Assembly (NCBI GenBank): GCA_017436575.1
Contig: JAFSCU010000007.1
Span: 39,143-103,142, forward strand
Direction: 5' to 3'
DNA length: 64,000 nucleotides
From: Oscillospiraceae bacterium
GTDB lineage: Bacteria; Bacillota; Clostridia; Oscillospirales; Ruminococcaceae
Positions 1 to 64,000 of this stretch are shown here, piece after piece (position 1 is the first letter of the stretch; every line of letters starts with the position of its first letter). The notes under the pieces were generated by a model, which was given only the letters and a program-made list of their open reading frames with translations, was not told where the DNA came from and did no database searches. A program made the position numbers and the translations under genes.

Positions 1-154
1 TAACATATTTTCATTGGTATTTCAACAAAATTATTTAATAAATTCAGTATTATATGATTTTATTTAATATATAAAAGAATGTGTAACGGCTTGAAGAACA
101 GCTGTATTTCTGTTAAGATAATATGTATTGAATATGATTACTATGGAGACTGAT

Positions 155-811
155 ATGCAAAACAAACTGCGAGAAAAACTGCTGTCGCTGGGGGTAAGCG
201 ATGTGGGGTTCTGCCATGTGGAAGACGGTGTAGGCGGGCTGAAAAACGCCATAAGCATTGTGGTAAAACTGTCAGATGCCATTATTGACGAAATAGAGGA
301 CTCACCAACCCACACATATTTCAACCACTACCGTACAGTGAATACATTTATAGACCAGTGCCTGCTGCAGGCAGGACTGTTGTTGGAAAAGGAAGGGTAT
401 AAATTTATAACTGTTGCCGCCAGCCAGAGTATAAATGATGAAGGCTGGAACTACCGCGGGCGCTATTCCCATAAAGCAATAGCACGCCAGGCCGGGCTGG
501 GCAGTATAGGAAACTCTGCCCTGTTTCTGCACAAGGACTTTGGCACAAGGGTGCGACTGGGCACAATTTTTACTGACTGCCCATTTGAAAACCCGAAAGA
601 GCTGCCACCAAACCCATGCACACATTGCAACATCTGCAAGGAAATGTGCCCAAGCGGTGCTATCAGCGGCAAAAGCTGGCAGCCGGGTATGGAAAGGGAA
701 GAATTTTTCAACCCGGACAAATGCTCCAACCATATGAAAAAGCGGTATAAACATATCGGCCGCGGTGCTGTATGCGGCCTGTGCATGAAATACTGCCCGA
801 TGAACAAGTAG
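155..811 (+). CDS. 4Fe-4S double-cluster protein, short QueG-like
   Basis: 218-residue cytosolic iron-sulfur protein. The C-terminal third shows CTHCNICKEMCP followed by a second cysteine set ending CGLCMKYCP, the paired [4Fe-4S] arrangement of the epoxyqueuosine reductase (QueG) family. The segment GLGSIGNSALFLHKDFG matches the QueG region before the clusters. The N-terminal cobalamin-binding part is shorter than in true QueG, and a fuller QueG homologue lies at 17727-18518, so this copy may act on another substrate. The ATG at 155 is chosen over upstream ATG/TTG codons because GGAG at 145-148 is correctly spaced. Followed 9 bp later by a hydrolase gene on the same strand, probably one operon. 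Queuosine function is unproven. Confidence 0.7.
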   Translation: MQNKLREKLLSLGVSDVGFCHVEDGVGGLKNAISIVVKLSDAIIDEIEDSPTHTYFNHYRTVNTFIDQCLLQAGLLLEKEGYKFITVAASQSINDEGWNYRGRYSHKAIARQAGLGSIGNSALFLHKDFGTRVRLGTIFTDCPFENPKELPPNPCTHCNICKEMCPSGAISGKSWQPGMEREEFFNPDKCSNHMKKRYKHIGRGAVCGLCMKYCPMNK

Positions 812-820
812 GACCCTGCT

Positions 821-1621
821 ATGAAACACAAATTTATACAAAGAGATAACGGTCAGGTACATTACTTCATAAGCAGGTGCAAAAAACCAGCCGGTGTGCT
901 GGTTTTTACCCATGGGCTTACTGCTGACAGCAGTATGTTTGAAAAGCAGGTTGATTATTTCAAAGACAGATATGATATAGTTCTGTGGGATGTACCCTGC
1001 CACGGATTATCCCGCCCGTATAACAACTTTACATATCGGGAAACAGCCGATGCACTGAATGACATTTTCATTGCAGAAAATATAGAAAAGGTTGTATTGA
1101 TTGGTATGTCAATGGGTGGATACCCCGTACAGTTTTTCCGGGATAAATACCCTGGAAAGGCAATGGGAATTGTTGGTATCGACACCACTCCCATAGGGAC
1201 AGGATACTATTCAAAAAGCGATATTTTCTGGCTGAAACAGGTGGAATGGATGGCAGCCTGTTTTCCTGTGAAAATACTGAAGTGGTCTATGGCTGCAGCT
1301 GTTTCTGCCACAGATTATTCAAAAAATACAATGCTGAATATGCTGAATAAATCTGACAAAAAAGATATCACCAGGCAGATGGGTATCGCTTATGGACAAT
1401 TTATAAAAGAAAACCGAGATGTGAAAACAGATTGTCCTGTGCTGATACTGTGTGGCGAAAAAGATTCTACCGGCAAGGTAAAGCAATATTGCATACAGTG
1501 GGCCAGAAAAACAGGCTATCCTTTGATTTTTATAAAAGGAGCAAAACATTTCGCCAACGGAGACAACCCCGGACAGGTAAACCGGGAAATAGAAAAATTT
1601 ATTGAAAGTGTGGTATTATGA
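821..1621 (+). CDS. alpha/beta hydrolase
   Basis: 266-residue serine hydrolase of the alpha/beta fold. The nucleophile elbow GMSMGG places Ser at about residue 97; HG at 31-32 is the oxyanion motif; GEKDS supplies the likely Asp and GAKHFANG the His near the C-terminus. No signal peptide, so cytosolic. Its stop overlaps the next start (ATGA), coupling it to an acyl-ACP thioesterase, which suggests a role in acyl-chain or lipid ester turnover. The substrate cannot be read from sequence. Confidence 0.75.
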   Translation: MKHKFIQRDNGQVHYFISRCKKPAGVLVFTHGLTADSSMFEKQVDYFKDRYDIVLWDVPCHGLSRPYNNFTYRETADALNDIFIAENIEKVVLIGMSMGGYPVQFFRDKYPGKAMGIVGIDTTPIGTGYYSKSDIFWLKQVEWMAACFPVKILKWSMAAAVSATDYSKNTMLNMLNKSDKKDITRQMGIAYGQFIKENRDVKTDCPVLILCGEKDSTGKVKQYCIQWARKTGYPLIFIKGAKHFANGDNPGQVNREIEKFIESVVL

Positions 1622-2346
1622 ACAACAGACTGGAAAAAAGCATCAGAATACCTGTAAGCCTGTGCGACAGTACAGGACATCTGGATATTCCGGGCTTTTT
1701 TACAATTTTTATGGATATGGCTTCTGAACACGCTGTTGACATCGGCATGGGCATGGATGCCATGGCAAACAAAGGGCTGATATGGCTGGCGGTGAAAACA
1801 AAAGTGAAAATTTACAGCCGCCCTGCACTGTTCAGCAATGTAACTGCCACCACCTGGCCTGCACAGCCCGGCAGAATAAGATGTGACAGGCTGTACACAA
1901 TGTATCAGGGGGATACTCTGGTGGCAGAGGCTAAAAATGAATGGACAATGTACGAACCTGCCACAGGCAAACTGCGGAAAATGGAAAACGGCTATCCCAA
2001 AGACCTGGAGGTATGGCCTGAAATCGTGTGTGATGAGCCATACGCAAAATTGAAAGCGGATTTTGCCGATGCACAGGAAATTTATCGCTGTAAAGTAACC
2101 AGCGGCGACCTGGACACCAGCCGCCACATGAACAACGTGGAATATGTGAAGGTGATGTTCAATGCATTTTCATCACGGCAACTGGCAGAAATGGACATAA
2201 CCAGCGTGGATATAGCATACAAAAACCAGTGCTATGAAGGGGAAGAGCTGTCTGTGAGAATAAAAGATGCCGACAACGGATTTGAAATAGGCATTATAAA
2301 AGAAGACGGCAGTGCCGGTGCAGTGGCAAGGATTGTATTGAAATAA
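1618..2346 (+). CDS. acyl-ACP thioesterase (FatA/FatB-like)
   Basis: 242-residue two-hotdog-domain protein of the bacterial acyl-ACP thioesterase family, which releases free fatty acids from acyl carrier protein. Family-like blocks are the N-terminal RIPVSLCDSTGHLDIPGFF and, in the second hotdog, LDTSRHMNNVEYVK, where the Asn/His pattern matches the catalytic region. Length fits bacterial members (about 240-250). Overlaps the upstream hydrolase by 4 bp (ATGA), so translation is coupled, and it ends in a strong terminator. Confidence 0.8.
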   Translation: MNNRLEKSIRIPVSLCDSTGHLDIPGFFTIFMDMASEHAVDIGMGMDAMANKGLIWLAVKTKVKIYSRPALFSNVTATTWPAQPGRIRCDRLYTMYQGDTLVAEAKNEWTMYEPATGKLRKMENGYPKDLEVWPEIVCDEPYAKLKADFADAQEIYRCKVTSGDLDTSRHMNNVEYVKVMFNAFSSRQLAEMDITSVDIAYKNQCYEGEELSVRIKDADNGFEIGIIKEDGSAGAVARIVLK

Positions 2347-2351
2347 CAGTT

Positions 2352-2382
2352 TTCAAAAGGGGGAACATCCCCCTTTTTTATA
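2352..2382 (+). terminator. rho-independent terminator
   Basis: Hairpin with stem AAAGGGGGA/TCCCCCTTT followed by a T run, directly after the thioesterase stop. Confidence 0.8.
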
Positions 2383-2404
2383 TGGAATAAATGTGACAGT
2401 ACAG

Positions 2405-2625
2405 TGAACTGCGGGGCGTCCGGAGGCCGCCCCCTACGTACAATGGTAATTACGCAAATTGCGTAGGGTACGATGCCCACATCCTACCGATTTTTTAATA
2501 TGCACAAAGCAGAGCGCTGTCATACTGAACGGAGTGAAGAATCTTCGATGCTGTAAAAATATCAAAGCAATTATTTTTATGATTATTATAGTGCAAAGAT
2601 TCTTCGCCAAAGGCTCAGAATGACA
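2405..2625. repeat. REP pair plus MITE copy
   Basis: Gene-free spacer with an inverted REP ending CCCCTACG at 2411-2438, a REP starting GTAGGGTACGATG at 2463-2488 (flanked by AATTGCG), and a type-A MITE at 2518-2625 with one mismatch in its left end (TGTCATACTGA) and an intact right end TCAGAATGACA. Confidence 0.8.
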
Positions 2626-2655
2626 GGATGATAGCCTGTGGGATTAAAACGGGCA

Positions 2656-2690
2656 CAAAAAATCCGGTACTGATGTACCGGATTATTTTT
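2656..2690. terminator. terminator of nrdG (leftward)
   Basis: AATCCGGTAC/GTACCGGATT hairpin with A and T runs on both sides, just past the nrdG stop; usable in both directions. Confidence 0.75.
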
Positions 2691-3222
2691 ATTCTCTTTC
2701 TGTATTCAATGTCTGCCAGCGGGCGGATTCTTCCCAGGTGGCAACACCGTTTTCAAGGGAAGCAGGAACATTCAGCACGCGCTGGTTGGTGGAGCCACGG
2801 AAACCTGCAGACAGGCTGCGTTTGGCCAGTATAAAGGGACCGTCCACCAGAATATCCAGCAGGGACAGCAGCTTATACTTATAATCTTCCTTGTCTTTTG
2901 ACAGCTGTTCAAAGGTATAACCGGAATATGCTGCCAGTTCATAACCATCTGCTTTCAGCAGTTTTGCCAGTTCATAGAAGGCTTCTGCCTGGTCAAAAGG
3001 CTCGCCGCCGGAAAAGGTTACTCCGCGGACAATAGGGTCTTTTTTTATCATTTTATATATGTCTTCCACATCCACCTTTGTACCAATGCCAAATTCATGG
3101 GTTTCAGGGTTGTGGCAACCGGGACAATGGTGGTTGCAACCCTGGCAGAAAACGCCAAAACGCAGGCCAGGGCCATCGGTAATACTGTTTGGTGCAAAAC
3201 CAGAAATATCTATTACAGCCAT
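2689..3222 (-). CDS. nrdG: anaerobic ribonucleotide reductase activating protein
   Basis: 177-residue radical-SAM activase that installs the glycyl radical on the class III reductase NrdD. Cysteines C29, C33 and C36 in CNHHCPGC give the CX3CX2C cluster motif, and FSGGEPF (about 70-76) is the SAM-binding GGE motif. Length is within the family norm. Start supported by AAGGAG seven bases upstream. The nrdD gene is not adjacent; the next gene upstream on the strand is a small membrane protein and then ung. Supports an anaerobic lifestyle. Confidence 0.92.
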   Translation of the reverse strand: MAVIDISGFAPNSITDGPGLRFGVFCQGCNHHCPGCHNPETHEFGIGTKVDVEDIYKMIKKDPIVRGVTFSGGEPFDQAEAFYELAKLLKADGYELAAYSGYTFEQLSKDKEDYKYKLLSLLDILVDGPFILAKRSLSAGFRGSTNQRVLNVPASLENGVATWEESARWQTLNTERE

Positions 3223-3232
3223 ATTTTTCTCC

Positions 3233-3481
3233 TTAATAACTCATATATACTATGCATGCTATAATCTGCCAGGCAATCAGCCATAAAATTGCGAAAAAGC
3301 CTATAGCTGACAGAATAATGCCCAGTGTTTTTGTAAATTTATTTTTGCTCTTTCTGATTATAATAAACCCTGCAGCAATCACAGCGGCAAATATCAGATA
3401 TTCCAGCAAATCGCCAATGCCGAAAGGCGACTGTATTGATACCGCACCGATAAAGGCAGTGCTGTTCAAAAACGAAAACAT
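3233..3481 (-). CDS. small membrane protein, unknown
   Basis: 82 residues with two predicted membrane segments (about 28-42 and 55-78) separated by a basic RKSKNKFTK loop. No family recognised. The start is convincing: AGGAGG lies within the last codons of ung, and the ATG begins one base after the ung stop, so translation is coupled to ung. A short hydrophilic spacer then leads to nrdG. Confidence 0.6.
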   Translation of the reverse strand: MFSFLNSTAFIGAVSIQSPFGIGDLLEYLIFAAVIAAGFIIIRKSKNKFTKTLGIILSAIGFFAILWLIAWQIIACIVYMSY

Positions 3482-3482
3482 T

Positions 3483-4160
3483 TTATTCCTCCTGTATAGT
3501 CCAGTCTATCGGCTGCATTCCCTTTGCGGACAGGAATGTATTTGCATCTTTGAAATGATTGCAGCCAAAGAAACCGCGGTAGGCGGAAAGTGGACTGGGG
3601 TGAGGGCTGGTCAGCACAAGATGTCGGCTTTCGTCAATGAATTTTCGTTTGGCAATTGCGTGGCTGCCCCACAGCAGGAAAACACAGGGTTTCTGTCTTT
3701 CGTTCATTTTTTTGATTACATTGTCGGTGAAAATCTGCCAGCCGGCGTCCTTGTGGCTGTTGGCATTGTGGGCGCGGACAGTCAGTGTAGTGTTCAGCAG
3801 CAGTACCCCCTGCTGTGCCCATTTTGTAAGACAACCATAGTTTTTAGGCATCGGTACACCGTATTCCGCCTCTATTTCTTTATAAATATTCACCAGTGAA
3901 GGTGGCGGTGCTATGCCTTTCTGCACAGAAAAGGCCAGACCGTGGGCCTGGTTTGGGCCGTGGTAAGGGTCCTGACCGATAATAACAACCTTTACATCTG
4001 AATATGAAGTGTATTTCAGCGCATTGAAAATATCGTACATATCAGGGTATACAGTGTGGTTTGCATATTCTGATTTAAGGAACCGGCGGAGTTTAAGATA
4101 ATAATCCTTGTCAAATTCGCCTGCCAGCACTTTGTCCCATTCATTGCCTAAATTAACCAT
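3483..4160 (-). CDS. ung: uracil-DNA glycosylase
   Basis: 225-residue family 1 uracil-DNA glycosylase, first enzyme of base excision repair of uracil in DNA. Water-activating motif GQDPYHG at 62-68 (Asp64), and the Leu intercalation loop [13 protein letters not shown] at about 187-199. The chosen start is the ATG preceded by GAGGTGG; an upstream ATG six codons earlier lacks a ribosome binding site. First gene of a leftward operon ung / small membrane protein / nrdG. Confidence 0.95.
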
Positions 4161-4280
4161 TTGCCACCTCGTCAACATATTTATGTATATATTTTATTAT
4201 AAGTAACGGGATATTTCAAGGTGGTTGTGGACGGAAAGCAGGCGGGTAATATTTAACCTGTGAGAATTTATAATAAATAG

Positions 4281-4489
4281 TGGATGATTACCACATCGTA
4301 CCGATTTTTTAATATGCACAAAACAGAGCAATGTCATCCTGAACGCAGTGAAGGATCTTTGAACTGGTATAGTGCAGAAAATATAGTTTTTATAATGTTT
4401 GAAGTGCAAAGATTCTTCGGGCAAGGCCCTCAGAATGACAGAATGGCAGTTTGTGGATATTAAATGGGCTGATGTAGGCATCAGCCCGG
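4281..4489. repeat. MITE type B with flanking REP remnants
   Basis: MITE at 4332-4440 (TGTCATCCTGA to TCAGAATGACA) with the type-B middle (GTGCAG then ATAGTTTTTATAATG). To its left is a REP remnant ending ATCGTACC at 4284-4300; to its right a 22-bp palindrome GGGCTGATG/CATCAGCCC at 4466-4487. No gene between 4161 and 4545. Confidence 0.8.
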
Positions 4490-4514
4490 TAACCAGAATA
4501 ATACAGCCACAAAC

Positions 4515-4542
4515 AAAAAAGGAGGCAATGCCCCCTTTTAAT
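4515..4542 (-). terminator. terminator of HAD gene
   Basis: On the minus strand AAAAGGGGG-CATT-GCCTCC followed by six T; imperfect stem, just after the HAD phosphatase stop. Confidence 0.6.
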
Positions 4543-4545
4543 ATA

Positions 4546-5343
4546 TTACAGTTTATCCACAACCCACTGTCTGATTGCTTTTGTAACGCCGCTGTCTTTG
4601 TTGGAAGATGTGTGATATTCATATTTTTCTTTCAGGTCATCAGGTGCATTTTCCATAACAAAGGCATATTTTGCATTTTTCAGCAGTGGTTCGTCATTAT
4701 AAAAATCCCCAAAGGCCATAGTTTCGTCATAACTTACACCAAACATTTTCTGCAGAGACTGAATAGCCAGACCTTTGTCAGCAGTTTTATCCATAATATC
4801 CACCCAGATATTTGCAGACATGTGGATGGTGTTTTCATTTTCAAATTTTTCCGCCAGTGGCAGGTATGTATGATTTTTTATATCACCTGTGGCGTCATAA
4901 ACAGAAACTTTGAAAATATCGTCCTGCACGCTGTAAAGGTCGTCTACCCAGGTAAGTGGCGAATAGTGGTTTGCCATTTTTGCCATAAATGCCGGGCTAC
5001 CCTGTGTAACATAGGTGCCGTGGGTGCCGCACAGCATAGGGTCGGCATTTTCAATTTTATCTATTTCAGCCAGCATGGCGTGTACTTTTTCCATAGGAAT
5101 ATTGTGGCTTTCGATAACCTGACCTTTGTCATAGATGTTTGCACCGTTGTCGCAGATAAACATCATTTTTTCAGCCAAAGGACCAAAGAAGCCTGCTGCA
5201 CCGGTGTAATCGCGGCCGCTGGCAGCCATCAGAACAATATTGTTGTCATTGAGAATATTCCAGATTTCTTCAAAGTCATCAGGTACAGTGCGTCTGTCGT
5301 TTATCAGTGTACCGTCCAGGTCGGTTGCAATCAGTTTAATCAT
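4546..5343 (-). CDS. Cof-type HAD-IIB phosphatase
   Basis: 265-residue HAD superfamily hydrolase of the Cof subfamily, which dephosphorylates small phosphorylated metabolites in the cytosol. Motif I DLDGTL with Asp8/Asp10, motif II SGRD at about 42, and motif IV GDFYNDEPLL near residue 210 binding Mg2+. The cap domain lies between. Start supported by AAAGGAG. Monocistronic, with its own terminator; the substrate cannot be predicted. Confidence 0.88.
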   Translation of the reverse strand: MIKLIATDLDGTLINDRRTVPDDFEEIWNILNDNNIVLMAASGRDYTGAAGFFGPLAEKMMFICDNGANIYDKGQVIESHNIPMEKVHAMLAEIDKIENADPMLCGTHGTYVTQGSPAFMAKMANHYSPLTWVDDLYSVQDDIFKVSVYDATGDIKNHTYLPLAEKFENENTIHMSANIWVDIMDKTADKGLAIQSLQKMFGVSYDETMAFGDFYNDEPLLKNAKYAFVMENAPDDLKEKYEYHTSSNKDSGVTKAIRQWVVDKL

Positions 5344-5425
5344 AGTGGCTCCTTTAAAAGTGGTATTTAAAAAAGTATAACATAATATATATCAACAGGC
5401 AAGATTTATGCATATAGCATAACAA

Positions 5426-5660
5426 TGTCATCCTGAGCGCAGCGAAGGATCTTTGATGCAAAAAAAATATAAAAGCAAATAATTTTACGATTGTAATAGT
5501 GCAAAGATTCTTCGGGCATGGCCCTCAGAATGACAGGACTTTAGTATGTGGGTGTATAACGGGACGTCCGGGAGGCCGTCCCCTACGGACACTGAAAATA
5601 TAAACAACGTAGGGGAGAGGTTCCCCCTCCCGACAAACAGGCTGATGGGGAATCATCCCT
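5426..5660. repeat. MITE type A followed by REP pair
   Basis: MITE 5426-5535; inverted REP of the GGACGTCC class at 5560-5587; REP of the GGTTCC class (GTAGGGGAGAGG) at 5609-5632; palindrome GGCTGATG/CATCCC at 5640-5659. Fills most of the 345-bp gap before the DUF362 gene terminator. Confidence 0.8.
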
Positions 5661-5687
5661 TACAGATAACGATTTATTGCACAATGC

Positions 5688-5717
5688 AAAAGACACCTGC
5701 GGGCAGGTGTCTTTTGA
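5688..5717 (-). terminator. terminator of DUF362 gene
   Basis: AAAGACACCTGC/GCAGGTGTCTTTT hairpin; both strands have T runs. Confidence 0.8.
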
Positions 5718-5728
5718 TGCTATATCTG

Positions 5729-6847
5729 TTATTTAACTTCAATAAGTTCATATTCTCTCTGGCCCAGACCGATTTTTTCGGCGTGTTCCAGCTGAACAGC
5801 CCAGTTTGTGTTAGGGCCGATTGTGTGGAAATGGTCACGGCCACAGCCACATTCTTTGATTTTGTCATCCAGCATAGAGCCGGCCATAGCATTCTGTCTG
5901 TTGCAGGCATCTGCACAGGCCTGGTCAAGTGCAACAGGGTCAAAGGATGCAAACATACCAACGTCAGGAATGATAGCAACGTCATTTTCAGCGTGGCAGT
6001 CGCAATATGGTGAAACGTCAATAACCAGACTGATGTGGAAATGTGGTCTGCCTTTTACAACAGCCAGGGCATATTCAGCCATTTTTCTGTTCAGGTCGTC
6101 TTCTGCAGAGTCATTGCTTGGTGCGATTGCATCAAATGCACAGGCGCCGATACATCTGCCACAGCCAACACATTTGTTATGGTCTATAGATGCTTTGCGG
6201 TTTTCATCAAAGCTGATGGCATCGTGTGCACAGTTTTTTGTACAGATACGGCAGCCGCGGCACATTTCTTTGTCAATTACCGGTTTGCCGCTGTAGTGCT
6301 GTTCCATTTTGCCGGCGCGGCTGCCACAGCCCATACCGATGTTTTTGATGGCGCCGCCGAAACCTGTAGCTTCGTGACCTTTGAAATGGTTCAGGGAAAT
6401 GAAAATATCAGCATCCATAATAGCTGTGCCGATTTTTGCTTCTTTTACATATTCGCCGTCCAGAGGAACAACTGTTTCGTCTGTACCTTTCAGACCATCT
6501 GCGATAATTATGTGACAACCTGTTGAAAATGGGCTGTAACCGTTTTCGTATGCTGCTTCCAGATGTTCCAAAGCATTTTTTCTTCTGCCCACATACAGTG
6601 TGTTGCAGTCTGTCAGAAAAGGTTTTGCGCCCAGGGATTTAACTGTGTCCACCACTTTTTTTGCCCAGTTTGGTCGCAGAAAAGCCAGATTGCCGGGTTC
6701 ACCGAAATGAATTTTGATAGCTGTGAACTTGCCGTCAAAATCAATATTTGCTATACCTGCTGCCCTGATAAGTTTTTCCAGTTTTTCCTGAAGATTTGTG
6801 CCTGGCAGGGCACGCATATCTGAAAAATAAACTTTGCTTTTTTCCAT
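5729..6847 (-). CDS. DUF362 ferredoxin-domain protein
   Basis: 372-residue protein with an N-terminal DUF362 domain (about 1-190, containing the FGEPGN and ISLNHFKGHEATGFGGAIKNIGMG blocks) and two [4Fe-4S] ferredoxin motifs, CRGCRICTKNCAHD and CVGCGRCIGACAFD, at about 195-240. Members are common in anaerobes as presumed electron-transfer proteins; the partner is unknown. The start with GGAGG eight bases upstream is preferred over a TTG four codons earlier. Monocistronic. Confidence 0.85.
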   Translation of the reverse strand: MEKSKVYFSDMRALPGTNLQEKLEKLIRAAGIANIDFDGKFTAIKIHFGEPGNLAFLRPNWAKKVVDTVKSLGAKPFLTDCNTLYVGRRKNALEHLEAAYENGYSPFSTGCHIIIADGLKGTDETVVPLDGEYVKEAKIGTAIMDADIFISLNHFKGHEATGFGGAIKNIGMGCGSRAGKMEQHYSGKPVIDKEMCRGCRICTKNCAHDAISFDENRKASIDHNKCVGCGRCIGACAFDAIAPSNDSAEDDLNRKMAEYALAVVKGRPHFHISLVIDVSPYCDCHAENDVAIIPDVGMFASFDPVALDQACADACNRQNAMAGSMLDDKIKECGCGRDHFHTIGPNTNWAVQLEHAEKIGLGQREYELIEVK

Positions 6848-6978
6848 TGTATCCTCCAAAAATTCAATTTTACCAATGTATTAATTATATACTGAAACAT
6901 ATCAAAATACAATTATATATTGTTTAAAAAGGGAACAGATGGTAGAATATATGTATATATGTAATATCTGGGAGAAAA

Positions 6979-7887
6979 ATGAAAAACACACCTTTGAAAT
7001 ACCGCCTGAATGTAATAGGGGGCGGACTGATAATTTTTATAGCTATAAGAACCTATCTGCCTATGGCAGCACAGGCACTGGGACTGAGGGATAATTTCAA
7101 TGTATGGCTGGCAGTGTATATGTTTACACTGGCACTGGCCTGTCTGGCACCTGTTGCCTTTATTGAAAAAATGGCTGATTTTCATCCTGTGCTGTTTGAA
7201 AAAAGAAAACTGGAACCGGTACACGGGCTGATGGTTTTGCAGAGTATGCTGATATTTATAGGTCTGGCTGTAATAAACAGCCTGATTCTGGGTGTACTGG
7301 GCAAAGTGGGAATAAACTTTCCTGCCCAAAGTCTGGAACCAATAGACAGCATGCTGACCCTGGTGCTGTATTTTATATTCAGCGCTGTGGTACCGGCAAT
7401 ATGCGAAGAACTGTTTTTACGCGGCATAGTGCTGAACCTGCTGATGCCAAACGGACGCAGATTTGCCATACTGGCATCTGCTGTGCTGTTTACTGTAATG
7501 CACACCCAGATACAGAGTTTTTTACCTGTATTCGGTGCCGGGGTGGTGCTGGCCTGCATCTATCTGTACACAGGCAACATCTTTGTGTCAATGGCGCTGC
7601 ATTTTGTAAACAATGCATATTCATTTATTATGCTGTATATGCAGCAAAGGGTAAACGGCATTTCCGCAGTGGGATTTAGTGCCTTTGTAATGTCGGTGCT
7701 GTTGGTAGGTGGCAGCTGCAGTTGGATGTATCTGAACAAACACAATATAAATATTTTTGACTGTCTGAAAAAAGAAGGCAGAAACGCCAGGATTTCAAAA
7801 TTTTTTGCCAGCCCTGTAATGGTGCTGGGGCTGATAAGCTGTGCTATGGCTGTTTTTTCACAGCTGTATGCCGACCTGGTGCTGTAA
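6979..7887 (+). CDS. CPBP-family intramembrane metalloprotease
   Basis: 302-residue polytopic membrane protein with about eight hydrophobic segments. CPBP (CAAX protease/Abi) motifs are present: EELFLRGIV (paired Glu and Arg), then an HT motif in VMHTQIQSF and HFVNNAYS as the last metal ligand. The family includes bacteriocin self-immunity and anti-sigma-cleaving proteases; the target here is unknown. tadA starts 9 bp downstream with its own AAGGAG, so the two are co-transcribed. Confidence 0.85.
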   Translation: MKNTPLKYRLNVIGGGLIIFIAIRTYLPMAAQALGLRDNFNVWLAVYMFTLALACLAPVAFIEKMADFHPVLFEKRKLEPVHGLMVLQSMLIFIGLAVINSLILGVLGKVGINFPAQSLEPIDSMLTLVLYFIFSAVVPAICEELFLRGIVLNLLMPNGRRFAILASAVLFTVMHTQIQSFLPVFGAGVVLACIYLYTGNIFVSMALHFVNNAYSFIMLYMQQRVNGISAVGFSAFVMSVLLVGGSCSWMYLNKHNINIFDCLKKEGRNARISKFFASPVMVLGLISCAMAVFSQLYADLVL

Positions 7888-7896
7888 GGAGATAAA

Positions 7897-8358
7897 ATGG
7901 CCCACAGAGATTTTATGCTGCGCGCAGTGGAACTGGCACAGAAAGCCTATGAAATGGGGGAAGTGCCTGTAGGTGCCGTGGTAGTGAAGGACAACAGGAT
8001 AATTGGGGAAGGGTATAACTTCCGTGAAAGCAGGCAAAGTGCCCTGGGGCATGCCGAGATAATGGCAATAGATGCCGCCTGCAAAACACTGGGCAGCTGG
8101 CGACTGGAAGGGTGCACCCTGTATGTGACAATGGAACCATGTATAATGTGCACAGGTGCCATAATCAACAGCCGTATAAAAACCGTGGTGTATTCGCTGA
8201 TAGATTTCAAAGCCGGTGGTATGGGCGGAAAAACCAACCTGACCACAATAGGGCTGAATCACGATGTGGAAACCATTATGGGTGTGTGCGAAATGGAAAG
8301 CAGTGCCCTGGTGGATAAATTTTTCAAAGAACTGCGAGAAAAGAAAAAGAATAAATAA
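7897..8358 (+). CDS. tadA: tRNA adenosine(34) deaminase
   Basis: 153-residue cytidine-deaminase-fold enzyme that converts A34 of tRNA-Arg(ACG) to inosine. Zinc site: HAE at 52-54 (His ligand and catalytic Glu) and PCIMC at 81-85 (two Cys ligands). Length matches bacterial TadA. Start preceded by AAGGAG. Ends in a clear terminator. Confidence 0.94.
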   Translation: MAHRDFMLRAVELAQKAYEMGEVPVGAVVVKDNRIIGEGYNFRESRQSALGHAEIMAIDAACKTLGSWRLEGCTLYVTMEPCIMCTGAIINSRIKTVVYSLIDFKAGGMGGKTNLTTIGLNHDVETIMGVCEMESSALVDKFFKELREKKKNK

Positions 8359-8362
8359 AATT

Positions 8363-8394
8363 AAAGCCCACCCGAAAGGGTGGGTTTTGTTATG
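8363..8394 (+). terminator. terminator after tadA
   Basis: AAAGCCCACCC-GAAA-GGGTGGGTTTTGTT hairpin. Confidence 0.85.
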
Positions 8395-8433
8395 GGTATG
8401 ACAGAATATCAATCTGTGCTTTTTACTGATTGT

Positions 8434-8936
8434 GTAGGGGTGGCGTTTCGCCACCCGTTTTCCAGGAAGACACTATCCGCCCCTACGCGAGATATCAAAA
8501 TAAATCTGCAGGGTTCGATGCCTACATCATACCAAAATAACACACAGCGCCGGGGATTGTCATTCTGAACGCAGTGAAGAATCTTTGATGCAATAAAAAT
8601 ATCAAAACCATCAATTTTACGATTATTGCAGTGCAAAGATTCTTCGGGCATAGCCCTCAGAATGACAGAGTGTCAGTCAGTGGGCATAAAACGGGCGGTC
8701 GAGGGCGCCCGTCCCTACGGGATATGTATAAAATTAAATGCGTAAGGTTCGATGCCTACATCGTACCGATATGCATATAAAGTCGGATATTGTCATCCTG
8801 AGCGAAGCGAAGGATCTTTGATGCAATAAAAATATCAAAGCCATCAATTTTACGATTGTTATAGTGCGAAGATTCTTCGGGCATAGCCCTCAGAATGACA
8901 TTGCAGTGAACTGCGGGACATCAAAGGGGCGCAGCT
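8434..8936. repeat. composite REP/MITE array
   Basis: A 500-bp gene-free array: REP 8434-8457 (class GGCGTTTCGCC), inverted REP remnant 8470-8489, REP remnant 8511-8533, MITE type A 8558-8667, inverted REP (GGCGGTCGAGGGCGCCC) 8692-8719, REP (GGTTCGATGCC) 8741-8767, MITE type A 8791-8900, and a degenerate inverted REP 8909-8936. The MITE/iREP/REP/MITE order recurs at 10985-11328. Confidence 0.85.
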
Positions 8937-8969
8937 ACACAATGGTAATAATACAAAATGTAAAAACCG

Positions 8970-9719
8970 TTATTTAAAATCTTCACTGTGGCTGGTTTTC
9001 ATATATGCAGCGGTCTGCACCAGCCAGATGGCGCCTAAAAGCACAACCGGCAGCGGACCCAGCGGATATTCAAAGGAAACCGCCATGGCCACCAGCATTG
9101 TGGCCAGAATCGCCTTTTGTGTGGCGCGGTAAGCAGCGTAGGCAGCTTTGCCGATAAGGGCGCGCTGGGCTTCATCACAGGAGTCCAGCCAGTCCTGATG
9201 GAATTTAGGGTCCAGCGCATTTCCCTGTTTTTCCGGGTTGAGGCGTTTTACCTGTTTTACCAGTGCAGACTGGATAAATGTGTTTACCAGCATCAGCATA
9301 AAGAAAACAGCCAGAGCAACAAGCACCATCGGCATATCAGTGGCTGTGTATTTTCCTGCAAAGCCCGAAACCAGCATGCCCAGTGCAGTGTATGACAGTA
9401 TAAGGCTGTAATTACCTTTTTCCAGGGATTTTTCCAGTTGTTTTTCGGCGGCATCATAGTCTGATTCTTCACCGCCGGCCAATGCTTTTTCTGTAAGAGT
9501 TTTTCCTTTGCCATAGTCTGTAAAAGACAGCACTGTCAGCAGACCACTGACTGCTATACCTGCAGGGGCAGCAGTGATAAGCATATCCATCATCACAGTC
9601 AGCATACCGGAAACAGTCTGCCGGTGGGATGCACTGGCATAGCCCATAATACCGCCTGCAGCCATTGCCAATGCCATAAGCAAAATAAATCTGATAAGAA
9701 CTTTTGAATCTTTTTTCAT
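8970..9719 (-). CDS. DUF3169-like membrane protein
   Basis: 249-residue membrane protein with about six hydrophobic segments (two near the N-terminus, two around 110-150, two near the C-terminus) and a charged cytosolic stretch in between. It resembles the DUF3169 family, often encoded beside small XRE regulators, as here. ATG at 9719 is chosen for its GGAGG, which lies in the end of the upstream regulator gene; a TTG three codons earlier is possible. Likely partner or target of the regulator; function unknown. Confidence 0.6.
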   Translation of the reverse strand: MKKDSKVLIRFILLMALAMAAGGIMGYASASHRQTVSGMLTVMMDMLITAAPAGIAVSGLLTVLSFTDYGKGKTLTEKALAGGEESDYDAAEKQLEKSLEKGNYSLILSYTALGMLVSGFAGKYTATDMPMVLVALAVFFMLMLVNTFIQSALVKQVKRLNPEKQGNALDPKFHQDWLDSCDEAQRALIGKAAYAAYRATQKAILATMLVAMAVSFEYPLGPLPVVLLGAIWLVQTAAYMKTSHSEDFK

Positions 9720-9724
9720 ATATC

Positions 9725-9928
9725 TCAATCCTCCGAATAGATAAAAATTTCTTCCACTGTTGCAGAAAAAACCTTTGCGATTTTTATAGCCAGAGTAACT
9801 GACGGACTGTAATCGCCGCGTTCAATAAGGCTGATGGTCTGACGGCTGGCCCCCACCATACTGCCCAGCTGCTGCTGATTTATACCCAGTCTGGCACGAT
9901 ATTCTTTCAATCGGTTATCCAATGGCAT
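9725..9928 (-). CDS. XRE-family HTH regulator
   Basis: 67-residue single-domain helix-turn-helix repressor of the short Cro/XRE type. NQQQLGSMVGASRQTISLIERGDYSPS covers the HTH, and the tail FSATVEEIFIY is typical of this group. Co-transcribed with the DUF3169-like gene just downstream. Two copies of an 18-bp palindrome in its promoter are the likely autoregulatory operators. Confidence 0.88.
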   Translation of the reverse strand: MPLDNRLKEYRARLGINQQQLGSMVGASRQTISLIERGDYSPSVTLAIKIAKVFSATVEEIFIYSED

Positions 9929-9966
9929 TATTCATATTCTCCTTTTTCCAACTTTCATTGTCAATT

Positions 9967-10017
9967 TGACAACTTTATTTGTCATTTTTATTATAGCGTT
10001 GACAACTTTATTTGTCA
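9967..10017. promoter_or_regulatory. tandem operator palindromes, XRE/lipoprotein divergent promoter
   Basis: Two identical copies of TGACAACTTTATTTGTCA at 9967-9984 and 10000-10017, start-to-start spacing 33 bp (about three helical turns). They lie between the leftward XRE gene and the rightward lipoprotein gene and include TTGACA-like -35 hexamers, so a bound repressor would cover the promoters. Binding by the XRE protein is inferred. Confidence 0.65.
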
Positions 10018-10076
10018 ATATTATTTTTGTGAAATATTTCTGTGAATGTGATATAATGTAAAAAAGGGGAGATATT

Positions 10077-10907
10077 ATGAAAAAACTGCTTTGTATTTTA
10101 TTTACTGTTTTATTTGTTACTGCCTGTGGAAAAGAGGCCCCTGCGCAGTACAGCTATTACGAAAACTTTGTGCCATCGCCACTGGGGGAAAAAATAAGTG
10201 CCGTGGAAACAGGGGAATACAATGATATAACTGAAAGCGGCAGCACCGCTGTGCTGAAAGAAAAGCTGGGACTGGAAAATCTGACTGACCACAGTGTGTT
10301 CACCGCAAAATCATCTGCAGTGGTAAACTTTTATTTTGACCGGTATACCGACCACAGCCAGATGGAAAAAGCAATGGAATACGGATATGAAACTTTCTGG
10401 GTGGGTAAAATGCACACTGCTGACCTGCTGCCTTATGAAGACTGGCAGTACAGCCACAGGATAAAACAGCTGACTGTACAGATTTTCTGCGAAAATGTGG
10501 CGGTTTATCAGGAGATATACAGTTTTGACAAACTGACTGACAGCGGCGAAAAACTGTATGAAAAAACAGCGTTAACAGACAATGATGTGCTGATACCCGG
10601 AACATATATTTATCTGGGTGACTGGCTGAAAGGCAGCCAGGAACAGCTGGACCGGTATGTAAACATAGACAGCCTGGCAGATATGACAGTGCACACGTCA
10701 TTGCGCCAGACAGCCGACAAAAACAGGCTGATTGTGGAACTGCTGACAGAAGAAAGGCAGATTGCCCCGGAAAAACTGAACGGTATATATGATGCTGTGG
10801 TGGAAAGATACAGTTTTATAAACGAAAACATACTTATCAGGCTGTATGTAGCCGATGTGGGTATGTATTTTGAATATAACGGACATGTACCGCTGCCACA
10901 GCAGTGA
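10077..10907 (+). CDS. lipoprotein, unknown function
   Basis: 276-residue predicted lipoprotein: N-terminal KK, hydrophobic core, then lipobox VTAC with Cys17 as lipidation site, so extracytoplasmic and membrane-anchored. The rest is mixed alpha/beta without a recognised domain. Start supported by GGGGAG. Divergent from the XRE/DUF3169 pair and shares the palindrome-bearing intergenic region, so possibly under the same repressor. Ends in a terminator. Confidence 0.7.
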   Translation: MKKLLCILFTVLFVTACGKEAPAQYSYYENFVPSPLGEKISAVETGEYNDITESGSTAVLKEKLGLENLTDHSVFTAKSSAVVNFYFDRYTDHSQMEKAMEYGYETFWVGKMHTADLLPYEDWQYSHRIKQLTVQIFCENVAVYQEIYSFDKLTDSGEKLYEKTALTDNDVLIPGTYIYLGDWLKGSQEQLDRYVNIDSLADMTVHTSLRQTADKNRLIVELLTEERQIAPEKLNGIYDAVVERYSFINENILIRLYVADVGMYFEYNGHVPLPQQ

Positions 10908-10916
10908 GAGAATATT

Positions 10917-10944
10917 TTACGGGAGGCATTGCCTCCCGTTTTTG
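10917..10944 (+). terminator. terminator after lipoprotein gene
   Basis: ACGGGAGGC-ATT-GCCTCCCGTTTTTG hairpin. Confidence 0.85.
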
Positions 10945-10984
10945 TTGGAGCGGAAAGAATGACATAATAACAAAAGCAGAATAT

Positions 10985-11328
10985 TGTCATCCTGAACGCA
11001 GTGAAGAATCTTTGATGCAATAAAAATATAAAAGCAAATAATTTTACGCTTGTAATAGTGCAAAGATTCTTCGGGCATAGCCCTCAGAATGACAGATTGT
11101 CAGTCAGTGGGCATAAAGCGGGCGGTCGAGGGCGCCCGCCCCTACGGAATATGTATAAAATTAAATGTGTAGGGTACGATACCCACATCGTACCAAAATA
11201 ACACACAGGGTCGGGTGTTGTCATTCTGAACGCAGTGAAGAATCTTCGATTCAATAAAAATATCAAAGCCATCAATTTTACGATTATTGCAGTGCAAAGA
11301 TTCTTCGGGCATAGCCCTCAGAATGACA
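10985..11328. repeat. composite MITE-iREP-REP-MITE array
   Basis: MITE type A 10985-11094; inverted REP (GGCGGTCGAGGGCGCCC) 11119-11146; REP (GTAGGGTACGATACCC) 11169-11194; MITE type A 11219-11328. From the first MITE's right half through the REP this is almost the same sequence as 8641-8767, including the linkers. Confidence 0.85.
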
Positions 11329-11392
11329 GGGTGGTAGTCTGTAGTGATAAAACGGGCTGATATGCCATACAAAGACAAACAGCAACAAAAAC

Positions 11393-11417
11393 AGGGTATC
11401 GTCTGATACCCTGTTTA
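11393..11417 (-). terminator. terminator of RND/TetR operon
   Basis: On the minus strand ACAGGGTATC-AGAC-GATACCCTGTTTTTG, just after the TetR stop. Confidence 0.85.
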
Positions 11418-11420
11418 ATA

Positions 11421-12038
11421 TTATCCCAATGCTTTTATCAGCATTCTGTAGGCATTTTCTATAATTGTCTGTGGTGGCTGGGGGTGCTGTTTATCATCCG
11501 CCCGGCTGGCCACTGCAAAAACATTTGAAATAAACACCATGCGGACATAGTCTGCATTTTGAGGCCGGGAAACATCTGTTTTCAGCACACCCTGTTTATA
11601 GCCCTGATACAGCACATTGTTAAGAATCTGTATAAACTCCATAAGTTGACTGTGAATAGGCCCGCAGGCAGTGCTGTTTGTAAAATAGCCCTGTTTTCTG
11701 CCGCCTGAAATCTGCAGCAACAGGTGGAAAATAGAACCTGTATCTGTCACACGGTCGATTATACCGCCATATATTGTGCGCATTTTGGTTTCAAAGTCAG
11801 GTATACTGTCCATAGCGGAGGAAAATTCTGCCGCCTGGCGTGACATTGACCAGGCAAGGGCGGCAAAGATGATTTCTTCCTTTGTGGAAAAGTAATCATA
11901 GATAGTTGCCTTGCCCATACCTGCAGCAGAAGCTATCTGCTGTGATGTGATTTTGGTAACATCTGCGCCCTGCCGTGCCAGTTTCAGCACACCGTTGAAA
12001 ATGGAGATTTCCTTTGGTGACCAGTTATTCTTCATCAT
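11421..12038 (-). CDS. TetR/AcrR-family regulator
   Basis: About 205 residues. N-terminal HTH (ITSQQIASAAGMGKATIYDYFSTKEE) typical of TetR/AcrR, then an all-alpha ligand-binding domain. Its start overlaps the end of the RND pump gene, so it is the second gene of that operon. The perfect palindrome CCGACCACGTGGTCGG in front of the pump is its probable operator, giving repression relieved by an efflux substrate. Confidence 0.88.
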   Translation of the reverse strand: MMKNNWSPKEISIFNGVLKLARQGADVTKITSQQIASAAGMGKATIYDYFSTKEEIIFAALAWSMSRQAAEFSSAMDSIPDFETKMRTIYGGIIDRVTDTGSIFHLLLQISGGRKQGYFTNSTACGPIHSQLMEFIQILNNVLYQGYKQGVLKTDVSRPQNADYVRMVFISNVFAVASRADDKQHPQPPQTIIENAYRMLIKALG

Positions 12039-15000
12039 CAAAATCCACCTTGATTTCTTTCATTTCCTTACGGTTGAACAGGTCATACAGCACAGGCACC
12101 AGATAAAGTGTAAGCAGTGTGGCGTAGGCCAGACCGCCGATGGATACCAGCGCCATGCCCTGTGAAAGTTCGGCACCCATGCCCACACCCATAGCCATTG
12201 TAGAGTTGGCAAGAATTGTGGTAAGGGCTGTCATAAGGATAGGGCGGATTCTGTCCGCACCTGTCTGTACCAGTGCGGAGCGTTTGTCCATACCGTTAAG
12301 GCGCAGCTGGTTTACATAGTCTACAAACACGATACCGTTGTTTACAACAACACCGGCCAGAACCAAAAAGCCAATCATTGCAACGATGGACAGCATTTCG
12401 CCTGTAATCTGCAATGCCAGCAGACCGCCTGTAAATGCCAGCGGAATGGTAAACATAACAATAAACGGTGATTTGAGTGACTGGAACTGTGCCACCATAA
12501 TCAGATAGATAAATACAACTGCCAGACCAATCATTTTCATCATATCAATCATGGCAGACATAACTGTTTCGTCTTCACCTGTCATTTCATAGCTGTAACC
12601 TTTTGGCATTTCATAGCCTTCCAGGGCTTTTTCCACATCTCTGGAAACCAGGGAAGCATTGTAGCCTTCTGCCATACGGGCTGAAACAGTGATATAGCGT
12701 GACTGGTTATCACGGTTGATGGACTGTGGTGTAAAGCCTGAACCGATTGTGGCAATATCTGACAGTTTAAGGTCGATTTCCTTGCCTTTGTCATCTGTGG
12801 TGGTGCCTACCACCAGGTCGCCTATGGTATCCAGGCTGTATGTTGATGCGGCATAGATAATGGCGTCCATATCGCTGCCGGTAAAGTTTACTGTGGTTGC
12901 TGTGGTATTTTCAGTAAGGGCAGAGCTTACTTTCTGGAAAACCTGGGCAACTGTAAGGCCGTTTTTCATAGCTGTGGCTTTGTTTACTTCAATTCTCACT
13001 TCTTCCACTGCCTGCTGTGAGCCGTCTGAAACTTCGGCTATGCCTTCAATATCTTTCAGCAATGTTGCCATTCTGGCTGCTTCTGCCTGGAGTGTGTCAA
13101 TATCATTGCCTTTAATCTGTACAGAAATACCGCTGCCTGCCAGGGCACCCAGGTCCATTGTGGATTCGGTTACTGACAGCGTTTCGGCAAATTCCGGTGT
13201 GGCCTCTTTAATCATATCTGCTATTTCTGCATTGGAATACTGTTTGTCTTCTGACAGTACCACATAGAAAGACATTGATTTGGTTTCGTCGTTGCCGCCA
13301 CCCATAAGGCCGGCCAGACCGCCACCGCCCATGGATGCACCTACTGTAACAACATCAGGCAGCTGCTGCACACGCTGTGCAATAGTTTCGGACTGAGCTA
13401 TCAGTTCTTCATCCGGCAGTTCAGCATCTACTGTAAGAGTCATCTGCATCTGGGTGGAATCCATTGACGGAATCAGACCCAGCGGCATTTTTGTAGCCCG
13501 GTACAGTGAATAAACCATAAGGCCGATTGTCAGCAGGATAACCACAAATTTGTATTTAAGGTTGAATTCCAGTGTCTTTTTGTATACGGCAGTGATTTTG
13601 CCAAAGATGCCTTCGGACGAGTCTTTTGTTTTGTTCAGAATGGTGGAAGCCATGGTTGGCACCAGTGTCAGTGCAACAATAAGGCTGACCACCAGAGAAT
13701 AGGCGATGGTAAGACCCATATCTGTAAACAGCTGGCGTGTAAGACCGTCTGTAAATACGATAGGCAGGAAAACACAGATGGTGGTAAGTGTGGAGGCAGC
13801 AATAGCCCCTGCAACCTGCTGTGCACCAACCACTGCAGCCTTTACTTTGGAATAGCCCAGGTTGCGCAGACGGTAAATATTTTCGATAACAACAATGGAG
13901 TTGTCTACCAGCATACCAACAGCCAATGCCAGACCTGACAGTGACATAACATTAAGGTTTACACCGCTGAAATACATAAGCACAATGGCAAAAAGAACAG
14001 ACAGCGGAATTGCAAAACCGATGATAAGTGTAGGTTTTATATCTTTAAGGAAGAATACAAGAACAAACAGTGCTATGATACCACCGTAAACCATATTGTT
14101 CATAACGCTTGATACAACCAGGTCGATAAAGATACCCTGGTCCATCAGCTGTGTAATATGTACGCTGGTATTTTCTTCCATAATCCGTGCCACTTCATCG
14201 TTTACGTTTTCAGAAACCTGTGATGTGGAGGATGTGGAAGCCTTCTGGATAGACAGTGAGATTGCAGGGTTGCCGTTTACTCGTACATAGCTGTCCCCTG
14301 AGTTGTCTTTGATGGAAATATCGGCAACATCTTTCAGATGGATAGGGTTTACGCCGTCCATATCCATATCTACCAGCAACAGGTTTTCCAGCTGTTCAAG
14401 AGAGGCAAATTCTTCGCCTACTTTTACAGTAAGGCGGTTTTCGCCGTCAGAGATATAGCCGGATGGCATTGAAAAGTTCTGTGCCATCAGAATGCCGGAC
14501 AGTGTTTCCTGAGTTACCAGGGCATTGATATTTGCCTGTTTCAATGCTGTGTCACGGGCATCTTCAAACTGTTTTACGCCCCGGTCCAGCTGAGCCTGGG
14601 CAGAATCTATCTGCACCTGACCTGCAGCCAGCTGGGCTGTGGCCTGAATTTTGGCAGCTTCCAGCTGTACATAGCCGGCTTTCAGCTGTTCCACAGTATC
14701 ACCCAGCATTTTGATAGTTACATCTGCGGCAGCAATTTCGTTGTTTACCATTGCAATCTGGCCTTCCAGCAGCATCAGGTTTGCGCTGTCCAGTGTGGAC
14801 TGGGCAATACCCATGGCCAGCATAGTGTCAGCAGTCTGTTTCAGCATATCTGAAAGCTGATTTTTCAGGTCTGTAACAGATTTGTCGTTTATGGAAGGGT
14901 CCTGTTTTGCCATTTCATCAAAGGCAGACAGTATCTGTGTTTTGTAGCTTTTCAGCTGGTCGATAATTTCCTGTGGAATTGTCACAGGCAGGCTTTCAGG

Positions 15001-15951
15001 CATTTCCAGTTTTTCAAAGAAATCCCTTACCTGACCCACAGTTGTATCAGGGTTTACACCCAGGTCTGTGGCGCCCATCAGCTGCACCAGGGCAGTTACA
15101 CCTTTGTCTATGGTAACCAGTGTAGCATAGCCTTTCAGACCTTCCAGCATCTGCAGCTGGCCTGTAAGTTTATCCTTTTCGGTAACCATTGACTGCAGTT
15201 TTGCCTGATTTAAATCCAGTTCGGCAGATGCGGCAGCCAGCTGGTCAATAGCCTGCTGCTGTGCTGAAACCAGGCTGTTTTTGCCGTTGGTCAGTTCTGC
15301 CTGGGCTTTGTCCAGGTCTTTTTTTGTTTTGTAAAGAGTGTTGCTGACTGCTTTCAGAATATCATCGTTGATTTCATCAATTTTATCCTGATTCAGCTTT
15401 ATTTCCACATAGTCGTGAACTGCACCGGAAATATCCACTGTGGCCACGCCGTCCAGACGTTCCAGACGTGGGGCCAGGTCAGTTTCCACATATTCTGACA
15501 GCTGTTTGATGTCCATGCCTTCCACGTCAACAGAAAGCATCTGTACAGGCAGCATATCAGGGTTGATTTTCATAAGGGTAGGTGACTGGACCATATCATC
15601 CAGATAACCTTCCACCATATCAATATTGTTGGAAAGTTCAATCATAGCAGAGTCCATATTGGTCTTTGCGTTGAATTCCATAATGATAAGTGACAGGTTT
15701 TCGCTGGAAATACTGGATATGTTTTCCAGACCTGATGTTGTTGCCACAGCCTGTTCCAGAGGCTGTGTAACCGCCAGTTCCACACGTTCAGGGCTGGCAC
15801 CCGGATACACGGTGTAAACCACCACGTAAGGCAGGTCCATTGCAGGCAGCAGGTCGGTGTTGAGCCCCAGAAAAGACACAACCCCCAGAACCAATGCCAG
15901 CACAACTCCAACCAAAACGGTATACGGCTTTTTAACGCTGTATTTTGTCAT
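12025..15951 (-). CDS. RND-family efflux permease with coiled-coil insertion
   Basis: 1308-residue resistance-nodulation-division (AcrB/HAE1-like) transporter, driving export with the proton gradient. One N-terminal membrane helix, a porter half, five or more helices including GLALAVGMLVDNSIVVIENI (TM4 with the conserved Asp), then the duplicated half ending in a helix bundle (FLVLAGVVVNNGIVFVDYV). Residues about 205-470 are an extra Gln/Ala/Leu-rich coiled coil (KKDLDKAQAELTNGK... to QIDSAQAQLDRG) at the position where AcrB has its TolC-docking subdomain. No adjacent membrane-fusion gene. Start preceded by AAGGAG. A fused periplasmic-adaptor-like role for the insertion is inference. Confidence 0.88.
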   Translation of the reverse strand: MTKYSVKKPYTVLVGVVLALVLGVVSFLGLNTDLLPAMDLPYVVVYTVYPGASPERVELAVTQPLEQAVATTSGLENISSISSENLSLIIMEFNAKTNMDSAMIELSNNIDMVEGYLDDMVQSPTLMKINPDMLPVQMLSVDVEGMDIKQLSEYVETDLAPRLERLDGVATVDISGAVHDYVEIKLNQDKIDEINDDILKAVSNTLYKTKKDLDKAQAELTNGKNSLVSAQQQAIDQLAAASAELDLNQAKLQSMVTEKDKLTGQLQMLEGLKGYATLVTIDKGVTALVQLMGATDLGVNPDTTVGQVRDFFEKLEMPESLPVTIPQEIIDQLKSYKTQILSAFDEMAKQDPSINDKSVTDLKNQLSDMLKQTADTMLAMGIAQSTLDSANLMLLEGQIAMVNNEIAAADVTIKMLGDTVEQLKAGYVQLEAAKIQATAQLAAGQVQIDSAQAQLDRGVKQFEDARDTALKQANINALVTQETLSGILMAQNFSMPSGYISDGENRLTVKVGEEFASLEQLENLLLVDMDMDGVNPIHLKDVADISIKDNSGDSYVRVNGNPAISLSIQKASTSSTSQVSENVNDEVARIMEENTSVHITQLMDQGIFIDLVVSSVMNNMVYGGIIALFVLVFFLKDIKPTLIIGFAIPLSVLFAIVLMYFSGVNLNVMSLSGLALAVGMLVDNSIVVIENIYRLRNLGYSKVKAAVVGAQQVAGAIAASTLTTICVFLPIVFTDGLTRQLFTDMGLTIAYSLVVSLIVALTLVPTMASTILNKTKDSSEGIFGKITAVYKKTLEFNLKYKFVVILLTIGLMVYSLYRATKMPLGLIPSMDSTQMQMTLTVDAELPDEELIAQSETIAQRVQQLPDVVTVGASMGGGGLAGLMGGGNDETKSMSFYVVLSEDKQYSNAEIADMIKEATPEFAETLSVTESTMDLGALAGSGISVQIKGNDIDTLQAEAARMATLLKDIEGIAEVSDGSQQAVEEVRIEVNKATAMKNGLTVAQVFQKVSSALTENTTATTVNFTGSDMDAIIYAASTYSLDTIGDLVVGTTTDDKGKEIDLKLSDIATIGSGFTPQSINRDNQSRYITVSARMAEGYNASLVSRDVEKALEGYEMPKGYSYEMTGEDETVMSAMIDMMKMIGLAVVFIYLIMVAQFQSLKSPFIVMFTIPLAFTGGLLALQITGEMLSIVAMIGFLVLAGVVVNNGIVFVDYVNQLRLNGMDKRSALVQTGADRIRPILMTALTTILANSTMAMGVGMGAELSQGMALVSIGGLAYATLLTLYLVPVLYDLFNRKEMKEIKVDFDDEE

Positions 15952-15976
15952 ATAATCTCCTTAAAATGCGCAATTA

Positions 15977-16000
15977 ATATCCGACCACGTGGTCGGATAT
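15977..16000. promoter_or_regulatory. perfect palindromic operator of the RND/TetR operon
   Basis: Twenty-four-base perfect palindrome centred on CCGACCACGTGGTCGG with ATAT arms, 26-50 bp upstream of the pump start and next to TATAAT-like hexamers on the minus strand. Typical size and symmetry for a TetR operator. Confidence 0.75.
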
Positions 16001-16218
16001 ATGTATAATACATTATATGGGACTATATTGGCAATAGAATAATTAAATTTTCATAATAATTTTACAATTATTTTACCTGAAATTAAAAAGGAAAGATGCT
16101 CGCGTAATACAGTAAAATACTGATGAAACCGGTCGGCAGACCTGTGCGTCTGATGGTAATTGACACAGGTTAGCTTCCACTGTATTATATTAACAGAATA
16201 AAATTATCAGGTGACTTA

Positions 16219-17709
16219 ATGAAAAAAGATATCTCATCCTTTCTTTCCACCGCTGCAACAGGGCTGTATGCACTGCTTTTCGGTGGAATTACACTGGCAA
16301 TTACCTTTAAAAATGTAATATTCACATACCGCCTGTCTGTGCAGTTTATTCTGCTGGGGGCACTGGCTGCAGGACTGGCTGTCTTTCTGCTGATTTACAG
16401 AAAAATCAGCCCTGTGCTGATAAAGCACAGATATAAGCTGCTGTCGGTTTTCTGTATATTTATGTTTGCTGTACAGTTGGCTGTAAGTCTGAATATGGTG
16501 CCAAACGTGATGTATGACCACGACAAAACACTGAATGCTGCCATTGTGTGGACACTGGAAGGCAACAGCGAAAGATTCCAGCTGTACAACAACTATCTTC
16601 ATCACTATCCTCATCAGATGGGTATCTTCCTGTTGCAGCAGACTGTTTTCAAAGCGGTAACCGCCTTTGGTATAACCAATTATTTTTTGGTGGCCTGTGT
16701 GGTGGGGCATCTGCTGTTTATGGTGATGAACGTTACCGCCTTTAAATATCTGGACGAAAATATCAGCAGCCACAGTGCAATTTTTTATCTGCTATTGAGT
16801 GCAATATACATACCTATGTATTTCCAGAGCAGTGTATCCTATACAGATACCTGGTCAGCATGGGCAATACCCTGTCTGCTGCTTTTCGGCACCAGGGCTT
16901 TCAGGGCAGAAACCAAAGGTAAAACAATAGGGTACAGTCTGCTGACAGGCTTGCTGGCAGGCACAGTGATGCAGATTAAAATGACCGGGGTATTTGTACT
17001 GCTGGCAATGGCCATTATGCTGTTTGTAAAAGGTATAAACAAAAAACAGCTGTCTTCGCTGGCACTGGTGCTGTGTGCAATTCTGGTGACAAACACAGCC
17101 TTCAACAGATGGAGCTATGCCACAGTGCTGGAAGAATACCGTGATGGTGAAAGTATGCCGAAAACCCACTGGATTATGATGGGGCTGCAGGGTGACGGGT
17201 CTTACAGCGGTTATGATGAATGGGAAATCACCTGTGCTGTTCCGCCGGAAGACAGAGTGGCAAGAAATATGGAAGTAATAAAAGAACGCCTGTCTGAAAT
17301 GGGCCTGGGCGGATATATAAAACTGCTGTACACCAAAACCTGCCGCACTTTTGGCAGTGGCAATGCAGACCTGCGTTACAGTTTTAAATACGAGGAAGAT
17401 TATAACCCAACCACCCTGCTGTACAACTTTGTTTTTGAAAACGGCAGTCTGTACACCATAAACAACAACCTTTCCCATGCTGTTTATCTGTTGCTGAATA
17501 TACTGGGAGTGGCCGGTGCAGTGATTATGCTGTTTAAAAAAGCTGATATAAAAGACTTTTCCCCTTATCTGGCACTGTCAGGCTTCTGGCTGTTTATGAT
17601 GCTGTGGGAATCCAGCCACAGACAGCTGATAAACCAGTGGGCGCTGTATTTTATTACCGCCGCCATTGGTCTGTATGAAATATACAGACTGATATTCAAA
17701 AAAGAATAA
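16219..17709 (+). CDS. GT-C-type membrane glycosyltransferase
   Basis: 496-residue polytopic protein with about 11-12 membrane segments. The MYDHDKTLNA motif after the third segment gives the acidic residues expected in the first large extracytoplasmic loop of GT-C (ArnT/PMT-like) glycosyltransferases, which use polyprenyl-phosphate sugars on the outer face. Substrate unknown. Start preceded by AGGTG. Monocistronic; shares a bidirectional terminator with the convergent queG-like gene. Confidence 0.65.
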   Translation: MKKDISSFLSTAATGLYALLFGGITLAITFKNVIFTYRLSVQFILLGALAAGLAVFLLIYRKISPVLIKHRYKLLSVFCIFMFAVQLAVSLNMVPNVMYDHDKTLNAAIVWTLEGNSERFQLYNNYLHHYPHQMGIFLLQQTVFKAVTAFGITNYFLVACVVGHLLFMVMNVTAFKYLDENISSHSAIFYLLLSAIYIPMYFQSSVSYTDTWSAWAIPCLLLFGTRAFRAETKGKTIGYSLLTGLLAGTVMQIKMTGVFVLLAMAIMLFVKGINKKQLSSLALVLCAILVTNTAFNRWSYATVLEEYRDGESMPKTHWIMMGLQGDGSYSGYDEWEITCAVPPEDRVARNMEVIKERLSEMGLGGYIKLLYTKTCRTFGSGNADLRYSFKYEEDYNPTTLLYNFVFENGSLYTINNNLSHAVYLLLNILGVAGAVIMLFKKADIKDFSPYLALSGFWLFMMLWESSHRQLINQWALYFITAAIGLYEIYRLIFKKE

Positions 17710-17711
17710 CA

Positions 17712-17746
17712 TAAAAAGACAAGGTGTTAAACCTTGTCTTTTTTGT
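17712..17746. terminator. bidirectional terminator
   Basis: AAAAAGACAAGGT-GTTAA-ACCTTGTCTTTTTT, with T runs on both strands between convergent genes. Confidence 0.85.
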
Positions 17747-18518
17747 TGTAAATATCAATATTTCTCTGCAGAACTTTCAGCCCACGCCAGCCAAATGGGC
17801 GGGATTTGTAGATTTTTTCCACATTTTCTTCGGTGACTGTTGAAAATATATCGTCTGAAAACAGGTTTTTTGTTTCTGCTATATCTTTGTTCATCGGGCA
17901 GACTGTCTGGCATATATCACAGCCGAAAACAGTATGGGCACGGGAAAGAATTGCAGTTTCTTCTGCTGACAGCTCGCCCTTTTTCTGGCTGATATGGCTG
18001 GCACATTTTTCAGTGGCAACACCACGTCCGATTGCACCGCCCGGGCAGGCTTTCCGGCACAGACCGCAATCAAGACAGCCTTTGTCTTCAAAACAGGTGG
18101 TTTCCAGCGGCAGAGTAGTAAGGATTTCGCCGATAAACACATAACTGCCATACAGCGGTGTAATAAGCAGGCTGTTTTTACCCCTTACACCCAGGCCGGC
18201 CTTTACAGCCATATCCACCTCGTCCACAGGTGAAGAATCCACAAAAGGTACAAACTGGTGGTCAGGATATCGGGTGGACAGGTCATCACAGATGGATTTT
18301 AGTTGCATACCAACAACAGTGTGATAATCAGCGACAGAACAGTATGCACTGATATTGCCGCCAAATGCATTTTTGTTGAAATAAGGAAAAATAATGGCTA
18401 TTGCACCTGTGCAATTTTGTGGGATTCTGGTTTTTGAACGGACATCCAGAATGTTTAAATGTTGAAAACTTACACACCCAAAATGGTAAATATTGTGCAT
18501 TGATAATACATTATTCAC
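17727..18518 (-). CDS. queG: epoxyqueuosine reductase-like Fe-S protein
   Basis: 263 residues. QueG reduces epoxyqueuosine to queuosine in tRNA using cobalamin and two [4Fe-4S] clusters. Seen here: the DUF1730-type N-terminal half (YFNKNAFGGNISAYCSVADYH, then VDSSPVDEV), the GLGVRGKNSLLI block, and CLDCGLCRKACPGG plus CDICQTVCPMN. Shorter than many QueG proteins (300-380), lacking the C-terminal HEAT-like tail. Start is uncertain: GTG at 18518 with AGG upstream, or an internal ATG six codons later. The first codons overlap one DnaA-box-like site. Confidence 0.75.
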   Translation of the reverse strand: MNNVLSMHNIYHFGCVSFQHLNILDVRSKTRIPQNCTGAIAIIFPYFNKNAFGGNISAYCSVADYHTVVGMQLKSICDDLSTRYPDHQFVPFVDSSPVDEVDMAVKAGLGVRGKNSLLITPLYGSYVFIGEILTTLPLETTCFEDKGCLDCGLCRKACPGGAIGRGVATEKCASHISQKKGELSAEETAILSRAHTVFGCDICQTVCPMNKDIAETKNLFSDDIFSTVTEENVEKIYKSRPFGWRGLKVLQRNIDIYNKKDKV

Positions 18519-19015
18519 TGTTTTTCCTGCCTTTCAACTGCCTGTTTTCCACTTATTTTACACTATATATTGTGGTTTTTCCACTGTTTTTACTTAAAAA
18601 TCACTAAATATGTTCCGATTTTGTTCAAAAAGGTTCATTTTTACTGTACTTTTCAACATTTTCAACATACTTTTCAACAAATAGGGTTGAAAATGTTAAA
18701 AAACTCTTGAAATGTTGAAAACTATGTGGAAAATGTTAAAAACTGCGGTGTTTTACGGTTTGTAATACAGGTTTTTCATTTTCCACATTCAAAAATGGGG
18801 AAAACCACCGTTTTTCTTTAATTATTGGCAAAAAATGGGGGTAAAAGTTTTCAACACCGTGTTGAAAACTGTGTGGAAAACTATACAAATGGTAAAACAG
18901 CATATCAAAATAGTGCAAAAGCGGTATTTTTTGTGCTATTTTAGTTTGTATTATTGTTTCTTTTCAACATTTATGTTGAATTCGGTGTTGAAAACCGGGT
19001 GGAAAGTGTGGAAAA
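18460..19015. other. DnaA-box-like cluster
   Basis: Thirteen exact matches to TTTTC(A/C)ACA on either strand, at 18460, 18650, 18659, 18671, 18713, 18725, 18779, 18848, 18860, 18872, 18961, 18986 and 19007, plus near matches (TTTTCCACT at 18545 and 18577). No gene from 18519 to 19085. The same nonamers occur at oriC beside dnaA. No DnaA-trio seen, so this could be a second origin part or a DnaA-titrating regulatory cluster. Confidence 0.75.
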
Positions 19016-19085
19016 CGCCACAAAGCATAGGGAAACTGTGGTTTAACGCCTATTTTATGCCGATATGTCGTACAAAGGCCAGCGT

Positions 19086-19371
19086 TGCAATCCTGAACGT
19101 AGTGAAGGAACTTTGATACAGTAAAAATATCAAAATAATCAATTTTACAATTGTTATAGTGCAAAGATTCTTCGGTCAAAGCCCTCAGAATGACAGTGTG
19201 GCAGTCTTTAAGTATAAAAACGGGACGTCCGGGAGGCCGTCCCCTACGCAAATTAAGCTGTTGATTTTGCATACTGCGCAGGGGAAGATAATATCTTCCC
19301 GTTTTAACGGGCTGATGTGGGCATCAGCCCCTACGCAAATAATAAAAGGGAGGCGAAACGCCTCCCCTACG
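19086..19371. repeat. degenerate MITE and four REP palindromes
   Basis: MITE 19086-19195 with a damaged left end; inverted REP of GGACGTCC class 19221-19248; palindrome GGGGAAGATA/TATCTTCCC 19278-19301; inverted REP of CTGATG class 19308-19335; inverted REP of GGCGAAACGCC class 19348-19371. Three different palindrome classes sit side by side. Confidence 0.8.
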
Positions 19372-19397
19372 GAGTTAACATTTTATATTCAAAAAAA

Positions 19398-19494
19398 TGG
19401 AGCTTGTGATGCGATTCGAACGCACGACCGTCTCTTTACGAGAGAGATGCCGTCTGTGAACAAGGTGAACAGCCTGCCGGTTTGCTGTACAAGC
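19398..19494 (-). pseudogene. tRNA-Thr(CGU)-like pseudogene, unit 1
   Basis: Keeps a perfect anticodon arm (TCTCT-CTCGTAA-AGAGA), a T arm around GTTCGAAT, the 3' acceptor strand CACAAGC and encoded CCA of tRNA-Thr(CGU). The region that should be the D arm is replaced by unrelated sequence with the palindrome CTGTTCACC/TTGTTCACAG. A separate D-arm-like piece (GGCTCAGTTGGC) lies about 70 bp upstream on the strand. Very unlikely to fold as a functional tRNA. Confidence 0.65.
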
Positions 19495-19588
19495 GAACTT
19501 TGTGAGCGCAGTATGTGCAAATGCCCGCCGCGGTGGAAGCGGGCAAGGCAGCCAACTGAGCCAGTTGGCAGAAATTTTTGCAAAAAAA

Positions 19589-19685
19589 TGGAGCTTGTGA
19601 TGCGATTCGAACGCATGACCTACTCTTTACGAGAGAGATGCCGTCTGTGAACAAGGTGAACAGCCTGCCGGTTTGCCGTACAAGC
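19589..19685 (-). pseudogene. tRNA-Thr(CGU)-like pseudogene, unit 2
   Basis: Second copy of the same broken tRNA, 191 bp from the first and 190 bp from the intact gene, differing at a few positions (for example the anticodon stem ends AGAGT and the T stem is ATGCG/CGCAT). Spacer contains the hairpin TGCCCGC/GCGGGCA. Confidence 0.65.
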
Positions 19686-19778
19686 GAACTTTGTGAGCGC
19701 AGTATGTGCAAATGCCCGCCATGGCGGAAGCGGGCAAGGCAGCCAACTGAGCCAGTTGGCAGTTTTTACGCAAAAAAA

Positions 19779-19854
19779 TGGAGCTTGTGATGCGATTCGA
19801 ACGCACGACCGGTTCTTTACGAGGGAACTGCTCTGCCAACTGAGCTACACAAGC
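19779..19854 (-). tRNA. tRNA-Thr(CGU)
   Basis: 76 nt with acceptor GCTTGTG/CACAAGC, D arm GCTC-AGTTGGCA-GAGC, anticodon loop CTCGTAA (anticodon CGT), T arm GTGCG-TTCGAAT-CGCAT and encoded CCA. One mismatch (C31/A39) at the base of the anticodon loop. Reads ACG threonine codons. This is the intact member at the upstream end of the tandem array. Confidence 0.9.
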
Positions 19855-19941
19855 ATATCACCTTTATTTTACTCCCATAAAAATATTTTTCAAGGCTTAA
19901 ATACACCGAAAATTGTCCACACTGTTTAAAAAAGGTATTTT

Positions 19942-20745
19942 ATGAACGGAAAAAAGGCGTTTTTTATAAGTTTTTTCATCTCTATGATAGGGGTTGCTGT
20001 GATTTACGGCAGTATGTGGGGAATTATACAAGGCAATGCAAGGGAAACCGACACCCCACAGCCCGGTGTTGCAAAGACCATTCCCGGCGGCGAAGACAGC
20101 AAAACACTGCTGTTAGGTCTAGGCGATGGGGAAAACCCTTATTTCTTTGTAATAAAAATGAGCGCTATCACAAACCGCATAGGAATAGGCTGTATTTCCG
20201 GTCAGTATGAATTTTCTGACGGCAAAACCCTGGCAAAAAGTCTGAACAGTGCAGGTATAATGCAGTGCCTGCTGGATATAGAAGATGAATTTGACATAAA
20301 AATAGACCATTATATTTACTGTGACTGGCAGCAGGCCGCCAGTCTGACAAAAGATATGGCCCATATCAATCTGGAAAGCCTGGGAGAAAATCTGCCGCCT
20401 GTTATAAGGGAATATCTGCTGGCCGGTGCAGAAAAGCTGGCAGCAGGTACACTGATAAACTGCCGGCAGAAAGCTGCTGCTTTTCTGGACAATGAAATAG
20501 GGCTGGCATTTCTTACCGAAACAATGGCACAGCTGATAATGGCCAACAGCACTCACCTTTCGGATATTACAGAAAACATAAAGGACAATTATTCTGCCAT
20601 TTCCACAAACCTGAACACCACCAGCCTGGCACAGCTGGACAGAATTTGCCGGTTTCTGGCAGTAAGTCACATAGAATATCCCAGACAGGTAATAGTGAAA
20701 GGAGAGCCAAAAGCAGGGGAAAAAATAGCGCTGATTATGGAATAG
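19942..20745 (+). CDS. membrane-anchored protein, unknown (distant LCP-like?)
   Basis: 267 residues: N-terminal membrane anchor (about 5-28), then an extracytoplasmic region. The stretch TLLLGLGDGENPYFFVIKMSAITNRIGIGCI has the look of the LytR-CpsA-Psr core, but the catalytic Arg/Asp pattern is not evident, so that link is weak. The remainder (LTKDMAHINLESLGENLP) also resembles LCP spacing. AAAAGG precedes the ATG. Monocistronic, between tRNA-Thr and the pentapeptide gene. Confidence 0.55.
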   Translation: MNGKKAFFISFFISMIGVAVIYGSMWGIIQGNARETDTPQPGVAKTIPGGEDSKTLLLGLGDGENPYFFVIKMSAITNRIGIGCISGQYEFSDGKTLAKSLNSAGIMQCLLDIEDEFDIKIDHYIYCDWQQAASLTKDMAHINLESLGENLPPVIREYLLAGAEKLAAGTLINCRQKAAAFLDNEIGLAFLTETMAQLIMANSTHLSDITENIKDNYSAISTNLNTTSLAQLDRICRFLAVSHIEYPRQVIVKGEPKAGEKIALIME

Positions 20746-20808
20746 CACCTTGAAAATAGAAATGAGATGTATTAATATTAAATCATCAGTTTCAGAGAGG
20801 TGACAGAA

Positions 20809-21405
20809 GTGGAAATGCAGGTGTTTGAACAGCAGAAATTTGAAGACATGGACTGGTCTGAAAAGGTGATGGAAAATATCAGGTTTGAAAAATGCTCTTT
20901 TGTAGGGGTGAATTTTTCTGAAAGCGATTTGACCAGCATTACCTTTGACAGATGTAAATTTGTTTCCTGTAAATTTTCAGTGACAAATTTCAGCAAATGC
21001 GGGCTGCTGAACTGCGCTTTTAAATTCTGCAGTATGTTCAGTGCCACCTTTACACAGTGCAAGACAACCGGCACAGCTTTCAGCGAGATAGATATGTCTA
21101 CCATAACCATAAATGGCGGCAACTGGAGCTATACCAACCTGCGATACTGTGATTTTTCCAAGAAAAAACTGGATGGCATCAGCTTTTACGGTGCTGACCT
21201 GAGAAACCGGGATTTTTCCAAAACAGTTATCAGGGACTGTGATTTTTCTGACTGTATGCTGTCTTCTACCAGTTTTCACAAGGCAGATATCAGAAACAAC
21301 AGATTTAACAATATAGATATTTCAACCACCAATCTGTCCGGGGCAAAGATAGATATCGCCCTGGCAATTACAGTCAGCCACATGCTGGGAGCAGATGTTG
21401 AATAA
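20809..21405 (+). CDS. pentapeptide-repeat protein
   Basis: About 198 residues made of A(D/N)LXX-type five-residue repeats (for example FDRCKFVSCKFSVTNFSKCG, LRYCDFSKKKLDGISFYGAD), which fold as a right-handed quadrilateral beta helix. Some family members mimic DNA and protect gyrase, but no such evidence exists here. GTG at 20809 is preferred from GAGG at 20796; GTG 20800 and ATG 20815 are alternatives. Confidence 0.82.
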   Translation: MEMQVFEQQKFEDMDWSEKVMENIRFEKCSFVGVNFSESDLTSITFDRCKFVSCKFSVTNFSKCGLLNCAFKFCSMFSATFTQCKTTGTAFSEIDMSTITINGGNWSYTNLRYCDFSKKKLDGISFYGADLRNRDFSKTVIRDCDFSDCMLSSTSFHKADIRNNRFNNIDISTTNLSGAKIDIALAITVSHMLGADVE

Positions 21406-21418
21406 TCGATATAAAAGG

Positions 21419-21448
21419 GAAAGAGACCGCAAATGCGGTCTTTTTTAC
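21419..21448 (+). terminator. terminator after pentapeptide gene
   Basis: AAAGAGACCGCA-AA-TGCGGTCTTTTTT hairpin. Confidence 0.85.
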
Positions 21449-21477
21449 GTTATGGATTTTATTTATCTGTGACAAAA

Positions 21478-21776
21478 CGGGCGGTCGAGGGCGCCGCCCC
21501 TACGTGATATGTAAAAACAAAACCGTAGGGTACGATGCCCACATCGTACCTGTGCGACAAACAAAGTCGGGTATTGTCATCCTGAGCGAACGTCAGTGAG
21601 CCGAAGGATCTTTGCACCGGTGCAGTGCAGAAATTGTAATTTTTATAATATTGGGAATGCAAGGATTCTTCCGGCATAGCCCTCAGAATGACAGAGCGGT
21701 AGTCTTTAATTATAAAAACGGGACGTCCGGGAGGCCGTCCCCTACGCGTTGCGGGCTTATGTGGGAATCAGCCCAT
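21478..21776. repeat. iREP-REP-MITE-iREP array
   Basis: Inverted REP 21478-21504, REP (GTAGGGTACGATGCCC) 21524-21550, linker TGTGCGACAAACAAAGTCGG, MITE type B 21575-21693 with a longer left arm (GAGCGAACGTCAGTGAGCC), inverted REP GGACGTCC class 21719-21746, and a REP remnant after it. The same linker recurs at 28000. Confidence 0.85.
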
Positions 21777-21796
21777 ACAAAATATAACAATGATAC

Positions 21797-21830
21797 AAAA
21801 ACGGGAGGGTGTGAAAGCCCTCCCATAAAT
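21797..21830 (-). terminator. terminator of unknown membrane gene
   Basis: Minus strand: ATGGGAGGGC-TTTCACA-CCCTCCCGTTTTTG. Confidence 0.75.
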
Positions 21831-21832
21831 TA

Positions 21833-22690
21833 TCAAATTGTTTCGCCGTATTTCAGCTGTGCCAGACCTTTTGTCAGCATTTCGCCACCGCGCACGAGTG
21901 CAGGGCGAATGGTTTTTGTTTCTTCACCTTCCAGGAAATCAAAATATTTTTCGTTGCCCTTTATGTATTTAACCATAAGAACATCCTGTTTGGCCAGATA
22001 GCGTTCCACTTCGTCCAGCTGTTCCAGGGCAAATTCAGGGTCGGCAGACAGTTTTGCTTCCATAAGATATGCAAATAGTTCTGCTTCGTCAGCATTGATG
22101 GCGCTGTCCAACAGCCGTTTCTGTGTCTGTTGTGCCTGTTTTTCCTTTTCCAGCATGGTGTCAATATGTTTTACCACATCTTCCAGACGTTTCACAATAT
22201 CATCTGCATCGGCAGAAATTTCCACTGTTGCTTTCATTTTAACCTTGCGGCGGAAAAACAGCATAAAGCCGGCAATAAGGATAAGCAGGCAGCCAACTGC
22301 CATAGCTATCATAAAATTCTGCATTTTTTCCAGCTGTACATTGTACAGGAACATATAGTAACCCAGGCTGCCGAAAATCAGTGCCAGACCTATAAGCAGT
22401 GTTATAAAGCCGGGAACAGGGCTTTTTTTCTTCTGTTCTTTCTTTTCTGCATTTTCCCAGAGTTTGTACTTGTTTACACTTTCAAGCAAAGGAAAGGCGG
22501 TTTTTGCCATATTTACAAGGTCTGTCAGCGTCTGTGTAAGACCGGCATTGCCTTCCTGGCTGAGATACTGATACTGCATTGTTTCAAAAACTTCACTGAT
22601 AACGCTGCCTGTTTCATAAAGACTTTTGGATTCACGAATGCGTGCCGCCAGGTTGTCCCTGCGGGATTTATATATTTCAAAAAATGTCAT
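21833..22690 (-). CDS. membrane protein, unknown
   Basis: 285 residues: an alpha-helical N-terminal region (1-85), two adjacent membrane helices (about 92-115 and 123-147) and a C-terminal helical domain with coiled-coil character (VKRLEDVVKHIDTMLEKEKQAQQTQKR). No family recognised. Topology predicts both soluble parts in the cytosol. Start supported by AGGAG. Monocistronic. Confidence 0.6.
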   Translation of the reverse strand: MTFFEIYKSRRDNLAARIRESKSLYETGSVISEVFETMQYQYLSQEGNAGLTQTLTDLVNMAKTAFPLLESVNKYKLWENAEKKEQKKKSPVPGFITLLIGLALIFGSLGYYMFLYNVQLEKMQNFMIAMAVGCLLILIAGFMLFFRRKVKMKATVEISADADDIVKRLEDVVKHIDTMLEKEKQAQQTQKRLLDSAINADEAELFAYLMEAKLSADPEFALEQLDEVERYLAKQDVLMVKYIKGNEKYFDFLEGEETKTIRPALVRGGEMLTKGLAQLKYGETI

Positions 22691-22830
22691 AATTTGTCTC
22701 CTGTAAGGTTATTTGATTTAAATATAAACCAAAATTTATTGCAGTGCAAGGGAAAATGTGGGATTTTGTGGAAAATTATCATAGAAAAAGAGTTTTTCAG
22801 GATTTTCAGAAATAAAACAGGTGGTGGGAT

Positions 22831-22949
22831 ATGCAAAAATTCTTCGCCAAAGGCTCAGAATGACGTGGGAGTGAACTGCGGGACGTCCAGAGGCCGTCCC
22901 CTACGCACAATGATACAAATACAGGGGAGGCGAAACGCCTCCCCTGCGG
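22831..22949. repeat. half MITE and two REP palindromes
   Basis: Right half of a MITE (CAAAAATTCTTCG to TCAGAATGACG) at 22831-22865 with no left half; inverted REP GGACGTCC class 22879-22905; palindrome GGGGAGGCG/CGCCTCCCC 22922-22949, which may also act as terminator for the leftward AI-2E-type gene. Confidence 0.75.
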
Positions 22950-22994
22950 TTTTATAAAAACACTTTTTTGCGGGTGTGAAATTCTCCGTATTAA

Positions 22995-24128
22995 TTACTG
23001 TTTTTCCACAGGTTTCTGCATACGGTATTTTTTAGATATCACAAATTCTCTGGTAAGGGTGTACAGCACGCTTACCAAAGGTATAAACAGCAACATACCC
23101 ATAACACCCATAACACTGCTGCCCACAATCACCGACATAAACACCAGTATACTTGGCAGACCGATACTGCTGCCAACCACTCGCGGATAAATAAGATTGC
23201 CTTCTATCTGCTGGATAACAAGGAACATCAGCACAAACCAAAGTGCCTGTACAGGATTTTCCAGTGCAATAAGCACCACACCTACACCGCATCCTATGAA
23301 AGCACCGAAAACAGGTATAAGGGCTGTCACCGAAATAATGATACCCACCAGAAAAGCATACGGCATACCTGCAAGTGACATTGCAACCACAAACATGGCG
23401 CCTAAAATCACAGCTTCCAGACATTGGCCTGTAAGGAAAGACGAAAAGGATTTATTTGTAACTGCCAGCACATGAAAGATTTTTTTACATATTTTCTGTG
23501 GCAAAACTGCCGTGATAAGTTCTTTCAGACCTTCGCCGATTTTTTCTTTGCCCAGCAATATATAAATGGCAAAAATAAGTGAAAACAGGAATGTGGTAAA
23601 ACCTGAAACCAACCCGGATACAAAGCCTGTACTGCTGCCAACAAAACCTTTGGCAAAGTTTTTAAGCAGGTTTATAAGGTTGTCTCCCAGTGTCTGCCAG
23701 TCTATTGCCAGGGAATTTATATATTCTTCAATCAGTGTCAGATGACCGGCATTTTCTGTCAGAAATTCTGGTATCTGAACAAAAAGCAACTGCAGTCGTA
23801 TTATAAGGGTTTCCACTGCCTGTGCAAGCTGTGGCACAACTATCAGCAGAAAAGCGCCGATAACCGCCAGCACCACCACTATTGTAAGTATAAACGCCAA
23901 TGATCGCAGACCTTTTTTAACCTTTGCCTTTTCCAGCATTGATTCGATTTTTCTCATAGGCAGATTAAGCACAAAGGCAATGGCGCCACCTATCAGAAAT
24001 GGTTTTGCCAGTGAAAACAAAAATCTGCCAAAGGCCATAACAGCGTCAATACGCAGCAATGTGAAATAAAATGTAATGGCAATCAGTGCCACTTTTAATA
24101 TCTGTTTTTCTTTATAGTCAAGTTTCAT
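22995..24128 (-). CDS. AI-2E-family transporter
   Basis: 377-residue polytopic membrane protein of the AI-2E/PerM family: two helix pairs at the N-terminus, an amphipathic central region, and the conserved C-terminal bundle with ALIPVFGAFIGCGVGVVLIA and QQIEGNLIYPRVVGSSIGLPS. Members export small molecules or ions; in Firmicutes several are cation/proton antiporters, so quorum-signal export should not be assumed. AAAGG precedes the ATG. Monocistronic. Confidence 0.88.
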   Translation of the reverse strand: MKLDYKEKQILKVALIAITFYFTLLRIDAVMAFGRFLFSLAKPFLIGGAIAFVLNLPMRKIESMLEKAKVKKGLRSLAFILTIVVVLAVIGAFLLIVVPQLAQAVETLIIRLQLLFVQIPEFLTENAGHLTLIEEYINSLAIDWQTLGDNLINLLKNFAKGFVGSSTGFVSGLVSGFTTFLFSLIFAIYILLGKEKIGEGLKELITAVLPQKICKKIFHVLAVTNKSFSSFLTGQCLEAVILGAMFVVAMSLAGMPYAFLVGIIISVTALIPVFGAFIGCGVGVVLIALENPVQALWFVLMFLVIQQIEGNLIYPRVVGSSIGLPSILVFMSVIVGSSVMGVMGMLLFIPLVSVLYTLTREFVISKKYRMQKPVEKQ

Positions 24129-24210
24129 TGTATTTTTCCTTTTTATGATTTGGAAAACAATTATATGTGAAAATTGTTATAGTATTGTGAAAATATGTAA
24201 AAACAAAACC

Positions 24211-24499
24211 ATAGGGTACCATGTCCATATCGTACCTATATGACATGCAAAATCGGATATTGTCATCCTGAACGCTGTGAAGATTCTTTGCACCGGTACA
24301 GTGCAGAAATTATAATTTTTATAATGTTTTGAGTGTAAAGATTCTTCGGGCATAGCCATCAGAATGACAGGGTAGTGAACTGCGGGACGTCCAGAGGCCG
24401 CCCCCTACGGATTTTTCTGTATGCGGGACGTCCGGGAGGCCGTCCCCTACGGGGTTTTTGTTTATAAACAAACGGGCGGGGGTGGAACCCCGCCCCTAC
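24211..24499. repeat. REP, MITE and three inverted REPs
   Basis: REP (ATAGGGTACCATGTCC) 24211-24236; MITE type B 24261-24369; inverted REPs at 24383-24409 and 24424-24451 (both GGACGTCC class) and 24473-24499 (GGAACC class). No gene from 24129 to 24579. Confidence 0.85.
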
Positions 24500-24537
24500 A
24501 AATTTATTTTATATGCAGCAGAATACAATTAAATAAA

Positions 24538-24567
24538 AAAGGAGGTACCACAGGTACCTCCATAAAC
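24538..24567 (-). terminator. terminator of the yidC-jag operon
   Basis: Minus strand GGAGGTACC-TGT-GGTACCTCC followed by six T. Confidence 0.9.
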
Positions 24568-24579
24568 ATTATTCAGCAA

Positions 24580-25599
24580 TTACAGTTCGATTTTGGAGTA
24601 GAGGCCGAAGGATGATTCGTCAATCAGCTTTTCTTCTCTTGTTTTCTGTGCCTGTGGTGCAGGTTTTTCTCTGCGCTGTCTGTTGTTTTTGTTGTAAGGC
24701 TTTTTACCGCCTTTTTTATCATTGTTGCGTGGTTTTGAGTTTGTGGAGTAAACCATAACTCTGCGGCTGGCGCCTTCGCCTTTGGATTCGCTCTTAACAC
24801 CATCAATCTGTGAGATTGCAGCGTGGATAATGCGTCTGTCATAAGGGTTCATTGGTTCAAAACCAAATGGACGGCCTGTTTTCAGAACTTTGGCTGCAGC
24901 TTTTTTAGCTGATGCTTCCAGGTCTTTTTCGCGTTTCTGACGATAGTCTGCCACGTCAACGCTGATTTTTTCAAAGCTGTCATCACTGCGGTTTGCAGCC
25001 AGGCCTGTCAGGTAGGAAAGGGCTTCCATTGTTTCGCCTTTTCTGCCGATAAGTGCGCCTGCGTCATCGCCGCTGATTTTGATAACATAGCCTGTTTCAG
25101 TTTTTACAGGTGTCAGTGTGTAGTTGCCTTTGTGGAACTGGCCGATTACGCTTTCCAGAAATTCCATTGCGTATTTGGCTTTTTCTGACAGCTGGTCATA
25201 GGAAACAGGTGTTTCAACCGGCTGTGTTTCTGCAGCCGGTGCTGCTTTTACTTCTTCTTTTACTTCAGCTTTTGCAGGTTTTTTATCCTGTTTTGGAGCT
25301 TTTTCCTGTTTAGGCTGCTGTTTGTTTTCTTTTTTTGGCTGTTCTTTTTTAGCCTTTGGTGCAGGCTGTTTAACAGCTTCTTTCTTTTCTGCTTTTTCTG
25401 CAAAGATTTCTTTAACTGAAAAATCTTCTTCAAGTTCGCTTACTTTAACCTGTGCAGGTATTTTTTTGAAACCGAAGAATTTTTTTTCAGGATACTGCAG
25501 AATTTCACAGGTTACTTTTTCTCTTGGGAGCCCCAGTTCAACCAGAGCCAATGCGATGGCTTCATCAACAGTAGGGGCTGTTTTGATAACTTCTCTCAT
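24580..25599 (-). CDS. jag: Jag/SpoIIIJ-associated RNA-binding protein
   Basis: 339 residues: N-terminal Jag_N domain (1-50, with KFFGFKKIPAQVKV), a long Lys/Pro/Gln-rich linker (about 70-130), a KH-type domain with GALIGRKGETMEALSYL, and a C-terminal R3H domain (FEPMNPYDRRIIHAAI). A basic tail rich in Asn/Lys follows. Jag (KhpB) binds RNA and helps control cell elongation and division. Starts 3 bp after yidC. The linker and basic tail make it longer than the ~210 residues of Bacillus Jag. Confidence 0.93.
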   Translation of the reverse strand: MREVIKTAPTVDEAIALALVELGLPREKVTCEILQYPEKKFFGFKKIPAQVKVSELEEDFSVKEIFAEKAEKKEAVKQPAPKAKKEQPKKENKQQPKQEKAPKQDKKPAKAEVKEEVKAAPAAETQPVETPVSYDQLSEKAKYAMEFLESVIGQFHKGNYTLTPVKTETGYVIKISGDDAGALIGRKGETMEALSYLTGLAANRSDDSFEKISVDVADYRQKREKDLEASAKKAAAKVLKTGRPFGFEPMNPYDRRIIHAAISQIDGVKSESKGEGASRRVMVYSTNSKPRNNDKKGGKKPYNKNNRQRREKPAPQAQKTREEKLIDESSFGLYSKIEL

Positions 25600-25602
25600 T
25601 GA

Positions 25603-26637
25603 TTATTCACCATATTTTTCTTTGTCAAGAGCGCGTGCTCTTTCCAGACGCTGTCTGATTTTTTCTGCTTCGTCTTTGTCTTCGATAACTTCTTCTAAGT
25701 ATTTGTCGCCTTTAACAGTTTTCTGTTTTTCTCTTCTTTTCTTTTCTTCTTCCTTTTTCAGGCGGCGGGCTTCCATAATTTCTTCTTCAATCTTTGCTTT
25801 TTCTTTTTCAGGATTGATGAATTTGTAGAGAATCAGCTCTGTCAGGATGCCGAATACACTGGAGAAAATCCAGTAGATAGAAACGCCTGCTGGGATAACG
25901 AATGAGAAGTAAAGGAACATTGCTGTTGTCATAAGCAGCATTGTAGTTGTCTGGCTGTTGGACTGCTGACCGCTGAGTTTCTGTGTGATAAACTGCTGTG
26001 CTACCATAAACAGCACAGAGAATACAGGGATAAGCAGCAGACCGTTCATAACTTTCAGGCTTGGTGTAGCTGTAAGGTCCATGCCCAGGAATGTAAAGTC
26101 AAATGCCTGGATTTTTGCCAGAACATCTGCTTCCAGCACTGATGAAAATGCGGAAGGATTCTGGTTGATAACTTTGATAATATCTGTCTGTGGTGTGTAT
26201 CTGGACAGTGTGCCAACAGTTTTTTCTGCCATTTCCCACAGAACGCCAGGGTTTTTCATATCGCCGATAAGAGCGGTTGGAACACCCAGGATGTAACGCA
26301 GTGGTTTGTAGATAACGTCAATCAGACCAAACAGGATAGGCATCTGGATAAGCAGTGGCAGACAGCCGCTGGTCATAGAGAAGCCGTGTTCATTCTGCAG
26401 TTTTGCCAGTTCTTCATTCTGTTTCTGAGGGTCGTTTGCGTATTTTTTCTGAATGTTCTGAATGAGTGGCTGGAATGCATTCATTCTGATCATAGATTTC
26501 TTCTGTTTGATTGTAATTGGCATCATCAGAAGTTTTGTAACAAGTGTGAACAGAATAAGTGTGATACCGTAGTTGCCTACCAGTTCATAGATTCTGCTCA
26601 TAATCCAGCCAAGTGGTACTGAGATAATCTGTAACAT
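25603..26637 (-). CDS. yidC: YidC/Oxa1 membrane protein insertase
   Basis: 344 residues. YidC inserts and folds membrane proteins, alone or with Sec. The conserved hydrophilic-groove Arg is in the loop after TM1 (MPITIKQKKSMIRMNAFQP), followed by the paired cytosolic helices (NEELAKLQNEHGFS) and GCLPLLIQMPILFGL. The C-terminal tail (KAKIEEEIMEARRLKKEEEKKRREK) is long, basic and coiled. Lacks a clear lipobox. Part of rpmH-rnpA-yidD-yidC-jag. Confidence 0.95.
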   Translation of the reverse strand: MLQIISVPLGWIMSRIYELVGNYGITLILFTLVTKLLMMPITIKQKKSMIRMNAFQPLIQNIQKKYANDPQKQNEELAKLQNEHGFSMTSGCLPLLIQMPILFGLIDVIYKPLRYILGVPTALIGDMKNPGVLWEMAEKTVGTLSRYTPQTDIIKVINQNPSAFSSVLEADVLAKIQAFDFTFLGMDLTATPSLKVMNGLLLIPVFSVLFMVAQQFITQKLSGQQSNSQTTTMLLMTTAMFLYFSFVIPAGVSIYWIFSSVFGILTELILYKFINPEKEKAKIEEEIMEARRLKKEEEKKRREKQKTVKGDKYLEEVIEDKDEAEKIRQRLERARALDKEKYGE

Positions 26638-26660
26638 TTTAAATTTTCCTCCAGGCCCGT

Positions 26661-26909
26661 TTAACGGGTCTTGTTATTATTTGTCCACTTACCTTTCGGC
26701 GGGACAGGGTCGTAGCCGCCTTTTGCCCAGGGGTTACAGCGCAGCAAGCGCCATGTACCCAGCGCCAGCCCTTTGGCCGCGCCGTGAATTTCCAGTGCCT
26801 GCATCATATATTCGCTGCAGGTGGGCCAATAGCGGCAATGGTCGCCCAGATGTGGGGATATGTATTTTTTGTAAAGCTTTACAGGGAAAATAAGAATTTT
26901 CTTAAGCAT
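26661..26909 (-). CDS. yidD: membrane protein insertion efficiency factor YidD
   Basis: 82 residues, whole family length. Signature [15 protein letters not shown] and [17 protein letters not shown]. Amphipathic peripheral membrane protein that assists YidC. Overlaps the end of rnpA by 8 bp, so translationally coupled. Confidence 0.95.
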
Positions 26910-27237
26910 TTATAACACCCGCATCTGTAAGCCGTTTTTCAATCAGAGGTGCCACTTCATAGCTTTTTGCCTTTGCAGTTCTGCTGCGGGCAACAAAAAT
27001 GATGTCGTAGTTTTTGGACATATCCAGATTGAGTGAACGGACTGCCTCGCGGATAACACGGCGGGCACGGTTTCGTTTTACTGCACAGCCCACTTTTTTG
27101 CTGGCGGTAATGCCGATGCGCATGTAACCATAGCGGTTTTTCAGCACATAGGTAACAACCAGTGGACTGACAGTGGATACGCCTTTGCGGTAGCCTCTGA
27201 CGAATTCAGTGTTTTTGTTGATTGCTTTAAATTTCAT
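26902..27237 (-). CDS. rnpA: ribonuclease P protein component
   Basis: 111 residues, normal length. The RNR motif region is [20 protein letters not shown], which contacts the [15 protein letters not shown] is the N-terminal family motif. Processes tRNA 5' ends together with RnpB RNA (not in this window). One DnaA-box-like TTTTCAACA lies in its upstream spacer at 27302-27310. Confidence 0.96.
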
Positions 27238-27357
27238 CTTTTACCTTTTCTTTCCGAAAAGTGTGAAGAAGTATGTTTTCTTATACTTTGCCGGCGGTAA
27301 GTTTTCAACATAAATAAAAACAATGTTGAAACATATACTGCCTATAAATAGAAATAA

Positions 27358-27386
27358 AGGCCACTGACAGTGGCCTGGTTCATTTA
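27358..27386 (-). terminator. partial terminator between rpmH and rnpA
   Basis: Minus strand GGCCACTG-TCAGTGGCC followed by TTTATTT; a short stem that could attenuate transcription from the rpmH promoter into rnpA. Confidence 0.5.
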
Positions 27387-27422
27387 TTCAACAAAAATAA
27401 GAGAACAAACAAAGGCTGTTAA

Positions 27423-27557
27423 TTAAACTGCAAGTTTAGCTCTGCCTTTTGATCTTCTTTTAGCGATTACTTTTCTGCCGTTTTTTGTAGCCATTCTGCC
27501 GAGAAAGCCGTGTACTTTAGCTCTGGATCTTTTCTTTGGCTGATAAGTTCTTTTCAT
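27423..27557 (-). CDS. rpmH: 50S ribosomal protein L34
   Basis: 44 residues: [18 protein letters not shown] then [16 protein letters not shown], the full family sequence. The AGGAGG eight bases before this ATG fixes the start; a longer upstream reading frame in the same phase is not a gene. Confidence 0.98.
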
Positions 27558-27650
27558 TAGTTTTGTCCTCCTGTTTAGATTTTTTATATATGCAAACGGG
27601 ACAGTCCCGTTGCCTACTGATAGGGTGCAAGCATAGCCTTGCAATTTAAG

Positions 27651-27680
27651 AGTATATAATAAATATGGGGTAAATGTCAA
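27651..27680 (-). promoter_or_regulatory. rpmH promoter
   Basis: Minus strand TTGACA (27680-27675) and TATACT (27656-27651) with 18-bp spacing, about 95 bp before rpmH. The leader between contains the hairpin ACGGGAC/GTCCCGT. Confidence 0.65.
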
Positions 27681-27744
27681 GGGGAAAATATTTGGATTAT
27701 TGGTAAAAAATGAGGAAATATCAAAGGAAATACCGTGATGGTAT

Positions 27745-28132
27745 AGGGAACGGGTGAAGAATCTCTGATTCAACGGAAATATAAAGATGATAGTTTTACA
27801 ATGACTTGAATTCAAAGATTCTTCGCCGAAGGCTCAGAATGACGGGGCAGTCAACTGCGGGACGTCCGGGAGGCCGTCCCCTACAGGATGCGGTAAGGAC
27901 ATAAAATAAAAATGAGATATAAAACGGGCGGTGGAGGGCGACCGCCTCTACGGGATATGTATAAATAAATTGTGTAAGGTACGATGTCCACATCGTACCT
28001 GTGCGACAAACAAAGTCGGATATTGTCATCCTGAACGCAGTGAAGGATCTTTGCACCGATACAATGCAGATATTATAGTTTTTATAATGTTTGGAGTTCA
28101 AGGATTCTTCGGGCAAAGCATTCAGAAAGACA
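27745..28132. repeat. REP/MITE array upstream of dnaA
   Basis: Worn MITE 27750-27844; inverted REP GGACGTCC class 27858-27884; inverted REP 27925-27951; REP (GTAAGGTACGATGTCC) 27974-27999; MITE type B 28024-28132 with a damaged right end (TCAGAAAGACA). The array stops just before the AT-rich origin block. Confidence 0.8.
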
Positions 28133-28158
28133 GAGTGGTAGTCTGCAAATATAAAAAG

Positions 28159-28330
28159 TTTTCAACAATTTTTATGGTCTGTGTTGAGAAAAACTGTTCT
28201 TACTATTAGTATAGAATAACTAATATATTAATAATATAATATCTTTTATTTATATTATATTAATATTGAGTTTTCAACAATTTTATGGTAAAATTTAAGG
28301 GTATATAACGTTTAATACAGGAGAGTAAAA
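28159..28330. promoter_or_regulatory. dnaA upstream region with DnaA boxes and AT-rich block
   Basis: TTTTCAACA boxes at 28159-28167 and 28271-28279 flank about 70 bp that is almost pure A+T (28200-28268). Boxes this close to the dnaA start suggest autoregulation, and the AT-rich block could contribute to origin opening. AGGAGA precedes dnaA. Confidence 0.7.
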
Positions 28331-29629
28331 ATGGAATCTTTCAACGACGTTTTCGTGGCTGTGAAACAGTATTGTTCACAGAAAATTGTAAAGGCTTCAT
28401 TTGACCTTTTTATCGAGCCGATGGAGGCCGGTAAAATGGAAGGTGACACAGCCATCCTTTATGTCAGCAACGAATGGGCTAAAGGAACTATTGAAGCAAG
28501 ATTTATCCCTATTCTTAAAGAGGGTTTTGAACAGGTGTTGGGTTTTACCCTGATACCTAAAATTGAAGTAAAAGAACCGGATGATGAGGTGGAAAAGCAG
28601 CCTATCAACGGTGGTGAATACGCATTTACTTTTGATACATTTATTGTTGGCTCTTCCAACAAATTTGCCCATGCGGCAGCACTGGCAGTGGCACAGAATC
28701 CGTCTGTTGCTTACAACCCGCTGTTTATTTATGGAGAAAGCGGTCTGGGCAAAACCCACCTGCTGAATGCCATCAAGGCTGAAATCAGCAGAAACAACCC
28801 AAGGGCAAACATTGTTTATGTGGACGGCGAAACATTTACCAACGAAATTATCGCTGCAATCAGGGAAAACCAGACCAGCGAATTTCAGAACAAATACCGC
28901 CAGGCAGATGTGCTGCTGATAGACGATATTCAGTTTATCGCAGGTAAAGAAAGAACACAGGAAGAATTTTTCCACACTTTCAATGCACTGCACAACGCCG
29001 GCAAACAGATAGTTCTGGTATCTGACAGACCGCCAAAAGAAATAAAAAGTCTGGAAGAAAGACTGAGAAACAGATTTGAATGGGGACTGATGGCAGATAT
29101 TCAGCCACCTGATTTTGAAACAAGATGTGCCATCATCAAAAGAAAATCTGACCTGATGAGACTGGATATAAAACCTGATGTAATTGAATTTATTGCATCA
29201 AAGGTAAAAACAAATATCAGACAGCTGGAAGGTGTAGTTAAAAAGTTGGACGCACTGCAGCGTCTGGAGGGCAAACCGCCTATTATGGTAAATGCCCAGG
29301 CTGCAATCAAGGATATTCTCAACGAACAGATGTCCACACCTGTTACCATTGAAAAAATTATTCTGGAAGTTGGAAAGGTTTACAATGTATCCGCAGCTGA
29401 TATCCGCGGCAAAAGCCGCCGTCAGGAAGTGGCAGAAGCAAGAAAGATGTCTATGTACATTATAAAGGAAGTATGCGGACTGACAATGGAAGAAATAGGC
29501 AAGGAATTTGGCGGCCGTGACCATTCAACTGTGGTTTATTCCATCAGCAATGTTTCACAGCGACTGAAAACCGATTCTTTCTACAGAGATACTGCTGAAG
29601 ATATTATCAAAAATGTAAAGGCTATATAA
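28331..29629 (+). CDS. dnaA: chromosomal replication initiator DnaA
   Basis: 432 residues, AAA+ initiator that opens oriC. Domain I at 1-75, short linker to about 95, AAA+ domain with Walker A GESGLGKTH at 135-143 and Walker B VLLIDDI at 194-200, and domain IV with signature GGRDHSTVVYS at 394-404. Bacillus and E. coli have GGRDHTTV at this place; the Thr to Ser change lies in the recognition helix and fits the non-standard TTTTCAACA boxes around it. First gene of the dnaA-dnaN region, rightward. Confidence 0.98.
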   Translation: MESFNDVFVAVKQYCSQKIVKASFDLFIEPMEAGKMEGDTAILYVSNEWAKGTIEARFIPILKEGFEQVLGFTLIPKIEVKEPDDEVEKQPINGGEYAFTFDTFIVGSSNKFAHAAALAVAQNPSVAYNPLFIYGESGLGKTHLLNAIKAEISRNNPRANIVYVDGETFTNEIIAAIRENQTSEFQNKYRQADVLLIDDIQFIAGKERTQEEFFHTFNALHNAGKQIVLVSDRPPKEIKSLEERLRNRFEWGLMADIQPPDFETRCAIIKRKSDLMRLDIKPDVIEFIASKVKTNIRQLEGVVKKLDALQRLEGKPPIMVNAQAAIKDILNEQMSTPVTIEKIILEVGKVYNVSAADIRGKSRRQEVAEARKMSMYIIKEVCGLTMEEIGKEFGGRDHSTVVYSISNVSQRLKTDSFYRDTAEDIIKNVKAI

Positions 29630-29686
29630 AACAGACAGAGCCTTAAAAATCACAAAGTGGCAGCTTGATTATGTTTTGCCGGCATG

Positions 29687-30021
29687 TTTTCCACATTGCC
29701 TTTATATCATTGTTGAAAACATGTGTTTTTCACAGGCGGAAAATTTCACAATTTGATGAATATGCATAGAAAACCGCAATCCCCCATAAATCCCGCATAA
29801 ATATACAGTTGAAACTGTAAAAACTTTCAACAAAGTTTTCAACATTCAACAGTAAGTTTTCAACAGTATCAACAGCGCCAAAAGTTGTTCTGTTGGTTTA
29901 AACATTTTATCAACAGGTTTTCAACATGGGAAAAAATGGGGATTTACCGCTGAAAACAAGGCTTTAAAAAGTTTTCAACATTTTGGGCGCCTCTACTACT
30001 ACTACTGTTAATATATTATGA
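29687..30021. other. oriC: DnaA boxes, GC spacer, DnaA-trio, AT-rich unwinding site
   Basis: Boxes at 29687 (TTTTCCACA), 29711 (reverse), 29824 (CTTTCAACA), 29836, 29857, 29907 (TTATCAACA), 29918 and 29972, mostly TTTTCAACA in one orientation. After the last box come GGGCGCC, then four CTA triplets and CTG at 29993-30007, which read 3'-GAT on the other strand, then TTAATATATTATGA. This box/GC/trio/AT order is the basal unwinding module known from Bacillus subtilis. Position between dnaA and dnaN is canonical. Confidence 0.9.
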
Positions 30022-30107
30022 CAGGTAATGGGAAATTCCTGCAAATAAAGAATAAAAAAATTTTTTACCAATAGAAAAATGTTAAAAACCCTGAAAGGAA
30101 TAAAAAT

Positions 30108-31211
30108 ATGAAAATTGTATGTAACAGAGACAAGCTGAATGAAGCTATACAGATAGTTTCAAGAGCTGTAGCAACAAAAAGCAATCTGGCATCAATCGAA
30201 GGTATTCTTCTGATTGCAGAAAACGGCACCTTGACACTGACAGGTTATGACTTTGAAATGGGAATAAAGACCACTTTTGAATGTGATGTGGAAATGGAAG
30301 GCGATGTTGTTCTTAACGCACAGCTGCTGGGCAACATTGTAAGAAAGGTAAATAATGACTATATTTCCATTGAATGTGACGAAAGAATGAACTGTGTTAT
30401 CAAAAGCGGTATCACAAAATACAACATCAAGGGTATTGATTCCACAGATTACCCTGATTTTCCATCAGCAGGCAAGGACAACAGTGTAAAAATTGAAAAC
30501 AGCCTGTTTTCTGAAATGTGCGACTATGTTATCTATGCTGTATCCACAGACGAAAAAAGACCGGCCCACACAGGTGTGCTGATTAAACTGGAAGACAGAC
30601 AGCTGACTATGGTAGCACTGGACGGTTACAGACTGGCTGTATGTGAAAGAGAAGTTGACTTTGACGGCAGCTTCAATATGATTGTTCCTGCAAAGGCAAT
30701 GAATGAAGTAAGAAAAATTGCAGGTGACAAAGACGGCAAAATTACTATCTTTGCATCCCGCAGATATGTAATGTTCAAAGCCGGTGAATTTATTGTTCTG
30801 TCCAGACTGCTGGAAGGCGATTTCCTGGATTACAAAAAAGCAATTCCTACAAACTATATGACAGATGCTGTAATCAATACAAGAGCACTGCAGGAAGCAG
30901 TGGAAAGGGTTTCACTGATTATTACAGAAAGACTGAGAAACCCTGTAAAAATGAACATCAGCGACAATACACTCAGTGTAAAATGTGCAACAGAACTGGG
31001 TGATGTATATGATGAAATCAGCGTAGGTCAGGTGGGCCCAGATATGGAAATCGGTTTCAACAACAGATACATTCTGGACGCGCTGAAAGCAAGCAAGAAA
31101 GATGAACTGATTTTCAAATTCTCAGGTCCTTTGGCACCATGTAAAATTATTCCAAAAGAAGGAGACGACTTTACCTATCTGGTATTGCCTGTAAGATTTA
31201 AAAATGATTGA
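30108..31211 (+). CDS. dnaN: DNA polymerase III sliding clamp
   Basis: 367 residues, three-domain beta clamp that tethers the replicative polymerase. Family blocks include MKIVCNRDKLNEAIQIVSRA, LVALDGYRLA-like VALDGYRLAVCE in domain 2 and YLVLPVR at the C-terminus, equal to the terminal PMR-type motif. Start supported by AAAGGA. Overlaps the S4-domain gene by 8 bp. Confidence 0.98.
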   Translation: MKIVCNRDKLNEAIQIVSRAVATKSNLASIEGILLIAENGTLTLTGYDFEMGIKTTFECDVEMEGDVVLNAQLLGNIVRKVNNDYISIECDERMNCVIKSGITKYNIKGIDSTDYPDFPSAGKDNSVKIENSLFSEMCDYVIYAVSTDEKRPAHTGVLIKLEDRQLTMVALDGYRLAVCEREVDFDGSFNMIVPAKAMNEVRKIAGDKDGKITIFASRRYVMFKAGEFIVLSRLLEGDFLDYKKAIPTNYMTDAVINTRALQEAVERVSLIITERLRNPVKMNISDNTLSVKCATELGDVYDEISVGQVGPDMEIGFNNRYILDALKASKKDELIFKFSGPLAPCKIIPKEGDDFTYLVLPVRFKND

Positions 31212-31416
31212 GATTGCAATTACAACTGAATTTATAAAACTGGACCAGTTTCTGAAATTTGCAGGCTGTGTTTACACAGGCGGTGACGCAAAGGGCTTTA
31301 TTCAGGATGGTTATGTAAAAGTAAACGGTGAAGTGTGCACAATGCGCGGCAAAAAACTGGTGCCCGGTGATACAGTAAACTTTAACGAAGAAGATTTTAT
31401 TGTAGTAAGGGAATAA
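31204..31416 (+). CDS. yaaA: S4-domain RNA-binding protein YaaA type
   Basis: 70-residue single S4 domain (FIKLDQFLKFAGCVYTGGDAKGFIQDGYVKVNGE), the usual small gene between dnaN and recF in Firmicutes. Likely binds RNA; ribosome assembly has been suggested for related proteins. Translationally coupled to dnaN; recF starts 1 bp after its stop. Confidence 0.92.
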   Translation: MIEIAITTEFIKLDQFLKFAGCVYTGGDAKGFIQDGYVKVNGEVCTMRGKKLVPGDTVNFNEEDFIVVRE

Positions 31417-31417
31417 T

Positions 31418-32536
31418 ATGGCAGGGCAGTATATCAGAGATATAGATATAACAACCTACAGAAATATTGAAAGGGCAAATGTAGTTTTTTCACCGGGGAT
31501 AAACATTATCTACGGTGAAAATGCCCAGGGCAAAACAAATTTTATGGAAGCTGTCTGGCTGATGAGCGGGGGGAAAAGTTTCCGCGGAACAAAAGACAGG
31601 GATATGATTGGTTTTGGCCGGGATGCTTTCCGCATTGAAGGTACAGTGGTAAATGAAAATGAGGAAGTGAAAATTACCGTTGCCTGCGCAAAAAACAACC
31701 CTAAATATACAGGCCGTATGGCAAAGATAAACAGCGGCAGTTTTGTCAGCCCATCAAGGATAGCAGGTAATTTTTACCGGGTGATTTTTTCGCCTGTACA
31801 CCTGAATATCATCAGTGGTGGGCCGGCACTGCGCAGAAAGTTTGCTGATGCCTGTCTGTGCCAGATGTATCCGGGTTTTATGGAAAATTACAGACAGTAT
31901 CTTCATGTGATTGACCAGCGAAACAATTTTCTGAAATCCATAAAAAACTATGATGAAAACCAACAGAGTGCTATTTTTGACACTCTGGACAGCACCCTGG
32001 CAACACTGGGGTATGAAATATATAAACAGAGAAAAGAATTTATAGATCTGCTGGCTGATTTTGCCGGCAGTTACTATGATAAGATTTCTCACGGCAGGGA
32101 AAAGCTGACCTTTGTTTACCGTGATATGGGAAAAACAAGGGATGAAATAATGAAAAAGCTGGAGTATAACAGAGACAGGGATAAAATTCTGGGATATACC
32201 AGTGCAGGTATTCACCGTGAGGATATAGATATTTACCTGGACGGCAAAAAAGCCGGCGAATATGCCAGCCAGGGGCAGCAGAGAAGTATAGTGATAGCCA
32301 TGAAACTGGCTGAAAGCGATATTATGCAGCAGGTGACCGATGTGGCGCCGGCTGTGCTGCTGGATGATGTACTGAGCGAACTGGATTCTGCACGCCAGGA
32401 CTATCTGCTGAACAATATAAAAGGCAGACAGGTGTTTATTACCAGTTGCCATATAGAACGAATACAGTTGAGCGAGAGTAAGAAATTTTTCGTTGAGGGC
32501 GGTAAGATTTATCAGGATAATGAAACTGGTAGATAA
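31418..32536 (+). CDS. recF: DNA replication/repair protein RecF
   Basis: 372-residue SMC-like ATPase that helps load RecA at gaps. Walker A GENAQGKTN at 33-41, ABC signature YASQGQQRS, Walker B AVLLDDVLSELD. The C-terminal segment SESKKFFVEGGKI is followed by an unusual YQDNETGR end, and a second, degenerate copy of this C-terminus (TESKKFYVDGGVIVQK, stop) lies at 32693-32740. The present 3' end thus appears to have been replaced by an insertion. Confidence 0.95.
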   Translation: MAGQYIRDIDITTYRNIERANVVFSPGINIIYGENAQGKTNFMEAVWLMSGGKSFRGTKDRDMIGFGRDAFRIEGTVVNENEEVKITVACAKNNPKYTGRMAKINSGSFVSPSRIAGNFYRVIFSPVHLNIISGGPALRRKFADACLCQMYPGFMENYRQYLHVIDQRNNFLKSIKNYDENQQSAIFDTLDSTLATLGYEIYKQRKEFIDLLADFAGSYYDKISHGREKLTFVYRDMGKTRDEIMKKLEYNRDRDKILGYTSAGIHREDIDIYLDGKKAGEYASQGQQRSIVIAMKLAESDIMQQVTDVAPAVLLDDVLSELDSARQDYLLNNIKGRQVFITSCHIERIQLSESKKFFVEGGKIYQDNETGR

Positions 32537-32740
32537 TAAGAGCAGCGAAGTGGCGGTAAGCATAGCGACAGAGTGGTATTTCACAAAGTGAAATAAGCCG
32601 AGCTGGTCATGCGAGGCTAACGGGGCCGTGGAAGGCAACTTGTTGCCGACCATGTGCAAATGCGAGCCGCGGTGGAAGCGAGCAAGCCAACCGAAAGTAA
32701 GAAGTTTTATGTGGATGGTGGAGTGATTGTGCAGAAATAA
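32474..32740 (+). repeat. small insertion with duplicated recF 3' end
   Basis: Two 3'-end copies of recF, starting at 32474 and 32693 (219 bp apart), enclose a segment rich in short palindromes (TATTTCAC/GTGAAATA; GGCAAC/GTTGCC) and the module ATGTGCAAATGC...GCCGCGGTGGAAGC at about 32652-32680. The same module lies in the tRNA-Thr tandem units. Confidence 0.65.
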
Positions 32741-32754
32741 TTTCTGCGCTTTAT

Positions 32755-32990
32755 ATAAATAACTTTCGTTATTTATTGTCCTTTCTTGAAGAAAGGACCA
32801 AAGACCCGGGGTGTTGCGATTCCCCCCGGACCCCACAACGCGGAATATGTACATTGTTGCCTTACATATACCAGCGCTGCTGCGTGCAAATCCGCACGCA
32901 ACGCGCACAGGTTATGTGTCAGTGCCGGCAAATACATATTAAATATAAGGAGAGGCGCTGCGCCCTCTCCATTTCACCTCTCCTGCAGAG
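32755..32990. repeat. palindrome-rich intergenic repeat
   Basis: Chain of hairpins: AATAACT/AGTTATT-like stem, GTCCTTTCTTGAAGAAAGGAC, GGGTTGCGATTCCC-type stem, GCGTGCAAATCCGCACGC, GGAGAGGCGCTGCGCCCTCTCC. The stretch from CCTTTCTT to the GTTGCGATTCCCCC block is shared with 58410-58465. No gene from 32741 to 33005. Confidence 0.7.
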
Positions 32991-33005
32991 AATAAAAATA
33001 TAAAT

Positions 33006-35193
<2,188 letters not shown>

Positions 35194-35201
35194 GTGATGG
35201 T

Positions 35202-35822
35202 ATGGAATATCCTTTACAGATAGAACTGGATGTAACCCAGGACGATTTTATTGAAGTGGAAATACTGGAACAGGAACTGGAAGCACAGCTGTGGAAACAA
35301 AGTGTGAAAAAGACATTTATAGTGGAAACAGCAGTTATTGCTGTGGTCATAGCACTGGTGCTGTGGCTGGCAAGCAAAGGAACAATTATGGCAATGACTG
35401 TGATTTTTCCGATATTTTTCTGGTTTTGTTTTCTGCTGCATTTTGTTTACACATACAACTGGGGTGTGAAAAGAGAATTCAATATGGCGGTACAGCATCT
35501 GCTGCACAACAAGGATACCCAGGAGTTTTTTACACCTGAAAGAGGTATGGTGCTGTTTTATGAAGACAGATGCGAATACCTGACCAATGAACAGAGAAGA
35601 TTTTTTGATTACGATCTGATTAAAAATATAAAGATTATAAAACATCTGTATATTTTTGTAATGAAAAGAAGTAAAGAGAAAAATCTGCGTGGTTTTGCAT
35701 ATATGGTAATTCCAAGAAGAAACCTTACCGATAATCAGAAACAGCAGATGGATGAAATCTGCGCCCGCATTGTAAAGGAAAATGACCTGAAAGAGTGGGT
35801 TAAAAGTGAGATTTTTGGGTAA
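35202..35822 (+). CDS. YcxB-like membrane protein
   Basis: 206 residues: cytosolic N-terminus, two membrane helices (about 46-64 and 68-90) and a soluble C-terminal domain containing ERGMVLFYEDRCEYLTNEQ and YDLIKNIKIIKHLYIFVMKRS, which fits the YcxB C-terminal domain family of unknown function. AGGTGATGG precedes the ATG 8 bp after gyrB. Confidence 0.7.
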   Translation: MEYPLQIELDVTQDDFIEVEILEQELEAQLWKQSVKKTFIVETAVIAVVIALVLWLASKGTIMAMTVIFPIFFWFCFLLHFVYTYNWGVKREFNMAVQHLLHNKDTQEFFTPERGMVLFYEDRCEYLTNEQRRFFDYDLIKNIKIIKHLYIFVMKRSKEKNLRGFAYMVIPRRNLTDNQKQQMDEICARIVKENDLKEWVKSEIFG

Positions 35823-35839
35823 AGGCAGTGCTTATAAAA

Positions 35840-36253
35840 TGTCATTCCGAACACCGCAGGTGGAGGAATCTTTGACGGCTTGCCGTCAATAAATCAGGAG
35901 AAATGTATGTATTATGTCTATATAATGTCCAATTGGAATAATAAAGTAGTTTATATAGGTTTTACAAATAATCTTGAAAGAAGAGTTTACGAGCATAAAA
36001 ACAAATTGATAGATGGATTTACAAAAAAATATAATGTAAATAAATTGGTATATTTTGAACAGACAAGTGATGTAAGAGTGTCTTTGGAAAGAGAAAAGCA
36101 GATAAAAAAATTCCGAAGGGAAAAGAAAAATATGCTTATTGAAAGTATAAATCCTGACTGGCGAGATTTGTCACTTGACTGGTATAACTAATTTTCAGCA
36201 ACAGAATTGCCAGCAGAGCTGGCAAAGATTCCTCACATACGTTCGGAATGACA
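35840..36253. mobile_element. MITE-ended element carrying a GIY-YIG gene
   Basis: 414 bp. Left end TGTCATTCCGAAC and right end GTTCGGAATGACA are a perfect 13-bp inverted repeat. Inside them a second inverted pair GAGGAATCTTTG / CAAAGATTCCTC. Each end then has a short hairpin: GACGGC-TT-GCCGTC on the left, TGCCAGC-AGA-GCTGGCA on the right. The only gene inside is a GIY-YIG nuclease. End layout is the same as in the 110-bp MITEs of this window. Confidence 0.75.
35907..36191 (+). CDS. GIY-YIG nuclease family protein (UPF0213 type)
   Basis: 94-residue single-domain GIY-YIG nuclease. Seen: YYVYIM and VVYIGFT (the GIY and YIG strands), ERRVYEHK with the catalytic Arg, and LEREKQIKKFRREKK with the metal-binding Glu; C-terminus NPDWRDLSLDW is typical of YhbQ/UPF0213 proteins. 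ATG at 35907 is chosen because AGGAG is correctly spaced. The gene is enclosed by MITE-type ends, so it may act on those ends; that role is inference. Confidence 0.85.
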   Translation: MYYVYIMSNWNNKVVYIGFTNNLERRVYEHKNKLIDGFTKKYNVNKLVYFEQTSDVRVSLEREKQIKKFRREKKNMLIESINPDWRDLSLDWYN

Positions 36254-36273
36254 CTCTGGAAAGAGTAGAACAA

Positions 36274-36327
36274 TGTCATTCCGAGTGAGCAAAGCGACGA
36301 GGAATCTTTGACGGCAAAGCCGTCAAT
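36274..36327 (+). repeat. solitary left end of GIY-YIG-type element
   Basis: TGTCATTCCGAG, then GAGGAATCTTTG and hairpin GACGGC-AAA-GCCGTC, nearly the same as the left end of the neighbouring GIY-YIG element, but with no right end before gyrA. Confidence 0.7.
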
Positions 36328-36387
36328 CAATAATAAAAATCTGGTTAATTTATAATTTGCCTTCGGCATTTAGGAGATAAATTAAAA

Positions 36388-38853
36388 ATGATAGTTGATA
36401 ACACAAGATATATAAACAAAGACATTGAAAAGGAAATGAAAGGCAGCTTTCTGAACTATTCCATGTCTGTAATCGTTTCCCGTGCATTGCCTGATGTGCG
36501 CGATGGGCTGAAGCCTGTTCATCGCCGCATACTGTATGCAATGTATGAAAACAATCTGGATGCCAGCCACGGTTACCAGAAGTCTGCCCAGACTGTTGGT
36601 GAAGTGCTGGGTAAATATCATCCACACGGTGACGCATCTGTTTATGATGCAATGGTGCGTCTGGCACAGGATTTTTCACTGCGCTATCCGCTGATTGACG
36701 GCCAGGGTAACTTTGGTTCTGTGGACGGCGACCCACCTGCTGCATACCGTTATACAGAAGCAAGAATGGAAAGAATTTCTGATGAAATGCTGCGTGATAT
36801 CGAAAAGGAAACAGTTGATTTTGTAAACAACTTTGACGATTCACGCCAGGAACCTGGTGTTTTGCCAAGCAGAATTCCAAACCTGCTGGTAAATGGTTCA
36901 TCAGGTATTGCCGTAGGTATGGCAACAAATATTCCGCCACACAATCTGAGCGAAATATGTGACGGCATAGCTTTTCTGATTGACAATCCTGAAGCTGATT
37001 TCAACCAGCTGATGGAATATATCCCGGGGCCTGACTTTCCTACAGGCGGTGTTATTATGGGCAGAAGCGGTATCCGCAGTGCCTATGCAACAGGCCGTGG
37101 CAAAATAACTCTTCGCGGCCGTGCTGTAATCGAAGAAGGCGATGACGGCAGAAACAGCATCATCGTGACAGAAATTCCATATATGGTAAATAAAGCACGA
37201 CTGATTGAAAGAATTGCTGACCTGGTTAAAGAAAAACGTCTGGAAGGTATTGCCGATCTGAACGATGAATCTGACAGAGACGGTATGCGCATTGTTATCA
37301 AGCTGAAAAAAGATGCCATTCCACAGATTGTGCTGAACCACCTGTATTCAATGACAGAACTGCAGGATACAGTGGGTGCAATTATGCTGGCACTGGACGG
37401 CGGTGTGCCAAAGGTTATGGACCTGAAAACAATGCTGCAGAAATATATTGACCACCAGTGTGATGTTCTGGAAAGAAGAACACGCTTTGACCTGAAAAAA
37501 GCACTGGAGAGACAGCATCTGCTGGAAGGATTGAAAATAGCCTGCGACAACATTGATGAAGTAATCAAAGTTATCCGCGAAAGCTATGACAATGCAAAAG
37601 AAAGACTGATGGAAAGATTCAGCCTGTCTGATGTGCAGGCAACTGCTATTCTGAACATGCAGCTGAGAAGACTGCAGGGGCTGGAAATTGAAAAAATTGA
37701 AAACGAACTGGCTGAACTGGCTGAAAAAATAGCATATTACAGAGAATTTCTGGAAAATCACCACATGGTTCTGGAACAGGTAAAAGAAGATATTCTTGCT
37801 ATCAAAGAAAAATATGGTGATGAAAGAAGAACTGAAATTGCCCATATCAGCGGCGAAGTGGATATCGAAGACTTGATTCCTGACGAAGAATGTATATTTA
37901 CATTTACAAACTTTGGCTATATCAAACGTCAGCCTAAAGACACCTATCAGGCACAGAGACGTGGCGGCCGCGGTATCAGCGGTATGAGCCGCCGTGATGA
38001 AGACTATGTACAGGAACTGTTTATGGGCAGAACACATAACTATATTATGTTTGCCACAGACAAAGGTCGTGTATACAGACTGAAAGGTTATGAAATTCCT
38101 GAAGGCAGCCGCCAGGCAAGAGGTATAAACATTGTAAACCTGCTGCAGCTTCAGCCTGATGAAAAGATTACCAACGTTATTCCAACTGAAGAAGGTTTTG
38201 AAGGTAACGTGGTAATGGTAACACAGAAGGGTATTATCAAACGTACCCCTGTGGAAGAATACAAAAATGTGCGTAAGTCCGGTCTGATTGCAATTACTCT
38301 GGACGAAGGCGACAACCTGGCATGGACAAGAATCACCAGCGGCAGCGACGAACTGATTGTAGCCACAAAGAACGGCCAGGCAATCAAGTTCAGCGAAGAA
38401 GATGTGCGCCTGGTGGGCAGAAGTGCCAGAGGTGTAAAAGCCATTGAGCTGGGCGAAGATGATGTGGTAGTAGGTATGGGTATCGCAAAAGAAGGTACCA
38501 AACTGCTGACAATCACAGAAGACGGCAAAGGCAGACGTACAGATGTAAACGAATACCGTCTGCAGACCAGAGGCGGTAAAGGTGTAAGAAACTTTGACGT
38601 GGAAAAAGCCGGCTATGTGGCAGGTGTACGCATTGTAAATGATGACGATGATATTATTCTGATTTCCATGAGCGGTATCATTATCCGTATGCATGTAAGC
38701 GACATTGCTGTACAGAGCCGTTATGCAAACGGTGTTAAGGTAATGCGTCTGGATGCAGAGGACAAAGCTGTAACATTTGCTGTGACTATGAGAGAAGATG
38801 TGGAAGATTCTGAAGAAGAAACAGCAGAAGATACAGTGACAACTGAAGAATAA
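36388..38853 (+). CDS. gyrA: DNA gyrase subunit A
   Basis: 821 residues. Winged-helix domain with [17 protein letters not shown] and catalytic Tyr in [10 protein letters not shown]; coiled-coil gate; C-terminal beta-pinwheel with the GyrA box QRRGGRGIS, which marks gyrase rather than topoisomerase IV. Acidic C-terminal tail. GGAG lies upstream of the ATG. The quinolone-determining residues (DASVYD) are of the wild-type kind. Confidence 0.98.
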
Positions 38854-38866
38854 TTTTTATTAACAA

Positions 38867-38926
38867 CGTAGGGGGCGGCGTCCTCGACGCCCCGCAAAAC
38901 GGGATGTCCAGGAGGCCATCCCCTAC
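38867..38926. repeat. REP/inverted REP pair behind gyrA
   Basis: REP GTAGGGGGCGGCGTCC class at 38867-38895 and inverted REP (GGATGTCC, one transition from the GGACGTCC class) at 38900-38926, head to head with a 4-bp gap, so the two could form a cruciform or act as a gyrA terminator. Confidence 0.8.
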
Positions 38927-38965
38927 AATTTATTTATATTTTACTAAAATATTACTATTTGTATT

Positions 38966-39205
38966 ATGATTTACTACTTTTACAGTATTCAGAAAGGTCT
39001 GATTGGGCTGGTAAATTACAGACTGGTTCAGAACAGGCTGAAAACTGATAAAAAACAGCTGATTGAACAGCTGAAAAAACAGGGGGAAACCCAGGGCTAT
39101 ATTTATGCCTGCAGACAAAAAGAAGGAATTTTTTTCAATAATGCCTATAAGACACCGCATCCGGTAGAGATAATAGGCTGTGAAAAACTGGAGGACCTGA
39201 TATGA
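38966..39205 (+). CDS. small protein, unknown, coupled to HIT gene
   Basis: 79 residues; hydrophilic, with a helical middle (NRLKTDKKQLIEQLKKQGE). No family recognised. Its stop overlaps the ATG of the HIT gene (ATGA), which argues for a real coding sequence. No strong ribosome binding site seen upstream. Confidence 0.5.
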   Translation: MIYYFYSIQKGLIGLVNYRLVQNRLKTDKKQLIEQLKKQGETQGYIYACRQKEGIFFNNAYKTPHPVEIIGCEKLEDLI

Positions 39206-39657
39206 GTGAATGTATGGTTTGTGAAAGGATAGAACTGACAAAGGCGGGCAAAAACCCGTATTTTGTCCGTGAGCTGGAAACAGGGTATGTGGTTATAGGC
39301 GATTACCAGAGATTTTACGGTTACACTGTTTTTATATGCAAACAGCACGCCAGCGAACTGTTCCAGCTGGAAAATGATTTTAAATTGAAGTATCTGGAAG
39401 AGATGAGCTTGGTGGCTGAATGTGTGTACAAGGCATTCCCTTGTGATAAAATCCATTATGAACTGCTGGGGGTGGGTAGTGGTGTGCACATGCATTGGCA
39501 TATTTTCCCACGCCGTGAAGGTGACAGCCCTGTAAAAGGCCCGGTGTGGAAGATACCAAAAGAAGAAATGTACAGTGAAAAATATAAACCGACACCACAA
39601 CAGCTGGCAGAAATGAAAGATATTCTGGCCAAAGAGTTGGATAAAGTTTTCGGATAA
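39202..39657 (+). CDS. HIT-family nucleotide-binding protein
   Basis: 151 residues. Histidine triad GVHMHWHIFPR near residue 95 with catalytic His; N-terminal CMVCERI zinc-type pair. HIT enzymes hydrolyse nucleoside phosphoramidates or dinucleoside polyphosphates. The RAYT gene starts 1 bp after its stop. Confidence 0.85.
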   Translation: MSECMVCERIELTKAGKNPYFVRELETGYVVIGDYQRFYGYTVFICKQHASELFQLENDFKLKYLEEMSLVAECVYKAFPCDKIHYELLGVGSGVHMHWHIFPRREGDSPVKGPVWKIPKEEMYSEKYKPTPQQLAEMKDILAKELDKVFG

Positions 39658-39658
39658 A

Positions 39659-40147
39659 ATGGAATTTAAAAGAAGGAAGCAGTTAAGATTAAATAATTAC
39701 GATTATAGTAATAACGGTGCATATTTTATCACAGTATGTACACAGGGAAGGCGTAATATATTAAGCAGAATAATTGTAGGGGAGGGGTTCCACCCCCTCC
39801 TTATAGTTGAATTAACTAAAATTGGAATAGAAATTGAAAATACAATAAATTTTATTAATGACAACTACCGCAATGTTTTTATTGAAAAATACGTGATAAT
39901 TCCTAACCATATTCATTTGATTTTGTATTTAGGTTATGAAAATTTGGGCGGGCATGGAAACCCGCCCCTACAAAAAATCGTGGGTCAACTTAAATCTTTT
40001 ACAACAAAGAAATATGGAAAAATATTATGGCAGCGTTCTTACTACGATCATATAATCAGAAATGATATGGAATATGCTGAAATATGGAGTTATATAGATT
40101 CAAACCCATCTAAATGGCTTGAAGATGAGTATTTTACTGAAGGTTAA
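39659..40147 (+). CDS. REP-associated tyrosine transposase 1 (RAYT)
   Basis: 162-residue Y1 transposase of the IS200-like/REP-associated group. N-terminal GAYFITVCTQ, metal-binding HUH-type motif NHIHLIL at about 83-89, and C-terminal WQRSYYDHIIR with the candidate nucleophile Tyr. REP sequences form part of the gene: GTAGGGG...CCCCCTCC encodes VGEGFHPLL and an inverted REP encodes GGHGNPPLQ. The start follows the HIT stop by 1 bp with no ribosome binding site, so translation probably depends on reinitiation. DUF3267 starts 3 bp after its stop, so the RAYT sits seamlessly in an operon. Confidence 0.88.
   Translation: MEFKRRKQLRLNNYDYSNNGAYFITVCTQGRRNILSRIIVGEGFHPLLIVELTKIGIEIENTINFINDNYRNVFIEKYVIIPNHIHLILYLGYENLGGHGNPPLQKIVGQLKSFTTKKYGKILWQRSYYDHIIRNDMEYAEIWSYIDSNPSKWLEDEYFTEG
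39776..39971. repeat. embedded REP pair in RAYT 1 (GGTTCC class)
   Basis: REP at 39776-39800 (GTAGGGGAGGGGTTCC...) and inverted REP at 39946-39971 (...CCCGCCCCTAC), both in frame. They share the GGTTCC/GGAA(A)CC centre but differ in the stems. Matching intergenic copies lie at 5609, 24473 and 45177. Confidence 0.85.
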
Positions 40148-40150
40148 ATT

Positions 40151-40714
40151 ATGAAACTGATATACAAAGGAAAATTTGATGGAAACCCGGACAGCATCCC
40201 CCACGGTGAACATAAACCGGGTGCGGTGAAATTCAAAGAGCCGGAAGACAGTAAAAAGCTGGGGCTGATTGCCAACAGCATTGCCCTGTTAATAATGATT
40301 GTTGCTGCAGCCGGTATTATTATAAGGGGTGGCTTTAAATCAATCAGCATTCTGGGAATGGTTTTATCCAATCTGACACTGTTTCCGCACGAAATAATAC
40401 ACGCAATATGCTTTAAAAATGAGGTATATCTGTACACCGATTTAAAAAACGGAATTTTGTTTGTAACGGGACCGGAAGATATGAGCAAAGCAAGGTTTGT
40501 GTTTATGAGCCTGTTGCCAAATATTGTGTTTGGCTTTGTGCCTTACATACTGTTTATGATAAATCCGCAGCTGAAACTGCTGGGCACTATGGGTGCAATG
40601 TGCATCAGCATGGGGGCAGGGGATTACCTGAATGTATACAATGCGCTGACACAGATGCCGAAGGGCGCAAGAACATATCTGCACGGTTTTAATTCCTGGT
40701 GGTATATGCCGTAA
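40151..40714 (+). CDS. DUF3267 putative zincin-like membrane protein
   Basis: 187 residues with about four membrane helices. HEIIHAICF gives an HExxH metalloprotease-like motif at about residue 79, and GAGDYLNVYNAL matches the later conserved Asp region of DUF3267/YhfP-type proteins. Activity is unproven. Followed by a strong terminator. Confidence 0.75.
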   Translation: MKLIYKGKFDGNPDSIPHGEHKPGAVKFKEPEDSKKLGLIANSIALLIMIVAAAGIIIRGGFKSISILGMVLSNLTLFPHEIIHAICFKNEVYLYTDLKNGILFVTGPEDMSKARFVFMSLLPNIVFGFVPYILFMINPQLKLLGTMGAMCISMGAGDYLNVYNALTQMPKGARTYLHGFNSWWYMP

Positions 40715-40718
40715 AGTA

Positions 40719-40749
40719 AAAACAGACTCTGTAAAGAGTCTGTTTTTTG
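40719..40749 (+). terminator. terminator after DUF3267 gene
   Basis: AACAGACTCT-GTAA-AGAGTCTGTTTTTTG hairpin. Confidence 0.88.
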
Positions 40750-40762
40750 TGTGGACTGTAAT

Positions 40763-41022
40763 GGGACGGGAAACCCGTCCCCTACGGAATAATTATAAAG
40801 CAATGTCATTCTGAAGGAAAGGAGTGGCTGAAGAATCTTTGCATTGCAGTTACAGCAGAATTATTGTATTGTGTAAGGACAACAAAACGAAGATTCCTCC
40901 GTCTGCGGCGTTAGGAATGACAGAAGGGGGAAGGCGTTAGGAATGACAAAAGGGGAAGGTATTGGGGAAGACAAAATATTTACTTTGCGAAAAGTAACGG
41001 GCGAACACAGTTCGCCCCTACG
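40763..41022. repeat. inverted REPs and a divergent MITE
   Basis: Inverted REP 40763-40786 (GGGACGGG/CCCGTCCCC); MITE 40804-40923 with left end TGTCATTCTGAAGG and right end GTTAGGAATGACA, the two halves most unlike the others; inverted REP 40998-41022 (GGGCGAAC/GTTCGCCC). Nothing recognisable from 41023 to the mnmE promoter. Confidence 0.75.
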
Positions 41023-41150
41023 GGTACTGGATAATGTACAATTTTGCTGATTATGCGATTCCTCGATGTATCCAGAATTACATTTTGCTCTTTGTTCGGA
41101 ATTATAAAAATTATAAGCAATAAATTATCTTAACAGAATTAATTTTCCTA

Positions 41151-41180
41151 TTGTTCCAACTGAAAAATTATGATAAAATG
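41151..41180 (+). promoter_or_regulatory. mnmE promoter candidate
   Basis: TTGTTC and TAAAAT with 17-bp spacing, about 40 bp before the mnmE start, which has AAGGAGAGG. Confidence 0.5.
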
Positions 41181-41215
41181 ATAAGTTAGAAAAGTATGTT
41201 ATAAGGAGAGGAAAA

Positions 41216-42583
41216 ATGAGTAACTGTATTGCCGCAATGGCTACAGCACCTGGCAAAGCCAGTCTGTGCAGCATCAGAATTTCAGGTGATGATGCATTTA
41301 CTGTTGCCAGCAAGGTGTTTGTTCCTGCTGATAAAAAGAAAAATGTAATGGAAGCAAAAGGCTATACTGCCATGTTTGGTTCTTTTTACCGCAAAGGTGA
41401 GGAGATAGACCAGGCTGTGGCACTGTTTTTCCGTGCTCCGCGAAGCTACACCGGGGAAAATGTGGTGGAAATCAGCTGTCACGGTGGGTCTGCTGTTGCT
41501 GACCAGCTGCTGAAAGCCTGTTATGAAGCAGGTGCACAGGCCGCAGGTGCAGGTGAGTTTACAAAACGTGCCTTTCTTAATGGAAAAATGAGCATTACAC
41601 AGGCTGAAGCGGTTATGGAAATGATTAATGCCACTTCAAATCAGGCATTGAATGCTGCCAAAAGCGCACTGGAAGGTCATCTTTATAAAAGGGCAGCTAA
41701 AATCAGGGATGATTTGCTTGTACTGGTAGGACATATTTCTGCCTATACAGATTATCCTGAAGAAGCTGTGGAAGATGTAACCGATGAAGAAGTAAGTGAA
41801 ATTCTTTTCGGTGCTATGGAAAGCCTGAAAAAGCTGATGGACGGCTATGACACCGGTGCAAAAATCAAGCAGGGTGTGCACACAGCCATTGTGGGCAAAC
41901 CTAATGTTGGTAAATCCACACTTCTGAATGCCCTGTCCGGTTTTGAAAAAGCCATTGTTACACCGATTGCCGGCACAACACGAGATGTTGTAGAGCAGGA
42001 AGTTATCCTGGGCGGTGTAAACCTGATTCTGCAGGATACAGCCGGCATCCGTGCCACAGATGACGAGGTGGAAGCTATTGGTATTCAGCGCAGTCTGGAC
42101 AGACTGCATGGTGCAAACCTGGTTTTCTGTGTGTTTGACGGCAGCCGTGAAATAACAGAAGAAGATATTGAACTGGCTGGCAGATGCAAAGACTTGAACA
42201 GTATTGCCATTATCAACAAACAGGATTTACAGCAGGTTTTTGATGTGTCCCAGGTGGAAGAAAACTTTAAAAAGGTGCTGTATATCACAGCCAAGGATTT
42301 CTATATGTCAAAAGAATTTGAAAATGATGTAATGGAAGTGCTGGGTGTGGCTGATATAGACGTGACAACAGGTGCCATAGTAAATGAAAGACAGTACGAA
42401 GCTGTGCGCACAGCCTATAATTCAGTGAAAGATGCCTACGACAGATTCAGTGAAGGTTACAGCCTGGATATTATCGGTGTGGCTGTGGACGAAGCCCTGT
42501 ATGCCGTGTACGGACTGACAGGGGAAAATGTTTCAGACGAGGTTGTGAACGAAGTGTTCAGCAAATTCTGCGTTGGGAAATAG
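41216..42583 (+). CDS. mnmE: tRNA modification GTPase MnmE
   Basis: 455 residues. N-terminal THF-binding domain (SLCSIRISG; REFTKRAFLNGK-like GEFTKRAFLNGKMS), helical domain, inserted GTPase with G1 GKPNVGKST, G2/G3 GTTRD and DTAG, G4 NKQD, and the C-terminal FCVGK carrying the catalytic Cys. With MnmG it makes the 5-carboxymethylaminomethyl group on U34 of certain tRNAs. Separated from mnmG by a RAYT gene and repeats. Confidence 0.97.
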   Translation: MSNCIAAMATAPGKASLCSIRISGDDAFTVASKVFVPADKKKNVMEAKGYTAMFGSFYRKGEEIDQAVALFFRAPRSYTGENVVEISCHGGSAVADQLLKACYEAGAQAAGAGEFTKRAFLNGKMSITQAEAVMEMINATSNQALNAAKSALEGHLYKRAAKIRDDLLVLVGHISAYTDYPEEAVEDVTDEEVSEILFGAMESLKKLMDGYDTGAKIKQGVHTAIVGKPNVGKSTLLNALSGFEKAIVTPIAGTTRDVVEQEVILGGVNLILQDTAGIRATDDEVEAIGIQRSLDRLHGANLVFCVFDGSREITEEDIELAGRCKDLNSIAIINKQDLQQVFDVSQVEENFKKVLYITAKDFYMSKEFENDVMEVLGVADIDVTTGAIVNERQYEAVRTAYNSVKDAYDRFSEGYSLDIIGVAVDEALYAVYGLTGENVSDEVVNEVFSKFCVGK

Positions 42584-42592
42584 AATTTTATT

Positions 42593-43105
42593 ATGGAAAA
42601 TAATAAAGTTCCTAAAAGAAAAGAAATCAGATTGAAAGAATATGATTACGGTGCAAATGGAGCATATTTTGTAACTGTTTGCACCAAAGATAAAAAGCAT
42701 TTATTAAGCACAATCCGCGTAGGGGACGGCCTCCCGGACGTCCCGCATATTGAGTTGACGGATAACGGAAGAACTGTTAAAGAACAGTTTGAAATAATGA
42801 ATGCTTTATATGAAGATATTAATGTTAATCATTATGTAATAATGCCAAATCATATTCATTTCATTGTAGAAATAACAAAGCGTAACGGGACGTCCGGGAG
42901 GCCGTCCCCTACGCGAAGCAATGCCATAATTCCAAAGTATATATCCACATTCAAACGATTTACAAACAGGAAAAGTGGAATTGATTTATGGCAACGTTCT
43001 TACTACGACCATATAATCCGCAGTGAAGCGGATTATAATGAAAAACGGAATTACATATCAGAAAACCCACAAAAATGGGCGGATGATGAGTATTATTCCA
43101 ATTGA
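42593..43105 (+). CDS. REP-associated tyrosine transposase 2 (RAYT)
   Basis: 170 residues. GAYFVTVCTK, NHIHFIV (HxH motif) and WQRSYYDHIIR as in the other RAYTs. Two in-frame REPs, at codons for VGDGLPDVP and NGTSGRPSPT, are exact reverse complements of each other over 28 bp. Start 9 bp after the mnmE stop, with no good ribosome binding site, so it depends on mnmE transcription. Otherwise intact, with no stop or shift. Confidence 0.88.
   Translation: MENNKVPKRKEIRLKEYDYGANGAYFVTVCTKDKKHLLSTIRVGDGLPDVPHIELTDNGRTVKEQFEIMNALYEDINVNHYVIMPNHIHFIVEITKRNGTSGRPSPTRSNAIIPKYISTFKRFTNRKSGIDLWQRSYYDHIIRSEADYNEKRNYISENPQKWADDEYYSN
42718..42913. repeat. embedded REP pair in RAYT 2 (GGACGTCC class)
   Basis: REP 42718-42745 (CGTAGGGGACGGCC...) and inverted REP 42886-42913 (...CGTCCCCTACG), a perfect 28-bp inverted repeat 140 bp apart, both in frame. 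The same class is the commonest intergenic REP of the window (5560, 19221, 21719, 22879, 24383, 24424, 27858). Confidence 0.9.
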
Positions 43106-43154
43106 TTTTATTAAAAACTGTATTTGTATAAAATACAGTTATATATAGGGAAAT

Positions 43155-43199
43155 CCCTCCACCACCTTTGGTGGTCCCCTCCCTTTCACAAGGGAGGCG
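43155..43199. repeat. double-hairpin intergenic repeat
   Basis: CACCACC-TTT-GGTGGTC and CCTCCC-TTTCACA-AGGGAGG hairpins side by side. No GTAG foot, so a family separate from the REPs. Leaves mnmG 87 bp downstream. Confidence 0.6.
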
Positions 43200-43286
43200 T
43201 TAGTTACTTATAAAAATTTAGTTTGCTTACAATCGGTGAAAGGGATTGCAAAGTTAACGCACATTAAAACCTAAAAGGAGCTATTT

Positions 43287-45158
43287 ATGGTATTAGGAAA
43301 TTATGATGTAGTAGTTATCGGTGCGGGTCATGCCGGAATTGAAGCGGCTGTGGCCAGCGCAAGACTGGGCTGCAAGACCGGTCTGTTCACATTGACTCTG
43401 GATGGCGTAGGCAATCTGCCTTGTAACCCTGCCATCGGCGGTACAGCAAAGGGTCATCTGGTAAGGGAAATTGACGCCCTGGGCGGTGTAATGGCTATTG
43501 CAGCTGACGCCACCAGCTTACAGATGCGAATGCTGAATCTGGGCAAAGGCCCTGCAGTGCATTCCCTGCGCGTACAGTCTGACAGAGTGGAATATCACAA
43601 ATATATGAAAAAACTCTGTGAAACAGAGCCTAATCTGGACTTGAAACAGGCTGAAATCTGTGAAATCAAGTTCAATAAAAACAACGAACCTGTTGCAGTT
43701 GTAACCCAACTGGGTACACAGTATGACTGCAAGGCTGTAATTATTGCCACAGGTACATATCTGACAGGTAAAATTTATGTAGGCGATGCTGCATATTATT
43801 CCGGTCCGGACGGTCACCACAGTGCAATGAAACTGTCTGACAGTCTGAAGGCTGCAGGTATTGAATTGCGTCGTTTCAAAACAGGTACACCTGCCCGTGT
43901 AAACAAAAGAAGCATTGACTTTTCTGTTATGGAAGTGCAGGAAGGTGACGAAAAAACAGTGCCAATGTCATTTATGACAAGACACGAAATAAAAAACAAG
44001 CTGCCTTGCCACATTCAGTACACAAATGAAGATACACATAATGTAATCAAGGCAAACATTCACCGCAGCCCACTTTACGGCGGTAAAATTGAAGGTATCG
44101 GCCCAAGATACTGTCCTTCATTGGAAGACAAAGTAATGCGTTTCTCTGACAAGCCAAGACACCAGTTTTTTGTAGAACCTTGCGGTGCTGACACTGATGA
44201 AATGTATCTGCAGGGCTTGTCCAGCTCTCTGCCGGAAGATGTGCAGGTGGCATTTTACAAGACAATCAAAGGTCTGGAAAATCTGGAAGTTATGCGCCCG
44301 GCATACGCCATTGAATACGACTGTGTAGACCCGCTGGAACTGAAAGCCACACTGGAATTCAAAAAATATCCGCATCTTTACGGTGCAGGTCAGTTCAACG
44401 GCACATCCGGTTATGAAGAAGCTGCCGCACAGGGCCTGATTGCAGGTATCAACGCCGCAAGAAAACTGCAGGGAAAAGATGAATTTACACTGACAAGACA
44501 GTCATCCTATATCGGTACACTGATTGATGACCTGATTACAAAAGGCGTGCTGGACCCATACAGAATGATGACCAGCCGTAGTGAATACAGACTGTATCTG
44601 CGCCAGGACAATGCTGACGAACGCCTGACACCTATGGGCAGGGAAATAGGATTGGTTGACGATGAAAGATGGGATTACTACAACCATGTTCTTCGCGTAA
44701 AAGAAGAAGAAATTGAAAGACTGTCTGCAATTACAATCAAACCAAGCCAGGTGAAAGACCTGCTGATAAGCAAAGGTATGCCTGAACTTTCAACAGGTGT
44801 AAGAGCAAGCGAATTTCTGAAACGACCAAAAATCACTTATGAAGAAGTGGCTGCAGTAATAGGTGAAAACCCAGAGGTTACACCGTTTATCGGCAGCAAA
44901 GTGGAAGTGGATGTGAAGTATGACGGTTATGTAAAACGCCAGATGGCACAGATTGAACAGACAAAGAAACTGGAAAAAACTCTTATCCCAGAAGATATTG
45001 ATTACAGCGAAATGAAAGGTCTGCGCATGGAAGCAAGGGAAAAACTGATTAAAATCAGACCAGCCAATGTAGGCCAGGCCAGCCGTATTTCCGGCGTAAG
45101 CCCAAGTGATATTTCTTCACTGCTGCTGGAACTGAAGATGAGAGATATGAGAAAATAA
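43287..45158 (+). CDS. mnmG: tRNA uridine-5-carboxymethylaminomethyl(34) synthesis enzyme MnmG
   Basis: 623 residues, normal length. FAD site [21 protein letters not shown] near the N-terminus; [22 protein letters not shown] signature; [16 protein letters not shown]-terminal helical domain that binds MnmE. Start preceded by AAAAGGAG. Normally adjacent to mnmE; here a RAYT and repeats of about 700 bp intervene. Confidence 0.98.
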
Positions 45159-45176
45159 TCTATAATTTACAATCAT

Positions 45177-45203
45177 GTAGGGGCGGGGTTCCACCCCCGC
45201 CCG
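45177..45203 (+). repeat. REP, GGTTCC class
   Basis: GTAGGGGCGGGGTTCC and matching arm, sitting in the 67-bp mnmG-rsmG gap, only 22 bp before the rsmG start, so it would form a hairpin in the shared mRNA. Confidence 0.85.
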
Positions 45204-45225
45204 TTATATAATTTAGGAGATTTAT

Positions 45226-45924
45226 ATGATAGACAGAATCCGTTTTGCACAGACTCTGAAAGAATATAATATAGAATTAACTGAAAAACAGATGGACCAG
45301 CTGGATAAATATGCCCAGATTCTGGTGGAATACAATGAAAAAGTAAACCTGACAGCTATTACAGACCCGCTGGGCATTGAAAACAAGCATTTTCTGGACA
45401 GCCTGCTGTTTGCCGCAAACCCACTGGTAAAAGGCAAGGTGGCTGACGTGGGCACAGGTGCAGGTTTCCCTGGCATTGTAACAAAAATCTATAAACCGGA
45501 AATCGATATCACACTGATTGAACCAACTGGCAAACGCTGTACTTTCCTGCAGTATGCACTGGACACACTGGGTCTGGAAGGCAGTGTAGTAAAGGAAAGG
45601 GCAGAAGAAGCAGCCAGAAAACAGTGGAGAGAGCAGTTTGATGTAGTAACAGCCAGAGCTGTTGCAGATATGCGCGTGCTGTCTGAATACTGTATTCCAC
45701 TGGCAAAGGTAGGCGGCCATTTCATTGCCATGAAAGGTGACGGTGAAAAGGAACTGGCACCTGCAATGAAAGCTATTGAAAAGCTGGGAGGCAAGTTTGA
45801 AACAATGAAAACTTTCACCCTGCCGGATGAAAGCAAACGCTGTCTGATTATCTGCAAAAAAGAAAAGGACACACCAAAAGTGTATCCAAGAAATGGCGGC
45901 AAAATTGCCAAAGCACCATTGTAA
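45226..45924 (+). CDS. rsmG: 16S rRNA (guanine(527)-N7)-methyltransferase
   Basis: 232 residues, SAM-dependent. N-terminal EKQMDQLDKYAQILVEYNEKVNLTAITDP is the family block; SAM site VADVGTGAGFPGIV; RAVADMRVLSEYC near the catalytic region. TTTAGGAG precedes the ATG. Last gene of the mnmE-mnmG-rsmG series. Confidence 0.97.
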   Translation: MIDRIRFAQTLKEYNIELTEKQMDQLDKYAQILVEYNEKVNLTAITDPLGIENKHFLDSLLFAANPLVKGKVADVGTGAGFPGIVTKIYKPEIDITLIEPTGKRCTFLQYALDTLGLEGSVVKERAEEAARKQWREQFDVVTARAVADMRVLSEYCIPLAKVGGHFIAMKGDGEKELAPAMKAIEKLGGKFETMKTFTLPDESKRCLIICKKEKDTPKVYPRNGGKIAKAPL

Positions 45925-45935
45925 TGAAAATATTA

Positions 45936-45967
45936 TGGACTCCCTGTAAAGGGAGTTCTTTTTTTGA
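45936..45967 (+). terminator. terminator after rsmG
   Basis: GGACTCCCT-GTAA-AGGGAGTTCTTTTTTTG hairpin. Confidence 0.88.
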
Positions 45968-46033
45968 TTGTGACGGATTTGTAAGTTTCTTTTTAATAAT
46001 GTATATGTTATTATAAAGAAAAGGAGTGATAAA

Positions 46034-47149
46034 ATGAGAAAAATTATAGGTTTTTTAATGGCTGTTGTTATGGCGGTGGGGATTACTGCCTGCAGTGAGC
46101 CGGTAAAAGAAATAGAAATTGTAAAAAACAGCGAAGTGATAAAGCCTGTGGAACTGGCTGTGCCAATGGAGCTGAATGGGTATTCTGATGTTGTTTTGGT
46201 TTCTTTTGACGGCAGATATGCTGTTTTCAGTGTAAACAGAACAGGAAACTTTTTATCAAACCATAATATCCGTGAAACTGCAAAGATAGTGGTTTATGAT
46301 GTGGAAACACAGAAAACGGTGCATCTGGTAAATCTGAATATTCCACGGGGTATAGTATATGCCGCAGCAAAGCAGGGGGATAACCTTTATTTTGCTGTAA
46401 GTTTTGACAACAGAAGGTCTGCGAAAGTATATATAAATAATGGCCTGGAAACAACGGAACTGATTTATTACCAGGAAGACGGTAACTACAAAGACCTGAA
46501 TTTTGCTTTGTCAGACGAAAATGTGATTTTGGATGTGTTTATTTATAACTTTGAAGTTACCGCCCACGAATTTTTTATACTTGACGGGGAAAATGTAAAA
46601 CATGGTTACAGTCATGGGTCTGCTTATGAAAGTTTTATTTTGGAAAATCTGGAATGTACTGATGGCGAAAACGGGGTTGAATATTCATTTACAGAGGTTA
46701 TAAACAATAAAGACAGCAACACCATTATTGCAAACCGCTGGAAAGGCAATGAATGCCGCACGATAATTGAGCTGCCTGCTGAAAATGCCAAATGCTTTGG
46801 ATTAATGGAAAATATGGTTTTCCATAATGTGCAGAATTCTGAAAACACTGCAAATACATTTATGCTGGCTGTTACTGATATAGAAAACGGCAAAACAACA
46901 GAAATAGATATGATGAAGATAAGCGGTTTTATTACAGGCAGTGAAAACTTCGGTGTATTTTTACATGGTGAAGATTATGAAAACATCACTTTGGTAAATG
47001 TGCAGGATAAAGTGGCCACATTTACTGATGTGGATATGGAATTTAATCATGGGCTGGATACCAATTATCGTCTGGCAGAAAACAGCATGTTTATCTGGAA
47101 AAAAGGAAACAATGATATGCCGGCAAAAATATATCTGATAAAACAATAA
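46034..47149 (+). CDS. lipoprotein, unknown, paralogue A
   Basis: 371 residues. Signal peptide with lipobox ITAC (Cys20). Body rich in beta strands with FDGRYAVFSVNR and KIVVYDVETQKTVHLVNL, a pattern that suggests a beta-propeller-like fold; this is inference. Clearly related to the next gene (FDGRYVCFTVARP, VIVYDTETEKVEKQFDL). AAAGGAG precedes the ATG. A parS site begins 2 bp after its stop. Confidence 0.7.
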   Translation: MRKIIGFLMAVVMAVGITACSEPVKEIEIVKNSEVIKPVELAVPMELNGYSDVVLVSFDGRYAVFSVNRTGNFLSNHNIRETAKIVVYDVETQKTVHLVNLNIPRGIVYAAAKQGDNLYFAVSFDNRRSAKVYINNGLETTELIYYQEDGNYKDLNFALSDENVILDVFIYNFEVTAHEFFILDGENVKHGYSHGSAYESFILENLECTDGENGVEYSFTEVINNKDSNTIIANRWKGNECRTIIELPAENAKCFGLMENMVFHNVQNSENTANTFMLAVTDIENGKTTEIDMMKISGFITGSENFGVFLHGEDYENITLVNVQDKVATFTDVDMEFNHGLDTNYRLAENSMFIWKKGNNDMPAKIYLIKQ

Positions 47150-47150
47150 T

Positions 47151-47166
47151 TGTTCCACGTGGAACA
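47151..47166. promoter_or_regulatory. parS: parS site 1
   Basis: TGTTCCACGTGGAACA, a fully palindromic match to the Firmicute parS consensus (TGTTNCACGTGAAACA). Lies in the 39-bp gap between the two lipoprotein genes. Binding site for Spo0J. Confidence 0.93.
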
Positions 47167-47188
47167 GTTTGACGAAAGGGTGGATTGG

Positions 47189-48346
47189 ATGAGAAAAATA
47201 ACAGCTTTGATTTTACTTATGGCAACACTTTTGTTTGTGGGCTGCAGCGGTAAAGAAAAATTGAATATAACTGACAAAGAAACACCTGTAACAGTAAAAC
47301 AGCTTGAATTAATGGAATATGACCCTGATTTTACATTTGTTAACTCTTTTGACGGTAGATATGTGTGTTTTACTGTGGCAAGACCTGTCAGGGAACATAC
47401 ACCAGACGGTGTAAGTATGGAGACTGGCCACGTTATAGTTTATGACACTGAAACAGAAAAAGTGGAAAAACAGTTTGATTTAAACCTTAACCACTGCTTT
47501 GTAAGTGACACTGCTTATAAAGACGGATGTCTGTACTATGTTGTTTCCGGCAGGGAAAATGAATTCGAGATTTTGTATTCCACAGACGGTCAGACTGTAA
47601 ACAAACTGCACAGTGTTCTTTATAACGACCTTGATGAGCTTTGTATAGATGTGGCAAAAGATGATGACGAAGATATTGTATTTGTTTCAAAACATCAGCA
47701 GTCTGCCGACAACGAAACAGGTGTACGGGAAGTTCTTCAGATAGGCTGTATTAACAGAGAAAATCGGGAGATTATGTTTAAATACACATCTGCTGGTACA
47801 ACAAGCAATATTTTTGGTCTTAATGCGCATAAGCTGAATAATCTGGAGGAACATTCACCTGAATATATGCAGGTTGGCCGTGCCCACAGTGGTGCAATGA
47901 TACAGCAAAAAAAGGCCTTTAACCCTGACAGCAATGTAAATGGTGCGGGGTTGACAGCTGAAATACCTATGAGTTCCATTGAATTTGTTTATGTGGTTGG
48001 AAACGATGTGTATTATTACGATTATGCACAAAAAGGTGAGCTGACTGGCCCTATGGATTTAAATGTGTATAATCTTGAAAGCAAAACACAGGTCAAGCTG
48101 GCTGAATACGAAGCAATGAAAAAAGGAACAAGCTGGTATGGCAATGACCTGTTTGTTTATTCCAATGTAGAAGGTGGCAGAATTTATGTGATGAAGCATG
48201 AAGAAGATAGTTTAAGCAGAAGTTACATAGAAAACACATTTTATGATAAAAAGATAAATGTTCTCACAGCAAACGGAAAGGTTTTAATAGTAGCAGGGAT
48301 GTTTACTTCCCAGCCAGACGAGTTATATATAGCTTCAATAGAATAA
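47189..48346 (+). CDS. lipoprotein, unknown, paralogue B
   Basis: 385 residues from the ATG at 47189; an upstream TTG in frame would translate through the parS site and is rejected. Lipobox FVGC (Cys17). Same repeated FDGRYV / VIVYDTET pattern as its neighbour, so a tandem duplication. Ends in a clear terminator. Confidence 0.7.
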   Translation: MRKITALILLMATLLFVGCSGKEKLNITDKETPVTVKQLELMEYDPDFTFVNSFDGRYVCFTVARPVREHTPDGVSMETGHVIVYDTETEKVEKQFDLNLNHCFVSDTAYKDGCLYYVVSGRENEFEILYSTDGQTVNKLHSVLYNDLDELCIDVAKDDDEDIVFVSKHQQSADNETGVREVLQIGCINRENREIMFKYTSAGTTSNIFGLNAHKLNNLEEHSPEYMQVGRAHSGAMIQQKKAFNPDSNVNGAGLTAEIPMSSIEFVYVVGNDVYYYDYAQKGELTGPMDLNVYNLESKTQVKLAEYEAMKKGTSWYGNDLFVYSNVEGGRIYVMKHEEDSLSRSYIENTFYDKKINVLTANGKVLIVAGMFTSQPDELYIASIE

Positions 48347-48351
48347 AACAC

Positions 48352-48384
48352 AAAAGGCACTCGTAATGAGTGCCTTTTGTGCGG
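48352..48384 (+). terminator. terminator after lipoprotein pair
   Basis: AAAAGGCACTC-GTAAT-GAGTGCCTTTTGTG hairpin. Confidence 0.85.
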
Positions 48385-48483
48385 TTAATGGGGATTGTGA
48401 TGTGCATTGGAATGATATTTATTTTCAAAAACACTGAATGTGTTTGAGAATCAATGGATATTTTGATTTTTACAGTTTAAGTA

Positions 48484-48589
48484 TAAGATTCCTCGTCCTA
48501 TACGCCTCGGAATGACAGGGAAGGGTACATAGGATGTGTTTGAGAATCGTGGGTGTATATATAACAGGGCGAGAAGCTCGTCCCCTGCG
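48484..48589. repeat. MITE right half and inverted REP
   Basis: Right half of a GIY-YIG-type element end (AAGATTCCTCG to CTCGGAATGACA) at 48484-48517 with no left half, and an inverted REP variant (GGGCGAG/CTCGTCCCC) at 48565-48589. Confidence 0.65.
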
Positions 48590-48597
48590 GGTGTTTA

Positions 48598-49401
48598 TTA
48601 CGTTCTGATTTTTGGTACGGAAATCTGATAATGTATGAAGTTTTCATCTTCCTGGGTGTTATAATCAGCTTTTATGCCGGCAGACTGTATGATTTTCACT
48701 GCTTTGTTGATAGTGTTGGTGAAAATACGGATATCCTTCAGATTTATTATGGTTTTTTGTTTGTGCTTTTGTTTTGGCATCAGAAGGCTGTTTACATATC
48801 TGTCAGTGGCAGATACATTCAGATTATTCTTTATTACATAATCCAGTGCCTTGTCCTGTTTTTCGCCGGGCAGACGGCTGATTGCACGGGCGTGGCGTTC
48901 AGTCAGGTTAAAAGCCAGTATCTTTATCTGCTGGTCCTTTGAAAACTGCAACAGTTTAAGTTTGTTTGCAACAGCAGGCTGACTGATGGAAAGTTTCTGA
49001 CCCACCTGTGCCTGGGTAAGTTTCAGATTGTTCATCAGTGACTGAATAGCCATAGCCTGTTCGAAAAAATTTAAATCTTCTCTTTGCAGGTTTTCGATTA
49101 CTGCCAACACCGCCACTTCTTCCGCTGATTTGTCAAGAACAATCACCGGCACTGTCTCCAGCCCTGCTTTGGTGGCAGCCAGCAATCTGCGGTGACCTGC
49201 TATCAGCTGATAGCGGCCGTTTGGCAGCCTGGTGGCAGTCAGCGGCTGCAAAATACCGTTTTCCTTTATATTTTCTGTCAAATCTTCCAGCGCCTGTTTG
49301 TTCAGCAGCTTTCGAGGCTGGTAAGGGCAGGGGTCTATCAGACCTGGGGCAATCTGCTGTACTGTGGTTTCGTTTTTGGTTTTAAATGCTGTGGCAAACA
49401 T
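48598..49401 (-). CDS. noc: Noc-like ParB-family protein
   Basis: 267 residues. ParB CTPase domain with PYQPRK, LIAGHRRLLAA (GHRR in place of GERR of Spo0J) and ENLQREDLNFFEQA; HTH LTQAQVGQKLSISQPAVANKL. Divergent from soj with a parS between. In Bacillus, Noc is a nucleoid occlusion protein; no clear Noc binding site (ATTTCCCGGGAAAT) was seen in this window, so the assignment rests on position and sequence. ATG at 49401 chosen for spacing to AAAGG. Confidence 0.8.
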   Translation of the reverse strand: MFATAFKTKNETTVQQIAPGLIDPCPYQPRKLLNKQALEDLTENIKENGILQPLTATRLPNGRYQLIAGHRRLLAATKAGLETVPVIVLDKSAEEVAVLAVIENLQREDLNFFEQAMAIQSLMNNLKLTQAQVGQKLSISQPAVANKLKLLQFSKDQQIKILAFNLTERHARAISRLPGEKQDKALDYVIKNNLNVSATDRYVNSLLMPKQKHKQKTIINLKDIRIFTNTINKAVKIIQSAGIKADYNTQEDENFIHYQISVPKIRT

Positions 49402-49576
49402 CTGTATCATCCTTTCTGTCTACACTTTATCACAAAATATTCTTGTCAGCCAGCAAAGAATATCGCAGAAAATGACAGGAAAGTAAATGTTTTTCAGTAA
49501 AATTTGCCGGTAATTGTGGAATAAGAAAGATAAAAGGAAATAGATGTGGAATTTTGCGAAATGTTTTTGGAAAATT

Positions 49577-49592
49577 TGTTCCACGTGGAACA
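49577..49592. promoter_or_regulatory. parS: parS site 2
   Basis: Second identical TGTTCCACGTGGAACA, in the divergent promoter region of noc and soj, 109 bp before soj; typical position for ParB-mediated control of the par genes. Confidence 0.93.
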
Positions 49593-49700
49593 AATTATGG
49601 AGGTTTTCACAAGAAAAAGGGTGGATTTTCTGCTTTAAAAACCTTTATATATATGATAAAATAAATATACTGACTAAAATGCGATTGGAGAGGGCAGAAT

Positions 49701-50462
49701 ATGGCAAAAATTATAGCAGTTGCAAACCAGAAAGGTGGAGTGGGCAAAACCACAACAGCAGTAAATCTGGCAGCCAGCGTGGCCGCAAAGAGTAAAAGAG
49801 TGCTGCTGGTGGACCTGGACCCACAGGGCAACACCACATCAGGCTATGGAATTATAAAAAGGGGACTGGAACATTCCACTTATTCAGTAATTCTGGGCGA
49901 TGATGATATTAAAAATGCCATCGTGAAAACAAAATTCGGTGTTGATGTGCTGCCGTCTTCCACAAAACTGGCAGGTGCCGCTGTAGAACTGGTTATGCTG
50001 GAAAACCGCCATGCCAGACTGCGCCAGGCGTTGAACAGGGTAAATGATGAGTATGATTTTATATTTATCGACTGCCCACCGGCCCTGGATTTGCTGACAA
50101 TCAATGCTTTGTCTGCTGCTGATACTGTGCTGGTGCCTATACAGTGCGAATTTTTCGCTCTGGAAGGTCTGTCAGAACTGATGAACACCATCCGTCTGGT
50201 AAAACAGCACTACAATAAATATATTGACATTGAAGGCGTATTGCTGACAATGTATGACGGTCGTCTGAACCTGACATTGCAGGTGGTTGCGGAGGTGAAA
50301 AAATATTTCCCTAATAAAGTTTACAAAACCACAATACCAAGAAATGTCCGTTTGTCCGAAGCACCAAGCTATGGCGAGCCTATCAATTTTTATGACGGTG
50401 CGTCAAAAGGTGCAAAGGCATACGCCGCCCTGGCAGATGAGTTTTTAGGTCATAACAAGTAG
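49701..50462 (+). CDS. soj: chromosome partitioning ATPase ParA
   Basis: 253 residues. Deviant Walker A QKGGVGKTT at 10-18, DLDPQGN, and DCPPALDLLTINAL. Drives origin segregation with Spo0J and affects DnaA activity in Bacillus. Followed 2 bp after the stop by a RAYT, which separates it from spo0J. Confidence 0.96.
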   Translation: MAKIIAVANQKGGVGKTTTAVNLAASVAAKSKRVLLVDLDPQGNTTSGYGIIKRGLEHSTYSVILGDDDIKNAIVKTKFGVDVLPSSTKLAGAAVELVMLENRHARLRQALNRVNDEYDFIFIDCPPALDLLTINALSAADTVLVPIQCEFFALEGLSELMNTIRLVKQHYNKYIDIEGVLLTMYDGRLNLTLQVVAEVKKYFPNKVYKTTIPRNVRLSEAPSYGEPINFYDGASKGAKAYAALADEFLGHNK

Positions 50463-50464
50463 TT

Positions 50465-50947
50465 ATGAATAGTATCAATTTTCCGAAAAGGAAAAAATTA
50501 AGATTGGATAATTATGACTATAAAAACAATGGCGCATATTTCATAACAATATGTACTGTTGGAAAAAGTCACATACTTGGAAAAATCGTAGGGGGCGATG
50601 CCTACATCGCCCCGCATATAGAATTATCAGAGTACGGTGTAACAGTAGAGAAATATATCAAAAATATGAAAGGTTTGGATACATACACTATAATGCCGAA
50701 CCACATACACATAATAATAAGAATAGGTTTTGATTCGGATGGGACGATGTGGGCATCGTCCCCTACGCGGGGGATTCCGCAACTGATAAAATCATTTAAA
50801 ATAATGGTTTCAAAGAAATGTGGAAAAACAATTTTCCAGCGTTCCTACTATGACCATATAATCCGAGATGAAGCTGATTATCTTGAGAAGTATAATTACA
50901 TACGGACAAACCTTTTAAAGTGGTCAGAAGATGAATATTATATATAA
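50465..50947 (+). CDS. REP-associated tyrosine transposase 3 (RAYT)
   Basis: 160 residues. GAYFITICTV, NHIHIII, FQRSYYDHIIR. In-frame REP at codons for VGGDAYIAP and inverted REP for DGTMWASSPTR, at the same protein places as in the other two RAYTs but of a different class. The start overlaps the soj stop region (2-bp gap), with no ribosome binding site. The gene splits the soj-spo0J pair. Intact reading frame. Confidence 0.88.
   Translation: MNSINFPKRKKLRLDNYDYKNNGAYFITICTVGKSHILGKIVGGDAYIAPHIELSEYGVTVEKYIKNMKGLDTYTIMPNHIHIIIRIGFDSDGTMWASSPTRGIPQLIKSFKIMVSKKCGKTIFQRSYYDHIIRDEADYLEKYNYIRTNLLKWSEDEYYI
50587..50769. repeat. embedded REP pair in RAYT 3 (CGATGCC class)
   Basis: REP 50587-50615 (CGTAGGGGGCGATGCC...) and inverted REP 50741-50769 (...GGGCATCGTCCCCTACG). 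Both share the CGATG(C/T)CC-ACATCG core found in intergenic REPs at 2463, 11169, 21524, 24211 and 27974. Confidence 0.88.
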
Positions 50948-51126
50948 TGTATATAAATTATTCATTAAAACTATGTATATTCCACCATTTTATCACTTTA
51001 TTTAATAAAAAATTAACAAATCACTTGTTATTTTGTTTGTTTTATAGTAAGATTAATAAGTACAGGTGTAAGTTATGAAAATACACTTGTTTTTATACCG
51101 GAAATTAAAAAAGAAAGGAGATGCCT

Positions 51127-51978
51127 ATGGCAAAAAGAAATTCAGGACTGGGGAGAGGGTTGGACTCGCTGTTCCTGTCCAGTGAACAGCAGATTTCGGA
51201 TGCCTCGGCATCCAATATAAAACTTTCGGACATAGATGTTGACCCAGGTCAGCCTCGCAAGACCTTTGAAAATCAAAGTCTTGAGCAGCTCAGCCAGTCC
51301 ATAATCGAACACGGCGTGCTGCAACCTATCGTGCTGATGCCAAACGGCATCGGCCGCTATACCATTATTGCAGGGGAAAGACGCTTCCGTGCAGCCAGAA
51401 TGGCAGGGCTTACAGAAATACCGGCCATTGTAAAAGATGTTTCAACCCAGAGCGCAAAAGAAATCGCTCTTATCGAAAATCTGCAGCGTGAAGACCTGGA
51501 CCCGGTGGAAATTGCACTTGGATATAAGAGCCTGATGGAAAGTTTCAATCTGACACAGGACGAAATCAGCCAGAAACTGTCTATCCCACGTTCTTCCATT
51601 GCAAACAGCCTGCGTATTCTCAATCTGCCAGGGGATATTCTGGATATGGTCAAGAGTGATGAAATCAGTCTTGGTCATGCAAAGGTTATTCTTTCTGTTT
51701 CAGATGAAAAAATGCAGAGAGAGCTGGCACAGCAGACAGCCGAAAAACAGCTGTCAGTACGCCAGTGTGAACTGCTGGCAAAGTCTATGGTGAAAAAACC
51801 AAAGGCCGAAAAGCAGTCCAAAGTGCCTTCAATCGTGAAAGAGATTGAAATTGCTCTTACACAGATGCACGGCACACCTGTCCGCATCAGTTACAAAGAT
51901 GGCAAGGGCAGCCTGAACATTACCTTCAATAGTCAGGAACAGTTACAGGAACTGGCTAATTTACTTGAAAAGAAATAA
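51127..51978 (+). CDS. spo0J: chromosome partitioning protein ParB/Spo0J
   Basis: 283 residues. ParB motifs DPGQPRKTFENQSLEQL, IIAGERRFRAARMAG (GERR CTP motif), ENLQREDLDPVEIA, HTH LTQDEISQKLSIPRSSIANSLR and C-terminal dimerisation domain. Spreads from parS (two seen here). ATG at 51127 is chosen from GGAG spacing. Has a 179-bp upstream spacer with TTGTTT/TATAGT-like hexamers, so it likely has its own promoter despite the RAYT. Confidence 0.96.
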   Translation: MAKRNSGLGRGLDSLFLSSEQQISDASASNIKLSDIDVDPGQPRKTFENQSLEQLSQSIIEHGVLQPIVLMPNGIGRYTIIAGERRFRAARMAGLTEIPAIVKDVSTQSAKEIALIENLQREDLDPVEIALGYKSLMESFNLTQDEISQKLSIPRSSIANSLRILNLPGDILDMVKSDEISLGHAKVILSVSDEKMQRELAQQTAEKQLSVRQCELLAKSMVKKPKAEKQSKVPSIVKEIEIALTQMHGTPVRISYKDGKGSLNITFNSQEQLQELANLLEKK

Positions 51979-51995
51979 AAGGAGCTTAAATTACA

Positions 51996-53321
51996 ATGTT
52001 AGATATTAGATTTGTACGCGAAAACCCAGACGCAGTTAAAGAAAATATCAAAAAGAAATTCCAGGATGAAAAAATTCCTATGGTTGATGAAGTTATCGAC
52101 CTTGACGCACAGCGTCGCGACATTCAGGGCAAGAGAGACGCTCTGCGCGCTGAAAGAAACAAACTTTCCAAAGAAAATGGTCCTCTGTTCGGTGCACTGA
52201 AAAAAGCAGCAACAGATGAAGAAAAAGCTGAAATCCAGGCAAAAATCGATGCTAACATGGCTAAAGTTAAAGCTGATGAAGACGAACTGACAGCACTGGA
52301 AAACAAACAGGCAGAACTGGAAGAAAGAATCCAGACAATTATGTACACACTGCCTAACATGATTGATCCATCTGTACCAATCGGCCGTGATGACTCTGAA
52401 AACGTTGACGTTCAGCACTTTGGTGAACCAGTAGTTCCAGAATGGGAAATCCCATACCACGCTGACATTCTTGACAGCCTGGGCGGTGTTGACCTTGAAT
52501 CCGCTGGCCGTGTAGCTGGCTCTGGCTTCTACTACCTGATTGGTGATGTAGCACGTCTGCACGAAGCAGTTCTGGCTTATGCCCGTGACTTTATGATTGG
52601 CAAAGGCTTCACATACGTTATCCCACCATTTATGATGCACGGTAATGTAGTTAAAGGCGTTATGTCCTTCCCAGAAATGGAAGCTATGATGTACAAAATC
52701 GAAGGTGAAGACCTTTACCTTATCGGTACATCTGAACATACAATGATTGGCCGCTTCATTGACCAGACTCTGGACGGTGCAACTCTGCCTCTCACACTGA
52801 CATCTTACAGCCCATGTTTCAGAAAAGAAAAAGGCAGCCACGGTATTGAAGAACGCGGTATCTACCGTGTACACCAGTTTGAAAAACAGGAAATGATTGT
52901 TATCTGTAAACCAGAAGACCACATGGAATGGTACAACAAAATGTGGCAGTACTCTGTAGAACTGTTCCGCAGCCTGGAAATTCCAGTTCGTCAGCTGGAA
53001 TGCTGCTCCGGCGACTTGGCAGACCTGAAAGTTAAATCCTGCGATATCGAAGCTTGGTCACCAAGACAGCAGAAATACTTTGAAGTATGTTCCTGCTCTA
53101 CACTGGGTGATGCACAGGCTCGTCGTCTGAACATCAAATACAAAGACGAAGAAACAGGCAAAACACAGCTGGCTTACACACTGAACAACACAGTTGTTGC
53201 TCCTCCTCGTATGCTTATCGCATTCCTGGAAAACCACCTGCAGGCAGACGGTTCTGTATACATTCCAGAAGTTCTGCGTCCATACATGGGTGGCATTGCT
53301 AAAATTGAAAAGAAAAAATAA
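51996..53321 (+). CDS. serS: serine-tRNA ligase
   Basis: 441 residues, class II synthetase. N-terminal coiled-coil arm (about 30-100), TSEHTMIGRFIDQTL, motif 2 FRKEKGSHGIEERGIYRVHQFEKQE, motif 3 NNTVVAPPRMLIAFLENH. No T-box leader: only 17 bp separate it from spo0J. Codons favour GCT, GTT and CCA more than the neighbours (which use GCA, GTG), fitting high expression or different descent. Confidence 0.97.
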   Translation: MLDIRFVRENPDAVKENIKKKFQDEKIPMVDEVIDLDAQRRDIQGKRDALRAERNKLSKENGPLFGALKKAATDEEKAEIQAKIDANMAKVKADEDELTALENKQAELEERIQTIMYTLPNMIDPSVPIGRDDSENVDVQHFGEPVVPEWEIPYHADILDSLGGVDLESAGRVAGSGFYYLIGDVARLHEAVLAYARDFMIGKGFTYVIPPFMMHGNVVKGVMSFPEMEAMMYKIEGEDLYLIGTSEHTMIGRFIDQTLDGATLPLTLTSYSPCFRKEKGSHGIEERGIYRVHQFEKQEMIVICKPEDHMEWYNKMWQYSVELFRSLEIPVRQLECCSGDLADLKVKSCDIEAWSPRQQKYFEVCSCSTLGDAQARRLNIKYKDEETGKTQLAYTLNNTVVAPPRMLIAFLENHLQADGSVYIPEVLRPYMGGIAKIEKKK

Positions 53322-53356
53322 TCAGTTTTCTGCAAAACACAATTGAATAGTTTTAT

Positions 53357-53427
53357 AACACCTCTCCCGCTGGACACAGTACTGACCGTAAGGTTTCCTA
53401 AACAATGCCGGAGGGGTGTTGTTTTTG
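53357..53427 (+). terminator. serS terminator with large structured loop
   Basis: AACACCTCTCC pairs with GGAGGGGTGTT (one G-U), followed by a T tract, enclosing a 42-nt loop. Acts as the serS terminator; the size of the loop is unusual for that alone. Confidence 0.7.
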
Positions 53428-53476
53428 TGTAAAAATGCAGGGGACAGGTGTTGTATCATATTGAAAATCCATATAT

Positions 53477-53524
53477 AAAACAGCAAACAGGCAGTATGTG
53501 TTGGTACTGCCTGTTTGCTGTTTT
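53477..53524. terminator. bidirectional long terminator
   Basis: AACAGCAAACAGGCAGTA pairs with TACTGCCTGTTTGCTGTT, an almost perfect 18-bp stem with T runs on both sides; terminates the small leftward gene. Confidence 0.85.
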
Positions 53525-53666
53525 ACTGTATATCTGTGGATTCTGTATCACTTTCGGTAAAAGTTATAAACATTTCTTCACTGACTTGTTGAATACTTTT
53601 CAGCTGCCGGATAATATCAGTGACACGATTGAAAAGCAAATAGTATAAATCTTTATAGTTTTCCAT
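53523..53666 (-). CDS. 47-residue small protein
   Basis: Starts MENYKDLYYLLFNRVTDI, then IRQLKSIQQVSEEMFI and an acidic tail. Strong AAGGAG seven bases before the ATG and a strong terminator right after the stop make it a credible gene despite its size. Similar small proteins (tyrosine-rich start, amphipathic helix) are, to my recollection, common in gut Firmicutes; function unknown. Confidence 0.7.
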   Translation of the reverse strand: MENYKDLYYLLFNRVTDIIRQLKSIQQVSEEMFITFTESDTESTDIQ

Positions 53667-53860
53667 TTTAAATCTCCTTAATATAACTTATGGTTATATT
53701 ATAAACAAATATTACTGCAGAATTTGTCAGTTATTGTAAAATAAAATGTGAAAAAGGTGTATTTTAAATAATTTTCACATTTTATGCGGAAAGAAGGAAG
53801 CGTTGAAAGAATGCGCTTCGGGTGATATAATAATATAAATATATTATATTGGTGTGTATT

Positions 53861-55525
53861 ATGAAAAAATATTTTTTAAAAGAAAATGATATAACAAAAG
53901 GCCTGGCGCTTGTTGTCGGATTGCTGGCATTGGCACTGAAACTGGTGCTGGCCTGGGGACAGTATGCCACAATTTATCCGCCTTTGGCGCCTATAGATGA
54001 CCATCTGATGTTTACAGCGGCACAGAATATTGTGGCAGGCAACTGGTTGGGGGAATATGGCTGGCTGACAATTTCAAAACATGCGTTTTTTGCTGTGTGG
54101 CTGGCATTTCTTCATATTTTAAAAATACCCTATATGGTGGGAAATATGATTTTGTGGGCGGTTGCGGCGTTTACTGCAACTATGGCAGTAAAACCGGTGC
54201 TGTCCAAAAACTGGCAGAAACTTTTCCTGTTTTTAGGATTGCTTTATAATCCTGCTATGAGCGCCCGGTATGCCACAAGAATATATCGCGATGCTATTTT
54301 TCCGTCCCTTTGTCTGATATTTATAGCCGGTGTCGTAGGTGTAGGCCTGCGATACAAGGAAAAAATCGGCAGCTGGCTGGTATGGCTGGTGCTGTATGGT
54401 GTTTCTTTTGGCTGTATTTATCTGTGCAGGGAAGATGGTGTATGGATTTTGCCTTTCTTTGCTGCAGCTTTTGTTATTGTGACTGTATTGTTGATTTTAG
54501 AAAAACAAAAAGGTGCAGTGATAAAAGCTGTGTCTATGGTGCTGCCTTTTGTGCTGAGCGGTGCCATAATCGCAGGCTATGCCTACATGAACTATGTGCA
54601 TTACGGCAGATTTATTGTAAGTGATTTTACCAGCAGTGAATTCAAGGCCGCCTACGGTGCATTGGCAAGTCTTCAGCAGGATAACTGGCATCCGTTGGTT
54701 TCTGTGCCGGAAGATGTAAGGGAAGATGTGTACAAGGTTTCCCCTGCTTTTGCACAGTTGGAAGAAGGAATTAAATCAGGGTGGATAGAAAACAGTTATA
54801 GAAATCCATCTATCGAAGATTTCCAGTCAGGTGCTTTTTATTGGGCATTGAGAGAGGTTGTTGCCCAGCAAGGTTATTATGAAGATGCACGGTCAGCACA
54901 GGTGTTCTTTGAAAATTTAACAAATGAAATACAATCAGCTGTTAATAGTGGTGACTTGAAAACAACATCGGGGAAAATGACATTAAGAAAATCTGTAACA
55001 CCACCTATAAAAATGGAATATATACCGGATGTTTTGGCAGAAACTTTTGCCGGATTTAAAACTGTTATACTTTTTGAACAATGTAATCCATTGGCGGAAA
55101 GAGCTGTTGGCCTTCCAGACGAAATAAGCGAGGTAGAAGATTTTATATATCAGGCAGGTGCTGTTGCTCTGATTGAAAATACAGATATTCCATATCTTTC
55201 TCCAATAAGAAAAGCAATGCATACAGTTCTTGAAATATTTATCCTGATTTATAAACTGTGCATTCCTGTGATGTTTGTTATCAGCCTGCTGTGGCAGATA
55301 AAAAAACTGCGTGAAGATTTGTGGAACAAAAAGTTTGACAGAGAAAGTATGCTGAATATTATTATGCTGGGATTAGTGGGCATGGCACTGCTTCGCTGTG
55401 CAATGATAGCTTTTGTGGAAGTGGCATCCTTCAATATCGGTACTTATGTTATGTATCTGTCTACTGTACACCCACTGATTATTCTTTACAGCTTTATTGG
55501 TTTTAACAAGACATTTGAATATTGA
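53861..55525 (+). CDS. GT-C-type membrane protein, paralogue 1
   Basis: 554 residues. About ten membrane helices, and the APIDDHLMF motif in the first extracytoplasmic loop, typical of the acidic pair in GT-C glycosyltransferases. Shares NIVAGNWLGEY, WHPLVSVPEDVR and a SLTPPI-like KSVTPPIKMEY block with 60790-62445, so the two are ancient paralogues flanking the locus. ATG chosen at 53861 (the earlier GTG lacks support). Sugar donor unknown. Confidence 0.65.
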   Translation: MKKYFLKENDITKGLALVVGLLALALKLVLAWGQYATIYPPLAPIDDHLMFTAAQNIVAGNWLGEYGWLTISKHAFFAVWLAFLHILKIPYMVGNMILWAVAAFTATMAVKPVLSKNWQKLFLFLGLLYNPAMSARYATRIYRDAIFPSLCLIFIAGVVGVGLRYKEKIGSWLVWLVLYGVSFGCIYLCREDGVWILPFFAAAFVIVTVLLILEKQKGAVIKAVSMVLPFVLSGAIIAGYAYMNYVHYGRFIVSDFTSSEFKAAYGALASLQQDNWHPLVSVPEDVREDVYKVSPAFAQLEEGIKSGWIENSYRNPSIEDFQSGAFYWALREVVAQQGYYEDARSAQVFFENLTNEIQSAVNSGDLKTTSGKMTLRKSVTPPIKMEYIPDVLAETFAGFKTVILFEQCNPLAERAVGLPDEISEVEDFIYQAGAVALIENTDIPYLSPIRKAMHTVLEIFILIYKLCIPVMFVISLLWQIKKLREDLWNKKFDRESMLNIIMLGLVGMALLRCAMIAFVEVASFNIGTYVMYLSTVHPLIILYSFIGFNKTFEY

Positions 55526-55531
55526 TTATTT

Positions 55532-55560
55532 TGCGGCGGTGAGAACTGCCGCATTTATAT
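55532..55560 (+). terminator. weak hairpin after GT-C paralogue 1
   Basis: TGCGGCGGT-GAGA-ACTGCCGCA followed by TTTATATT. Confidence 0.5.
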
Positions 55561-55683
55561 TATAAAAATTTACAATTTGGAAACATATATTTATTCTATA
55601 AAATTGACGGTTTGCACAGAAAAGGGTATAATATAAGGTAAACAACTATGCCCTTTTGACTAGAACATACACAGGTGATATTT

Positions 55684-56598
55684 ATGAAAGCATTGGTAGG
55701 TTACACAGGTTTTGTTGGCAGCAATCTGGCGGCCAGCGTAAAGTTTGATGGTTTATACAATTCCAAAAATGTAAAGGACGCCTTTGGCACAAACCCTGAC
55801 GTGCTGTATTATTCCGGTGTGCCTGCGGCAAAGTTTATCGCTAACAAATTCCCCGATATGGATATGGCCATTATGCGCGGTGCTGTGGAAAATATAAGAA
55901 AAATCAATCCCAAAAAACTGGTGCTGATTTCCACTGTGGATGTGTACAAGGACCCTAATGGCAAAGATGAAGACAGTATAATGGACACTGACGGCCAGGA
56001 AGCCTACGGCAAAAACCGCCTGTGGCTGGAACAGCAGGTAAAGCAGATTTGTCCGGATTATCATATTGTCCGCCTGCCTGGTCTTTACGGCAAAAACATC
56101 AAGAAAAATTTTATATATGATTTTATAAACTATATTCCTGCTTTGCTTAACGAAAAGAAAATGGAAGAACTGTCTGCCCAAAAGCCGGTGTTGAAAGAAT
56201 ATTATACACTGCGTGATGACGGTTTCTGGGCGGTGAAAACTGATGCGGACAAAGCCACCCTTAAAGAAATTTTCAGGGAACTTGGCTTTTCTGCACTGAA
56301 CTTTACCGATAGCAGAGGTATATTCCAATATTACAATCTGAAATATTTGCATAATGATATACAGAAAGTAATTGAAAATGATATAAGAGTAATGAATATA
56401 GCCACCCAGCCTATTGAAATAGGCATGCTTCACAAAGTGCTGACAGGAAATGAATTTGTAAACAAAGTGGCTGCAAAACCGCCTTATTACGATTTCAAAA
56501 CAAAGCACTGTGATGTTTTCGGCGGAAAAGACGGCTATATTCAGACAGCTGAATTTGTTTATAACGACATCAAGGAATTTGTAGGTGAGATGATATGA
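55684..56598 (+). CDS. NAD-dependent epimerase/dehydratase family protein
   Basis: 304 residues. Rossmann start MKALVGYTGFVGSNLAASV (GxxGxxGS), ISTVDVY with catalytic Ser region and AYGKNR (YxxxK) at about residue 100-110. Short-chain sugar-nucleotide epimerase/reductase family; SYR/YGK triad suggests NAD(P) chemistry on a sugar. First gene of a tightly packed operon with TIM-barrel isomerase and GT2 (overlap of 4 bp). Confidence 0.78.
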   Translation: MKALVGYTGFVGSNLAASVKFDGLYNSKNVKDAFGTNPDVLYYSGVPAAKFIANKFPDMDMAIMRGAVENIRKINPKKLVLISTVDVYKDPNGKDEDSIMDTDGQEAYGKNRLWLEQQVKQICPDYHIVRLPGLYGKNIKKNFIYDFINYIPALLNEKKMEELSAQKPVLKEYYTLRDDGFWAVKTDADKATLKEIFRELGFSALNFTDSRGIFQYYNLKYLHNDIQKVIENDIRVMNIATQPIEIGMLHKVLTGNEFVNKVAAKPPYYDFKTKHCDVFGGKDGYIQTAEFVYNDIKEFVGEMI

Positions 56599-57386
56599 AA
56601 TATTCAATTTCAAATATAGCCTGGGGCAAGGAATCTGACAGCGAAATGTATGCTTTTCTGAAAGAGCAGGGAATACAGGGTATCGAAATTGCTCCGACAC
56701 GCATTTTTGAAAAGCCTTACGACAATCTGGAGCTGGCCCACGAATATGCCTGGATGCTGAAAAATAAATACGGACTGGCTGTGTCCAGTATGCAGAGTAT
56801 ATGGTACGGCGTCAAAGAAAGCATCTTCGGCAGCGACGAAGACAGGGCATATCTGCTGGATTACACCAAAAAAGCAATTCTTTTTGCTGAAAGCATGGGT
56901 ATAAAAAACCTGGTGTTCGGTTGCCCTCGCAACAGAAATATGCCTGATGGCGACAAAGAAAAATATATGGAAATCGCAAAGGATTTCTTCAGACAGCTGG
57001 GTGATTTTGCCCACCGGCACAACACAGTGCTGGCAATGGAGCCAAACCCTGTGATTTATAACACAAATTTCCTTAACTATACAAAAGATGCCTGCGAATT
57101 TGTGAAATCAGTGGACAGCCCCGGTCTGAAAGTGAACATCGATATGGGCACTATGATTTATAACAAAGAAAATCCACATCTGGTGAAAACCTATAAAAAT
57201 GTGGTTAATCATATTCATATTTCCGCTCCACAGCTGGCTGTTATACAGCAGTGCACCGAGTACAGAACACTGAAAAAAGTGCTGTCAAAAATCGAATATG
57301 ACGGCTATCTTTCAGTGGAAATGGCAAACCCCGGTGACATCGAAAAGGTTAAACAGGCTGTGCTGTTTCTCAAGGAGGCATTCTGA
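56595..57386 (+). CDS. sugar phosphate isomerase/epimerase (AP endonuclease 2 fold)
   Basis: 263 residues, TIM barrel of the xylose-isomerase-like superfamily. IEIAPTRIF, VFGCPRNRNMPDG, LAMEPNPVIYNTNF, VNIDMGTMIYN (metal Asp/His region), HIHISAPQL, LSVEMANPG give Glu/Asp/His/Glu ligands for a divalent metal. Overlaps the epimerase (ATGA) and the GT2 (TGATG), so translation is tightly coupled. Confidence 0.85.
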   Translation: MKYSISNIAWGKESDSEMYAFLKEQGIQGIEIAPTRIFEKPYDNLELAHEYAWMLKNKYGLAVSSMQSIWYGVKESIFGSDEDRAYLLDYTKKAILFAESMGIKNLVFGCPRNRNMPDGDKEKYMEIAKDFFRQLGDFAHRHNTVLAMEPNPVIYNTNFLNYTKDACEFVKSVDSPGLKVNIDMGTMIYNKENPHLVKTYKNVVNHIHISAPQLAVIQQCTEYRTLKKVLSKIEYDGYLSVEMANPGDIEKVKQAVLFLKEAF

Positions 57387-58180
57387 TGGAATATATCAAC
57401 ATTAAAGGTGTACCTGATTTTTCCTGTAAGGAATATCGGGAAAAGAAAACAAAATACTGTCTGTGCATACCTATCATCAATGAAAAAGATAACATCCGTC
57501 TGGAATTGATGCGAGCCAGAATGAACAGGGTGCATACACTGGTGGATATTATTATCTGCGATGGCGGCTCGTCTGACGGTGGCACCGATGACGATGTGAT
57601 GGAGGCTTTGGGTGTAAACACCCTGCTGACAAAACGCGGTGCAGGCAAACAGGGTGCACAGCTGCGCATGGGCTTTTACTGGGCGCTGAAACGCGGCTAT
57701 GAAGGCATCATTACCATTGACGGAAATAACAAAGACAGTATTGAAGATGTGGTAAAGTTTATTGAAAAGCTGGACGAAGGCTATGACTTTATTCAGGGCA
57801 GCCGATTTATTGCAGGCGGACAGGCTATCAATACACCGCTGTCACGTCATCTGGCTGTGAAATATATTCACGCCCCTGTAATTTCTCTGACTGCAAGGGA
57901 AAAATTTACTGATACCACAAATAATTTCCGTGGCTATTCACGAAAATATCTTACTCATCCTATGGTACAGCCGTTCAGAAGCGTGTTCAAAACTTATGAA
58001 CTGCTGGCGTATCTGTCTACCCGTGCTTCCCAGCTGAATCTGAAAACCTGTGAAGTGCCTGTGACAAGGGCATACCCTAACGACGGCAAGATTCCTACAA
58101 AAATCAGCCCTATTAAAGGCAACAGCGAACTGATGAAGATTCTGATGGCAAATGCAGTGGGCATGTATAATCCGAAATAA
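57386..58180 (+). CDS. GT2-family glycosyltransferase (dolichol-phosphate-mannose-synthase-like)
   Basis: 264 residues, GT-A fold. CLCIPIINEKDNI start, ICDGGSSDGG and TIDGNNKD (DXD-like) for nucleotide-sugar binding, then NNFRGYSRKYL. No C-terminal membrane helix, unlike the second GT2 at 59809. Probably charges a polyprenyl phosphate or adds a sugar in the cytosol. Starts in the stop codon of the previous gene. Confidence 0.8.
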   Translation: MEYINIKGVPDFSCKEYREKKTKYCLCIPIINEKDNIRLELMRARMNRVHTLVDIIICDGGSSDGGTDDDVMEALGVNTLLTKRGAGKQGAQLRMGFYWALKRGYEGIITIDGNNKDSIEDVVKFIEKLDEGYDFIQGSRFIAGGQAINTPLSRHLAVKYIHAPVISLTAREKFTDTTNNFRGYSRKYLTHPMVQPFRSVFKTYELLAYLSTRASQLNLKTCEVPVTRAYPNDGKIPTKISPIKGNSELMKILMANAVGMYNPK

Positions 58181-58208
58181 TATATAGAGCTTTTGAAAAG
58201 CGGTGGTA

Positions 58209-58378
58209 TGTCATTCCGAAGCAACAGCGAGGAATCGCACATACACAAAACTATCATTATGTCATCCTGAACGCAGTGAAGGATCGCACCTGCACAGACT
58301 ATCACTATGTCATCCTGAGCGAGTGAAACGAGTCGAAGGATCTTTGATATAAAACTATCATCAAAGTAATTGATTTGC
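58209..58378 (+). repeat. triplicated MITE left ends
   Basis: Three left ends (TGTCATTCC, TGTCATCC, TGTCATCC) at 58209, 58260 and 58308, spaced 51 and 48 bp, linked by ACACAAAACTATCATTA-like sequence. The third has AAGGATCTTTG and then TATCATCAAAG. No right ends. Confidence 0.7.
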
Positions 58379-58384
58379 TGCAAT

Positions 58385-58680
58385 TTATAAATCGTAACCG
58401 ATTTATCGTACTTTCTTTATAGAAAGTACCAAAGAACGCGGGGGTTGCGATTCCCCCGCACCCCAACGCTGCACAAGTGTGGTATGCTTCGCCTGCTACA
58501 AATCACGGGAATTTCCCCCTCGTTCACTTTGTTCACTCGCCAAAAAATTCTTCCGTGATTTTCGCAAGTATGTCGCCACCTGTAAGCAAAGCTTACCCTG
58601 GCTCCCTACTTGCTTTCCGCAGTCTACGCGATTGTTATTCGGGGATAAATCCCCGAACCCCTTTCTTAATTACTTATCTA
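58385..58680. repeat. palindrome-rich intergenic repeat
   Basis: ATAAATCG/CGATTTAT, GTACTTTC/GAAAGTAC and GGGGG-TTGCGA-TTCCCCC stems, then several shorter ones including GGGGAT-AAA-TCCCCGAACCCC. The first part shares a module with 32755-32830. No credible gene between 58181 and 58691. Confidence 0.65.
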
Positions 58681-58691
58681 CAAGGTAACCA

Positions 58692-59822
58692 ATGAACTAC
58701 GATAAAATTATAATCGGTGCGGGGCTGTATGGTTTGTACAGTGCCGTTTATCGGGGCAAAAAAGGTGAAAAAATACTGGTACTGGAATGTGACAGTGTGC
58801 CTTTTGCCCGTGCTACATACATAAATCAAGCCCGCGTACACATGGGCTATCATTACCCACGCTCTCTGTCCACAGCCGGCAAGAGCCGTGGCTATTTCGA
58901 CCGCTTCTGTGAAGATTATCCGGAAAGCGTGAAAACTGACTTTACAAAAATCTATGCAACCAGTGCCAATTTTTCCTGGACTGACAGGGCTCAGTTTGAA
59001 AAATTCTGCCGTGATACCAATATTCCTTGTGAAACAATTTCCAACACAAAATATTTCAAAGAAGATATGTGTGACGGCACATTCCTGACAAAGGAATACA
59101 CATACGACTGGGCTATTCTCCGTGACACATTGCTGGCAGACATTGAAAAACTGCCAAATGTAACATTGCGTTTTGATTCTTACATTACCAAAATCGAAAA
59201 TGACGGAGAAAATTACATCATCAGTCTGAAAGACGGGGCTGTGTTCACTGCGCCATTTGTGCTGAACTCCACCTACGCCAGTGTTAACCAGATTAATTCT
59301 CTGGCCGGTTTTGAAACTTTTCCTATCAAGTATGAACTGTGCGAAATTATACTGTGCAATGTAAACGATAATCTCCGCGATGTAGGTATCACAGTTATGG
59401 ACGGGCCGTTTTTCTCCATTATGCCTTTTGGCAAAACCGGCTATCATTCACTGACCAGTGTTACTTTCACTCCCCATGTCACATGTTATGACAAACTGCC
59501 GACTTTTGACTGCCAGAAAGGCAACGAAGATTACTGCAACCCTATGCACCTGGGCAACTGCAACAACTGCCCAAACAAACCTGAAAGTGCCTGGGGCTAT
59601 ATGTCACAGCTGGCAAGAAAATACTTGAAAGAAGAATTCGGTTTTGAATATTCACACTCACTTTTCTCAATGAAACCTATTCTGAAAATGAGTGAAATAG
59701 ACGACAGCCGCCCTACCTTGGTAAAGGTTTTCAACAAAAAACCTGCCTTTGTCAGTGTGCTGTCCGGCAAAATAAATACAGTTTATGATTTACAGGAGGT
59801 TCTGGACGGTGAGCTTGAATAA
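58692..59822 (+). CDS. FAD-dependent oxidoreductase
   Basis: 376 residues. FAD site KIIIGAGLYGLYSAVYRGKKG (GxGxxG) and a DAO-type body with HMGYHYPRS; CNPMHLGNCNNCPNK could be an Fe-S or structural Cys patch. Reminiscent of UDP-sugar mutase or amino acid oxidase relatives, but the exact reaction cannot be told. Overlaps the next GT2 by 14 bp, so part of the glycan operon. Confidence 0.78.
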   Translation: MNYDKIIIGAGLYGLYSAVYRGKKGEKILVLECDSVPFARATYINQARVHMGYHYPRSLSTAGKSRGYFDRFCEDYPESVKTDFTKIYATSANFSWTDRAQFEKFCRDTNIPCETISNTKYFKEDMCDGTFLTKEYTYDWAILRDTLLADIEKLPNVTLRFDSYITKIENDGENYIISLKDGAVFTAPFVLNSTYASVNQINSLAGFETFPIKYELCEIILCNVNDNLRDVGITVMDGPFFSIMPFGKTGYHSLTSVTFTPHVTCYDKLPTFDCQKGNEDYCNPMHLGNCNNCPNKPESAWGYMSQLARKYLKEEFGFEYSHSLFSMKPILKMSEIDDSRPTLVKVFNKKPAFVSVLSGKINTVYDLQEVLDGELE

Positions 59823-60744
59823 AGAAAAAAATTTTGTGTCAGCCGTGGTATACCTTTACAATAACGAAAGGGAAGTTGGCTCTTTTCTGAATACAGTCAA
59901 CAACCTGCTGAAAGAAAATTTTGAAAAATATGAAATTGTCTGTGTAAACGACTGCTCCACAGACGGCACTGTGAAAGCTGTGGAAACCTTCTGCGAACAG
60001 AACAGTGTAAAAAGCCTGACAGTTATCAACACCAGCTTTTTCCAGGGCGTGGAAAGCGCAATGGTGGCCGGTGTGGATATTTCCATCGGTGACTTTGTGT
60101 TTGAATTTGACAGTCCGGTGGTGGATTACGATGCTGATATGATTATGGCGGTTTACCGCAAAAGCCTGGAAGGCAATGATATTGTATTTGCTGTGCCACA
60201 GGGCGCCAGCCGATTTACATCAAAGCTGTTTTACAGCCTGTTCAATCGTTTTTCAGATATGCAGTATAAAATCAAAACCCAGCGTTTTTCCATTATCAGC
60301 CGCCGTGGTATCAATCGTGTAAAATCAATGGGTGTGAAAACCGTTTACAGAAAAGCAGTTTATGCTTCCTGTGGTCTGCCGGTGGCAGATTATGATTACA
60401 GTCCTCTGCCTGCTGAAAAAACAGGGGACAGCCAGAAAGCTGTAAAGCAGGAACTGGCTCTGAATAGCCTTATACTGTTTACAGACATCGGCTATAAAAT
60501 CAGCGTTACACTTTCCATTATTATGGCCTGTGTGCTGATGTTGGCAGGTGTTTACACAGTGGCAGTTTTCCTGTCCGCCAACCCTGTTGCCGGATGGACA
60601 ACTACAATGCGGGTTACATCACTGGGCTTTTTCGGTCTGTTTGTGCTGTTTGCCTTTGTGCTGAAATACCTGTCACTTATACTGAATTTAGTGTTCACCC
60701 GCAAACAGTATGTGGTGGAAAGTATAAGAAAAATCACAAAGTGA
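59809..60744 (+). CDS. GT2-family glycosyltransferase with membrane helices
   Basis: 311 residues from GTG at 59809, set by AGGAGG at 59794-59799. GT-A fold: VYLYNNEREV, VCVNDCSTDGT, EFDSPVVDYDADM (acidic metal site), QRFSIISRRGI, then two C-terminal membrane helices (about 225-250 and 262-285), as in DPM1/GtrB-type polyprenyl-phosphate sugar synthases. Would supply lipid-linked sugar to the flanking GT-C enzymes; that link is inference. Confidence 0.8.
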   Translation: MSLNKEKNFVSAVVYLYNNEREVGSFLNTVNNLLKENFEKYEIVCVNDCSTDGTVKAVETFCEQNSVKSLTVINTSFFQGVESAMVAGVDISIGDFVFEFDSPVVDYDADMIMAVYRKSLEGNDIVFAVPQGASRFTSKLFYSLFNRFSDMQYKIKTQRFSIISRRGINRVKSMGVKTVYRKAVYASCGLPVADYDYSPLPAEKTGDSQKAVKQELALNSLILFTDIGYKISVTLSIIMACVLMLAGVYTVAVFLSANPVAGWTTTMRVTSLGFFGLFVLFAFVLKYLSLILNLVFTRKQYVVESIRKITK

Positions 60745-60789
60745 TATGTACTTTTGTAACATATAGTTTTTTGAGAAAGTGATTTGCAG

Positions 60790-62445
60790 ATGCTGAAAAA
60801 AGATATAACTTTCAAACAAGGGCTTGCCATAGCCCTTGTTCTTGCAATAATCAGACTGGTGCTGGCCAACAGCCAGATGATGCTGGTTTTTCCATACAGT
60901 GCCCCTTTGGATGACGATTTGTACTTTGCCTGGGCACAGTCTATAGTGGCTGGCAACTGGTTGGGAGAGTATAATTACCTTACCCTGTCAAAGTATCCGT
61001 TTTTTGGTATTTATCTGGCATTGGTTCATCTTTCAGGGTTGCCGGTGCTGGTGGTAAACGCCTTTATGTGGGTGCTGCTGGGCGCTGTGTCTGTGTGGGC
61101 ATTTACCCCTGTGGTGAAAAGCAACCTGTATAAACTGGTGCTGTTTGCTGCAGTGATTTACAACCCGGCTTCTTATGCCGAGCACACTCTGCGTATCTAC
61201 CGTGACAGTATTTTCCCAATCCTGTGCACACTTTTCTTTGTGTCTCTGGCTGGGTGGGCACTGCGACTGAAAGGTAAAATCAGCCACAGCACACCGTTTC
61301 TGGTGTTGGCTGGGGTGGATTTGGGCTTTGCCTGGATAAGCAGGGAAGACGGTTTCTGGCTTTTGCCGTTTGGTGTGGTTGCTATTGTAATCTGTATAAT
61401 TTATATAGTAATTGACAAAGAGTTGAAAAATAAAGGTCTGCGCATAGGTCTGACAACCATTCCGGCAGTGATTACACTGGTTTGCGTATTAACAATATGT
61501 AATTTAAATAATAAATATTACGGTGTGTTTACATTATCTGACTTTGATGATGGTGCCTTTGCACAGTGCTTTGGCACTATGACCAGTCTTTCTCACGAAA
61601 ACTGGCACCCGCTGGTTTCGGTGCCTGAAGATGTAAGGTACAGAATGTATGAGGGTTGCCCGTCCTTTGAGCAGTTTTATCAGTATCTGGATGCAGAAGA
61701 TTCTGCCATCCGCCGTGGCTACAGAAACGGCGAAATCGGCGACTATAAATCAGGTCATCTTTACTGGGGTATGCGCCGTGCCGCCCAGGAGCTGGGCATT
61801 TATGAAACTGCAAAAGGCGCCCAGGAATTCTGGTCACAGCTGGCGTTGGAAGTGGAGGCTCTGCGACAGGCTGACCCTGATGCATTGCCACGGCGTTCAT
61901 CACTTACACCGCCCATAAGGGCAGAGTATGTGATGCCGGTTATTGAGGAAGCTGCCCACAGCCGGTGGTATGTGGTAACCTGGCAGAGTATGCGCAGCTA
62001 TGAAGATACTGTCAGTGATATTACCACAGGCGGTATCGATATGTGGCAGGATTTTCTTCACGAGCAGGCAAACTATGCTGCAGTGGAAAACTCTGATTTT
62101 CCTTATTACACACCTTTCCAGCATTTATGCTTTAAAATTATGAATGGTATCACATGGATTTATCGTGCATTTACTATTCCGCTTTTGCTGGTGGCCATAT
62201 ACAGTATTATAAGAAGTTTTATAAAATTTACAAAATTGACTTTTGAAAGACAGATACTTTCCTTTGTGTTGCTGGGTATGGGCTTTATGGGTGTGTTCAG
62301 AATTTTCATTATTTCATTCATGGAAAAAGCGGCCTTTGACATCGGCACCTATGCAATGTATCTTGGTGCGGTTTATCCTGTTGTTATTCTGGTTTGCGTA
62401 TTGGGACTGGCGTTGCTTGGCAAAACAGAAAAGCAGTTTTCTTAA
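60790..62445 (+). CDS. GT-C-type membrane protein, paralogue 2
   Basis: 551 residues, about ten membrane helices. APLDDDLYFAWAQSIVAGNWLGEYNYLTLSKYPFF parallels paralogue 1 at 53861. Central soluble loop with HENWHPLVSVPEDVR and SSLTPPIRAEY. Candidate user of a polyprenyl-linked sugar. ATG at 60790 is preferred to an in-frame TTG two codons upstream; the ribosome binding site is weak. Terminator follows. Confidence 0.65.
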   Translation: MLKKDITFKQGLAIALVLAIIRLVLANSQMMLVFPYSAPLDDDLYFAWAQSIVAGNWLGEYNYLTLSKYPFFGIYLALVHLSGLPVLVVNAFMWVLLGAVSVWAFTPVVKSNLYKLVLFAAVIYNPASYAEHTLRIYRDSIFPILCTLFFVSLAGWALRLKGKISHSTPFLVLAGVDLGFAWISREDGFWLLPFGVVAIVICIIYIVIDKELKNKGLRIGLTTIPAVITLVCVLTICNLNNKYYGVFTLSDFDDGAFAQCFGTMTSLSHENWHPLVSVPEDVRYRMYEGCPSFEQFYQYLDAEDSAIRRGYRNGEIGDYKSGHLYWGMRRAAQELGIYETAKGAQEFWSQLALEVEALRQADPDALPRRSSLTPPIRAEYVMPVIEEAAHSRWYVVTWQSMRSYEDTVSDITTGGIDMWQDFLHEQANYAAVENSDFPYYTPFQHLCFKIMNGITWIYRAFTIPLLLVAIYSIIRSFIKFTKLTFERQILSFVLLGMGFMGVFRIFIISFMEKAAFDIGTYAMYLGAVYPVVILVCVLGLALLGKTEKQFS

Positions 62446-62455
62446 TATAATAATG

Positions 62456-62496
62456 TATGTAAATAAACAGGGGGCTTCTCCTGTTTATTTTTGTTT
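62456..62496 (+). terminator. terminator after GT-C paralogue 2
   Basis: AAATAAACAGG-GGGCTTCT-CCTGTTTATTTTTG hairpin. Confidence 0.8.
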
Positions 62497-62526
62497 TATC
62501 TGGGCAGAATTTATAGAGGTGATTTT

Positions 62527-62907
62527 ATGTTTTCTGTCAGACCGGTGTGTCGCTTTGTCATATTGGTTGTTGCTATGGTGATGTTGGCGGCAGTGAATTT
62601 TTTTATGAATGATACGCTGACAGCCGTCCTGTCTGTGTTTGCATTGGTGTGGCTGTGGTTTTATCTTTTAAAACTGAAAATAGAAATAAGGAATGATTGT
62701 CTCATAAAACACAGCGGGAATATTTTTCAACATAAAACCCTGATTATGTTGAAAAACATTTTTTATATGCAGATACTTACTTTTGCCCCTCGGCTGCCGG
62801 CTGTCATAAGAATACACAGCCGGGGGAAAAGAATATTTATAATAGGACTGGACGGTGGCCAATCGGATTTTTTGGAAAAAGCTGTTACGGCATATAAAAA
62901 ATATTGA
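62527..62907 (+). CDS. small membrane protein, PH-like
   Basis: 126 residues. Two membrane helices (about 9-26 and 35-50) then a soluble beta-rich part with IEIRNDCLIKHSGNIFQHKTLIMLKNIFY, resembling bacterial PH-like (YdbS/bPH_2) domains. GAGGTG precedes the ATG. Function unknown. Confidence 0.6.
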   Translation: MFSVRPVCRFVILVVAMVMLAAVNFFMNDTLTAVLSVFALVWLWFYLLKLKIEIRNDCLIKHSGNIFQHKTLIMLKNIFYMQILTFAPRLPAVIRIHSRGKRIFIIGLDGGQSDFLEKAVTAYKKY

Positions 62908-62963
62908 AAGACAAAGTTTTTTCCACTATAATAATGATTATTAATATATAATGGAGAAAAAAT

Positions 62964-63671
62964 ATGAATTTCTATGTTACAGAAAAAGTTTTTGAAAAGA
63001 TGCCGGATGTGGTATTTGGCCTTGTAAGTGTAAAGGGCGTGGATAATTCAAAAGACTATGATTTTATACACACATTGCTGGATGAAAGTATAGCTTCCTG
63101 TGAAAACCATTTTGAAGGTAAAGTGGTAAAGCAAGAAAAAGAATTGCAGCCATACCGAAATGCTTTCCAGACTCTTGGTATAAATCCAAATAAATTTATG
63201 TCCAGTATTGAGGCGTTGCTTACACGAATTGCAAAGAAAAAGGGTATGCCACATATCAATCCGGTGGTTGACCTGGGCAATGCAATTTCACTTAAATATT
63301 ATCTGCCGGTAGGCGCCCACGACCTGAACACTATGGAAGGGGAATTCTGCGTGCGTACTGCCACAGCAGAAGATACTTTCCTGCCTTTCGGTGCAGACAG
63401 CAGGGAACCGGTGGATACAGGCGAAGTGGTTTATGCCACAGGCACAAAAGTGCGCACACGCCGCTGGATATGGCGACAGAGTGAAGAAGGCAAAATCGGT
63501 GCAGAAACATCACAGTTATTGTTTATTCTTGATGGTTTTGCAGATAATCTGGACAGTGTTATGGCTGCCCGTGATGAACTGGCCGGTATACTCTCGGAAA
63601 AGATGGGTTGTGCAACAAAAGTAGGTCTGATAGACAAAAACAATATGGTTTTTGATATGGATATACTGTAA
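62964..63671 (+). CDS. B3/B4 tRNA-binding-domain protein
   Basis: 235 residues, free-standing B3/B4 domain as in phenylalanyl-tRNA synthetase beta, where it edits mischarged tRNA. Blocks: LGINPNKFMSSIEALLTRIAKKKGMPHINPVVDLGNAISLKYYLPVG and GEVVYATGTKVRTRRWIWRQSE. Stand-alone members are putative trans-editing or aminoacyl-binding proteins. Start preceded by ATGGAG. Confidence 0.85.
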   Translation: MNFYVTEKVFEKMPDVVFGLVSVKGVDNSKDYDFIHTLLDESIASCENHFEGKVVKQEKELQPYRNAFQTLGINPNKFMSSIEALLTRIAKKKGMPHINPVVDLGNAISLKYYLPVGAHDLNTMEGEFCVRTATAEDTFLPFGADSREPVDTGEVVYATGTKVRTRRWIWRQSEEGKIGAETSQLLFILDGFADNLDSVMAARDELAGILSEKMGCATKVGLIDKNNMVFDMDIL

Positions 63672-63691
63672 ACTGTTTATAATGTGCATAA

Positions 63692-63722
63692 TAAAAGGGT
63701 GCCTGGGCACCCTTTTTGTTAA
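63692..63722 (+). terminator. terminator after B3/B4 gene
   Basis: AAAGGGTGCC-TGG-GCACCCTTTTTG hairpin. Confidence 0.88.
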
Positions 63723-63747
63723 CAGTGCCGTATTTGCAAAAACAGTG

Positions 63748-63776
63748 TTGACAATTGGCCGGTAGAGGTATATAAT
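63748..63776 (+). promoter_or_regulatory. tandem promoter P1 (rRNA-operon type)
   Basis: TTGACA at 63748-63753 and TATAAT at 63771-63776, 17-bp spacer. Initial transcript contains CGCTCGAAGGAGCGG. Confidence 0.85.
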
Positions 63777-63841
63777 ACAGGAACGCTCGAAGGAGCGGAC
63801 ACATTGAAGAAAGAAAAAGTCAAAGAAAAATAAAAAAGTAC

Positions 63842-63869
63842 TTGACAAACTGGAAAAATGTGGTATACT
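63842..63869 (+). promoter_or_regulatory. tandem promoter P2 (rRNA-operon type)
   Basis: TTGACA at 63842-63847 and TATACT at 63864-63869, 16-bp spacer; followed by AGCTGTCTTGGAAGGG. Confidence 0.85.
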
Positions 63870-63946
63870 AAATGAGCTGTCTTGGAAGGGATAGCGGAAT
63901 ACACAAAGAAGTTTGAAAAAACTTGTAAAAAACACAGAAAAAGTTG

Positions 63947-63975
63947 TTGACAAACAGATAAGTGTGTGATATAAT
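63947..63975 (+). promoter_or_regulatory. tandem promoter P3 (rRNA-operon type)
   Basis: TTGACA at 63947-63952 and TATAAT at 63970-63975, 17-bp spacer; followed by AGCTGTCTCGGAAGGG up to the window end. Three near-perfect promoters in 230 bp without a reading frame point to an rRNA (or tRNA) operon beyond the window. Confidence 0.88.
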
Positions 63976-64000
63976 TAAAAAGCTGTCTCGGAAGGGGCGG

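Follow-up and report, generated by a model that had tools for sequence, protein, structure and literature searches.

Inverted, co-varying REP hairpins inside the reading frames of RAYT genes from Clostridia

The question of how RAYTs and their REPs remain matched in specificity and sequence becomes concrete where a RAYT gene holds REPs in its own reading frame: does such a gene carry the substrate of the enzyme that it encodes? The gene considered here, RAYT B, lies in a 64,000-nucleotide stretch of DNA from an Oscillospiraceae bacterium, which we call the window (Table 1). A preliminary description of this DNA had reported, within the transposase ORF, a REP and its inverse as exact reverse complements over 28 bp. 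The ORF and both segments are present and the complementarity is exact, but it extends over 30 bp, with arms 140 bp apart. Both copies are translated in frame, as VGDGLPDVP and NGTSGRPSPT, and they stand on either side of the HxH codons, as had been stated. The 27-mer GTAGGGGACGGCCTCCCGGACGTCCCG has seven exact copies in the window, two in RAYT B and five elsewhere, all five on the minus strand, and one further copy with 3 mismatches; 100 shuffles gave none. No other REP was seen in the window in five exact copies, which fits the earlier designation of this one as the commonest intergenic REP. In the whole 2.1-Mb assembly, the RAYT B 26-mer has seven exact copies, all in contig C1, and the five dispersed ones lie on a single strand within ~37 kb of the gene.

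Table 1. RAYT genes, their embedded REPs and dispersed copies of the RAYT B REP, in window positions.
Feature	Position	Strand	Remark
RAYT A	39659..40147	+	start 1 bp past the stop of gene 39202-39657
RAYT A loop-1 REP	39776..39800	+	
RAYT A loop-2 REP	39946..39971	-	unlike its own loop-1 REP in stem and loop
RAYT B	42593..43105	+	170-aa HUH/Y1 tyrosine transposase-like ORF; start 9 bp past the mnmE stop
RAYT B loop-1 REP	42716..42745	+	inverted repeat, left arm; hairpin with its GTAG foot at 42719
NHIH (HUH) codons of RAYT B	42848..42859	+	between both REPs; H87 and H89 invariant
RAYT B loop-2 REP	42886..42915	-	inverted repeat, right arm; outward-facing GTAG foot on the minus strand
R122 codon of RAYT B	42956..42958	+	counterpart of K82 in E. 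coli TnpAREP by alignment; strongest association with REP type among core columns
Y154 codon of RAYT B	43052..43054	+	catalytic tyrosine by position; invariant
RAYT C	50465..50947	+	start 2 bp past the stop of the parA-like gene
RAYT C loop-1 REP	50588..50613	+	
RAYT C loop-2 REP	50741..50766	-	one compensated pair different from loop 1
Dispersed exact copy of RAYT B REP	5560..5586	-	
Dispersed exact copy of RAYT B REP	19221..19247	-	
Dispersed exact copy of RAYT B REP	21719..21745	-	
Dispersed exact copy of RAYT B REP	24424..24450	-	
Dispersed exact copy of RAYT B REP	27858..27884	-	

The RAYT B protein scores 67.4 bits (E=1.2e-18) against the NCBIfam model REP_Tyr_transpos (NF047646), whose cut-off is 80 bits, and 15.8 against Pfam Y1_Tnp, whose cut-off is 23; the profile of our alignment A1 matches E. 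coli TnpAREP (4er8) with E=6.9e-11. H87, H89 and Y154, which represent the HUH motif and a single downstream tyrosine, are invariant in alignments of 15 and 56 sequences. The GTAG-recognition motif WQ....(D/E)H..R is present and aligned to E. coli W94-R104, with Q134, H140 and R143 invariant and D139 nearly so. As for the motifs of subclass 2.4, NHIH and WQ are found, and the tyrosine motif reads YISENP, not YIxNNP; the in-frame REPs of that subclass, in a variable insert between beta3 and alphaC, have their counterpart in RAYT B. REPINs have a short spacer between their two REPs; RAYT B shares with them the inverted pair with outward GTAG, but its spacer consists of 140 bp of coding DNA. Apart from the three RAYTs, a protein search of the same genome listed only an antisense match within RAYT B, and cognate GTAG hairpin REPs are dispersed in this genome. 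The proposal of a RAYT-like gene whose two segments are genuine REPs, of a kind also found dispersed in the genome, is supported by these comparisons.

RAYTs A and C carry REP pairs of their own at the same two places and in the same orientation as RAYT B, with different sequences. These pairs had been overlooked, and while the preliminary interpretation holds as to RAYT identity, true REPs, bracketing of the HUH motif and palindromy, the feature is not unique to RAYT B. The window also holds gyrB, gyrA, mnmE, mnmG, a parA-like and a parB-family gene, an arrangement that we take to be typical of a replication-origin region. Between 33235 and 51975, RAYTs A, B and C directly follow the stop codons of conserved genes (by 1, 9 and 2 bp), and the same slots hold RAYTs of other REP types in related genomes, or a C-terminal remnant in G011. 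Such slots between conserved genes, filled in related genomes by RAYTs that differ in REP type and have shared ends, suggest cassette exchange. A small ORF at 35880-36191, which by eye presumably resembles a GIY-YIG nuclease, lies between inverted GTCATTCCGA-type repeats in a slot where G011 and G012 have a RAYT.

We surveyed relatives at several distances. At genus level, protein searching gave matches in 9 of 16 genomes, and 16 ORFs were compared, leaving out a duplicate, a broken gene and fragments. A GTAGGGG foot occurs on the plus strand in loop 1 and on the minus strand in loop 2 of all 16, and the strict hairpin test finds both REPs in 15 of them. From the family (148 genomes searched, 16 with matches), 11 ORFs were taken, and a named scan contributed 81 ORFs from the best 80 of 486 confirmed loci. 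The resulting 108-set comprises distinct complete ORFs; a locus contributed if it had an ORF of at least 100 aa with a match at E 1e-10, each distinct protein was entered a single time, and six partial ORFs were excluded. Nearly all are from Clostridia; L078 belongs to a Synergistaceae record and L103 to a Leptolinea record. With the named part restricted to the best 80 of 486 loci, a hairpin REP stands in loop 1 on the plus strand in 82/108 and in loop 2 on the minus strand in 94/108; both are present in 80, one in 16 and none in 12. Only one REP in loop 1, and none in loop 2, has the wrong orientation, and the bare GTAGGG foot occurs in loop 1 of 86 and loop 2 of 95 ORFs. By source, both REPs are found in 15/16 genus ORFs, 3/11 family ORFs and 62/81 ORFs from the named loci (best 80 of 486), and the pair is therefore less regular in the wider family sample, of which three members (L043, L049 and L051) have a different pair, consisting of the loop-2 (-) REP and a later (+) copy. 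Relatives that have no REPs display unrelated loops.

Beyond this group, the same detector that finds an inside REP in 95/108 found none in 28 control RAYT/Y1 ORFs of the phylum, taken from the 30 best loci (2 gave no usable ORF); the control loci hold one REP anywhere. Among 251 Chloroflexota genomes, 90 gave matches, and none of the 29 complete genes examined from the best loci has the loop-1 (+)/loop-2 (-) pair; our tally files one of these, L207, in another group. Seven have a double-foot palindrome in loop 2, counted by the detector once per strand, four have REPs on the minus strand only, one of which (L244) near both loop positions, and 18 have no internal REP, 11 of these with REPs within 700 bp of the gene. 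Internal REPs are likewise absent from the Leptolinea and Spirosoma plasmid RAYTs examined. Some loops hold more than one REP: three in a row in loop 2 of L054, two in loop 2 of L079 and two in loop 1 of L101, where L124 has a tandem peptide repeat in place of a REP. A gut contig filed as phage (MT839559.1, 109-591; L195) contains a RAYT-like match with two identical inverted REPs.

The preliminary description had set against its own reading the prospect of palindrome-free homologues in which the two segments are ordinary conserved residues. Most homologues examined have palindromes at these positions, in many different sequences, and the palindromy exceeds by far what the protein requires. 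When codons were redrawn with the peptide kept, the expected mean stems were about 1.8 and 1.5, compared with 7.15 and 7.14 observed, and the longest word common to the two REPs fell from 17.7 to 6.2; the comparison is conditional, as the 80 genes used had been selected for having hairpins. Among 32 stem differences between the two REPs of one gene, 27 have their compensation inside the hairpin and 5 are of other kinds, as counted in 50 genes with two 26-mers, 13 of them identical, by a detection that demands a stem and thus biases toward compensation. Because these differences are mostly compensated within hairpins, each REP seems to be maintained as a REP rather than as one arm of an arm-to-arm duplex; an arm-to-arm mRNA duplex as the conserved entity is disfavoured by the same count. 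The hairpin covaries strongly on 28 chosen REPs, a result that stem-demanding detection favours. In many 26-nt REPs the stem retains a G-A or A-G (purine-purine) mismatch, at columns 11 and 20 of alignment A3, which recalls the bulge of E. coli REPs.

The two members of a pair also resemble each other far more than they resemble the REPs of other genes. Their mean similarity is 0.906 within and 0.557 between genes, the best of 10,000 permutations reaching 0.619, and in 25/80 genes the variable part is the same in both. Set beside the REP2 of the closest relative with core identity below 0.98, a gene's own REP2 fits its REP1 better in 35, equally in 34 and worse in 11 of the 80 genes. On 40 independent pairs, from a tree of the core that excludes the loops, change in REP1 follows change in REP2 with a Spearman coefficient of 0.86: both REPs have switched in 11 pairs, one only in 4 and neither in 25. 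REP1 change also tracks tree distance (0.73), so part of this correlation is shared age. Between L062 and L060 the same stem pair differs in both REPs, which amounts to four coordinated base changes. There are 61 loop-1 variants among the 80 pair genes. On the tree, the loop-1 REP is gained or lost 19 times and the loop-2 REP 10 times, and the genes concerned have complete ORFs, which argues that the protein does not need them.

Two cases give a view of REP history. On the tree (L007,(B,(L006,L005))), it is on the branch of RAYT B itself that its loop-1 REP took on the loop-2 type, in a REP-sized change; the perfect 30-bp repeat is thus the product of recent REP-sized homogenisation. L005, the RAYT of G011, acquired a loop-2 REP that differs from the one in its loop 1; a single exact copy of it lies dispersed in that genome, so that the donor was probably not its partner. 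Contig breaks at REPs create gene fragments, which are uninformative about segment movement.

Do the embedded REPs correspond to those elsewhere in the genome? In 444.6 kb sampled from the genome of RAYT B, we found 44 GTAGGG hairpins (6 inside the three RAYTs), compared with 1 in the reversed control. Genome-wide, 150 of 235 candidates were scored, with at least 71 matches to the REP model. Of the hairpins, 30 (6 embedded) fall in the 103-kb contig C1 with the RAYT cluster and 14 in 341 kb of the other sampled contigs, which were chosen because of their matches; REP density is much higher around the RAYT cluster. The dispersed REPs resemble their own embedded set at 0.792 and foreign sets at 0.679 (maximum 0.777), and 13/38 match no embedded type. 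In the complete genome of Chakrabartyella piscis (G478), the fetched stretches contain 11 RAYT places with 16 different REPs; 120 dispersed REPs resemble the own embedded set at 0.788 and foreign sets of equal size at 0.655 (maximum 0.702), with 49/120 matching no embedded type. This genome has 14 RAYT matches, fragments included, and two RAYT copies at 10681 and 40051, 29,370 bp apart and with identical REP layout, suggest a duplication. The fit is poor in G461, where among the matches listed 7/13 dispersed REPs are a T-A variant and 1 is the embedded G-C form. REP-model matches are more numerous in genomes of the genus with a RAYT (71, 6, 14, 45, 74, 14, 2, 49 and 63) than in those without (1, 8, 1, 0, 38, 0 and 0; p=0.008), where several genomes are incomplete and the counts are lower bounds, at most 150 candidates per genome having been scored. 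The genome with 38 matches, G013, has many that score equally and no RAYT by protein search. In G466, a composite element of about 270 bp with several REP types is repeated several times in the two fetched stretches (L183 and L184), and tblastn with the G466 RAYT found nothing at it in these stretches.

REPs flanking the genes also resemble the embedded ones, at 0.764 compared with 0.614 when permuted (maximum 0.693), with an exact match at 11/32 loci. Among the genes of the 108-set with 700 bp of flank (13 were dropped for short flanks), flanking REPs accompany 6/8 genes with no internal REP, 6/14 with one and 20/73 with the pair (none versus pair, Fisher p=0.012); adding the 18 Chloroflexota genes that have no internal REPs gives p=0.0009, at the price of mixing phyla. 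A bracket of (+) upstream and (-) downstream REPs within 700 bp surrounds just 2/73 pair genes with full flanks. The own-genome sample holds 12 further REPs in nine non-RAYT ORFs of at least 100 aa. Of eight that were checked, six have no Pfam match up to E 0.1, one has a Pfam match below cut-off (E=0.056), and in the one with a clear domain (HTH) the REP lies upstream of a likely later start. The idea that REPs are common inserts in any gene was set aside on these grounds.

Residue 122 may mark a link between REP type and the enzyme itself. With overall core identity removed, R122 is the core column best associated with REP similarity (r=0.52), followed by T119, Q65, T124, F123, N125 and S118, the 95% point of label permutation being 0.15. 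Counted along the alignment, R122 corresponds to K82 of E. coli TnpAREP, a residue of the alpha3 helix, which binds DNA; K82 is described as contacting C27, a bulged base in the REP stem (PMC8266576). The residue is R or K in 32/32 genes with interrupted-stem REPs and in 5/47 with plain stems, leaving out one mixed gene (L061); of the five, L010, L011 and L015 are real exceptions, and L113 and L085 seem by eye to be misparsed. A looser parse gives 33/33 and 4/46. A poorly supported tree shows 8 and 7 changes, and only one independent pair lies on supported branches. In the 40 independent pairs, R122 ranks after S136, S118 and R135, with p=0.022 before correction for 97 columns, and no column survives correction. 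The REP type goes with the kind of residue at 122 as a raw association, for which common descent is a serious confounder.

In most relatives examined, then, the pair stands in the same two loops; its members co-vary, its REP type turns over, and it matches dispersed REPs of the same genome. We consider it most likely, with a probability of roughly 0.5, that the gene keeps the substrate linked to the enzyme. The internalised pair would be a REPIN-like unit of two hairpins with GTAG feet outward, about 195 bp from end to end, stretched across the HUH half of the RAYT gene and accommodated in two protein loops. Both loops are probably exposed, judging from the alignment to 4er8 and a model described in PMC6006769. 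The enzyme would treat the embedded REPs like dispersed ones, and REP-sized exchange would re-copy REPs between the two loops and the dispersed population, so that the enzyme would stay physically linked to its own substrate and gene transfer or cassette exchange would move both. Since TnpAREP is described as processing the REP strand and not its inverse (PMC8266576), each of the gene's two strands would hold one substrate of the pair. Binding, cleavage and a benefit to the gene are what we infer from this arrangement. The broader proposition that a lineage of Clostridia RAYTs turned the REPtron outside-in, holding an inverted cognate REP pair inside the ORF in step with its specificity, and so became a self-contained enzyme-plus-substrate replicator and a written record of the recognition code, we put forward tentatively, at somewhat less than even odds.

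The strongest competitor, though a less probable one, holds that REPs were inserted once, early, into two loops that tolerate inserts, that they have no function, that in-frame loss is rare, and that the likeness of the two arises by template switching during replication between inverted repeats 140 bp apart or by conversion from dispersed copies. In print, the inserts of subclass 2.4 and the REPs of other genes have been read as lying in flexible loops, with little effect (PMC6006769, PMC3733652), and the frequent changes of presence and absence agree with it, as does the homogenisation on the RAYT B branch, which fits template switching. It accounts less well for the loop-2 REP of L005, probably not donated by its partner, for a REP type that tracks residue 122 (where descent confounds) and the dispersed types, and for flanking REPs being commoner in genes that have no internal ones.

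Autoregulation, in which the enzyme, RNase III or a ribosome meets the hairpins or the arm duplex in mRNA or in the single-stranded gene and expression is kept low, seems improbable to us. The arm duplex is predicted to be more stable than the two hairpins in 80/80 genes, and the positions of RAYTs A, B and C so close behind same-strand stops would make over-expression by readthrough possible. But such a duplex arises from any inverted REP pair, the arms diverge in most genes while the hairpins remain intact, as the compensation count above records, and PMC8266576 describes action on single-stranded DNA REPs, not iREPs. That the loop peptides are what matters and the palindromes a by-product is largely refuted, and we give it very little weight: V43, G44 and P106 are indeed invariant in the 15-sequence genus alignment, but the REP feet encode them, the remainder of each loop varies in sequence and length, synonymous recoding abolishes the palindromes, and the loops of REP-less relatives are unrelated.

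If the embedded REP is cognate, as the linked-substrate reading has it, this would be a mobile-DNA enzyme with its substrate in its own coding sequence, and the REP that an enzyme recognises may be readable from the gene itself. The 80 enzyme-REP pairs with their 61 loop-1 variants would then make a recognition code testable at scale, with position 122 (E. coli K82) as its first prediction; three enzyme-REP models underlie the 2021 study (PMC8266576).

The occurrence of REPs inside tnpAREP genes has been in print since 2018, when Quentin et al. described subclass 2.4 members with REPs read in frame, as a rule in the interval from HUH to Y (PMC6006769); Di Nocera et al. (2013) described REPs inside other genes (PMC3733652), and related literature includes Nunvar et al. 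(2010; PMC2817692) and the 2025 RepRanger paper (PMC12306157). New here is the paired, co-varying, internalised cognate REP pair, an arrangement for which our search of the open literature gave no report. The genes described here share with subclass 2.4 a short HUH/Y1 RAYT with NH[IFV]H and WQ and no C-terminal extension, and in-frame REPs that are long, with a GC-rich stem base and a GTAG foot (PMC6006769). They differ in that the inserts of that subclass are placed generally in loop 2, and the passages on them in the same paper describe no loop-1 partner, outward pairing, co-variation or a match to a specificity residue or to dispersed REPs.

Other known systems share single traits with RAYT B. 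In REPtrons, as here, inverted cognate REPs are linked to a RAYT gene, with one REP family per enzyme, but here the bracketing REPs lie within the ORF, around its HUH half. REPINs and BIMEs likewise consist of two inverted REPs with GTAG feet outward, as in the intergenic pair at 38868-38926 of the window; that pair has 5 bp between its 27-mers, whereas the spacer in RAYT B is 140 bp and coding. Intragenic GTAG REPs and Rickettsia palindromic elements are also translated in frame inside genes, though these are varied and unrelated genes according to PMC3733652, while the REPs described here occupy fixed sites in their cognate enzyme. E. coli TnpAREP (4er8) resembles RAYT B in its HUH motif, its catalytic tyrosine, the WQ....(D/E)H..R motif and the association of a basic residue at the K82 position with interrupted-stem REPs. 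It differs in a C-terminal extension of its own (PMC8266576) and a shorter loop 2, and its REPs are described as lying around the gene (PMC6006769), whereas those of RAYT B are within it.
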